Source of the DNA: Bacteroidales bacterium
Lineage (GTDB): Bacteria; Bacteroidota; Bacteroidia; Bacteroidales; UBA932
NCBI GenBank assembly: GCA_017464245.1
Contig: JAFUDV010000020.1
Coordinates: forward strand, 1-38,574
Direction: 5' to 3'
DNA: 38,574 bases
Part shown: one piece after another, positions 1 to 38,574 of the stretch
Layout of the letters: each line of letters starts with the position of its first letter
How positions within the stretch are numbered: the stretch's first letter is position 1
Made by a program: the position numbers and the translations under genes
The notes under the pieces: model-generated
Databases searched by the model: none
Seen by the model: the letters and a program-made list of their open reading frames with translations, nothing else
Told to the model about the DNA's origin: nothing

Positions 1-429
1 GCCCTTCCCTTCATTGACATAACAACAAAAAATCCAGCCAAAATGCTGAATCCTCTTTTCCGAAAACTGCCGAAATCAACTTTTCTGAAAATTGTTGAAG
101 AAAAGTTTGCTTTTTACAACTTCATCATCTCATTGTACCTGCCCATTGACAAGAATGCACTTCTCAATTTCTATAAAAGTTACGACGACATGGTCATCGC
201 CATCAACTCCAATACCGGCAGCGAATACGACATCAATGAATTCTTCGATCCCGAATCACACCTAGGCTTTGCGCAAATGCTGGAAGTCACAGCACACTCC
301 AGTTTTGCCGATGATCCCCGCAGCATCATCCTCGCGTCGAATGAACAGAAACAGCGTATTGCCGACCAGCTCCGCAAGCGGACCAGTGCGTCGATTGGGC
401 AGATCAAGCGATTTCTGCATATGGAATGA
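1..429 (+). CDS. C-terminal part of a probable REP-associated (Y1/RAYT-like) transposase
   Basis: The frame is open from the first base of the window, so the ATG at 43 is probably internal and the 5' end lies outside. About 142 residues are visible. The last 30 or so (after ASNEQKQRIADQL) form a helical segment ending in SIGQIKRFLHME, which resembles the C-terminal DNA-binding tail of Bacteroidales Y1-type transposases of the RAYT group. The catalytic HUH and Tyr motifs would be upstream and cannot be checked. Three palindromic or half-palindromic repeats begin one base after the stop codon, the usual layout of a RAYT with its REP sequences. Base composition is clearly AT-richer than the neighbouring genes, suggesting transfer. 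The family call is an inference from the tail and the repeats; another DNA-binding protein remains possible. Confidence 0.5.
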   Translation, partial: ALPFIDITTKNPAKMLNPLFRKLPKSTFLKIVEEKFAFYNFIISLYLPIDKNALLNFYKSYDDMVIAINSNTGSEYDINEFFDPESHLGFAQMLEVTAHSSFADDPRSIILASNEQKQRIADQLRKRTSASIGQIKRFLHME

Positions 430-430
430 T

Positions 431-470
431 GCGTTTGAGAGGTGCTCGTTTCGGTGCACCTCTCAAACGC
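431..470. repeat. Perfect 15-bp palindrome, REP-like, after the transposase stop
   Basis: GCGTTTGAGAGGTGC (431-445) is the exact reverse complement of 456-470, with a 10-nt loop between. It starts one base after the stop of the transposase-like gene and has no following T-run, so it fits a REP-type element better than a simple terminator. The core AGAGGTGC recurs at 502-529 and 567-582. Confidence 0.75.
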
Positions 471-501
471 GTGTACGCTGATGCACAGCACTGTAGTTTT
501 C

Positions 502-529
502 AAGAGGTGCACAAGAAAGCGCACCTCTT
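502..529. repeat. Second REP-like hairpin, AAGAGGTGC arms
   Basis: AAGAGGTGC (502-510) pairs perfectly with GCACCTCTT (521-529) around a 10-nt loop, the same loop length as the first palindrome. The shared core (AGAGGTGC) and geometry mark it as another member of the same repeat family. Confidence 0.7.
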
Positions 530-566
530 ATAAGTTAAAAAGTTGAAAATCAAGATCATAAGATGC

Positions 567-582
567 AAGAGGTGCACCGAAA
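567..582. repeat. Solitary inverted REP half-site
   Basis: AGAGGTGCACCGAAA (568-582) is an exact 15-nt inverted copy of 449-463 in the first palindrome. It lies 16 bp beyond the stop codon of the convergent epimerase gene. With the two hairpins it forms a REP-like cluster filling the space between the two genes. Confidence 0.65.
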
Positions 583-597
583 GGAGGGCTTGACGCG

Positions 598-1773
598 CTA
601 GCACTTCACCAGGCCGATGCCGGGGAGGTCCGGGAGGGCGAGGCGACCATCGACGACAGCGACGCCGCGGAAGAGGTCGTTGGAGATGAGGAGGTTGCCG
701 TCCAGGTCGGCGAAGTCCACGGCCGGGGAGAGCTGGGCGGCGGCGGAGACGGCGCAGGAGGTCTCGGTCATGCAGCCGAGCATGACTTTCATGCCCAGGG
801 AGCGGGCGAGCTCCACCATGCGATGCGCCTCGCGGAGGCCGGTGCACTTCATGAGCTTGATGTTAATGCCGGAGAAAAGCCCATGCATCCGTGGGACGTC
901 GGGGAGGCGCTGGACGGACTCATCGGCAAAGAGAGGGAGCGGGCTGCGCTCGAAGAGCCAGGCCTGGTCGTCGTAGCGGCTGATCGCCAGGGGCTGCTCC
1001 ACCATCACGACACCGTGCTCCTTGAGCCAATAGATCATGTCCAGGGCCCGGAAACGGTCGCCCCAGCCCTGGTTCACGTCCACGGCGATGGGAAGGTCGG
1101 TGACGGATCGGATGGTCTCGATGATTTCCTTGTCCCGGTCCGTTCCCAGCTTGACTTTCAAGATGTTGAATTGACCGGCGCACTCGAGCGTCTTCTCCTT
1201 CATGACCTCGGGCGTGTCGATGCCGATGGTAAAGGTCGTCGATGGCGCCTTGGCCGGGTCGTATCCCCAGATCCGGTACCAGGGAGCGCCCAGCATCTTG
1301 CCCACCAGGTCGTGCAGGGCGATGTCCACGGCGGCCTTCGCGGCCGTATCGCCGGGCGACAGGCTGTCCACGTATGTGAGGATGTCCTCCAGGCAGAACG
1401 GATCCGCGAACTGCTCCAGATCCACCTGCTGCAGGAAGGCAGTCACAGATTCCACGCTCTGCCCCAGATACGGCGGCATGGACGCTTCTCCGTAACCCGT
1501 AAAACCCTGATAGGCAATCTCCACCTGCACACCGGGCGTCGTGGTCCGGCTGTAGGAGGACACCGTGAATGTATGCTTGAGCTGCAACTCGTACGGGTAG
1601 AAGCTCAGTTTCATCCGCCGCGGTCCGGCCGGCTGCTGGACCGGTTCGTCGGACAGGGGCTCCTCCCCTTCGGGCACTTCCTGCCGCTTCCGGGTACCGC
1701 ACCCGATCGCCAGGCCCGCGCCTACGGCCGCCAGGCCGGCGATCCGAAGGAAATCACGTCTGTTCTGCTTCAT
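598..1773 (-). CDS. Dipeptide (L-Ala-D/L-Glu type) epimerase, exported, enolase superfamily
   Basis: 391 aa. The N-terminus has a twin-arginine-like RRDFLR stretch, a hydrophobic segment and a lipobox (LAIGC, Cys25), so it is probably an exported lipoprotein. The enolase-superfamily capping domain follows (about 54-175), then the barrel with catalytic KVK (206-208), Asp232 in DVNQGW, Glu259 in VEQP, Asp284 in ADES and Lys306 in NIKLMK, the pattern of muconate-lactonizing/dipeptide epimerases. The family inverts the second residue of L-Ala-D-Glu from murein. The NlpC/P60 gene ends 4 bp upstream (stop 1778-1780), and GGAG sits 7 nt before this ATG, so the two are co-expressed, paralleling the Bacillus ykfB-ykfC pair. 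The exact dipeptide specificity cannot be read from sequence. An extracytoplasmic epimerase is less usual than a cytoplasmic one. Confidence 0.85.
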   Translation of the reverse strand: MKQNRRDFLRIAGLAAVGAGLAIGCGTRKRQEVPEGEEPLSDEPVQQPAGPRRMKLSFYPYELQLKHTFTVSSYSRTTTPGVQVEIAYQGFTGYGEASMPPYLGQSVESVTAFLQQVDLEQFADPFCLEDILTYVDSLSPGDTAAKAAVDIALHDLVGKMLGAPWYRIWGYDPAKAPSTTFTIGIDTPEVMKEKTLECAGQFNILKVKLGTDRDKEIIETIRSVTDLPIAVDVNQGWGDRFRALDMIYWLKEHGVVMVEQPLAISRYDDQAWLFERSPLPLFADESVQRLPDVPRMHGLFSGINIKLMKCTGLREAHRMVELARSLGMKVMLGCMTETSCAVSAAAQLSPAVDFADLDGNLLISNDLFRGVAVVDGRLALPDLPGIGLVKC

Positions 1774-1777
1774 AAGG

Positions 1778-2722
1778 CTACTCCAGATAATAAGGATTCG
1801 TCAATGTCGTGTTCAGCCCCTCCTGCCTGTCGATGAAAGGAAGGATCCGGCTGGCAAACAGGTACCGGCCGGTGTTGTACGCGTCGTACAGGGGATCCTC
1901 CGGAAGGAAACTGCCGATTTTCACCAGCCCCAGCGAATGGATGAAACGCCCCTCGCCGATGTAGATGCCCACATGGGACACCCTGGGCGCCGCCGTATCC
2001 TGGCGGCCGAAGAAGACGAGGTCGCCGGGCTGCAGGTCGTCCAGCCCATAGATGCGCTCCCCCACCTTCGCCTGCTGGGAAGCGTTCCGCGGGATGATGA
2101 TGCCATGCATGAACAGGACGGTACGGACAAAGCCGCTGCAGTCCATCCCGTGGGAGGACATGCCTGCCCACACATACGGGAACCCGTTCATGGTCAATGC
2201 AGTAGCGATGATGTCGGCCGGCTCGGAGCGAAGGCCCTTCCGCCATGCGTCCTCCGGTTCGCCGAGGCTGCGGTGCAAATAGCCGACGCGCCCGTCGGGA
2301 AAGCCCACACGGTAGTACCGCCCCTGGCGACCCAGGTCCTTCAGGCGCGCACCGCCGACGACGTCGGAGACGGTGCCGCCCCGGGCCGACGGCCGGTCCA
2401 GCACCACGCCCATCAGCGCCGTCACGACGATCTTCGGCGCCGCGTTCCAGGCATGATACTCCTCGAAGGAAAGCGGAGTGATGGCATCCTTGTGCACCCA
2501 GCCCGTGTACACGTCCGGCGTCTCCACCTGCGGCCAGCCGTTCTTCTCGGCCCGCTGCAGGATATGGACCGGCATCCCGAGGAGCGCCTGCGAATCCATC
2601 ACCGCATCATAATCCGGCGTAAGGCGCACATTGCACACGGAAATGTTCACGACACCGTACTCCTGCGCGGCGGCGGCAAGGCACGGCAACATGGACAGCA
2701 AAATCGTCAACCACTTTTTCAT
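1778..2722 (-). CDS. Secreted NlpC/P60 murein endopeptidase with N-terminal SH3 domains
   Basis: 314 aa from the ATG at 2722-2720, chosen because it gives a clean signal peptide (MKKWLTILLSML, Ala-rich cleavage region near residue 19). A longer frame upstream runs through the divergent promoter and gene and is rejected. Two bacterial SH3-like domains (about 22-82 and 97-155) precede a C-terminal NlpC/P60 domain with catalytic Cys195 (in HGMDCSGF), His250 (in RVSHVGIY) and a third polar residue His262. YkfC-type enzymes with this architecture cleave gamma-D-glutamyl-diamino acid bonds, releasing L-Ala-D-Glu. The downstream gene encodes the matching dipeptide epimerase, so the pair probably trims and converts murein peptides in the periplasm. 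The start lies almost at the end of a -7 promoter box, implying a very short leader. Confidence 0.85.
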   Translation of the reverse strand: MKKWLTILLSMLPCLAAAAQEYGVVNISVCNVRLTPDYDAVMDSQALLGMPVHILQRAEKNGWPQVETPDVYTGWVHKDAITPLSFEEYHAWNAAPKIVVTALMGVVLDRPSARGGTVSDVVGGARLKDLGRQGRYYRVGFPDGRVGYLHRSLGEPEDAWRKGLRSEPADIIATALTMNGFPYVWAGMSSHGMDCSGFVRTVLFMHGIIIPRNASQQAKVGERIYGLDDLQPGDLVFFGRQDTAAPRVSHVGIYIGEGRFIHSLGLVKIGSFLPEDPLYDAYNTGRYLFASRILPFIDRQEGLNTTLTNPYYLE

Positions 2723-2727
2723 ATCTT

Positions 2728-2755
2728 CAAAGATACGCATTTTTTCGTATCTTTG
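2728..2755. promoter_or_regulatory. Palindrome carrying two divergent -7 boxes
   Basis: CAAAGATACG (2728-2737) and CGTATCTTTG (2746-2755) are a perfect 10-bp inverted repeat with an 8-bp spacer. Each arm reads TATCTTTG on its own strand, matching the Bacteroidetes -7 consensus TAnnTTTG. One faces the antiporter (ATG at 2778), the other the NlpC/P60 gene (ATG at 2722), where the predicted start of transcription would fall at or next to the start codon. A shared operator is also possible. Confidence 0.65.
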
Positions 2756-2777
2756 CCCCCGCATAAAACGGACTACG

Positions 2778-4220
2778 ATGAAGCATTCCCTCCCGAAGAC
2801 CCTCCTCTCCCTCATTCCGGTCTTCGTCCTTATCGCGCTGCTGGCGCTGAACATCGGCATCTTCGGAGCCGACTCCATCCTCGGAGCCAGCCAGGTGGCC
2901 CTCCTCGCATCGGCAGGGGTGGCCATCCTCATCGCCACCTTGGCCTTCAAGACGCCGTGGAAGGACTTCGAGGAGGCCATCAAGCGGAATTTCAGCGACA
3001 TCGCCGGGGCGACCCTCATCCTCTTCCTCATCGGCGGCGTCTCGGGCACATGGACCATGAGTGGCGTCGTTCCCGCCTTCATCTACTACGGAGTACAGCT
3101 GATCAACCCCAAGGTCTTCCTCCTGACGGCCTGCGTCATCTGCGCCGTCGTCTCCGTGATGACCGGCAGTTCCTGGACCACCATCGCCACGATCGGCGTA
3201 GCCCTGCTGGGCATCGGCAAGGCGGAGGGTTTCTCCGACGGCATGATCGCCGGGGCCATCATCTCCGGTGCCTACTTCGGCGACAAGGTCTCTCCCCTGT
3301 CGGACACGACCGTGATGGCGTCGTCGGTCAACCAGGTGCCGCTCTTCACCCACATCCGGTACATGTTCTTAACGACGGTGCCGTCCATGGTAATCACCCT
3401 CATCGTCTTTACGGTCGTCGGCCTTTCGCACGATACGGCCGATGCTTCCCAGATCGGCCTGTACACCAACGTCTTGTCCTCCAAGTTCCACATCACCCCG
3501 TGGCTGATGCTGGTCCCGGCCCTGACGGTCTTCCTCATCCTGAAGCGCATGCCGGCGATCCCGGTCCTCGCCATCTCCGTGCTGTCGGCGGCCGTCGCGG
3601 CCCTCGTTTTCCAGCCGGAAATCATTGCCGGCATCGGCTCGAAGGTCACCGAGGGATCCCGGGCGCGGGTTCTCCTCGCCGGCACGGTGGAGAGTATCTA
3701 CAATACCATCACGCTGGAAACCGGCCATCCGGAGGTGGACAGCCTCGTCTCGTCGCGCGGCATGCTGGGCATGCTCAACACCGTGTTTCTCATCCTCTGT
3801 GCCATGTGCTACGGCGCCTGCATGCAGGCAAGCGGCATGATCGCCCAGCTGGCCTCCCTCCTGAAACCCTTCACCCGGTCCCGGACCGGACTTGTGGCCT
3901 CCACCGTCGTTACCGGTACCGCCCTCAACGGCATCGTGTCGGACCAGTATCTGTCCATCCTGCTGACCTCCAACATCTTCGGCGAGACCTTCGACCGGGA
4001 GGGCTACGAACAGCGCCTGCTCAGCCGGTCCGTGGAAGATTCCGCCACCGTCACGTCCCCGCTCTACCCCTGGTCCAGCTGCGGCATGACCCAGGCCACC
4101 ATCCTGTCCGTGCCCACATGGACCTACGCCCCCTGGTGCCTGTTCAATCTCATCAGCCCGCTGATGTCCATTACGGTTGCGGCGATCGGATGGAAGATCG
4201 TACGGAAGGCTAAGGACTGA
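2778..4220 (+). CDS. NhaC-family Na+/H+ (or organic anion/H+) antiporter
   Basis: 480 aa from the ATG at 2778, which begins with a short charged stretch (MKHSLPK) followed by the first of about 11-12 hydrophobic segments. The protein shows NhaC-family features such as SGTWTMSG, a polar MTGSSWTT stretch, GDKVSPLSDTTVMAS in the middle and SPLYPWSSCGMTQA near the end. Members exchange Na+ for H+ or, in some branches, malate/lactate or other solutes, so the substrate is not certain. It is transcribed divergently from the murein-peptide pair with a good -7 box at 2748-2755, and stands alone on this strand. Length and fold are normal for the family. No terminator is obvious directly after the stop. 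Confidence 0.85.
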   Translation: MKHSLPKTLLSLIPVFVLIALLALNIGIFGADSILGASQVALLASAGVAILIATLAFKTPWKDFEEAIKRNFSDIAGATLILFLIGGVSGTWTMSGVVPAFIYYGVQLINPKVFLLTACVICAVVSVMTGSSWTTIATIGVALLGIGKAEGFSDGMIAGAIISGAYFGDKVSPLSDTTVMASSVNQVPLFTHIRYMFLTTVPSMVITLIVFTVVGLSHDTADASQIGLYTNVLSSKFHITPWLMLVPALTVFLILKRMPAIPVLAISVLSAAVAALVFQPEIIAGIGSKVTEGSRARVLLAGTVESIYNTITLETGHPEVDSLVSSRGMLGMLNTVFLILCAMCYGACMQASGMIAQLASLLKPFTRSRTGLVASTVVTGTALNGIVSDQYLSILLTSNIFGETFDREGYEQRLLSRSVEDSATVTSPLYPWSSCGMTQATILSVPTWTYAPWCLFNLISPLMSITVAAIGWKIVRKAKD

Positions 4221-4259
4221 TTTCCAGGAAAAAGCGTTGGGTTTTTCGGGAGTTTTTCG

Positions 4260-4267
4260 TATTTTTG
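4260..4267 (+). promoter_or_regulatory. -7 promoter box for the small membrane protein
   Basis: TATTTTTG matches TAnnTTTG and lies 30 nt before the ATG at 4298. Confidence 0.5.
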
Positions 4268-4297
4268 AAGCCAGTGAAACTTTAAACGCTTAACAAA

Positions 4298-4483
4298 ATG
4301 GGTTCCATCATCTACATTGTCGGCGTCGTCCTGTCCGTGCTCGCCGTCATCGACATCCTCAAGAAACCAATCTCCGTCTTCGGGAAAGTCATCACCGCCA
4401 TCCTCGTGCTTTGCACCAGCTGGATCGGCCTCGCCGTGTATTACCTGTACGCGAAGGACCATCTCACCGAGTGGTTCAAGTAG
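4298..4483 (+). CDS. Small membrane protein, PLDc_N-like
   Basis: 61 aa with two hydrophobic helices (about 4-19 and 31-49) joined by a short loop containing DILKKP, and ending SWIGLAVYYLYAKDHL. This arrangement resembles the phospholipase D/cardiolipin synthase N-terminal membrane domain (PLDc_N) found as stand-alone small proteins in Bacteroidetes. It has its own promoter box and sits 55 nt upstream of tRNA-Ser. No enzymatic domain is attached, so no function can be assigned beyond membrane location. The codon usage and clean start support a real gene. Confidence 0.65.
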   Translation: MGSIIYIVGVVLSVLAVIDILKKPISVFGKVITAILVLCTSWIGLAVYYLYAKDHLTEWFK

Positions 4484-4519
4484 CGCATCCGAAGGGTTGC
4501 GATTTCGGGAATTAAATCG

Positions 4520-4527
4520 TAACTTTG
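4520..4527 (+). promoter_or_regulatory. -7 promoter box for tRNA-Ser(CGA)
   Basis: TAACTTTG fits TAnnTTTG and ends 11 nt before the first base of the tRNA. Confidence 0.6.
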
Positions 4528-4538
4528 CGCCCTGCAAC

Positions 4539-4625
4539 GGTGAGGTGTCCGAGTGGTTGAAGGAGCCTGCCTCGAAAACAGGTGTACGTTTGCGCGTACC
4601 GGGGGTTCGAATCCCTTCCTCACCG
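4539..4625 (+). tRNA. tRNA-Ser (anticodon CGA)
   Basis: Acceptor arms GGTGAGG (4539-4545) and CCTCACC (4618-4624) pair fully, with discriminator G4625. The anticodon loop is CTCGAAA, giving CGA at 4573-4575 with T33 before and A37 after, so it reads UCG. A long variable arm (GTGTACG...CGTAC) is the class II hallmark of tRNA-Ser, and the T-arm carries GGTTCGAATCC. The 3' CCA is not encoded. The closing 31-39 pair is C-A. Confidence 0.95.
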
Positions 4626-4626
4626 C

Positions 4627-4668
4627 AAAAGCCCCAAATGCTTGATTTATAGCATCTGGGGCTTTTTC
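4627..4668. terminator. Bidirectional Rho-independent terminator
   Basis: AGCCCCAAATGCT (4630-4642) pairs with AGCATCTGGGGCT (4651-4663) except for one mismatch, around an 8-nt loop, followed by TTTTT on the plus strand. On the minus strand the hairpin is followed by TTTT. It therefore ends tRNA-Ser transcription and can also stop the capG operon coming from the other side. Confidence 0.85.
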
Positions 4669-4693
4669 TATCGCCGAAGGGCTATGGGCGGGA

Positions 4694-4744
4694 TCACGCC
4701 ACCGCCACCAGCAGCGCGAGGGGGAAAAGATAAAGATGTTTCAT
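4694..4744 (-). other. 16-codon ORF resembling a truncated signal peptide
   Basis: Six bases past the capG stop, an ATG opens MKHLYLFPLALLVAVA and then stops. It looks like the N-terminal half of a signal peptide with nothing after it. It may be the remnant of a deleted gene at the end of the capE-F-G operon, or chance. Confidence 0.25.
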
Positions 4745-4750
4745 GATTGA

Positions 4751-5911
4751 TTAGATTTTTCGCCAGACCATTTTGTTCACCACGCCGACATAGCTCTGGA
4801 TGATGCGGACCACTTTGGTGGAGACGTTCTCATCCACATAATCCGGGACAGGAATACCCGGGAGGCCGTCGCGGATGAGGGAGACGGCAACATCGACACT
4901 CTGGAGCAGGCCGATGGTGTCGATGCCGCTGAGGACGAAGCAACCTTTGTCCAGGGCTTCGGGACGCTCGGTGCTAGTCCGAATGCAGACGGCCGGGAAG
5001 GGATGCCCGATGCTCGTGAAAAAGGAGGATTCCTCAGGGAGGGTGCCGCTATCGGAGACCACCGCAAAGGCGTTCATCTGCAAGCAGTTGTAATCGTGGA
5101 AACCCAGCGGTTCATGCTGAATCACGCGCGGATCCAGCTTGAATCCGGATGCCTCGAGACGCTTCCGAGAGCGGGGATGGCAGCTATACAGAATCGGCAT
5201 ATCGTACTTCGCCGCCATCTCGTTGATGGCATTGAAGAGCGACAGGAAGTTCTTCTCCGTGTCGATGTTCTCCTCGCGGTGGGCACTGAGGAGAATGTAC
5301 TTTCCCTTCTCGAGCCCGAGGCGCTGGTGGATGTCGCTGGCCTCGATCTCCGCGAGGTTGTTATGCAGCACCTCCGCCATCGGCGAACCGGTCACGTACG
5401 TGCGCTCCTTCGGGAGGCCCGTGTCGGCCAGGTAGCGGCGGGCGTGCTCGCTGTAAGCCATATTGACATCGGAAATGATGTCCACGATGCGGCGGTTCGT
5501 CTCCTCCGGCAGGCACTCATCCTTGCAGCGGTTGCCGGCCTCCATGTGGAAGATGGGGATGTGCAGCCGCTTGGCGCCGATGACGGAGAGGCAGGAGTTC
5601 GTGTCGCCCAGCACCAGCACCGCATCGGGCTTGATCTGCACCATCAGCTGGTAGCTCTTCGCGATGATATTGCCCATCGTCTCGCCCAGGTCCATGCCCA
5701 CGGCGTCCATGTACACATCCGGGTCCGCCAGTTTCAAATCCTTGAAAAACACACCGTTAAGGTTGTAGTCATAATTCTGGCCCGTATGCGCCAGGATCGT
5801 GTCAAAGTATTCCCGGCACTTGCCTATGACCGCCGCCAGGCGGATGATTTCCGGGCGTGTGCCCACAATGATCAGAAGCTTCAACTTCCCGTTATTCTTG
5901 AAACTTGCCAT
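4751..5911 (-). CDS. capG: UDP-N-acetyl-L-talosamine 2-epimerase (WecB/CapG family)
   Basis: 386 aa of the UDP-GlcNAc 2-epimerase fold. An N-terminal GTRPEIIRLA motif is followed by HTGQNYD, GDTNSCL, HMEAGNRC and PEETNRR, then SAHREENID and SDSGTLPEES in the second Rossmann domain, all family signatures. Placed directly after capE and capF (2-bp gap to capF), it should perform the last step of UDP-N-acetyl-L-fucosamine synthesis, C2 epimerisation of UDP-N-acetyl-L-talosamine, as in the Staphylococcus Cap5E/F/G and E. coli FnlA/B/C sets. By sequence alone it could be an ordinary UDP-GlcNAc 2-epimerase; the gene order decides. It is cytoplasmic and is the last full gene of the operon. Confidence 0.87.
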   Translation of the reverse strand: MASFKNNGKLKLLIIVGTRPEIIRLAAVIGKCREYFDTILAHTGQNYDYNLNGVFFKDLKLADPDVYMDAVGMDLGETMGNIIAKSYQLMVQIKPDAVLVLGDTNSCLSVIGAKRLHIPIFHMEAGNRCKDECLPEETNRRIVDIISDVNMAYSEHARRYLADTGLPKERTYVTGSPMAEVLHNNLAEIEASDIHQRLGLEKGKYILLSAHREENIDTEKNFLSLFNAINEMAAKYDMPILYSCHPRSRKRLEASGFKLDPRVIQHEPLGFHDYNCLQMNAFAVVSDSGTLPEESSFFTSIGHPFPAVCIRTSTERPEALDKGCFVLSGIDTIGLLQSVDVAVSLIRDGLPGIPVPDYVDENVSTKVVRIIQSYVGVVNKMVWRKI

Positions 5912-5913
5912 AT

Positions 5914-7119
5914 CTATTTTACTGGTTCAAAGTAGGTATCAGGTTTGTTGGGATTGAAGATCTCGTTACAATACATCACGGTCACAAGGTCCTCTGTCTC
6001 CGAGAGATTGATGATGTTATGCGTGTAGCCCGGGAGCATGTGGACCGCCTGGATGTGGTCACCGTCGACCTCCCACTCGAGAATCTCGCCTTCCGGGTCG
6101 TTGAGGTTCCGCTGCTGGATGAGACCATGACCCTTGACCACGATGAACTGCTCGAACTTGGTGTTGTGCCAATGCTGCCCCTTCGTGATGCCGGGCTTGG
6201 AAATGTTGATGGAGACTTGCCCCGCATTCAGCGTATGCACGAGCTCCGTGAAGGAGCCGCGGTCATCGACATTCATCTTGAGGGGGAAGGCAACCTTCTC
6301 CTTGGGGAGATAGCTTAAGTACGTGCTGTACAGCTTCTTGGCGAAGCTCCCAGCGGGGATCTCCGGAATCATCAGCGTCTTGGGCTGGTCGGCGAAGGAG
6401 TGCAGCAGGTCCACGATCTCACCCAGGGTAGCGCGGTGTGTCGTGGGCACGTAGCAGTACTTGCCGTCCTTGATCGGGAACACGCCCAGGCCATCGAAGT
6501 CGCAGCGGTGCTCCTCCCCCTTCAGGCAGCCGATCATCTCGTCCACCAGGTCATCGATGTACAGAAGTTCCAGTTCCACCGACGGGTCATTGACCGTATA
6601 CGGGAGGTCATTGGCAATCGCGTTGCAGAACGTCGCGACGGCGGAATTGTAGTTCGGCCGGCACCACTTGCCGAAAAGGTTCGGGAAGCGGTACACCAGT
6701 ACTTTCGCGCCCATGTCCTCGCCGTACTTCAGGAAGAGGTCCTCCCCCGCCTTCTTCGAGCGCCCGTACTCCGAGTTCCCGAATCGGCCCGCGAGCGACG
6801 CCTGCTGGCTCGAAGACAGCATCACCGGACAGGTGTTGCCATGGGCCTTGAGTGTATCCAGGAGGGTCGAGGCAAACCCGAAGTTCCCCGCCATGAACTC
6901 AGCGGCATCCTTCGGCCGGTTCACCCCCGCGAGGTTGAACACGAAGTCCGCCTCCGCGCACCAGCGGTCGAGCTCCTCGGGCGTGGAATCGAGGTCGTAT
7001 TCATATACTTCCGTGACGGTGACGCCGTAGTTGCGCGCCTTCCCGTCCCGGATATTCTTCAGCTGCGCACAAAGGTTCTTGCCCACGAACCCCTTCGCGC
7101 CTGTAACAAGTATCTTCAT
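5914..7119 (-). CDS. capF: Bifunctional UDP-sugar 3-epimerase/4-reductase with cupin (CapF/FnlB)
   Basis: 401 aa in two domains. The N-terminal short-chain dehydrogenase has GAKGFVG (7-13) and the catalytic Tyr118-GRS-Lys122. The C-terminal cupin (about 280-400) contains GQHWHNTKFEQF and PGYTHNI metal-ligand histidines. This pairing is diagnostic of CapF, which takes the CapE product through C3 epimerisation in the cupin and NADPH reduction of the C4 keto group to give UDP-N-acetyl-L-talosamine. The start codon overlaps the capE stop by one base (TAATG), so translation is coupled, and capG follows 2 bp after its stop. Length matches known CapF proteins and all key residues seem intact. Confidence 0.92.
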   Translation of the reverse strand: MKILVTGAKGFVGKNLCAQLKNIRDGKARNYGVTVTEVYEYDLDSTPEELDRWCAEADFVFNLAGVNRPKDAAEFMAGNFGFASTLLDTLKAHGNTCPVMLSSSQQASLAGRFGNSEYGRSKKAGEDLFLKYGEDMGAKVLVYRFPNLFGKWCRPNYNSAVATFCNAIANDLPYTVNDPSVELELLYIDDLVDEMIGCLKGEEHRCDFDGLGVFPIKDGKYCYVPTTHRATLGEIVDLLHSFADQPKTLMIPEIPAGSFAKKLYSTYLSYLPKEKVAFPLKMNVDDRGSFTELVHTLNAGQVSINISKPGITKGQHWHNTKFEQFIVVKGHGLIQQRNLNDPEGEILEWEVDGDHIQAVHMLPGYTHNIINLSETEDLVTVMYCNEIFNPNKPDTYFEPVK

Positions 7120-8168
7120 TACTTTACAACGTTCGGAATCCCGTTCAACTCGTTCTGGATGTACTCCAGGCTCGCAATCTTCGCCTTCGTCTCCTCGAGA
7201 TTCAAGCGATACGTATTATCCGAGTTGAACTCCTCAATCGTCGCGCGCTTCACGTCGCCCTCGACAAAGTACTTGTCGTAGTTCAGGTCGCGGTTGTCGG
7301 CCGGGACGGCGTAGAAGTTGCCCATGTCGATGGCCTTCGCCGCCTCCTCCTTCGTCAGGAGCGTCTCATACATCTTCTCGCCGTGGCGGATGCCGATCAC
7401 CTTGATGTCCTCCTTCTTGCCGCCGAAGAGCTCGCACACGGCCTCGGCCTGGGTCTGGATCGTGCAGGCGGGGGCCTTCTGGACCAGGATGTCGCCGTTC
7501 CGTCCATGCTCGAAGGCGAACAGGACCAGATCGACAGCCTCCTCCAGGCTCATGATGAAGCGCGTCATCTTGGGCTCGGTAAGCGTGATCGGATTCCCCT
7601 TCCGGATCTGGTCGATCCACAGCGGAATCACCGACCCGCGGCTGCACATCACATTGCCGTAGCGCGTGCAGCAGATCTTCGTGTCGCCGGAGAGGCGGCT
7701 CTTCGCCACCGCGATCTTCTCCTCGATCGCCTTCGTGATGCCCATCGCATTGATCGGGTACGCGGCCTTGTCCGTCGACAGACAAATCACGCACTTCACC
7801 CCCGCGTCGATGGCCGCATCCAGCACATTGTCCGTGCCGATGACATTGGTCTTCACAGCCTCCATCGGGAAGAACTCGCACGAAGGCACCTGCTTCAGCG
7901 CCGCCGCGTGGAACACGTAGTCCACACCCATCATCGCATACTTCAGCGTGCTCCGGTTCCGCACATCGCCGATATAGAACTTGATCTTCCCCGCCACCTC
8001 CGGCATCCGCGCCTGGAAATCGTGCCGCATGTCATCCTGCTTCTTCTCGTCGCGGGAGAAGATGCGGATTTCGCCGATGTCCGTCTTCAGGAAGCGGTTC
8101 AACACCGCATTCCCGAAACTTCCTGTACCGCCTGTGATCAACAGGACCTTGTCTTTGAATAAACTCAT
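7119..8168 (-). CDS. capE: UDP-GlcNAc 4,6-dehydratase/5-epimerase (CapE/FnlA)
   Basis: 349 aa extended SDR. It shows GGTGSFG at 13-19, HAAALKQVP around 88-95, STDKA at 131-135 and a Met142-xxx-Lys146 triad in place of the usual Tyr-xxx-Lys, the substitution seen in soluble inverting UDP-GlcNAc 4,6-dehydratases. It also carries the GLRHGEK-like segment (IGIRHGEKMYE) near residue 255. CapE makes the L-arabino 4-keto-6-deoxy intermediate and starts the UDP-L-FucNAc route completed by the two following genes. A -7 box lies 40 nt upstream of the ATG, so this operon is transcribed separately from rhaM/capD upstream. L-FucNAc is a component of many Bacteroidetes surface glycans, which is the likely destination. 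Confidence 0.92.
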   Translation of the reverse strand: MSLFKDKVLLITGGTGSFGNAVLNRFLKTDIGEIRIFSRDEKKQDDMRHDFQARMPEVAGKIKFYIGDVRNRSTLKYAMMGVDYVFHAAALKQVPSCEFFPMEAVKTNVIGTDNVLDAAIDAGVKCVICLSTDKAAYPINAMGITKAIEEKIAVAKSRLSGDTKICCTRYGNVMCSRGSVIPLWIDQIRKGNPITLTEPKMTRFIMSLEEAVDLVLFAFEHGRNGDILVQKAPACTIQTQAEAVCELFGGKKEDIKVIGIRHGEKMYETLLTKEEAAKAIDMGNFYAVPADNRDLNYDKYFVEGDVKRATIEEFNSDNTYRLNLEETKAKIASLEYIQNELNGIPNVVK

Positions 8169-8207
8169 ATATGCTGTTGTTTTGTTTCTGTCATTCCTAA
8201 GATCTTA

Positions 8208-8215
8208 CAAAGATA
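8208..8215 (-). promoter_or_regulatory. -7 promoter box of the capE-F-G operon
   Basis: On the minus strand TATCTTTG matches TAnnTTTG, giving a leader of about 35 nt before the capE ATG (8168). The same AATGCTTATCTTTG context recurs before ileS. Confidence 0.65.
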
Positions 8216-8269
8216 AGCATTATTTGCCATAGTAGGCCCCACGGCGTGACTGGTGAAATCCCGTTCCCC

Positions 8270-8605
8270 TCACTCCCCCAGCCCGAACACCTTCTCCATC
8301 AGGCGCCATTTGGCGGTGGAGGGGGCGGAGGGGTCGCAGCCCTGGAAGCGGGCCACGTAGGCCTCCCATTCGGCCTGGCGCGGGAGGGTGGCGAGGCGGG
8401 CGTTGTCGGCGACGAAGTCAAAGTCATCGACCGTGTCCATGATCATGAACAGGCGGGTGCCCAGGCGGTAGATCTGCATGTCCAGGATGCCCACTTCCCG
8501 GATCCCGGCCTGGATCTCCGGCCACACGTGGGCATGGGCCTCGCAGTAACGGGCAATCATCTCCGGGTCGTCCCGGAGTTCGAGGGTCTGGCAGTAACGT
8601 TTCAT
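8270..8605 (-). CDS. L-rhamnose mutarotase-like protein (RhaM/DUF718 family)
   Basis: 111 aa, the full length of the family. It has a ferredoxin-like fold signature with EAHAHVWPEIQAGI near residue 22 (catalytic His and the WPE motif), a central MDTVDDFDF, and a C-terminal segment APSTAKWRLMEKVFGL typical of RhaM. These proteins interconvert alpha and beta anomers of L-rhamnose or related 6-deoxy sugars such as L-fucose. The gene starts 6 bp after the stop of the capD-like gene, so it is in that operon rather than in a rhamnose utilisation cluster. Sugar specificity is open; an L-fucose-type anomer is plausible given the GDP-fucose genes nearby. Confidence 0.75.
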   Translation of the reverse strand: MKRYCQTLELRDDPEMIARYCEAHAHVWPEIQAGIREVGILDMQIYRLGTRLFMIMDTVDDFDFVADNARLATLPRQAEWEAYVARFQGCDPSAPSTAKWRLMEKVFGLGE

Positions 8606-8611
8606 GATATC

Positions 8612-10513
8612 CTACTGCGCATCCAGCACCGAGAACTTCGAATTCAGGCTCTTGAACTCGGGCACGATGTCCTTCATCAGGGCGACGGTGCGCATGGAGT
8701 CGAAGTCGTAGCTGCTGGAGATCAGCTTGTCGATGTCCTCGCTGACGTCGGTGTAGTCGTACTCCCGGACGGAGGCGATCATGATCTTGTCATGCGAGGT
8801 GGGCTTGGTGTTCTCCCGGGTGGCAAGGAGTTCCTCGTACAGTTTTTCGCCGTGGCGGAGCCCGGTGAACTCGATCTTCACGTCGTTCCGGCCGGAGAGC
8901 TGGATCATGCGCTTGGCGAGGTCCACGATCTTGACGGGCTTGCCCATGTCAAAGATGTAGATTTCGCCGCTCCGGCCCATGCTGCCGGCCTCCAGGACGA
9001 GCTGGCAGGCCTCGGGGATGGTCATGAAATAGCGGATGATCTCCGGGTGGGTGACGGTCACGGGACCGCCCGCGGCGATCTGCCGGCGGAACAGCGGGAT
9101 GACGGAGCCGTTGGATCCCAGGACGTTGCCGAACCGGGTGGTGATGAACTGCGTCGGGGCGGAGCCGTCCTTCTCGATCTTGCGGGCGAGGGCCTGGACG
9201 TAGATCTCGCAGATGCGCTTGGAGCATCCCATGACGTTGGACGGGTTCACGGCCTTGTCGGTGGAGACCATCACGAAACGGCCCACCCTGTACTTCACGG
9301 CCAGGTCCGCGAGGATCTTCGTGCCCAGGAGATTGTTCTGGATGGACTCGGACACGTTGTCCTCCATCATGGGCACATGCTTGTACGCGGCGGCGTGGAA
9401 GACGTATTCGGGCAGGTATTCGGCGAAGATGGACTCCATCCGCGCCTTGTTGGTGATGTTGGCGACGAGGGTGGGGGCGTCGATCTCCTGCCACTTCTTC
9501 TTGAGTTCCAGGCGGATGTCGTGCAGCGGGGTCTCGGCCTCGTCGATGAGGATCATCTGGTAGGGGTTGAACATCGCCACCTGGCGCATGATCTCGCTGC
9601 CGATGGAGCCCGCGGCGCCCGTGATGAGCACCCGCTTCCCTTCCAGGTGGGCGGAGATCTCCTGCATGTTGATCTTGATGGGATCCCGGCCCAGCAGGTC
9701 CTCGATCTGGACCTCCTTGACGCCGTGGCGCTGGGCGGCGCCGTCCCAGTCGTGGGAGACGTCCGGCGCCAGGAAGATCTGGACGTTCTCCTTCAGGAGA
9801 CGGTCGGCGATGTCGGACTCCTTCAGGGCATCGGCCTTCAGCGGGGAGACAACGAAAGCGTCCACCCGGTCGCGGCGGATCTGGTCCATCAGGGAGGCGT
9901 CGTTGGCATAGACGTTCACGCCCATGAGCACCTTCCCCACCATGTCAGGATTGTCGGCGACGAAGCCTATGATGTGGAAGCGGTTCTCACTCTCCGTCCG
10001 CAGGGACTTGGCGATGTCCACACCGGCCTTGGTCCCGTAGATGTAGGTCCGGTAGAACGACGTGCCCGACTGGTTGAAGTAGTCGTTCAGGGTCTTGATA
10101 ACCATCCGGGTGGTGGCCATGAGCGTGAAGCTGATCACGTAGGAGATCATCAGGACCGAAGTGGAGACCATGGTGCCGCTGAACGCGATCGACCAGATCC
10201 AGGACACGGCGGCTGAACTGAAGTAAGCCAGCGTCAGGGCCACGAAGATGTGCATCACATCCACGAAGGAGGAATAGCGGAGGATGTTGGAGTAGGTCCG
10301 GAACACCCGGAAAAAGACCAGGTTCAGCAGCAGGACCACCGTGATGGACAGGCGCATCTCCGTGCCCATGGACATGGCGGAATCCACGGAGAAACGGATA
10401 ACATACGCCAGGATCATGGACACCACGATGATGCAGGCGTCGGCGAGCAGGATGGTCCAGGACGGCAGGATCCTGGAGGAGAATATTCGTCGGAAAAAGG
10501 ACGATTCTTTCAT
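8612..10513 (-). CDS. Membrane-bound nucleotide-sugar 4,6-dehydratase (WbpM/PglF/CapD family)
   Basis: 633 aa from ATG 10513 (MKESSFF); earlier in-frame ATGs lie at or upstream of the promoter box. Four N-terminal transmembrane helices (about 19-42, 55-72, 87-110, 116-138) are followed by a Rossmann-like CoA-binding-type domain (about 153-255) and the catalytic SDR domain with GAAGSIGS (299-306), AAAYKHVPMMEDN, STDKA (417-421) and Met428-xxx-Lys432. This architecture belongs to inner-membrane UDP-GlcNAc 4,6-dehydratases used for UDP-QuiNAc, bacillosamine or D-FucNAc precursors. A 19-bp palindrome sits in its leader just after the promoter, and rhaM follows in the same operon. The sugar product cannot be specified without partner enzymes. 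Confidence 0.88.
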   Translation of the reverse strand: MKESSFFRRIFSSRILPSWTILLADACIIVVSMILAYVIRFSVDSAMSMGTEMRLSITVVLLLNLVFFRVFRTYSNILRYSSFVDVMHIFVALTLAYFSSAAVSWIWSIAFSGTMVSTSVLMISYVISFTLMATTRMVIKTLNDYFNQSGTSFYRTYIYGTKAGVDIAKSLRTESENRFHIIGFVADNPDMVGKVLMGVNVYANDASLMDQIRRDRVDAFVVSPLKADALKESDIADRLLKENVQIFLAPDVSHDWDGAAQRHGVKEVQIEDLLGRDPIKINMQEISAHLEGKRVLITGAAGSIGSEIMRQVAMFNPYQMILIDEAETPLHDIRLELKKKWQEIDAPTLVANITNKARMESIFAEYLPEYVFHAAAYKHVPMMEDNVSESIQNNLLGTKILADLAVKYRVGRFVMVSTDKAVNPSNVMGCSKRICEIYVQALARKIEKDGSAPTQFITTRFGNVLGSNGSVIPLFRRQIAAGGPVTVTHPEIIRYFMTIPEACQLVLEAGSMGRSGEIYIFDMGKPVKIVDLAKRMIQLSGRNDVKIEFTGLRHGEKLYEELLATRENTKPTSHDKIMIASVREYDYTDVSEDIDKLISSSYDFDSMRTVALMKDIVPEFKSLNSKFSVLDAQ

Positions 10514-10540
10514 ACAGTTCGGGATTTCAACGTACACGTC

Positions 10541-10559
10541 TAAGTATCTAAGATACTTA
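10541..10559. promoter_or_regulatory. 19-bp palindrome at the 5' end of the capD-like transcript
   Basis: TAAGTATCT (10541-10549) and AGATACTTA (10551-10559) form a perfect inverted repeat around a single base. It lies 8 bp downstream of the -7 box, so it covers the first bases of the mRNA. The 1-nt spacer favours a DNA operator over an RNA hairpin, though a 7-bp stem-loop is possible. Confidence 0.45.
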
Positions 10560-10566
10560 AAACGTA

Positions 10567-10574
10567 CAAATTTA
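10567..10574 (-). promoter_or_regulatory. -7 promoter box of the capD-like operon
   Basis: Minus-strand TAAATTTG fits TAnnTTTG. The resulting leader of about 50 nt contains the palindrome at 10541-10559. Confidence 0.5.
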
Positions 10575-10608
10575 CGCATATTTATCCGAATAAAAAAACG
10601 CATTCCCC

Positions 10609-12543
10609 CTACCGGAACGCAATCCTCACGCACAGCATCGTGAGGTCGTCGCTGGCTTCGGCGCCGGCGACATGGGCCCTGAGGGCGGAATTCATGCGTG
10701 AAACCGCTTCCTGCGCGCTCACAAAGGGGGCATTTTCCAGGACGGCAAGCAGCTGGTCGTTTCCGAACGGCTCGTGGCCGGCGTTCTCCGCCTCGTTCAG
10801 GCCGTCGGTATACATGAGCAGCGGGACGCCGCGGACATCCGCGATCCCCTGCTCCTGGAACGCATAGCCGGGGGTGACGCCCAGCGGAACGTTGGGGATG
10901 CAGTCCAGGAAAGAGGCCTTCCCGTCCGGCGAGAGGAGGGCGGGCGGATTGTGACCGCAGCTGCAGAACGACATCCGGCCGCTCCCGAGGTCGACGGCCC
11001 CGAGGAACATGGTCACGAACATGAGCTGGTCGTTGTCGGCAGTGAGGGATTCGTTGATCTCCCGGGCGATTTCCGAAACGGCAGGGGTCTTCTGGACCGC
11101 AACGCGGAAGATGGTGCGCGCCATGGCCATGAACAGGCTGGCGGGGATGCCCTTCCCGCTCACGTCGCCGATGCAGAAATACAGTTTCCCGTCCTGAAGG
11201 GAAAAGTCGTACAGGTCTCCTCCCACCTCCTTCGCCGGAATTGTCTCGCCGTACAGGTCGATGTCATCCCGCTCCGGGAACTGCCTGGGAATCATTCCCA
11301 TCTGGATATTCCGGGCTACCTCCAGCTCGCTTTCGATACGCTCGCGCTTGGCCGTGGTCCGCGTGAGTTCATCGATATAGGAGACGAGGGAGGTCTGCAT
11401 GTGGGCGAAGGAACGCGAAAGGGTGCCGATCTCGTCCTGCCGGGGGTCATCCGGAAGGACGGTGTCAAAGTGTCCGTCTGCGATGTTCCGGGCCTGCGAA
11501 GCCAGCTCGCGGAGGGGTTTCAGGGTCTTGCCGATCACCCGGAAGCACACGACGAACATGAACAGGAGCCCCAGCAGGGCCAGGCCGACGGCCATCCGCC
11601 GCAGCCGGTTGAATCCGCTGAAGACGTCCCGCCGCGGGCACACGATGGCCATGCTCCATCCGGTGGACTTGAGCGGGGTGTAAAACACGTAACTCCGCCT
11701 TCCGTCGATGCGGAGCGCCCGCATCCCCTCCTCCTGGTCCTGCATCGCGTGCCCCAGGGCTTCCAGGTCGGAATCGGGATCGGCCAGGGTGCGGGTATAG
11801 ATGGTTTCGTGGAAGAGCTTGTCCTGGAACGGATGCACGAGGAAGGTGCCGCCCCGGCTCAGGAGCACCACATAGGAATGCGGGTAGGGCCGGACGGAGG
11901 AAAGGTTCTCCGACAGCCATTTCAGGGAGATGTCCAGGGTGACACAGCCGATGTAGTTCCCATCAGAATCCGTGAGGGGCTTGCTGTAGGAGACCAGCAT
12001 CTTCGTCAGCAGGTCCACGTCGTCGTCTGGCTCCCAGTCGCTGTAGGGCTCGGTCCAGCAGGGCTGGTTCAGGAGTTTCGGGAGCTGGTACCAGTCCAGA
12101 TAGAAGTACTGGTAGTCGTCGTTCCCTTCCTGTTCGGACTGGATGGAGCCATCGGCCAGATAGCCGGAATAGACGGACCAGTACTGCCGGTCCGGATAGT
12201 AATAGGGCTCGAAGGAGATGGAGCAGCCACTCAGGCCGGGGATGCCCTGCAGGGTGCTGCGGGTATAGTCCATCATCCGGTCCGGATGGTCCAGGTTCCG
12301 GTACACCAGCCACTCCAGGTTGTCGGCGGCGATTTCCACATCCTCCAGGATGTTGGAAAGCCGGAGGGCGGAGTTCTCCAGGACCTGGTCGGCCCGCTTG
12401 ACGGCTTCTTCCCGGACATAGCGTCTTGCGAAGAAGGATGCGGAGCCCAGGGCGGCCAGGAAGATCAGGGCGGCGAAAAGGACCACCCAGGTGCTCAGGC
12501 TGACCGACAGGGACCGGCGGAAGTCTTTCAGCAGGCGTCTCAT
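10609..12543 (-). CDS. Transmembrane receptor with SpoIIE-type PP2C phosphatase output
   Basis: 644 aa from ATG 12543, which overlaps the stop of the upstream binding-protein gene (ATGA). Order: TM helix 18-38, large periplasmic dCache-like sensor (about 45-310), TM helix 317-337, HAMP (338-390) and a C-terminal SpoIIE/PP2C serine phosphatase. Metal-binding motifs GGDLYDF (441-447), GDVSGKG (459-465), MYTDG and SDDLTMLCVR are all present, so the phosphatase should be active. Such proteins usually dephosphorylate an anti-sigma antagonist (STAS protein), but no STAS or RsbW gene lies here. The tight link to a periplasmic NMT1/THI5-type protein suggests that protein presents the ligand. The gene is last in the long DPP-IV/gmd/fcl chain. 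Confidence 0.9.
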   Translation of the reverse strand: MRRLLKDFRRSLSVSLSTWVVLFAALIFLAALGSASFFARRYVREEAVKRADQVLENSALRLSNILEDVEIAADNLEWLVYRNLDHPDRMMDYTRSTLQGIPGLSGCSISFEPYYYPDRQYWSVYSGYLADGSIQSEQEGNDDYQYFYLDWYQLPKLLNQPCWTEPYSDWEPDDDVDLLTKMLVSYSKPLTDSDGNYIGCVTLDISLKWLSENLSSVRPYPHSYVVLLSRGGTFLVHPFQDKLFHETIYTRTLADPDSDLEALGHAMQDQEEGMRALRIDGRRSYVFYTPLKSTGWSMAIVCPRRDVFSGFNRLRRMAVGLALLGLLFMFVVCFRVIGKTLKPLRELASQARNIADGHFDTVLPDDPRQDEIGTLSRSFAHMQTSLVSYIDELTRTTAKRERIESELEVARNIQMGMIPRQFPERDDIDLYGETIPAKEVGGDLYDFSLQDGKLYFCIGDVSGKGIPASLFMAMARTIFRVAVQKTPAVSEIAREINESLTADNDQLMFVTMFLGAVDLGSGRMSFCSCGHNPPALLSPDGKASFLDCIPNVPLGVTPGYAFQEQGIADVRGVPLLMYTDGLNEAENAGHEPFGNDQLLAVLENAPFVSAQEAVSRMNSALRAHVAGAEASDDLTMLCVRIAFR

Positions 12544-13496
12544 GGCAGCAGGTCCTCCATCGTAATGTCGCGGGACAGGACGCCGGCTTCCCGGAGCAGC
12601 CGGGAGGCCTTTTCCACCATATCGGGGCGGAGGCGGAACGCACGCCGGCCGGAATCGTGGTCGAGCTGGAGCCGGAGCACTTCCTGCAGCATCAGCTTCT
12701 GTAGGGTCCCGTTCGTGGGCGTCCAGTTCTCCAGGACATAGCGCATGGACAGCGAAACGGCCTCGTCCGGATGGGCGGCGGCCCATTCCCAGCCGCGCCG
12801 GCTGGCGCGGGCGAAGGCTTCGGCCTGCTCCTTGTGGCGTTCATACCAGCCGCGGGACACGTACACGCCTTCCTGCTGGATGTTGTATTCCCCGTCCTCG
12901 AAACGGTAGATGCCCTTCCCGGGCGTGAAAAGGCCCGTCTGAAGTATCCGGTAATACTCGTCGTAGCTCCGCCCCAGCGTGGCGTCCACGGCTCCGACGA
13001 CGAAGAGATTGACCGCCGAGGCGGTGACGATCCATTCATAGTCCAGGTGTTCCGTCTCCGCGAAACTCCGGGCGAGCTGTCCGAACCCGGCGCGGAAAGT
13101 GGCGACCTTCGCGCCGTGGAGCGTGAGCGGGTCATCGCCCCAGCGGGACAGGATGACGGTGGCGCTGTTCATGGAGGTCTGGAGAATGTTCACCAGCGGC
13201 AGTCCCCCGTCTATGGTGCGCATCGCCAGGGAAAGCGGCAGGGTGGTCGCGGTGCACTCCCCTTCCCGGATCTTATCCACGGCGGAATGGGTGGCGAAAG
13301 GATGGACAATCTCCACGTCCAGACCTTCCTCGGCATAGAATCCGCGTTCCAGGGCCACGTAATAGCCGGCGAACTGTGCCTGTGCGCCCGACTGGGGCGT
13401 GAACACGATTCGCTCCTGCGCCCCCAGGACGCCGGCGGCTGCCAGGGAAAGCCCGAGCGGGAACAGGATACGCCGTATGAAGGAAGAGCAGCCCAT
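12540..13496 (-). CDS. Periplasmic NMT1/THI5-type substrate-binding protein
   Basis: 318 aa with an N-terminal signal peptide (hydrophobic core about 8-24, Ala-rich cleavage region near GVLGAQ). The mature part begins RIVFTPQSGAQAQFAGYYVALERGFYAEEGLDVEI in character (positions about 28-62), matching NMT1/THI5-like periplasmic proteins that bind pyrimidine, riboflavin-like or sulfonate ligands. Usually such genes sit with an ABC permease and ATPase; none is here. Instead the stop codon overlaps the start of the SpoIIE receptor by ATGA, and the gene starts 3 bp after fcl. It therefore looks like a sensor subunit rather than a transporter component. The Cys near the start is not in a proper lipobox, so a soluble periplasmic form is more likely. 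Confidence 0.8.
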   Translation of the reverse strand: MGCSSFIRRILFPLGLSLAAAGVLGAQERIVFTPQSGAQAQFAGYYVALERGFYAEEGLDVEIVHPFATHSAVDKIREGECTATTLPLSLAMRTIDGGLPLVNILQTSMNSATVILSRWGDDPLTLHGAKVATFRAGFGQLARSFAETEHLDYEWIVTASAVNLFVVGAVDATLGRSYDEYYRILQTGLFTPGKGIYRFEDGEYNIQQEGVYVSRGWYERHKEQAEAFARASRRGWEWAAAHPDEAVSLSMRYVLENWTPTNGTLQKLMLQEVLRLQLDHDSGRRAFRLRPDMVEKASRLLREAGVLSRDITMEDLLP

Positions 13497-13499
13497 CGC

Positions 13500-14441
13500 C
13501 TACCGCTCGGCCCGCATGGGGTTATTCAAAAAATCGTCATATGCCAGCCGGATGCCGTCCTCCAGTTCGGTCCTGTAGGTCCATCCGAGGGCCGTCGCCT
13601 TGGAAACGTCGAGCAGCTTGCGCGGCGTGCCGTTGGGCCGCGTCGTATCCCAGAGGATCCGGCCCCCATAGCCCACGACCTTCGCCACCAGTTCCGTCAG
13701 TTCCTTGATGGTCAATTCCTTCCCGGTCCCGGCATTCACCGTTTCGTTCCCGGAATAGTGGTTCATCAGGAATACGCACAGGTTCGCGAGGTCATCCACG
13801 TACAGGAACTCCCGCAGCGGGGAGCCGTCGCCCCAGCAGGTCACTTCCGGAAGGCCGGCGGCCTTCGCTTCGTGGAAGCGGCGGATGAGCGCCGGCAGTA
13901 CATGGCTGTGCTCCGGATGGTAGTTGTCGTTGGGCCCGTACAGGTTTGTGGGCATCACGGAGATGTAGTCCGTCCCGTACTGCCGGTTCAGGAACTCGCA
14001 GTACTTGAGGCCGGAGATCTTGGCGAGGGCATAGGCCTCGTTGGTCTTCTCCAGCGGACCGGAAAGCAGGCAGCTCTCCGGCATCGGCTGCGGCGCCAGG
14101 CGGGGATAGATGCACGACGACCCCAGGAACTCCAGCTTCTTGCAGCCGTTCTTCCAGGCCGCGTGGATCACGTTCATCTCCAGGACCATGTTCTCGTACA
14201 TGAAGTCCGCGAGGGCGCTCTGGTTGGCGACGATGCCGCCCACCTTGGCCGCGGCGAGGAATACGTATTCGGGTTTCTCGGCCTCGAAGAAGGCCTCCAC
14301 GTCGGCCTGGCGGGTCAGGTCCAGTTCCCCGTGGGTGCGCAGCACCAGGTTGTCGTACCCCTGGCGGCGCAGTTCGCGCACGATGGCGCTTCCTACCATG
14401 CCGCGGTGACCGGCGACATAGATCTTGCTGTTCTTTTCCAT
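13500..14441 (-). CDS. fcl: GDP-L-fucose synthase
   Basis: 313 aa. The ATG at 14441 overlaps the stop of the upstream gene by one base (TAATG); a longer frame through that gene is rejected because the NAD-binding GHRGMVG (11-17) belongs near the N-terminus. Catalytic signatures GSSC (107-110) and Tyr137-ALA-Lys141 are intact, and the C-terminal substrate domain is complete. The enzyme (GMER/WcaG) converts GDP-4-keto-6-deoxymannose to GDP-L-fucose by 3,5-epimerisation and NADPH reduction. Its partner gmd lies two genes upstream in the same chain. The product feeds fucosylated capsule, LPS or protein O-glycans. Confidence 0.95.
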
Positions 14442-15610
14442 TACATGCCGGATCTTCTGATGGTCAACAGGATCGCTTCGGGATGCGAGCGGGCGAAGGC
14501 GGCCGCGTCGTCCACGACGCAGGCGAGGTAACCGCCGCCGCCGGCGCCCGGCATCTTCCAGGCGAGCGCCTCCTCGCGGAAGGCGTCGATGTACGAGGGG
14601 ACCGTGCCCTGGATCATCGCCGGGAACATGGCCACCTGGGCGTCGAAGCTGTCGCGGTAAGCGCGGGCGAAGGACGGGAGGTCCCTCGCGAGGATGGCGT
14701 CCCAGCAGCGGGCGGCGGCATCGGCCAGGGCCTGCACCTTGGCCTCGGTGATGTCCTTGCCCTCCAGGATGGAGCAGCCGGGGCGGCGGGGCTCCATGGG
14801 AATCATCGCCAGGTGCCCTTCCAGCCATTGCAGGACGGCTTCGTCCTGGCAGGTCTCGATCCGCTCCGGCCAGAATCGGCCGTCATAATAGTGGCGGCAC
14901 AGGCCGGGCATGCAGATGCCGATGCTGTCCTGCGCCCCGGAAATGATGCCGTCGCTGCGCTCGGGGTCGTTCTCGAAGCAGAACACGAGCTTGGCCAGCA
15001 TCTCGGGGTCCATGTTGGGCAGCTGGTACGGCCAGATCTTCCGGATCATGTTCCGCGTACTGGTGGAAAGGCCGCAGCGCTCACGCACTTCGAAGGTGGG
15101 CTCCAGGCTGATCGTGATGGCCCACCCGGGAGCGTACTGGCTCACATAGGGCTGGTCGATCCAGGTGCCGGCCAGGTCCAGGCGCGTGGGAATCTGGCTC
15201 CGGGATTTCTTGAGGTCCGTGCTGCTGCGGGCGGCAAGGCCCTCGTGCGGGTCGCGCTGGAGGACCACATAGCGGATGCCGCGTTCCTCGCAGACCCGCC
15301 GCTTGTCTTCGCTGCCCCCGTCGCTGTTCACCACCAGGATGTCCGGCTTCACGATGTCCAGCGTGGGCAGGAAGTCCAGGATGCCGTGGCCGGCGTTGAT
15401 GTAGGCATCCTTCACGTAGCGGATGCTCTTGACCATGAACAGGCGCTCCTGCTCGGAGTACACGGTCTTGTGGTGCTTGTAGTCCAGGATCGTGGCGTCG
15501 GAACCGATGCCCACGTACAGGTCGCCGTACTGCGCCGCCTGGCGGAAGAACTCCACGTGGCCGCTGTGCAGCAGGTCGTAACAACCGGAAACGAATACTT
15601 TCTTGTTCAT
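14441..15610 (-). CDS. Fusion of a cytidylyltransferase-like domain and a compact GHMP-kinase-like domain
   Basis: 389 aa in two parts. Residues 1-137 are a nucleotidylyltransferase of the HxGH superfamily: the HSGH signature is at 15-18, and RSSTDLKKS (128-136) takes the place of the second nucleotide-binding motif. Residues 140-389 carry GHMP-kinase landmarks: RLDLAG (143-148), a GLSTST segment (180-185) resembling the ATP-loop GLGSSA, and [10 protein letters not shown] (352-361). Motifs one and two are only about 35 residues apart and the domain is some 250 aa, shorter than usual. It lies between gmd and fcl (19-bp gap and 1-base overlap), so it should handle a sugar in the GDP-fucose/GDP-deoxymannose route, for example as salvage kinase plus nucleotidyltransferase. 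The substrate is unknown; it is not the Fkp enzyme of Bacteroides. Confidence 0.75.
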
Positions 15611-15628
15611 CTTGCCGTGCAGGCCCCC

Positions 15629-16708
15629 TTAGTCCTCCATATGGTTACGGAGATACAGCTTCCGCACTTTCTTCATGTCATGCTGCACCATGATCCGCAC
15701 CAGATCCTCGAACGAGGTCTTCTGCGGGTTCCAGCCCAGGAGGGTCTTCGCCTTCGTGGGATCGCCCAGGAGCTGGTCCACCTCGGCCGGACGGAAATAC
15801 TTCGGGTCCACTTCCACGAGGACCTTGCCCGTGGCGGTGTCGATGCCTTTCTCATCGACCCCTTCGCCTTCCCAGCGGAGCTCGATCCCGACCTCCCGGA
15901 AGGCCAGCGTCGCGAACTCGCGGACGGTGTGGTACTGTCCCGTCGCGATCACGAAGTCGTCCGGCTTCTCCTGCTGGAGGATCAGCCACATGCACTCCAC
16001 GTAGTCCCGGGCATAGCCCCAGTCGCGAAGGGAGTTCAGGTTGCCCAGGTACAGCTTGTCCTGGAAGCCCTGGGCGATGCGGGCCGCCGCAAGGGTGATC
16101 TTCCGCGTGACGAACGTCTCGCCGCGCCGCTCGGACTCGTGGTTGAACAGGATGCCGTTGCAGCAGTACATCCCGTAGCTCTCGCGGTAGTTCTTCATGA
16201 TCCAGAAGCCGTAGAGCTTGGCCACGCCGTACGGGCTGCGCGGATAGAACGGGGTCGTTTCCTTCTGCGGGACCTCCTGGACCAGGCCGAAGAGTTCCGA
16301 GGTCGATGCCTGGTAGATGCGGCAGGTGCCGGCCAGGCCGGCGATGCGCACGGCCTCGAGGAGCCGGAGCGTTCCTACCGCGTCCACGTCGGCCGTGAAC
16401 TCGGGGACGTCGAAGGACACTTTCACGTGGCTCTGGGCCGCGAGATTGTAGATTTCGTCGGGACGGATCTCGGAGATGATGCGGATGAGCGAGCTGCTGT
16501 CGGTCATGTCTCCCCAGTGCAGGTTCACCAGGCGCTTCTTCTTCATGTCCCGGACCCATTCGTCCAGGTACAGGTGCTCGATGCGGCCGGTGTTGAAACT
16601 GCTGCTCCGGCGCAGGATGCCATGGACCTCATAGCCCTTTTCGATCAGGAACTCGGCCAGAAAGCTGCCGTCCTGGCCGGTGATGCCGGTGATGAGTGCT
16701 TTCTTCAT
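15629..16708 (-). CDS. gmd: GDP-mannose 4,6-dehydratase
   Basis: 359 aa, full length. It has GITGQDG at 8-14 for NADP binding, STSELFG at 135-141, and the catalytic Tyr160-GVA-Lys164; the [17 protein letters not shown] block is characteristic of GMD. It converts GDP-D-mannose to GDP-4-keto-6-deoxymannose, the substrate of Fcl, two genes downstream. An unusually strong Shine-Dalgarno (AAAGGAGG, 16722-16715) overlaps the stop codon of the preceding peptidase gene, indicating coupled but efficient translation. The next gene, the nucleotidyltransferase-GHMP fusion, begins 18 bp after the stop. Confidence 0.96.
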
Positions 16709-16714
16709 CGTCGT

Positions 16715-16720
16715 CCTCCT

Positions 16721-16722
<2 letters not shown>
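16715..16722 (-). promoter_or_regulatory. Strong Shine-Dalgarno of gmd
   Basis: AAAGGAGG lies 6 nt before the gmd ATG and shares bases with the stop codon of the upstream peptidase. Most genes here have weak or no such sequence, so this one stands out and fixes the start. Confidence 0.7.
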
Positions 16723-18823
<2,101 letters not shown>

Positions 18824-18847
18824 GGGCATTCCATTGACAAATTTCCG

Positions 18848-18855
18848 TAAAGATA
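18848..18855 (-). promoter_or_regulatory. Probable -7 box before the DPP-IV gene chain
   Basis: Minus-strand TATCTTTA matches TAnnTTTG except for the last base, in the same AATGATTATCTTT context as other promoters here. It lies 25 nt upstream of the start codon. Confidence 0.4.
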
Positions 18856-18896
18856 ATCATTTTCCACGAAATATCCCCGCCCGGGCTCGTCCATGG

Positions 18897-19187
18897 CTAT
18901 TGGCCTGCCGAAAGGTATTCTTTCAGCGCGTCCACATAGCTCGCGAAGGCTTCCTGGCCGGACGGGGTGATCCGGCAGGTTGTGCGGGGCATCTTGCCCT
19001 TGAAGCCCTTCTCTACCGTGATGTAGCCTGCGGTGGTGAGTTTGTCGATCTGCACGCTCAGGTTCCCGGAGGTGGCGCCCGTCTGTTTCTTCAGATAGGT
19101 GAAATCGGCTTCATCGGCCCCGGCCAGGATGGACATCACCGCCAGCCGGAGCTCGGAATGAAGGATAGGGTCTAACTTGGGGAACAT
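18897..19187 (-). CDS. Small winged-helix transcriptional regulator
   Basis: 96 aa, a single winged-helix domain. After a short helix (LHSELRLAVMSIL) the HTH reads DFTYLKKQTGATSGNLSVQIDKLTTAGYITVEKGF, and the wing contains RTTCRITPSGQEAF, the pattern of the ArsR/MarR-like family of stand-alone regulators often annotated as transcriptional regulator HTH_34/HTH_27. There is no metal or ligand domain. It follows the membrane protein gene by 3 bp, so the two form a regulator/partner operon. The palindrome overlapping the shared promoter is a candidate autoregulatory operator. Regulated targets other than itself are not evident. Confidence 0.8.
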   Translation of the reverse strand: MFPKLDPILHSELRLAVMSILAGADEADFTYLKKQTGATSGNLSVQIDKLTTAGYITVEKGFKGKMPRTTCRITPSGQEAFASYVDALKEYLSAGQ

Positions 19188-19190
19188 GGG

Positions 19191-19766
19191 CTACTTGTAC
19201 TGAAGATTCATGATCAGTCCGGTTACGAGCAGCAGGATGCCGCCCAGCGTGAAAATGAGCAACTGCGCCTCTCCATGGACCAGCATAGCAAAAACGGCAC
19301 CGCCCACCCCCAGGAGGAAACCGGCGATGATGATGGACCAGTTCTTCAGCAGGACGCCGGACATGCATTCGGCCAGGCCCATGATGATGACGATAATCAG
19401 TGTCACATGCATGGGAACCAGGAACACCGCTACGGCGCTGAGGGTGACGGCGAAGGCACCGAACACGGACCAGATGCCGCCGAGCATCTTGCTCACTTCG
19501 TTCTGAGGGATAGCCTTATTATACTTCCCCATCAGTGCTGCGATAGGATAGCCGATGACCGGCATGGCAAACCAGAGGAAATTCCACTGCGGCTTGCCGG
19601 TTAGATGCCATAGGAGATAGATGACAAGGGAGACAACTGTGAGCAGCGCTCCCCAAAGCATAAAGTACTTTGCGCTATTGCGGAGGATGTCTTTCCTACT
19701 TTTATTGAAGGATTCGGAGATGAGCTGAAGGCTTTCCTGAGCCGTCATTTCTTTGTTCTGTTCCAT
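19191..19766 (-). CDS. Multi-pass membrane protein paired with winged-helix regulator
   Basis: 191 aa. A soluble N-terminal stretch of about 30 residues (ESLQLISESFNKSRKDI) is followed by six hydrophobic segments, roughly at 34-54, 62-78, 92-116, 118-134, 144-160 and 168-187. No catalytic motif is visible. In Bacteroidetes, similar proteins precede small winged-helix regulators, and the 3-bp spacing here implies a common function, perhaps membrane sensing or modulation of the regulator. The family is not recognised more exactly. A -7 box 66 nt upstream, overlapped by a palindrome, drives the pair. Confidence 0.65.
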   Translation of the reverse strand: MEQNKEMTAQESLQLISESFNKSRKDILRNSAKYFMLWGALLTVVSLVIYLLWHLTGKPQWNFLWFAMPVIGYPIAALMGKYNKAIPQNEVSKMLGGIWSVFGAFAVTLSAVAVFLVPMHVTLIIVIIMGLAECMSGVLLKNWSIIIAGFLLGVGGAVFAMLVHGEAQLLIFTLGGILLLVTGLIMNLQYK

Positions 19767-19831
19767 TGTATCAATTGTTTAGCTTGTTTTTGCAGCCAAG
19801 TGCAGCTGCGCAGTCTGCCTTAACCGCGATG

Positions 19832-19850
19832 CAAATATAAACAAGTTTAT
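19832..19850 (-). promoter_or_regulatory. -7 box overlapped by a palindromic operator candidate
   Basis: Minus-strand TATATTTG (19839-19832) fits TAnnTTTG. ATAAAC and GTTTAT (19837-19842 and 19845-19850) form a 6-bp inverted repeat with a 2-bp spacer that runs into the box. A winged-helix dimer bound there would block transcription of the operon encoding it. Confidence 0.5.
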
Positions 19851-19995
19851 GATATAAACCAAATTTTTGTTTTGTTTTTCGATATTGTAGAAGGGATACC
19901 ACATCCACGAGAGGGAAGATGAATTTGTATTTTCCGACGCGTAGCTATCTAATAATGAAAGTTATACGGCAACAGCGAGAAGGGTTCATTTTGCG

Positions 19996-20124
19996 TCAGG
20001 ATACGATTTGCATACCAAAATTCGTCAGCTCAAATGTCAGTCCCCGGTCACGCGAGAGGTCACAGAGATAAGCAATTTGTGGTTGCAACCATAAAAATTT
20101 CTTTACAGGAAGGCTGATGAGAAT
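19996..20124 (-). pseudogene. Coding remnant without a start codon
   Basis: A 42-codon open frame follows an in-frame stop and reads as sensible protein (ISLPVKKFLWLQP, then IAYLCDLSRDRGLTFELTN), ending in TGA at 19998-19996. There is no usable start; the only ATG is five codons from the end. It lies just past the broken rhuM gene on the same strand, so it is probably the tail of another deleted accessory gene. The family was not recognised. Confidence 0.35.
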
Positions 20125-20137
20125 TTAGCAAATACAA

Positions 20138-20447
20138 TTAGTTATTCTTGCCAAATTTGGCGGATTCTTCTTCTAGAAGAAGGAAGCGATCCTTCTTGTT
20201 GAACTATTCGGAATTTCCGAATAGTTGCCTCCTCAGAAAGCTCACCATCACTGAATATCTTACTGATATGTTCATTGATTGTTGGGACCTCCACTCCATA
20301 TAATTCCGCCATCAGCCTCTGTGTGAGCCATATGTTCTCATCTTCATATCGCAATTCTACACTCAGTGGCTTGTCGCCAACAGATGCAACATATGACAGA
20401 TACTCAGCAGCACTGGAACGTATTGTTATTTCCTTTTTCTTCGCCAT
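20138..20447 (-). pseudogene. Internally deleted virulence RhuM-family gene
   Basis: The first 85 or so residues (MAKKKEITIRSSAAEYL, WLTQRLMAELYGVEV, TINEHISKIF, EEATIRKFRIVQQEG) match the N-terminus of RhuM proteins, which are normally about 300-340 aa. After EGS the frame leaves the family and stops at 20142. In the +1 frame the same DNA encodes DRFLLLEEESAKFGKNN and a stop at 20138, which looks like a native C-terminal tail. The simplest reading is a large internal deletion that joined N- and C-terminal ends out of frame. RhuM genes are frequent passengers near restriction-modification and mobile elements. The gene starts 3 bp after a tiny upstream ORF. Confidence 0.7.
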
Positions 20448-20450
20448 AAA

Positions 20451-20573
20451 TCAAATCTTTAACTTCTGTTTATCGCCACGGGGCATTTTACTACCCTTGG
20501 CGCCACTCATGACATCATCAAAGAAGACATCAGAACTAAGCCGCTGGTCGTTACTGGAAAAACGGATGTCCAT
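20451..20573 (-). CDS. 40-residue hypothetical ORF overlapping the ATPase gene end
   Basis: An ATG at 20573 opens a 40-codon frame (MDIRFSSNDQRLSSD..., ending KMPRGDKQKLKI) that overlaps the last 23 bases of the AAA ATPase gene and stops 3 bp before the rhuM start. The spacing resembles a coupled operon, and the Lys/Arg-rich tail is protein-like, but no family was recognised. It may be a real short protein or the C-terminus of a gene whose front was replaced. Confidence 0.35.
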   Translation of the reverse strand: MDIRFSSNDQRLSSDVFFDDVMSGAKGSKMPRGDKQKLKI

Positions 20574-21771
20574 CTTTCCGGAACAATCTCTTCAGGTCCA
20601 TACAGAAGAAGTCTTCAAGCGGAAGCCCTTCGGGACCGACGATAAAGGCTGAAGTAATATGCTCTGCATAAAGTGACTTGAATTTCTCGAACCCTGAGGT
20701 ATCTTCGGTGCCACTGCTCTTGACTTCAATCGCCACCAACGACTGGCCTTTCTTGAGAACATAATCGCACTCGTTCTTCCGGTCATCGCGCCAGTAGAGA
20801 AGTTCGAAGCCGTCCAGCAGGGAGCGGTTCGCGAGGTGTGCCCCAACGGCGGATTCCACCTGGCGGCCCCACTCGGCAGGACTGGTCACGGCCTCTTCAA
20901 AAGTGAATTGCCCATAGCGGTTCCTGAAAGCACTGTTGTACACCTGCATCTTCGGAACGGAATTCTTTTCCTTGATGACGGAAGGTGCGTACTTCTGCAA
21001 GGGCTTCACGGTCATGGTTTGATCCAAGATATTCAGATAGCTCTTGATAGTCGGCACAGTTCCGCTATTCATGGTGCCTTGCATCTTGGTTAGGGATAGT
21101 TCCCGGGCTGATTCCATGCATGCAAGTTCGAATACCTGGCGCAGCAGAGCCGGGTTGCGGATCTCCTCTATTTCCAGGATGTCACGGGTAAGGATGGGCG
21201 TGATGATGGTGTCCTCCATCAGGTCCCGCCAGCGGTCTTCGTCATGGATATCCGGGGCCAGCCCCGGGAAACCTCCGAAATAAATGTACTGCTGCATGGT
21301 GAACCCGAAAGCATCCCGCATTTCACTCCATTCCCAAAACCCCATTTTGATAGGCTCGAACCGACCTTCCAGGGATTCATCCAGGCCCTTCTGCAAAAGG
21401 ACACGGGAAGAACCGAGCAGGATGACCTTCAGATTGCGCTTCTTCCGGGTATCCTCGTCCCACTCCTTCTTGACCTGTTCGCTCCAGCCTTCTATCTTCT
21501 GGACCTCGTCAATGATGAGGACACGTTCCTTGTCCCCGTGCAGGTCCATTTTCATCCGGGACTCTTGCCAATGGTTGGGAATCCAGGTAGTATCGAAACG
21601 ATTGACCCCGTCCGCAGAGAAGTAGTCATACGGCGTGTCGATATCGTCACAGAACTGGTATACCAAGGTAGATTTTCCCACCTGACGGGGGCCCATGATG
21701 ATTTGCATCCGTCTGCGTGGTTCCGCCATCCGGATCTTCAGTATGGTCAAGTGTCGTCTCTTATAATCCAT
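20551..21771 (-). CDS. AAA ATPase with DUF4143 and PD-(D/E)xK-like C-terminus
   Basis: 406 aa. Walker A GPRQVGKST (27-35), Walker B VLIIDEVQK (84-92) and a sensor-like VILLGSS (about 115-121) define the AAA_14 ATPase. The DUF4143 part follows, with a nuclease-like ECDYVLKKGQSLVAIEVKSS segment (about 330-350) of the PD-(D/E)xK type. These proteins are common, often multicopy accessory ATPases of Bacteroidetes and archaea with no settled function. The gene is complete, has its own -7 box and is AT-richer than the core genes. It heads a degraded patch containing rhuM, next to tRNA-Ser, which suggests arrival by horizontal transfer. Confidence 0.85.
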   Translation of the reverse strand: MDYKRRHLTILKIRMAEPRRRMQIIMGPRQVGKSTLVYQFCDDIDTPYDYFSADGVNRFDTTWIPNHWQESRMKMDLHGDKERVLIIDEVQKIEGWSEQVKKEWDEDTRKKRNLKVILLGSSRVLLQKGLDESLEGRFEPIKMGFWEWSEMRDAFGFTMQQYIYFGGFPGLAPDIHDEDRWRDLMEDTIITPILTRDILEIEEIRNPALLRQVFELACMESARELSLTKMQGTMNSGTVPTIKSYLNILDQTMTVKPLQKYAPSVIKEKNSVPKMQVYNSAFRNRYGQFTFEEAVTSPAEWGRQVESAVGAHLANRSLLDGFELLYWRDDRKNECDYVLKKGQSLVAIEVKSSGTEDTSGFEKFKSLYAEHITSAFIVGPEGLPLEDFFCMDLKRLFRKDGHPFFQ

Positions 21772-21815
21772 ATTTTACATATCTGTTTTACAAATTTATA
21801 AAATATATTTTACAT
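21770..21815 (-). promoter_or_regulatory. Promoter of the ATPase gene flanked by direct repeats
   Basis: Minus-strand TAAATTTG (21798-21791) is a -7 box 20 nt before the ATG. The 11-bp sequence ATATTTTACAT occurs at 21770-21780 and again at 21805-21815 on either side of it, possible binding half-sites. The sequence is very AT-rich, so chance similarity is not excluded. Confidence 0.4.
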
Positions 21816-21966
21816 AATTACAGTTGTTGGAATAATTTCAGGAGTCAATGACCTCCTTGGATGGTCGAAACATCCACATACCTATATCCAACCTGAATTG
21901 GGCACTGAAAAAGACGTATGAATCCCTATGAAGGGAAATGGAAAACCGGCACGTTCAAGAGGGGCT

Positions 21967-21987
21967 TTCGGGGCAAAATTCGGGGCA
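21967..21987. repeat. Two copies of TTCGGGGCA beside tRNA-Ser
   Basis: TTCGGGGCA is repeated at 21967-21975 and 21979-21987, 12 bp apart, just downstream of the tRNA-Ser(TGA) terminator. The spacing of about one helical turn resembles an arm-type protein-binding site, but no integrase gene is nearby. No other feature was seen between 21816 and 21990. Confidence 0.3.
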
Positions 21988-21994
21988 CCAAAAT

Positions 21995-22032
21995 AAAAAG
22001 ATGCCATACAACCACTTGTAAGGCATCTTTTT
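21995..22032 (-). terminator. Rho-independent terminator of tRNA-Ser(TGA)
   Basis: AAAAAGATGCC (21995-22005) pairs perfectly with GGCATCTTTTT (22022-22032) around a 16-nt loop. Read on the minus strand the stem ends in a T-run directly after the tRNA 3' end. Confidence 0.85.
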
Positions 22033-22033
22033 G

Positions 22034-22118
22034 CGGAGGCGGAGGGATTCGAACCCCCGGGACGTTGCCGCCCAACAGTTTTCAAGACTGCCGCCATCGA
22101 CCACTCGGCCACACCTCC
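22034..22118 (-). tRNA. tRNA-Ser (anticodon TGA)
   Basis: On the minus strand acceptor arms GGAGGTG and CGCCTCC pair (one G-T), with discriminator G at 22034 and no encoded CCA. The anticodon stem GCAGT/ACTGT encloses the loop CTTGAAA, so the anticodon is TGA. The long variable arm GGGCGGCAACGTCCC marks class II, and GGTTCGAATCC forms the T-arm. Confidence 0.95.
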
Positions 22119-22128
22119 GAAAGTGGGA

Positions 22129-22136
22129 CAAAGGTA
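22129..22136 (-). promoter_or_regulatory. -7 promoter box for tRNA-Ser(TGA)
   Basis: Minus-strand TACCTTTG matches TAnnTTTG and ends 10 nt before the tRNA, the same spacing as at the other tRNA-Ser gene. It lies within an 8-bp inverted repeat, GGACAAAG (22126-22133) and CTTTGTCC (22141-22148). Confidence 0.6.
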
Positions 22137-22154
22137 AGAACTTTGTCCGAAAAG

Positions 22155-22784
22155 TCAATCTTCCTTCGAGAAGAATTTCCACTGGAACAGGATCAGGTAG
22201 AGGGCGCCTACCGTGACGCAGCTGTCCGCGAAGTTGAAAATGGGCTCGAAGAAGATGTTTCCGCCCACGAGGGGGACCCAGTCGGGCCAGGTCCAGAGCG
22301 GGAAATAGAGCATGTCCACGACCTTGCCCTGCATGAAAGGCGCGTAGTGACCCCAGGTGGCGACCACGCCGGGCGCGGACTCGGTGAAGATGAGACCGTA
22401 GAACAGGCAGTCGATGATGTTTCCGAGCGCCCCCGCGGTGATGAGGGTCAGTCCCACCAGCACGCCCATGGGCACGGGTTTCTTCCCGGCATCGTCCCCC
22501 GGTTCCGTTCCCCGCTTCAGCAGCCGGGAGATCCACCAGGTGAGGACGCCGAACAGGACGATCCGGAAGGCGGTGAGGGCGTACTTGCCGATCACCCCGC
22601 CGAAGGACATGCCGAAGGCCATCCCCTTGTTCTCGATGAACAGGATCTGGAACCACTCGCCCAGGACGTTGAAATGCTCGCCGATGGACATGTTCGTCTT
22701 GACCAGGACTTTGATGACCTGGTCGATGACGACAAGCACGATGCCCAGTATGAGCAGGAAACGGCCCCTGTTAAAATGCTTCAT
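22155..22784 (-). CDS. lspA: Lipoprotein signal peptidase II
   Basis: 209 aa with four transmembrane segments. Catalytic aspartates are Asp125 in GALGNIID and Asp187 in FNFADS, and the family motif FIENKGMAFGM is at about 49-59. It cleaves the signal peptide in front of the lipidated Cys of prolipoproteins in the inner membrane; substrates in this window include the epimerase and TlpA-like lipoproteins. It is somewhat longer than the E. coli enzyme because of loops at about 92-104 and 132-178, usual for Bacteroidetes. It follows the dksA-like gene by 8 bp and is the last gene of the ileS operon. Confidence 0.95.
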   Translation of the reverse strand: MKHFNRGRFLLILGIVLVVIDQVIKVLVKTNMSIGEHFNVLGEWFQILFIENKGMAFGMSFGGVIGKYALTAFRIVLFGVLTWWISRLLKRGTEPGDDAGKKPVPMGVLVGLTLITAGALGNIIDCLFYGLIFTESAPGVVATWGHYAPFMQGKVVDMLYFPLWTWPDWVPLVGGNIFFEPIFNFADSCVTVGALYLILFQWKFFSKED

Positions 22785-22792
22785 ACAAGGAC

Positions 22793-23194
22793 TTACTTCC
22801 GACCGGTCTTTTCCAGGATGGCCTTGCCCTCCACGGTGGTGGTGGCGTGCGGGACCAGGCGCAGGCGCTCCTTGGGAATGAGCTTGCCGGTCACGCGGCA
22901 GATGCCGTAGGTCTTGTTCTCGATCCGGACGAGGGCCGCCTCGAGGTTCTGGATGAACTTGTACTGGCGCTGGGCAAGGGCGCTCGCCTCCTCCTTGGAG
23001 AGCTGGAAAGCGCCGTCGTCCTCGACCGTCTTGAAGGTCGGGGCGGTGTCCAGGATGTCGTTCCCGCCGGCGTGCATGATGACGTTGCGGAGCGTGGCAT
23101 ACTCGGCGCGGGCCTTGTCCAGCATCTCGTTGATGATTCCGCGGAACTCCTCGAGCTCTTCGTCAGAATAACGGGTTTTGGTATTTTCTTCCAT
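22793..23194 (-). CDS. DksA/TraR-family protein lacking the zinc-finger cysteines
   Basis: 133 aa from ATG 23194 (MEENTKTRYSDEEL); a TTG two codons earlier is less likely. A helical coiled-coil N-terminal part (about 10-92) is followed by the C4 domain region YGICRVTGKLIPKERL, in which only Cys99 remains of the four zinc ligands; no other Cys is present. Such zinc-less DksA-like proteins are typical of Bacteroidetes and probably act on RNA polymerase through the secondary channel. The gene lies between ileS (13-bp gap) and lspA (8-bp gap), a conserved neighbourhood in this phylum. Confidence 0.85.
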   Translation of the reverse strand: MEENTKTRYSDEELEEFRGIINEMLDKARAEYATLRNVIMHAGGNDILDTAPTFKTVEDDGAFQLSKEEASALAQRQYKFIQNLEAALVRIENKTYGICRVTGKLIPKERLRLVPHATTTVEGKAILEKTGRK

Positions 23195-23207
23195 CGTCAA
23201 AGAATGG

Positions 23208-26200
23208 TTAGCGTTTCACTTGGATCTTGATCGTACCCTCGGTCCATTCCACTTCGCGGGCGTCGGCGGAAGCCTCTGCGGCGGGACGGACGGAAACGGT
23301 ACGGGAAAGGGTCTGGGTGCCGATCCACTCGCCGAAGGAGGCGAGGGCGGCGGAAATCTCGGCGGAATCGGCATAGACCACCGTGTCGATGCGGTCGGTC
23401 ACTTCGAATCCGGTCGTCTTGCGCAGGTTCTGGATGCGGTTCACCAGTTCGCGGGCCACGCCCTCCTGTTTCAGCTCCGGGGTGATCTCCACATCCAGGG
23501 CCACGGTGAGGGCGCCTTCGGAGGCGACGAGCCAGCCGGGCATGTCCTCGGAGGAGATCTGGTAATCGCCGGGGTTCAGGACTACGTCGCCGGCCGGGAG
23601 GGCCAGGATATAGGCCGATCCGGCCGTCTCGGCGTTCTGGATGGCCGTGATCGCAGCCTGGTCCAGGGTGCCGAACGCGGCGGCGATCTCCTTCATCCGG
23701 GGACCGTACACCTTGCCCAGGGTCTTGAAATTGGGCTTGATGCGCTTGGTGATGATGCCCGTGGTGTCCTCCACGAACTCCATCTCCTTCACGTTCACCT
23801 CCGCGAGGATGAGCGGCTTCACGGCTTCGAGGCGGGAGCGGACGGTGTCGGAGATGACCGGGACGAGCAGCTTGCCGAGCGGCTGGCGCACCGGGATGCC
23901 CACCTTCTTGCGGAGGGCGAGCACCATGGACGTGGCCTGCTGGGCGAGTTCCATCCGGTTTTCGAGTTCCGGGTCGATGACGGAAGCGTCGGCCTCGGGC
24001 ATGAGGACATAATGGACGGATTCCTGCGCTTCGCCCGGAATGACAGAAGCCAGGTCCAGGTAGAGCTGGTCCATGAAGAACGGCGCGATGGGCGCGGCGA
24101 GGACAGCGACGTTCAGGAGGACGTCGTACAGGGTCTGGAAGGCGTCCTTGTCGCCGTTCCAGAAGCGGGAGCGGTTCAGGCGGACATACCAGTTGGACAC
24201 GTGGTCGCACACGAAGGTCTCGATGAGGCGGCCGGCGGTCTTGATGTCGTAGTCCTCGTAGGCGGCGCGGGCTTCCCGGATGAGGGTGTTCAGGCGGGAG
24301 AGGATCCAGCGGTCGATTTCGGGACGGGACTCCTTCGCTGCGCGCGGAGAGATCTCCGGCGTCCAGCCCTCGATGTTCGCATAGAGGGCGAAGAAGGAGT
24401 AAGTATTGTACAGGGTGCCGAAGAACTTGCGGCGCACTTCGTCCACGCCGTTCTCGTCGAACTTGAGGTTGTCCCAAGGCTCGGCGTTGGTGAGCATGTA
24501 CCAGCGGAGGGCGTCGGCGCCGTACTTGTCCAGCGCGTAGAACGGATCCACGGCGTTGCCCAGGCGCTTACTCATCTTGTTGCCGTTCTTGTCCAGCACG
24601 AGGCCGTTGGAAATCACGCGCTTGAAGGCGGGCGTCCCGCTCACCATCGTATGGATGGCATGCAGGGTGTAGAACCACCCGCGGGTCTGGTCCACGCCTT
24701 CGGCGATGAAGTCGGCCGTGGCACCGAACTTGCCGCTCCGGAGGCCGCGGAGGCCTTCCTGGGCGTACGGCATGGCGCCGGAGTCGAACCACACGTCGAT
24801 GAGGTCGGTCTCGCGGACCATCTTCTTTCCGGAATCGGACACGAGGTACATCTCGTCCACGAAGGGACGGTGCAGGTCGATCCGGTCATAATTCTCGAGG
24901 CTCATGTCGGACGGGTCGAAGCCCTTGTCCTTCAGCGGATTGGACTTCATGACGCCGGCGGCGACGGCCTTGTCGAGTTCGTTATACAGCTCCTCGGCGG
25001 AGCCGATGCACTTCTCTTCCTTCCCGTCCTCGGTGCGCCAGATCGGGAGCGGCGTGCCCCAGAAGCGGCTGCGGGAGAGGTTCCAGTCCTGGATGTTCTC
25101 CAGCCACTGGCCGAAGCGGCCCGTGCCGGTGGACTCGGGTTTCCAGGTGATGGTCTTGTTCAGGGCGACCATCTGCTCCTTCACGGCCGAGGCCTTGATG
25201 AACCAGGAATCCAGCGGATAATAGAGGACCGGGCGGTCGGTGCGCCAGCTGTGCGGATAGCTGTGCACGTGCTTCTGCATCTTGAACAGGCGCCCGTCGG
25301 CCTTCATCATGAGGCACAGGTCCACGTCCAGGGTCGTCTCCTCGGTTTCGTGCTCGAAATACTCCTTGAATCCGGACTTCACGTAGCGGCCGGCATAGGG
25401 GGCGTAGGAAGCATCGACCGTGGCGACATAGGCGGGATCCAGGTCCTCCAGGCGGTAGAAGCGGCCCTGACGGTCCACCTGCGCCTGCGGGTTGCCGTCC
25501 TTATCCACGGGCATGATGCCGGCGATCCCGGAAGCGGCGGCGACGCGCTTGTCATCGGCACCGAAGGTGGGGGCGATGTGCACGATGCCGGTACCGTCCT
25601 CGGTGGTCACGTAGTCGCCGGGGATCACGCGGAAGGCGTCCCCGTCGGGCTTGAACCACGGGATCAGCTGCTCGTAGCGGATGCCCACGAGGTCCGCTCC
25701 CTTGAACTTCCCTTCCAGGATGCGGTACGGAACCACCTTGTCCCCCTTCTGGTAGGCCTCCATCGGCGTCTCGGCGCCCTTGGCGTTGAACCAGGCGCCC
25801 ACGAGGGCCTCCGCCACGAGATACACGGCGGGCTCCCCGGTGTAGGGGTTGAAGGAGAGGACGCGGACATAGTCGATGTTCGGGCCCACGCACAGCGCCG
25901 TATTGGACGGAAGGGTCCAGGGCGTCGTGGTCCAGGCGAGGATGTAGGCCGGAAGGTTCCCGCTGCCGAAGAGTTTCTCGGACGCCCCGTCCCGGATCAC
26001 CCGGAACTGGACGGTGGCGGTGGTGTCGGTCACGTCCTTGTAGCAGCCGGGCTGGTTGAGCTCGTGGGAGCTCAGGCCGGTGCCGTCGGTGGGCGAGTAG
26101 GGCTGGATGGTGTATCCCTTGTACAGGAGGCCCTTGTCATAGATGTCCTTCAGGAGGTACCAGAGGGTCTCGATGTAGCGGTTGTCATAGGTGATATAGG

Positions 26201-26639
26201 CATCGTCCAGGTCTACCCAGTAGCCGATGCGGTGGGTGAGGTTCTCCCACTCCTTGGTATATTTCATCACCTCCTTGCGGCAGGTGGCGTTGTATTCCCC
26301 GACGGAGATCTTCGTGCCGATGTCCGCCTTGGTGATGCCCAGTTTCTTCTCCACGCCCAGTTCCACCGGGAGGCCGTGGGTGTCCCAGCCGGCGCGCCGG
26401 CGGACCTGGAAACCGGTCTGGGTCTTGTAGCGGCACACGGCATCCTTGATGGAACGGGCCATCACATGGTGGATGCCGGGCATGCCGTTGGCCGACGGCG
26501 GCCCCTCGAAGAAGACGAACTCCGGCGCCCCTTCCCGGAGCTCCAGGGACTTCTCGAAGGCCCGGTTCGCGAGCCACCGCTGGAGGATCGCGTTTCCGGT
26601 CGAAACCAAATCAAGGCCCTTGTATTCTTTGAATGTCAT
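23208..26639 (-). CDS. ileS: Isoleucyl-tRNA synthetase
   Basis: 1143 aa from ATG 26639 (MTFKEYKGLDL); an upstream extension would pass through the promoter and is rejected. Class I features: the HIGH-type motif in PPSANGMPGIHH (GIHH, 55-58), the editing (CP1) domain with TTTPWTLPSNTALCV, the WFIKAS and DVWFDSG motifs and KMSKR at about residue 690. The long C-terminal part covers anticodon binding and a region with VNRIQNLRKTTGFEVTDRI. It charges tRNA-Ile. The length of about 1140 aa is usual for Bacteroidetes enzymes. It heads the operon with dksA-like and lspA, with a well-formed -7 box in a leader of about 35 nt. No T-box or other leader structure was seen. Confidence 0.97.
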   Translation of the reverse strand: MTFKEYKGLDLVSTGNAILQRWLANRAFEKSLELREGAPEFVFFEGPPSANGMPGIHHVMARSIKDAVCRYKTQTGFQVRRRAGWDTHGLPVELGVEKKLGITKADIGTKISVGEYNATCRKEVMKYTKEWENLTHRIGYWVDLDDAYITYDNRYIETLWYLLKDIYDKGLLYKGYTIQPYSPTDGTGLSSHELNQPGCYKDVTDTTATVQFRVIRDGASEKLFGSGNLPAYILAWTTTPWTLPSNTALCVGPNIDYVRVLSFNPYTGEPAVYLVAEALVGAWFNAKGAETPMEAYQKGDKVVPYRILEGKFKGADLVGIRYEQLIPWFKPDGDAFRVIPGDYVTTEDGTGIVHIAPTFGADDKRVAAASGIAGIMPVDKDGNPQAQVDRQGRFYRLEDLDPAYVATVDASYAPYAGRYVKSGFKEYFEHETEETTLDVDLCLMMKADGRLFKMQKHVHSYPHSWRTDRPVLYYPLDSWFIKASAVKEQMVALNKTITWKPESTGTGRFGQWLENIQDWNLSRSRFWGTPLPIWRTEDGKEEKCIGSAEELYNELDKAVAAGVMKSNPLKDKGFDPSDMSLENYDRIDLHRPFVDEMYLVSDSGKKMVRETDLIDVWFDSGAMPYAQEGLRGLRSGKFGATADFIAEGVDQTRGWFYTLHAIHTMVSGTPAFKRVISNGLVLDKNGNKMSKRLGNAVDPFYALDKYGADALRWYMLTNAEPWDNLKFDENGVDEVRRKFFGTLYNTYSFFALYANIEGWTPEISPRAAKESRPEIDRWILSRLNTLIREARAAYEDYDIKTAGRLIETFVCDHVSNWYVRLNRSRFWNGDKDAFQTLYDVLLNVAVLAAPIAPFFMDQLYLDLASVIPGEAQESVHYVLMPEADASVIDPELENRMELAQQATSMVLALRKKVGIPVRQPLGKLLVPVISDTVRSRLEAVKPLILAEVNVKEMEFVEDTTGIITKRIKPNFKTLGKVYGPRMKEIAAAFGTLDQAAITAIQNAETAGSAYILALPAGDVVLNPGDYQISSEDMPGWLVASEGALTVALDVEITPELKQEGVARELVNRIQNLRKTTGFEVTDRIDTVVYADSAEISAALASFGEWIGTQTLSRTVSVRPAAEASADAREVEWTEGTIKIQVKR

Positions 26640-26650
26640 AATATTTTGCC

Positions 26651-26658
26651 TAATTTTG
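26651..26658 (+). promoter_or_regulatory. -7 promoter box of cvpA-tsaB
   Basis: TAATTTTG matches TAnnTTTG and lies 43 nt before the cvpA ATG. It sits inside the leader of the divergent ileS gene, so the two transcription units overlap at their 5' ends. Confidence 0.5.
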
Positions 26659-26677
26659 TATGCTGAATTTAAGGATG

Positions 26678-26685
26678 CAAAGATA
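26678..26685 (-). promoter_or_regulatory. -7 promoter box of the ileS operon
   Basis: Minus-strand TATCTTTG fits TAnnTTTG, in the AAAATGCTTATCTTTGC context shared with capE and greA. Confidence 0.65.
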
Positions 26686-26701
26686 AGCATTTTCCGCAAT
26701 A

Positions 26702-27196
26702 ATGGCAACACTCGACATCATCCTCCTCGTCTGCTTCGTCCCCGGCATAATCCGCGGGTTATCAAAGGGTTTCCTGGAGCAGGCACTGGCCCTCGCCGGC
26801 GTGGTCCTGAGCGTCTGGGCCGCCTTCCGGTTCTCCTCCGCGGTGTGCACCTGGCTGCAACCTTACCTGGAAGTTTCCGAGCGGATGCTCAGCATCATCT
26901 CCTTCGTCGTCATCCTCGTTGCCATCAGCCTGGGCGCCGTCCTCCTGGGGAAACTCCTCACGAAAGTCTTCGAGGTCGCGATGCTCGGCTGGCTGGACAA
27001 GACACTGGGCCTGGTGTTCGCCCTCGCGGTGAATGCCCTCGTCATCGGCCTTTTCATCGTCCTGTTCGACACGGTCAATGTCAAATTCGGCCTCGTAAAG
27101 CCGGAGGTCCTGGACGGTTCCATCGTCTATACGACCCTGAAAGACCTCTCCTACCTGGTGTTCCCCTACCTCAAGGGGCTCTTCTTCAAAGCCTGA
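26702..27196 (+). CDS. cvpA: CvpA-family membrane protein
   Basis: 164 aa with four hydrophobic helices (about 4-18, 27-43, 63-83, 102-122). The family pattern DIILLVCFVPGIIRGLSKGFLEQ at the start and LGKLLTKVFEV in the middle match CvpA (colicin V production) proteins. These are inner-membrane proteins, widespread in bacteria, whose molecular role is unsettled; in some species they affect envelope homeostasis. The gene is divergent from ileS, and tsaB follows after 6 bp, so they are co-transcribed. Confidence 0.85.
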   Translation: MATLDIILLVCFVPGIIRGLSKGFLEQALALAGVVLSVWAAFRFSSAVCTWLQPYLEVSERMLSIISFVVILVAISLGAVLLGKLLTKVFEVAMLGWLDKTLGLVFALAVNALVIGLFIVLFDTVNVKFGLVKPEVLDGSIVYTTLKDLSYLVFPYLKGLFFKA

Positions 27197-27202
27197 CCGC
27201 CC

Positions 27203-27895
27203 ATGGCACGGATCCTCCTCATAGAAACCTCCACCGCCCAGCTTTCCGCCGCCCTTTCGGAGGACGGTGCCGTCACCGCTTTCCGCGTGTGTGACGAACC
27301 CCGGATGCAGGCGGCCCTCACCGCTCCCTCCGTCAAGGAAATCCTGGACGAAAAAGGATTGACCGTCAAAGAATTGGATGCCGTATGCGTAGGCAGGGGC
27401 CCGGGATCCTACACGGGACTCCGCGTGGGAGTATCCACAGCGAAGGGGCTGTGCTTCGGCGCCGGGATCCCCCTCCTTTCCGTGGGGACGCTGGACACCC
27501 TCGTCAGCGAAGCGCACCGGCTCGGCGTCGTTCCGGAGGGCTGCCGGTACATCGTGCCCATGATCGACGCCCGGCGGATGGAGGTGTACAGCGCCGTCTT
27601 CATGCCCGACGGCCGCCAGCTCACCGAGACCCGGCCCGTCATCGTGGATGCGGACAGTTTCGGCCCGCAGCTCGCGGAAGGCCCGGTCCTGTTCATCGGC
27701 GACGGCGCCCTCAAGTGCCGGGAGGCCCTCTCCTCCCCCAACGCCTTCTTCGCGGAGGCCTTCCCCGATGCCCGCTCCATGGCTCCTCTCGCGGAGGCGG
27801 CCTGGAACGGAAAACGGTTCGAAGACACCGCGTACTTCGAACCGTTCTATCTCAAGGATTTCGTCGCAACAGTCAGTCGCAAGAAATTGTTTTAG
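27203..27895 (+). CDS. tsaB: tRNA threonylcarbamoyladenosine biosynthesis protein TsaB
   Basis: 230 aa, ASKHA fold. The N-terminus ILLIETSTAQLSAAL, the core GRGPGSYTGLRVGVSTAKGL (about 69-88) and PMIDARRMEVYSAVF (about 118-132) are TsaB hallmarks. TsaB scaffolds TsaD and TsaE in making the t6A37 modification of ANN-decoding tRNAs, itself not catalytic. It follows cvpA by 6 bp. The stop codon is part of a perfect GC-rich hairpin that separates it from the convergent TlpA-like gene. Confidence 0.93.
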   Translation: MARILLIETSTAQLSAALSEDGAVTAFRVCDEPRMQAALTAPSVKEILDEKGLTVKELDAVCVGRGPGSYTGLRVGVSTAKGLCFGAGIPLLSVGTLDTLVSEAHRLGVVPEGCRYIVPMIDARRMEVYSAVFMPDGRQLTETRPVIVDADSFGPQLAEGPVLFIGDGALKCREALSSPNAFFAEAFPDARSMAPLAEAAWNGKRFEDTAYFEPFYLKDFVATVSRKKLF

Positions 27896-27911
27896 GGGGC
27901 TCTGCCCCCTA
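27893..27911. terminator. GC-rich hairpin across the tsaB stop codon
   Basis: TAGGGGGC (27893-27900) and GCCCCCTA (27904-27911) form a perfect 8-bp stem with a 3-nt loop. There is no T-run on the plus strand. It may block readthrough between convergent genes, but intrinsic terminator status is uncertain. Confidence 0.4.
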
Positions 27912-27963
27912 CTATCCCCCGCGGCTCCCGGCCTATAAGTCCTGACGGACACGGCCTCCGCCG

Positions 27964-27981
27964 GCCGCTCTGATGAGCGGC
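27964..27981. terminator. Second hairpin between convergent tsaB and TlpA-like genes
   Basis: GCCGCTC (27964-27970) pairs with GAGCGGC (27975-27981) around TGAT, one base before the stop of the TlpA-like gene. No strong T-tract follows on either strand. Confidence 0.35.
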
Positions 27982-27982
27982 T

Positions 27983-29095
27983 TCAAAGCTTCGAACGAAG
28001 GTAGGTGCGTATGGACGCGGCGTCGGTGACGTTCGCGTTGCCGTCCAGTTCGCCGTCCACGAGGAAATAGGCCGTCGGAAGGCTGGCGATGCCGTACAGG
28101 CCGATGTAGGGCGAAGCGGCGGAGCGGGTGTCGCACACGTTCACCCAAGGGAGCTTCTGGTTGCGCACGGCGGAGGCCCAGGTGGTCTTGTCCGCATCCA
28201 GCGCCACGGCATAGATCTCGAATCCGCGGCCATGGAACTCGTTGTAGATGGGAATCAGCGCATCCATGTTGAACATCTTCTGCTCCGCGGTCGTGGACCA
28301 GAAATAGAGCATGACCACCTTGGCGTCCAGGGCGGAGAGTTTCGCCTGGGAGCCGTCCGTGGCAGGAAGGTCGATGTCGAAGAAGCCGATCTCGTCGGCC
28401 CGGCCGAGGGCCTGGCTGATCTCCATCACGTTGGTGCGGCGGGCGGCTTCCCGCTCCAGCGCCTTCACGTAACGGGACTCGGGCCAGACGGTCTTCAGGG
28501 AGTCGCACACACTCTGGAAGAGGATGCCGTCGGTGGGCTGCTCGAACACGGCGAGATTCTCGTTCACGCGCTGGAACAGCACCGGGACCGCGGTGAGGGA
28601 CTTGGAATGCTCCAGCACGTAGCGGGTGCTGCGGCGGTAATAGTCCACGTAGCGGCGGCTGAGCTCCTGGTTCGCATCCGGGGCCTCGCTGGAAGCGAAG
28701 CGGTCCATGTCCACGAGGAACTGGGCGTACTCGTTCTCCACTTCCTGCAGGAGGAGGGACTCGGCGGAGCCCTCGACCGAATAGTTGCCGAGGGTGTCGG
28801 CCACGACCTTCACGCGGTCGCCCTGGTTCAGCAGGAGCGAAGCCACTTTCCGGTCGCCGTAGAAGAGATAGATGAACTCGGGGTTCGCGGTCGGGAGGTC
28901 CACCTTGTAGGTGAAGGCGCCCGAGGCATTGGTCTTCACGGTGTCCAGCACCTGGTACCTATTGACATCCAGGAGCTTGACGATGACGGGCGCATCGGCC
29001 TTGTCCTTCAGGGTTCCGTCGATGACGGTCTTGGGGCCGCAGGCGGCGAGGAGGAGGGCCGCCACGGCGGCAGCGAGGATTCTAGCGGTTTTCAT
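27983..29095 (-). CDS. TlpA-like lipoprotein with DUF4369 and a CxxC-less thioredoxin fold
   Basis: 370 aa from ATG 29095 (MKTARILAAAV), which gives a lipoprotein signal with lipobox LLAAC (Cys19). The N-terminal DUF4369-like beta domain (about 22-115) is followed by a helical linker and a C-terminal thioredoxin-like domain (about 235-370). The place of the usual WCxxC is FWSTTAEQK (around 269-276), with no cysteine, while the cis-Pro region (ASLPTAYFLV) is kept. It is therefore unlikely to be a disulfide reductase. Bacteroidetes encode many such TlpA/AhpC-like envelope lipoproteins. Its start overlaps the end of the HIT gene by 14 bp. Confidence 0.8.
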   Translation of the reverse strand: MKTARILAAAVAALLLAACGPKTVIDGTLKDKADAPVIVKLLDVNRYQVLDTVKTNASGAFTYKVDLPTANPEFIYLFYGDRKVASLLLNQGDRVKVVADTLGNYSVEGSAESLLLQEVENEYAQFLVDMDRFASSEAPDANQELSRRYVDYYRRSTRYVLEHSKSLTAVPVLFQRVNENLAVFEQPTDGILFQSVCDSLKTVWPESRYVKALEREAARRTNVMEISQALGRADEIGFFDIDLPATDGSQAKLSALDAKVVMLYFWSTTAEQKMFNMDALIPIYNEFHGRGFEIYAVALDADKTTWASAVRNQKLPWVNVCDTRSAASPYIGLYGIASLPTAYFLVDGELDGNANVTDAASIRTYLRSKL

Positions 29096-29486
29096 AGGTG
29101 GCAAGGATGGCATCGGCAATGGCTTTCATCTCCTCCGGGGCGACTTCCAGCTTGGGTTTCCGGAAATCCATGTCGGCCTCGGTGTTCAGGGGAACGAGGT
29201 GGATGTGCGTGTGGGGAACTTCCATTCCGAGCACGGCGACGCCCACCCGCTGGCACGGGACGGCCTTCTTGATGGCGACGGCGACCTCACGGGCGAACTT
29301 TGTCAGGCCCTCATAGGTCTTTTCGTCCAGATGGAAGATGTAGTCGTCCTCCACGTGCTTGGGAATCACGAGGGTGTGTCCCTTGGAGAGGGGCGCGATG
29401 TCCAGGAAGGCGTAGAAGTCTTCGTTCTCGGCGCACTTGTAGGAAGGGATCTCGCCCTTCGCGATACGGGTGAAGATGGTTGCCAT
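29082..29486 (-). CDS. HIT-family nucleotide hydrolase/transferase
   Basis: 134 aa. The histidine triad HTHIH is at 92-96 (PHTHIHLVP), and the N-terminal FTRIAKGEIPSYK and LVIPKHVED stretches are standard. HIT proteins of the HINT type hydrolyse nucleoside phosphoramidates, e.g. AMP-lysine, using the middle His as nucleophile. It lies 4 bp after greA and overlaps the start of the lipoprotein gene, so all three share one transcript. Its cellular role here is not evident. Confidence 0.93.
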   Translation of the reverse strand: MATIFTRIAKGEIPSYKCAENEDFYAFLDIAPLSKGHTLVIPKHVEDDYIFHLDEKTYEGLTKFAREVAVAIKKAVPCQRVGVAVLGMEVPHTHIHLVPLNTEADMDFRKPKLEVAPEEMKAIADAILATYENR

Positions 29487-29490
29487 GGGA

Positions 29491-29958
29491 TTACAGGGAG
29501 ATATCCAGGATCTTGAACTTCATGATGCCGCTCGGGACCTTCGCCTCCACGGTTTCGCCCTTGGCGTGGCCCAGCAGGGCCTTGCCGATGGGGGTGGAAG
29601 CGCTGAGGAGCCCCTTGGAGAAATCCGCCTCGGACTCGCCCACGATCTGGAACTGCATCTTCATCTTGTTGGCGAGGTTCTCCACCTGCACCTTGGAAAG
29701 GAGCTGGACCGTATCGGCCGAGAGCTTGGACTCGTCGATCACGCGGGCGTTCGCCACCTTCTCCTTGAGGCGGGCGATCTTGACCTCCAGTAGGCCCTGC
29801 GCGTCGCGCGCCGCATCATATTCCGCATTCTCGGAGAGGTCGCCCTTCTCCCTAGCCTCCGCGATGGCCGCGGAGATCACCGGACGCTGGGCCAATGCGT
29901 CGGCCAGGTCCTTCTTGAGCTTGTCCAGACCCGCCTGGGTCATGTACTCGATTGCCAT
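29491..29958 (-). CDS. greA: Transcription elongation factor GreA
   Basis: 155 aa. The N-terminal coiled coil (MTQAGLDKLKKDL, RPVISAAIAEAREKGDLSENAEYDAARDAQG) has the acidic tip residues Asp and Glu in GDLSENAEY (about 39-47), which coordinate the RNA polymerase Mg2+ for transcript cleavage. The C-terminal domain ends GKALLGHAKGETVEAKVPSG, usual for GreA. It rescues backtracked RNA polymerase. It heads the greA-HIT-TlpA operon. The leader of about 100 nt contains a terminator-like hairpin, which may reflect attenuation or the end of the ribF operon. Confidence 0.96.
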   Translation of the reverse strand: MAIEYMTQAGLDKLKKDLADALAQRPVISAAIAEAREKGDLSENAEYDAARDAQGLLEVKIARLKEKVANARVIDESKLSADTVQLLSKVQVENLANKMKMQFQIVGESEADFSKGLLSASTPIGKALLGHAKGETVEAKVPSGIMKFKILDISL

Positions 29959-30012
29959 AATTTATCGTCTTTTATTGTTTTGTCCTGTTTGCAGCCGCAT
30001 CGGGCGGCACAA

Positions 30013-30049
30013 TTAAAAAGGAGCCGACGACCGAAACCCGGTCGCCGCC
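30013..30049 (-). terminator. Terminator-like hairpin between the greA promoter and greA
   Basis: On the minus strand GGCGGCGACCG (30049-30039) pairs with CGGTCGTCGGC (30033-30023), with one mismatch and one G-U, around a 5-nt loop. TCC and TTTTT (30019-30015) follow. It lies after the ribF stop but also downstream of the predicted greA -7 box (30068-30061). It can therefore end ribF readthrough and attenuate greA. Confidence 0.65.
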
Positions 30050-30060
30050 TTCCGTATTTG

Positions 30061-30068
30061 CAAAGATA
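30061..30068 (-). promoter_or_regulatory. -7 promoter box of greA
   Basis: Minus-strand TATCTTTG fits TAnnTTTG, only 4 bp beyond the ribF stop codon. The leader to the greA ATG is about 97 nt. Confidence 0.6.
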
Positions 30069-30072
30069 GCAA

Positions 30073-31059
30073 TTATTTTGAAAAAGTGCACGCTTCGCGG
30101 TCTTTTTCCAGCTGCGCCTTCAGGGCATCCAGCGAGGGGAAACGGATTTCGTCGCGGATGCGGCGGAGGAAGGATATCCGAAGCGGGAGGCCATAGATGT
30201 CTTCGCCGAAGTCCAGGATGTGGGTCTCCACCGTCCGGTAGGTTCCGCCCACCGTGGGGCGCAGGCCGATGTTCGTCATCCCGCGATACCGGGCGCCGAG
30301 CACATCGACCTCTACCGCATACACGCCGTTCGCCGGCATCAGCTTCAGTGGCTCGTACAGCCGCATGTTGGCCGTCGGGAACCCGATCGTCCTGCCCAGC
30401 CGGTTTCCCGCCACGACCGCGCCCTTGAGCGCATACCGGTACCCCAGCATCTCCGTCGCCTCGTCGATCTTCCCTTCCTCCAGTGCTTTCCGGATCCTTG
30501 TCGATGAAACAGGAAGGCCTGAGGGTATGGATGTCCCCGGACCTGTGGCCACCCTCGGCCACATAAGAGGGAGGGGCCCATCGCTTGCGATGGGAGGGGT
30601 CGTCGGAGACGACGGTCCGGGGATATCCATACCCTCAGGCCGGATCCCGGCAAGGAGCAGTTCCATCCCCAGTCCGGAAGCGACCTGCCGCAGTTCGGAG
30701 GCCGTCTTGCGGTCGGAGCCGATGCGGTTGTCATAGCCCATGAGGAGGGTGGTGACGCCGAACCGGTCCCGGAGGATGTCCCTGAGGTACTGTTCCGCGG
30801 TCAGGGAGGCGAACTGGCGGGAGAAGTCCACGACTTCCACGCGGTCCACGCCCAGCCCCTTCAGGAGGGACTCCTTCTCCTCCAGCGTGGTGAGGAGACG
30901 GAGTTCGCGGGCGCCGTCCTGGAGGACGGCCCGCGGGTGCGGCCAGAACGTCACGACCAGGGACTCGTCCCCGCGGGCGCGGGCCTCGGAGACGAGCCTG
31001 TCTATGACAAGACGGTGCCCAGTGTGGACACCGTCGAAGAAACCGGTCGTGGCAATCAT
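30073..31059 (-). CDS. ribF: Riboflavin kinase/FAD synthetase with a palindromic in-frame insertion
   Basis: 328 aa. The N-terminal FAD synthetase begins almost at once with the nucleotide-binding GFFDGVHTGH (6-15). An in-frame stop lies close upstream, so no longer start is available, and the usual 15 or so leading residues are missing. The SSTRIRKAL motif (about 185-193) closes this domain. The flavokinase domain follows with GNRLGRTIGFPTANM, NIGLRPTV and the Glu of ETHILDF. The enzyme makes FMN and FAD. Residues about 140-181, immediately before SSTRIR, are a Pro/Gly/Ser-rich stretch encoded by a 126-bp palindromic element, where relatives have a short loop. The gene follows the glycogen synthase-phosphorylase fusion by one base and ends that operon. 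Confidence 0.92.
   Translation of the reverse strand: MIATTGFFDGVHTGHRLVIDRLVSEARARGDESLVVTFWPHPRAVLQDGARELRLLTTLEEKESLLKGLGVDRVEVVDFSRQFASLTAEQYLRDILRDRFGVTTLLMGYDNRIGSDRKTASELRQVASGLGMELLLAGIRPEGMDIPGPSSPTTPPIASDGPLPLMWPRVATGPGTSIPSGLPVSSTRIRKALEEGKIDEATEMLGYRYALKGAVVAGNRLGRTIGFPTANMRLYEPLKLMPANGVYAVEVDVLGARYRGMTNIGLRPTVGGTYRTVETHILDFGEDIYGLPLRISFLRRIRDEIRFPSLDALKAQLEKDREACTFSK
30516..30641. repeat. 126-bp cloverleaf palindromic element inserted in-frame in ribF
   Basis: A 28-bp outer stem, 30516-30543 with 30614-30641, has one mismatch. It encloses three perfect hairpins: TGTGGCC/GGCCACA (30544-30550 and 30557-30563), CCCATCGC/GCGATGGG (30577-30584 and 30587-30594) and GTCGTC/GACGAC (30599-30604 and 30608-30613). 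The first and third abut the outer stem directly, producing a four-way-junction fold. The length is exactly 42 codons, so the ribF frame is preserved. The encoded residues lie in a loop of the FAD synthetase domain. The arrangement resembles Rickettsia palindromic elements. No target duplication was seen and no second copy in this window. Confidence 0.85.
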
Positions 31060-31060
31060 C

Positions 31061-34000
31061 CTAGATCCACTTCACGCACTCGAAATCCTGGCGGTGCGGG
31101 AGCAGCGGGTGCTTCGCGAAGATACGCAGGCCCACCTGGTAGGCGCCGGTCGTGCCGGGCATGACGTCCACGGCATAGCGGGCGGTGCCGTCCTGGGCTT
31201 CCACCACCTGAAGTTCGTTCACCTGGTCGATGTGGAGCGCACCGTGGATGTCCGTCTGGGCGAACACGAGTTCCACGCCCACGTTCTCCGGAGCCATGTC
31301 GCCGATGTTCAGGACGATCTCGCTGTGGAGCGGGTTCTTCTCGGAGATGTCGTAGGAAGCCTGCGGTTCCGCGCGGGAGATGACCTGGACATCGCTCCAG
31401 CTGCGGCGGACGTGCTTCTTCCAGGCCGCGATGTCGCGGGCCACCTTGAAGTCGTCGGCCTTCACCACGAGGGCGCGCTCCGCCTGCGGGGCGTAGTACT
31501 GGTCCATGTAGTCGGTGAGCATCCGGTTGGTCGTGAAGTTGCACGCCACCTGGGCGATGGTGTTCTTGATGTAGCCGATCCACTCGTGGGAGCGGCCCGT
31601 GGTGCGGTCCACGTTGTAGTAGGCCGGCGCGATGTCGTTCTCGAGGATCTGGTAAATGGTCGCGGCGTCGAGTTCGTTCTGGAACTCGTTGTCGTCGTAG
31701 GTGCTTTCCAGCGGGAGGGCCCAGCCGGCGCCTTCCTTATAGCCTTCCACCCACCAGCCGTCCAGAACGGAGAAATGCATGGTGCCGTTCATCGCTGCCT
31801 TCTCGCCGGAGGTACCGGATGCTTCCTGCGGGCGCGTGGGATTGTTCATCCACACGTCCACGCCCTGGACCATCCGCTTCGCGAGGGTGATGTCATAACC
31901 CGGGACAAAGACGATCTTGCCGATGAAGCGCGGATCCTTGGACACGTCCACGATGTGCTTGATCAGGTCCTGGCCGGCCTTGTCGGCCGGATGGGCCTTG
32001 CCGGCGAAGAGGAACTGGACCGGACGGTGCGGATTGTTCACGATGGCGTCCAGGCGGTTCAGGTCGCGCAGGAGCAGCGTCGCCCGCTTGTAGGTGGCGA
32101 AACGGCGCGCGAAGCCGATGGTGAGGACGTCGTCCCGGAGGTTGTCCAGGATGGTGACCAGCTCGGCCGGGGAATAGTGGTTGGAGATGCCCTTGTCCTG
32201 CAGGCGTTCGCGGACGAAGGCGATGAGCTTGCGCTTGAGGATGCGCTTGGTGTCCCAGACCTCGGCGTCGGAGACGTCGTAGATGCCCTCGAAGCACTTT
32301 TTGTCATAGTGATGGGTCTGGAAGGCCTCGCCGAACACGCGGGCGTGGACGGGCTTCCATTCGGGGGCGCACCAGGTCGGATAGTGGACGCCGTTGGTGA
32401 CGTAGCTCACGAAGAGTTCCTCCGGGAGGTAGCCGGGATACATGTGGGAGAAGATCTCCTGACTCACCTTGCCGTGCAGCATGGACACGCCGTTCACGTT
32501 CTGGGAGATATTGGCGGCGAGGTTGGACATGGAGAACTTCTCGTCCGGATCCAGCGGATTGTCCTTTCCGAGGGACATCAGCGTCTCCCAGTCCACCTTG
32601 AGGCGCTCGGGATAATGGCCGATGTACTTGCGGAGCAGGCCTTCCTCGAAAGCGTCGTGACCGGCGGGAACCGGGGTGTGCGTCGTGAACAGGGAGGAGG
32701 CGCGGACCACCTCGAGGGCCTCGGAGAAGTCCAGGTTGTCCTTCTCGATGTATTCGCGGAGGCGCTCCAGCCCGGTGAAGGCGGCATGGCCTTCGTTGCA
32801 GTGGTACACCTGGGTGTCGATGCCCAGCTTGCGCAGGGCGCGGATGCCGCCGACGCCCAGCAGGAGTTCCTGCTTGAGGCGGTTCTCCCAGTTGCCGCCG
32901 TACAGGTGGTAGGTCACCTCACGGTCCTCGGGGATGTTGGCCTCATAGTCGGTGTCCATCAGGTACAGGTCCGTACGGCCCACTTCCACCTTCCACAGGC
33001 GGGCGTTGATGGTACGGCCCGGGAAGGCCACGCTCGTGGTGACCCAGTTGCCCTCGGCATCGGTGACGGGCGTCGCCGGAATCTTGAGGAAGTCCTGGGC
33101 GTCATAGTTCGCAACCTGGTAGCCCTGGCCGGAGATCACCTGGGTGAAATAGCCGAACCGGTACAGGAAGCCCACGGCGACGAGGTTCACGTTCATGTCG
33201 GAAGTCTCCTTCAGGTAGTCGCCGGCAAGGATGCCCAGGCCGCCCGAGTAGATCTTCAGGGAGGTATCGAGGCCGTACTCCATGCAGAAGTAGGCGACGG
33301 AAGGATCGGTGCGCTCCGCCTTGGCGGCCATGTAGGCGTCGAATTCGGCGAGGACGGCGTTCATCTTTCCGAGGAAGGCTTCGTCGGAGGAAAGCTGGTG
33401 GAAACGCTTGAGGCTCACGGTATCCAGCACCACCAGCGGATTGTGGCCGGAGGTATGCCAGGCGTCCGGGTCGATGCTCCGGAACAGGTCCTTGGCGCTT
33501 TCGTTCCAGCACCACCAGAGGTTCTTGGCCAGTCTTTCAAGGGGGGAGAGTTTGGCGGGCAGGTGGCGCGTCACCAAGACGGTCCGCCAGCTCGGATTGT
33601 TGAGTTCGGATTTCATGTATTGGATGGTCTTTTCTTTGGTTTTGTAAGTGGAGAGCGCATCATGCACTTTCCCGAGGGCCCGGGAATAGGCCTCCTGATA
33701 ATAGACGATCTGGTTCTGCCAGAGGGCGATCTGCGCCACCTCGCGCGCATTCTCGCGGCAGGCGTTGCGGTCCTCGAGGTCGAGGCCGGCAATCTCACGC
33801 ACCCGCGCGACGACCCCGTCCACCACCGCCGGGTAGTTGGAGTCGTCCCGGTCCAGGACGGTGATGCCCGGATGGGCGCCCTCGTAATGGTCCCGCACCC
33901 AGAGGCCGAAACCGGCGAGGCTGGTGGTGAGGGTGGGCACGCGGAAAGCAAGGGCCTCCAGCGGCGTGTAGCCCCAAGGCTCATAATAGGACGGGAACAG

Positions 34001-35293
34001 GGCGAGGTCCAGCCCGCACAGCAGGTCGTAGTACGGCATGTCGAACACGCCGTCATTGCCGTTCAGGTAGGAAGGGATGAAGTACACCTTCACCTTGTCG
34101 CCGAGAGAATTCACAAGACCCGTTTCCCGGAAGCGCCGGGTGACGATGTCGTACTCGGCGTTCATCAGGTAATGGGAGACCTGCGTCTGGTAACGGGCAT
34201 CCCCTTCCCCGGCGAGTTTCGCGGCCAGGGCACGGTCGGGACCGTGGTGGCCCGAAGGGATCATGATGAAGGCATGGATGCTCCGCCCTTCATAGTCGGA
34301 CCGGTTCAGCTGGTCCAGCGCGTCGATGAACACGTCGATGCCCTTGTTGCGGAACTCGTACCGGCCGCCGATGCCGATGAACACGGCATCCTCGGGAACC
34401 TCCTCCGCGGACATCGCCGTCGCGACCTCCACGAGCCGCTTGCGGGCGGCGTCGTGCAGGGTGCGGTACTCCTCGTCCGACGCGGGGGTGAAGCTGTTCT
34501 CGAAGCCGTTGGGGGTCACCACGTCCACGGGACGGCCCAGGAACTGGGCGCACTCCCGCGCGGTGATCTCGCTCACGGTCGTGAAGATGTCGGACTCGCG
34601 GGCCGCCATCTTCTCCAGGGAGTGGAGGGCGGTGACGTTGAAGCGCCGCGCCATCTCGTCCCCGTCGAAGGACGCCATGTCGTCGTACAGGCGGAGGTTG
34701 TTGCCGGCCAGGCAGCGGCCCACCACCGTCGCATGCGTGGTGAACACGGTCGCGACCGGGATGCCCGCCCGCTTGAGCTGCAGCAGGCCTGCGCCCGTCT
34801 GCCACTCGTGGAACTGGGCGACGGCATGTTCGCCCGACGAGAGGTTATAGTTGTAGAAGCTCTCGATCACCTTCCCGGCGACGTAGCCGAACACGGCCGC
34901 TTCCTTGTAATCCCAGTTGCCGGTCAGGGAATCCACCCCGAACGCATTCCATAACGCGGTCAGGATCTCGTCGCTCTGCGGGAGGAAGGTCTTGTAGTCC
35001 ACCAGCACGGCGACGGGGGTTCCGGGGATGTTCCACTTGCCCACACGCAGGCGCAGGCCTTCCGAGGCCGCCTGCTGCCTCCACGACCGGAACAGGAGCG
35101 GGTCCTCGATGAAATCGGGGTTGCTCGCCCGGTGCATCCAGACATCCGGTCCGATCAGGATATGGTGACGTCCTAACTGGGACTTCAGGTGGAGCGCTTT
35201 CGTCGCCACGACGGTGTAGATGCCGCCCACCTTGTTGCAGACTTCCCAGCTGACTTCGAACAGGTAATCCGGAGCAATCGTATGTTTATCCAT
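31061..35293 (-). CDS. Glycogen synthase (GT3-type) fused to alpha-glucan phosphorylase (GT35)
   Basis: 1410 aa. Residues 1 to about 555 form a eukaryote-like GT3 glycogen synthase: FEVSWEVCNKVGGIYTV at 13-29, HEWQTGAGL, and the EPWGYTPLE acid pair at about 441-449. From about 560 a DUF3417 segment (LSPLERLAKNLWWCWNES) introduces an alpha-glucan phosphorylase of the short bacterial type, with the PLP lysine in SGEKAAMNG (about 1164; Met is more usual than Glu before the Lys) and VLDGWWVEGY. One chain therefore carries both chain-extending and phosphorolytic activities, an arrangement known from Bacteroidetes. It directly abuts GH57 (TAAATG) and precedes ribF by one base. The synthase and phosphorylase domains both look complete. 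Confidence 0.92.
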   Translation of the reverse strand: MDKHTIAPDYLFEVSWEVCNKVGGIYTVVATKALHLKSQLGRHHILIGPDVWMHRASNPDFIEDPLLFRSWRQQAASEGLRLRVGKWNIPGTPVAVLVDYKTFLPQSDEILTALWNAFGVDSLTGNWDYKEAAVFGYVAGKVIESFYNYNLSSGEHAVAQFHEWQTGAGLLQLKRAGIPVATVFTTHATVVGRCLAGNNLRLYDDMASFDGDEMARRFNVTALHSLEKMAARESDIFTTVSEITARECAQFLGRPVDVVTPNGFENSFTPASDEEYRTLHDAARKRLVEVATAMSAEEVPEDAVFIGIGGRYEFRNKGIDVFIDALDQLNRSDYEGRSIHAFIMIPSGHHGPDRALAAKLAGEGDARYQTQVSHYLMNAEYDIVTRRFRETGLVNSLGDKVKVYFIPSYLNGNDGVFDMPYYDLLCGLDLALFPSYYEPWGYTPLEALAFRVPTLTTSLAGFGLWVRDHYEGAHPGITVLDRDDSNYPAVVDGVVARVREIAGLDLEDRNACRENAREVAQIALWQNQIVYYQEAYSRALGKVHDALSTYKTKEKTIQYMKSELNNPSWRTVLVTRHLPAKLSPLERLAKNLWWCWNESAKDLFRSIDPDAWHTSGHNPLVVLDTVSLKRFHQLSSDEAFLGKMNAVLAEFDAYMAAKAERTDPSVAYFCMEYGLDTSLKIYSGGLGILAGDYLKETSDMNVNLVAVGFLYRFGYFTQVISGQGYQVANYDAQDFLKIPATPVTDAEGNWVTTSVAFPGRTINARLWKVEVGRTDLYLMDTDYEANIPEDREVTYHLYGGNWENRLKQELLLGVGGIRALRKLGIDTQVYHCNEGHAAFTGLERLREYIEKDNLDFSEALEVVRASSLFTTHTPVPAGHDAFEEGLLRKYIGHYPERLKVDWETLMSLGKDNPLDPDEKFSMSNLAANISQNVNGVSMLHGKVSQEIFSHMYPGYLPEELFVSYVTNGVHYPTWCAPEWKPVHARVFGEAFQTHHYDKKCFEGIYDVSDAEVWDTKRILKRKLIAFVRERLQDKGISNHYSPAELVTILDNLRDDVLTIGFARRFATYKRATLLLRDLNRLDAIVNNPHRPVQFLFAGKAHPADKAGQDLIKHIVDVSKDPRFIGKIVFVPGYDITLAKRMVQGVDVWMNNPTRPQEASGTSGEKAAMNGTMHFSVLDGWWVEGYKEGAGWALPLESTYDDNEFQNELDAATIYQILENDIAPAYYNVDRTTGRSHEWIGYIKNTIAQVACNFTTNRMLTDYMDQYYAPQAERALVVKADDFKVARDIAAWKKHVRRSWSDVQVISRAEPQASYDISEKNPLHSEIVLNIGDMAPENVGVELVFAQTDIHGALHIDQVNELQVVEAQDGTARYAVDVMPGTTGAYQVGLRIFAKHPLLPHRQDFECVKWI

Positions 35294-36580
35294 TTATTTC
35301 TTCTTGACAGTTTTTTTCACAGTTGCTTTCTTCTTCACGGGGGCGGCCTCCACTTCCTGGACCGCGGTCTCCTTGACATCCAGCGCAGCCCGCTTCTCGT
35401 CCAGGCGGATCTGGAAGTCGGAGATGACGTTCATGTAGTTGATGAACGCCTCGTACGGGGTGTCGTACGGGTTGAAGTACTTGTGCACCTCTCCGTCGGA
35501 GAAGAACTTGGTGCACATGTAGTAGAAGTGGTCGCTCTCCTGCAGGTGGCCGAAGTCCTCCCAGAGCTCGGGATCGCCCACGATGGACAGTTTCTCGGTC
35601 ATCGCATACACCTTGTTGAAAGCTTCCTGCTGGAGCTCGTTGCCCAGCCAGGCGGTGATGTCGCGCTCCTCGTCAGCCCAGGAGATGGGATCCGGGACGT
35701 CGATGTCGGAGACGGCCTTGTGCTTCTTCACAGCCTCGGTGGGGGTGACGAAGGAGAAGGTGCCGTCGGCGATGACGGCCTCCGGAAGGGCCTTCATGAA
35801 GTCAAAGATGCCGCTGGCGCTGCTCTGGTGCTCGCCGAAGGTCTCATAGTCCATGAACAGGTTCACGATGTCGTCGGCCGCGGCGGACTCCTTCACCCAG
35901 GCGAGGTACTTGTCGGCGGTCAGGGGCCACATGTTCCAGCCCTGGTTGGAGAAGCGGAAGGCGATGTCGTCGGAGAGACCGTAGTTGCGCAGCAGGAGCT
36001 TCAGCTTGGGCTGGGTGTCGCAGCCATAGACGAAGTTCGGGCTTTGCCAGCCCATGATGTGGCGGGCGCCCTCGGTAAGCATCGTCTTGAAGCCCAGGCC
36101 ATAAACCATCTCGCCGATGGCGTTGGAGTAGATGAGCTCGGTGTTGCGGAACGCCGTCGGGGTGACGCCGAACAGGTCCTCGATGGCCTTTTTGTGCTTG
36201 AGCACCTGGTGGGTGAACTCGGACTCGGAGGCGAGGGCCGACAGGGAATGGTAGTAGGTCTCGCACAGGAATTCCACGCAGCCGGTCTCCGCAAGGGCAC
36301 GGAAGGAGTCGATCACCTCGGGGGCGAAGCGCTGGAACTGCTCCAGGGCGGAACCGGAGATGGAGAAGGCCACCTTGAACTTGCCCTTCCCTGCCTTGAT
36401 CTGCTCGAGAAGCTGGGCGTTCATCGGCAGATAGCACTTCTGGGCGACGCGGCGGAGGATGGTCCGGTTGGCGAAGTCATCATAGTAGTGGGAATCCTTG
36501 CCGATATCGAAGAATCTGTAGAGCCTCAGACGGGTGGGCTGATGGACCTGGAAATACAGGCAGATACTTTTGGATGCCAT
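35294..36580 (-). CDS. GH57 alpha-amylase/glucanotransferase-type enzyme with Lys-rich tail
   Basis: 428 aa. The N-terminal (beta/alpha)7 barrel starts ICLYFQVHQPTRL, with FSISGSALEQ, the catalytic nucleophile Glu in RNTELIYSN (about 147) and the acid Asp in FMDYETFGEHQ (about 243), all GH57 hallmarks. The C-terminal 25 or so residues are an alternating Lys/Val/Thr tail (VKKKATVKKTVKKK), not part of the enzyme fold. Members cut or rearrange alpha-1,4-glucans. In this operon it should process glycogen or maltodextrin with the GT4, debranching and phosphorylase genes. It starts 12 bp after the GT4 gene. Cytoplasmic, as there is no signal peptide. Confidence 0.92.
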   Translation of the reverse strand: MASKSICLYFQVHQPTRLRLYRFFDIGKDSHYYDDFANRTILRRVAQKCYLPMNAQLLEQIKAGKGKFKVAFSISGSALEQFQRFAPEVIDSFRALAETGCVEFLCETYYHSLSALASESEFTHQVLKHKKAIEDLFGVTPTAFRNTELIYSNAIGEMVYGLGFKTMLTEGARHIMGWQSPNFVYGCDTQPKLKLLLRNYGLSDDIAFRFSNQGWNMWPLTADKYLAWVKESAAADDIVNLFMDYETFGEHQSSASGIFDFMKALPEAVIADGTFSFVTPTEAVKKHKAVSDIDVPDPISWADEERDITAWLGNELQQEAFNKVYAMTEKLSIVGDPELWEDFGHLQESDHFYYMCTKFFSDGEVHKYFNPYDTPYEAFINYMNVISDFQIRLDEKRAALDVKETAVQEVEAAPVKKKATVKKTVKKK

Positions 36581-36592
36581 ATCGTGTTGATT

Positions 36593-37882
36593 TTATTTGA
36601 CTACTGATTCGTACACTTTCTTGAGTTTGGCGGTGGCGCCGTTCCATTTGAGGGTGTTCACCTCGTCGAAGCCGGCCCGGGCGGAGAAGTCCGCGAGGGC
36701 GGGATAGTTCAGCAGGGCGTAGATTTCGTCGGCCATGGCGTCCACGTCCCAGAAGTCCACCTTGAAGGCGTACTTGAGGACCTCGGCGGCGCCGGACTGC
36801 TTGGAGATGATGGACGGGACGCCCGTGCGCATCGCCTCGAGGGGCGAGATGCCGAACGGCTCGGAGATGGACGGCATGATGTACACGTCCGAAAGGGCGA
36901 ACATCTTCTGCACGTCGGCCCCGCGCAGGAAGCCCGTGAAGTGGAAGCGGTCGGAGACGCCCAGCCGGGCGGCGTGGCGGATGCAGCGGTTCATCATGTC
37001 GCCGCTGCCGGCCATCACGAAGCGGACGTTCTTGGTGCGCTTGAGGACCTTCGCGGCAGCCTCGATGAAGTACTCGGGGCCCTTCTGGTAGGTGATGCGG
37101 CCCAGGAAGGTGACCACCTTCTCCTTGACGCCGCGCTCGACGACCATGTTCTCACGGCCGCTGAAATCCACGGCGTTATGGACCGTGACCACCTTTCCGG
37201 GATCGATCCCGTAACGGTTGATGACGATGTTGCGGGTGAGGTTGGAAACCGTGACCACGCGGTCGGCCATCTCCATGCCCTTCTTCTCGATCGCGAAGAC
37301 GCGGGTGTCGATGTTGTCCACGCTGCCGCGGTCGAACGAGGTGGCATGGACATGGATCACCAGCGGCTTGCCGGTGAGTTCCTTCGCCGCGATGCCGGCG
37401 TAGTAGGTGAGCCAGTCATGGGCGTGGATGACGTCGAACTCGTCCTTGCGCTGCAGGGCGATCGTGCCGCCCACCATGGCATAGCGGGCGACTTCCTCCA
37501 TGAGGTTGGCGCCGTACTTGCCGGAGAACTTGTACTTCTGGCCGTAGCTGACGGAGAAGTCCTTCACCTGGCGGCGCTTGTCCTCCTCGATGAGGCGGGA
37601 GAACTCCTCCGGGGTGGCGTACGGGACCATGTTGGTGCCGATGTGGATGAACTTCACCTTGTCCAGGTATTCCTCCACGGACTCGGAGACGGTGTCCACG
37701 GCGACGTCGCTCGCGTTGATGATGGTCGTGGCGCTCTGGTCTTCGTCACCGGAGGCGGAGGGCATCACGAACAGGGTCTCGACGCCGTTGTAGGCAAGGC
37801 CCTTGACAATTCCTTCGCAGGCCGTGCCCAGGCCGCCTGCGATGTGGGGAGGGAACTCCCAGCCGAACATAAGGACTCTCAT
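36593..37882 (-). CDS. GT4/GT5-like glycosyltransferase, glycogen-associated
   Basis: 429 aa GT-B enzyme. The N-terminus RVLMFGWEFPPHIAGGLGTAC is typical of glycogen/alpha-glucan synthases, and IHAHDWLTYYAG and VTVSNLTRNIV follow. The C-terminal domain contains FLGRITYQKGPEYFIEAA and the EPFGISPLE acid pair (about 341-349). It sits 3 bp after the debranching enzyme gene and 12 bp before GH57, so it probably adds alpha-glucosyl units to glycogen, possibly as primer or maltooligosaccharide synthase. The donor nucleotide cannot be read. It is distinct from the GT3 domain in the fusion protein. Confidence 0.85.
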   Translation of the reverse strand: MRVLMFGWEFPPHIAGGLGTACEGIVKGLAYNGVETLFVMPSASGDEDQSATTIINASDVAVDTVSESVEEYLDKVKFIHIGTNMVPYATPEEFSRLIEEDKRRQVKDFSVSYGQKYKFSGKYGANLMEEVARYAMVGGTIALQRKDEFDVIHAHDWLTYYAGIAAKELTGKPLVIHVHATSFDRGSVDNIDTRVFAIEKKGMEMADRVVTVSNLTRNIVINRYGIDPGKVVTVHNAVDFSGRENMVVERGVKEKVVTFLGRITYQKGPEYFIEAAAKVLKRTKNVRFVMAGSGDMMNRCIRHAARLGVSDRFHFTGFLRGADVQKMFALSDVYIMPSISEPFGISPLEAMRTGVPSIISKQSGAAEVLKYAFKVDFWDVDAMADEIYALLNYPALADFSARAGFDEVNTLKWNGATAKLKKVYESVVK

Positions 37883-37885
37883 CGT

Positions 37886-38574
37886 TTATTCCTCCTTGTA
37901 TTTGTCGATCAACCAATTGATATTCAGAAGGGCCGATGTCGCCGTCGCCGAAGAGATGGCTCCGTGCGGCTCATGGGGCGGATCACCGTCGTAAAGCTCC
38001 GAGAAACAGCCCACGCCGTGCTTGGAGAGGTCCTCATAGAAGCCCTCGGTGAGCCACTCGGCACGCTTCACGAAGTTCTTGCCCATCATGTTGAAGCTGG
38101 CGTAGCAGTACTGGGCCAGCAGGAAGGTCCAGGCGCAGCCGTTGTTGTAGGCGAGGTCGCGCTCGATCTGGTTGCCCTCATACACGCCCTTGTACTTATT
38201 GTCACGCGGGGAGAGGGTGCGGATGCCGCGGCGGGTGACCAGTTCATTGTTCACCACGCGCATCACGGCGCCGATCACCTCGTCGGAGACGGGCTTGTAG
38301 TCCAGGGAGACGGCCCAGAGCTGGTTCGGACGGAGGTCCAGGTTCTGGCCGTAGCCGTCCACGTAGTCGGCCAGGAAGCCGAAGCCCGCGTTCCAGAACG
38401 TCGGCTGGAAGTTCCGGAGCACCAGGTCGCGCACCGGCGTCCACTGCTTCACGAACGGGCTGTCCTTGGGGCCGTATTTCGCCTCCATATCCAGGGCGAA
38501 GCAGATGGCGTTGTACCAGAGGGCGTTCGTCTCCACCTGATAACCCGGCCGTTCGGTGACGGCCCGGCCGTTGA
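37886..38574 (-). CDS. Glycogen debranching enzyme (amylo-1,6-glucosidase), C-terminal part
   Basis: The frame is open to the window edge, so the 5' end is missing and about 229 C-terminal residues are visible. The sequence contains RPNQLWAVSL, GIRTLSPRD, YHGVYEGNQ-like KGVYEGNQIERDLAYNNG, and GAISSATATSALL, characteristic of the (alpha/alpha)6 GDE_C domain (GH133). It hydrolyses alpha-1,6 branch residues of glycogen. It is the first visible gene of the debranching-GT4-GH57-synthase/phosphorylase-ribF chain. Whether the catalytic glucanotransferase half is present cannot be seen. Confidence 0.92.
   Translation of the reverse strand, partial: NGRAVTERPGYQVETNALWYNAICFALDMEAKYGPKDSPFVKQWTPVRDLVLRNFQPTFWNAGFGFLADYVDGYGQNLDLRPNQLWAVSLDYKPVSDEVIGAVMRVVNNELVTRRGIRTLSPRDNKYKGVYEGNQIERDLAYNNGCAWTFLLAQYCYASFNMMGKNFVKRAEWLTEGFYEDLSKHGVGCFSELYDGDPPHEPHGAISSATATSALLNINWLIDKYKEE

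Follow-up and report, generated by a model that had tools for sequence, protein, structure and literature searches.

A palindromic element inserted in frame in a Bacteroidales ribF gene belongs to a repeat family with a conserved core and site-specific arms

The window analysed here is a stretch of 38,574 nt, contig C97 of a Bacteroidales draft genome (2.37 Mb, 97 contigs, 85% complete). Its reverse strand carries ribF (positions 30,073–31,059), which encodes an FAD synthetase/riboflavin kinase of 328 residues, with Pfam matches to FAD_syn at residues 2–133 and to Flavokinase at residues 205–324. Immediately ahead of the SSTRIR motif the gene holds an in-frame insert of 126 bp (30,516–30,641), and translation confirms the preliminary description of this DNA, which had reported an element of exactly this length that leaves ribF open. 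RibF residues 130–182 are unaligned against the solved structure 3op1. We describe the element on the forward strand, which is the sense strand of its core and antisense to ribF.

The outer stem is formed by two 28-nt arms (30,516–30,543 and 30,614–30,641) that lie 70 nt apart and are 96% complementary; 27 of the 28 pairs are Watson-Crick and the remaining one is a T·G pair (i.e., a G·T wobble), in agreement with the 28-bp stem and single mismatch described earlier. The left arm has a sequence specific to this site. Between the arms lies a conserved core of 70 bp (30,544–30,613), in which the DNA fold places three hairpins of 7, 7, and 6 pairs. Hairpin I (30,544–30,563) has 7 bp, by fold and pair counts, and the loop ACCCTC. 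Hairpin II (30,577–30,594) is bordered by AGGGG on either side and has a stem that varies by site, and hairpin III (30,599–30,613) has 6 bp and occurs in two main types across copies, as judged for both from the fold and the alignment. Stems of 7, 8, and 6 bp had been proposed, of which the 7-bp and 6-bp ones stand, while the “8-bp” one comprises 7 pairs with a CTTG loop. Two hairpins had also been said to abut the outer stem without a spare base, and hairpins I and III indeed adjoin it directly.

The forward strand of positions 30,500–30,660 folds as DNA to −52.2 kcal/mol, compared with −28.4±3.1 kcal/mol for shuffled sequences (z = −7.75), and the element as ribF-sense RNA folds with z = −9.35 relative to shuffles; none of 200 shuffles folded as well as the element, for DNA and RNA alike. 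For one given spacing, at least 27 Watson-Crick pairs out of 28 would arise by chance with a probability of ∼1e-15, assuming equal base use. No Rfam family matched the element at gathering thresholds and a permissive search returned three matches, all far below their own thresholds, so that we reject a known Rfam RNA.

A DNA search of the same genome (E<1e-3) recovered nine further copies or pieces (L002–L010), giving about ten copies with the one in ribF; a weaker match, L011, is part of the L010 copy. When the ten copies are aligned, the core (59–107 bp) is common to all of them and the outer stem is not, each copy having a stem of its own of 20–30 bp, in some cases with mismatches. In L010, and in two stretches at the L002 site in relatives (L122 and L118; genomes G418 and G088), an extra hairpin segment replaces part of the core near the pseudoknot discussed below. 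A covariance model built from nine of these copies found the element in 50 of 61 genomes sampled from the genus, with up to 45 copies per genome (E≤1e-3), and in 4 of 247 genomes sampled from the order under strict filters (E≤1e-5), the window genome being included in both samples. Since copies are present elsewhere in the genome and across the genus, the element belongs to a repeat family. A scan of GTDB keyed on the exact core motif, in which degenerate copies cannot show, returned at least 119 stretches. The 80 titles listed among them all name Bacteroidales or Bacteroidia hosts (one a Candidatus Coprenecus), which bears out the Bacteroidales-type host proposed at the outset, and many of the listed stretches come from rumen compartments. 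The same exact motif had no match in IMG/VR, and carriage by phages thus finds no support. Two variants were also seen. One near-complete genome, G016, holds a larger subfamily with fixed arms and the same core (many of L203–L220), conserved beyond the arms, and a copy at an end of contig C6 in G084 (L295) is a palindrome that reaches at least 80 bp past the core and may be an assembly fold-back.

Seven of the ten copies in the window genome lie in frame in genes with Pfam-recognised products (ribF and genes for an aminotransferase, an APH/RapZ-like protein, an ABC ATPase, a THUMP-like/PG_1098-type protein, MurB, and a glycosyltransferase), and three are apparently intergenic; the copy in the ABC ATPase gene lies just past the Walker A motif, which was spotted by eye. 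In-frame copies are therefore found in unrelated enzyme genes, and the view of the element as a palindromic repeat that tolerates coding insertion proved right for the genome and the genus. Among 115 copies of the GTDB sample (seven more near contig ends were left out of these counts), 32 are in frame and stop-free, 18 antisense and 14 sense to the gene, none is in frame with a stop, in 4 the flanks code on the same strand but not in the same frame, 5 separate genes of opposite direction, and for the other 74 no more than one flank is coding. Of 573 control positions on the same contigs, 332 were in-frame coding; copies are thus less frequent within genes than random placement would predict, and where they do lie within a gene the frame is preserved. 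Five reading frames are represented among the 32 coding copies (10, 9, 6, 4, and 3 copies), and the sixth frame has a TAA within the core of the window copy. Reading of the element in five frames indicates that it carries no conserved peptide.

To compare orthologous sites, we located the flanks of the ten copies in 11 close relatives and fetched 80 stretches. The gap length modulo 3 seen in the window genome recurs in 61 of 66 orthologous gaps at the seven coding sites, and the five exceptions, at L002 and L003, may reflect flank projection. The ribF site in 8 close relatives holds the element in 6, a remnant in G003, and an 18-nt loop in G389; in most of the 23 RibF segments listed from 30 fetched loci the loop is short, so that close homologues do not share one loop. 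At other sites, some species lack the element, some retain deletion remnants, and some carry different repeat families. The presence of other families at the same places indicates that the loops bearing the element are insertion hotspots. Core orientation also differs: both orientations occur among orthologues at 6 of the 7 coding sites, and at five of these (L003, L006, L007, L008, and L009) inverted and direct copies have homologous arms, defined as at least 16 of 24 left-arm letters in common. Opposite cores between homologous arms indicate inversion in place, and the core thus appears to have been inverted in some relatives at these five sites. The L002 arms lack such homology, and the two orientations there may stem from a separate insertion. 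Neither movement nor a flip was seen within one species, and no filled/empty pair of high enough identity was found for a target-site duplication.

Several other repeats were encountered at these loci. A short repeat with a core of approximately GATTCyTTCGCTnCGCTcrGAATGAC occupies the same protein loops in relatives at the L007, L009, and L006 sites (L173, L142, and L168, respectively). The residues CHSERSEES also occur in RibF of G019 and G028 (L024 and L025), and ribF of G019 carries the present element as well. The MurB site (L008) in three relatives (L121, L119, and L120) holds another family, GATTCCCGGTCAAGCCGGGAATGAC then GTCATGCCCGACCTGATCGGGCATC. A third family, of the GGGTCCCGGCGCTCATCAGAGCGCCCGG... 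type, was found at the same loops in L115 and L116 (L002 site) and in L179 (L007 site), where it partly replaces the element. In a RapZ-like gene of G093 (L134), an intact core lies between mismatched arms that resemble the arms of different relatives, as if recombined.

The arms combine site-specific sequence with strong self-pairing. Across 61 non-redundant arm pairs, conditioned on a stem of score ≥10, Watson-Crick pairing is at least 75% at 22 of the first 24 arm positions (62% and 70% at positions 21 and 22) and drops to background near position 30, while sequence information never exceeds 0.7 bit at any position, peaks near the core, and mostly stays below 0.4 bit. Between orthologues with homologous arms, 488 of 2,688 arm positions (18.2%) and 1,407 of 6,720 flank positions (20.9%) differ, compared with 14 of 1,736 positions (0.8%) in the unpaired core motifs; of the stem pairs that changed, 199 are compensated, 56 form wobbles, and 24 are broken, all counted over 56 non-independent orthologue pairs that were required to have a recognisable stem and core. 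The unpaired core motifs were again almost invariant in a looser orthologue comparison. Within the single genome G014, nine copies have cores that are 90–100% identical (22 of 36 pairs, those of equal core length), but their arms average 34% ungapped identity (36 pairs), each forming a nearly perfect stem of 25–34 bp; an adjacent pair of copies (L279), which shares arms, was excluded from the arm comparison. In G524, three copies have ∼20 nt of arm in common, apart from a few differences. Most copies thus lack the shared terminal inverted repeats of MITEs, the exceptions being G524, L279, and the fixed-arm subfamily of G016.

These observations raise the question of whether the arms are element DNA at all. 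The mobile unit could be the core plus a few base pairs, with the target supplying the stem by inverted copying or in the form of pre-existing hairpins. Nearly identical cores within dissimilar yet well-paired arms in G014 are what such an origin predicts, as is the arrangement at two intergenic copies, L005 and L010, where inspection by eye finds the stop codon of the neighbouring gene in the outermost arm and an inverted copy of it across the element. However, arms are shared among the three G524 copies and between the adjacent L279 copies, the G016 subfamily has fixed arms around the same core, and the arms retain a weak consensus, with gapped inspection of the G014 arms suggesting the same motif. 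Flank comparison of 195 copies with 440 loci gave 92 short-site entries, with some sites repeated, and 59 of these hold no known repeat motif or 8-bp palindrome; these 59 comprise native loops and deletion remnants as well as element-free sites, and their net gaps range from −21 to 47 without clustering at one arm length, which makes target-derived arms slightly less likely. The relatives search drew no close sister genome for G014, and at an element-free orthologue (L307) of one G014 copy (L286), whose flanks are 74% and 83% identical, the net gap is 0, as if both arms were extra. We consider it unlikely that the target supplies the arms.

Covariation supports a folded core. In 108 aligned GTDB copies, drawn from 100 of the at least 119 loci and aligned by fitting to the model, the nested structure scores 0.531 for covariation, compared with 0.155±0.006 for shuffles and 0.04–0.12 for slid controls. 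In addition, the hairpin I loop CCCTC (30,552–30,556) is complementary to a downstream pentamer, GAGGG (30,567–30,571), in a relation preserved in 248 of 264 pattern matches of six types: CCCTC/GAGGG (216), CCCGT/ACGGG (16), CCCGC/GCGGG (9), CCCAT/ATGGG (3), CCCCC/GGGGG (3), and CCCAC/GTGGG (1), counts that include some chance matches. The nearly fixed ∼70-bp core thus holds a pseudoknot that covariation supports.

Outer-stem mismatches suggest which strand folds. With every non-Watson-Crick pair of the outer stem given the same score and read on the core-sense strand, 112 copies conditioned on a stem of score ≥10 show 57 G·T, 23 A·C, and 23 transversion-type mismatches, and 91 non-redundant GTDB copies, counted after removal of near-duplicates, show 38, 8, and 52, respectively; transversions outnumber G·T in the latter set, and the G·T excess is one among transition-type mismatches. 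A stem of this score is absent in 16 of 122 GTDB copies. Among orthologues the G·T:A·C ratio is 10:2 for copies whose core strand coincides with the mRNA strand, 23:3 for antisense copies, and 5:1 in intergenic copies. Because the bias has the same direction whichever way the host gene runs, it is a property of the element rather than of the host message, and the folded form seems, from these sequence comparisons, to be one strand of the element itself, the core-sense strand. Single-stranded DNA, an RNA of the element's own, or a strand-specific mutation process could cause the bias. The proposal of an RNA structure acting in the ribF mRNA is accordingly disfavoured, since the strand to which the wobble pattern is tied is the element's own and is antisense to that message.

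A broader version of this idea is that the element works as a regulatory or catalytic RNA that selection maintains at every site. Covariation of the stem and pseudoknot, the near-invariance of unpaired motifs at orthologous insertions, and the tolerance of wobble pairs on one strand would all fit an RNA. Yet coding copies lie in both orientations and apparently flip in place, antisense copies retain the G·T bias of the core strand, and Rfam offers no matching family; site-by-site selection for an RNA therefore strikes us as rather improbable. An intervening sequence, whether an intron removed from the message or a segment skipped by the ribosome, is a very improbable explanation: strong structure at conserved enzyme genes would suit it, but conservation of frame and of freedom from stops is not required of a sequence that is removed, and core orientation relative to the gene differs between orthologues. 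Frame-keeping in 61 of the 66 orthologous gaps leads us to reject a self-splicing intron in particular. Finally, an ordinary expanded protein loop with a coincidental palindrome hardly deserves credence, for although RibF relatives do vary in this loop, the multi-copy family refutes both loop expansion and a chance palindrome, with copies in unrelated genes and in five reading frames and a stem that chance would rarely produce.

As a possible means of spread, the preliminary description had suggested a RAYT-like transposase. Over the 61 genus genomes, the element and PF01797 (E≤1e-3; 42 of the 45 genomes with a match also reach the curated cut-off) occur together in 43, the element alone in 7, the enzyme alone in 2, and neither in 9 (Fisher 2.8e-5). 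We ran a profile of five RAYT-like proteins on the 16 genomes without a Pfam match, and it gained a match in 5 of 7 element-bearing and 0 of 9 element-free genomes, four of the five added matches being weak (E 1e-7 to 1e-12). The counts then become 48, 2, 2, and 9 (Fisher 1.6e-7, a statistic that ignores phylogeny), with two genomes having a RAYT and no element copies. Co-occurrence thus speaks for the suggestion and proximity against it: no element copy lies within ∼1.5 kb of any of 28 Y1-transposase hits (8+20), some of which are weak, none is found among the inverted repeats around seven RAYT-like genes or the hairpins around the 4 Y1 loci with a recognised HuH frame, and the three element-bearing genomes outside the genus (G524, G576, and G606) have no RAYT match. 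Pattern search recognised the HuH motif in 4 of the 20 further Y1 loci and not in the other 16, so many of these hits may not be RAYTs. The window itself contains, at positions 43–429 on the forward strand, the C-terminal portion of a RAYT/Y1-transposase-like protein whose gene is truncated where the contig begins (profile E 1.8e-26; 36% identity over 103 residues), and this gene, 30 kb from the element, is a candidate partner enzyme.

Taken together, we conclude, with a probability of roughly 0.6, that the ribF element is one copy of an interspersed structured palindrome that has no conserved protein product and is, or was, mobile. The best reading is that of mobile structured palindromes of the REP/RPE kind, whose arms are homogenised and whose core is flipped by template switching, and which a RAYT-like enzyme may process in the form of single-stranded DNA. 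Since the wobble asymmetry tracks the core and is independent of the host gene, the core-sense strand would fold in single-stranded form, most likely as DNA laid bare during replication. The arms would be kept complementary, and the core now and then flipped, by polymerase template switching from one arm to the other; such homogenisation of arms and inversion of the spacer are reported in passages of PMC8604942. The element would spread by a single-strand DNA transposase, for which a RAYT-like HuH enzyme is the best candidate, and host selection would purge out-of-frame insertions, leaving those in tolerant loops. Template switching would explain at once the near-perfect but divergent arms, their outward growth into host DNA, and the core flips, and a stop codon with its inverted copy, as at L005 and L010, is expected if inverted copying extends the arms into host DNA. 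On its own, however, template switching leaves the near-invariant unpaired core motifs and the G·T excess unexplained, the invariant motifs suggesting selection on the folded strand, recent spread, or both. A more elaborate scheme, which we regard as doubtful, is that the core travels nearly arm-less, gains a new near-perfect stem of 25–30 bp at each landing by inverted copying of host DNA, and then flips within protein genes, so that a gene alternates over evolution between two in-frame loops.

Relatives of this family among known repeats can be compared by description. The proposed likeness to Rickettsia palindromic elements (RPEs) holds for the in-frame palindrome family, as RPEs are multi-copy palindromes of ∼100–150 bp that lie between genes or in frame in unrelated enzyme genes. 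It does not extend to the peptide: RPEs are described in parts of PMC10969869 as encoding a conserved one, whereas the present copies use five frames and both orientations; the arms here are moreover site-specific, the core has a pseudoknot and is also found inverted, and the hosts are Bacteroidales. REPs tagged with GTAG or CGTC and their RAYT REPtrons are similar in being dispersed hairpins, some in frame, that co-occur with RAYT-like genes, and passages of PMC3733652 report CGTC repeats from five phyla, including Bacteroidetes. REPs, however, are single hairpins of 20–40 bp with an unpaired tag, as opposed to a multi-hairpin element of 120 bp, and the repeats that flank RAYT genes in REPtrons have no counterpart at the 28 Y1 loci. 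Several of the RAYT-like proteins have a YIxNNP-like motif, as given for TnpA_REP subclass 2.4, and subclasses 2.4 and 2.6 have hosts that include Bacteroidetes, a likeness drawn from descriptions and not from a tree or a letter-by-letter comparison of structure. Inverted repeats in yeast coding genes show arm homogenisation and spacer inversion as here, with inverted spacers of 2–5 bp in the portions of PMC8604942 consulted, in contrast to the multi-copy conserved core of tens of bases inverted here. Bacterial MITEs (ERIC/RU) are likewise small non-autonomous palindromes, some intragenic (PMC10969869, in part), but the arm sequence of the present family is not common to most copies in the genus. 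RPEs, GTAG/CGTC REPs, and in-frame REP insertions are already in print (PMC10969869, PMC3733652, PMC6006769, and PMC2817692, each as excerpted). We found no earlier report of the present family in open-licence full text, a body of literature outside which most subscription papers fall. What is new relative to known in-frame palindromes is the pseudoknotted core, arms that are specific to each site and covary, and inversion of the core within protein genes.

Rickettsia provides the best-known cases of in-frame palindromic insertion. The Bacteroidales of gut and rumen provide a recurrent case with many orthologous sites, in which comparison can put long-standing questions to the test: by what route selfish palindromes come to lie in genes that stay intact, for how long palindromes survive, and at what rate template switching rewrites coding DNA. 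Ordinary transposition does not readily account for the association of the same core with different arms or for the inverted cores at orthologous sites. The family also offers a candidate substrate for the RAYT-like enzymes of the phylum, which are poorly understood.
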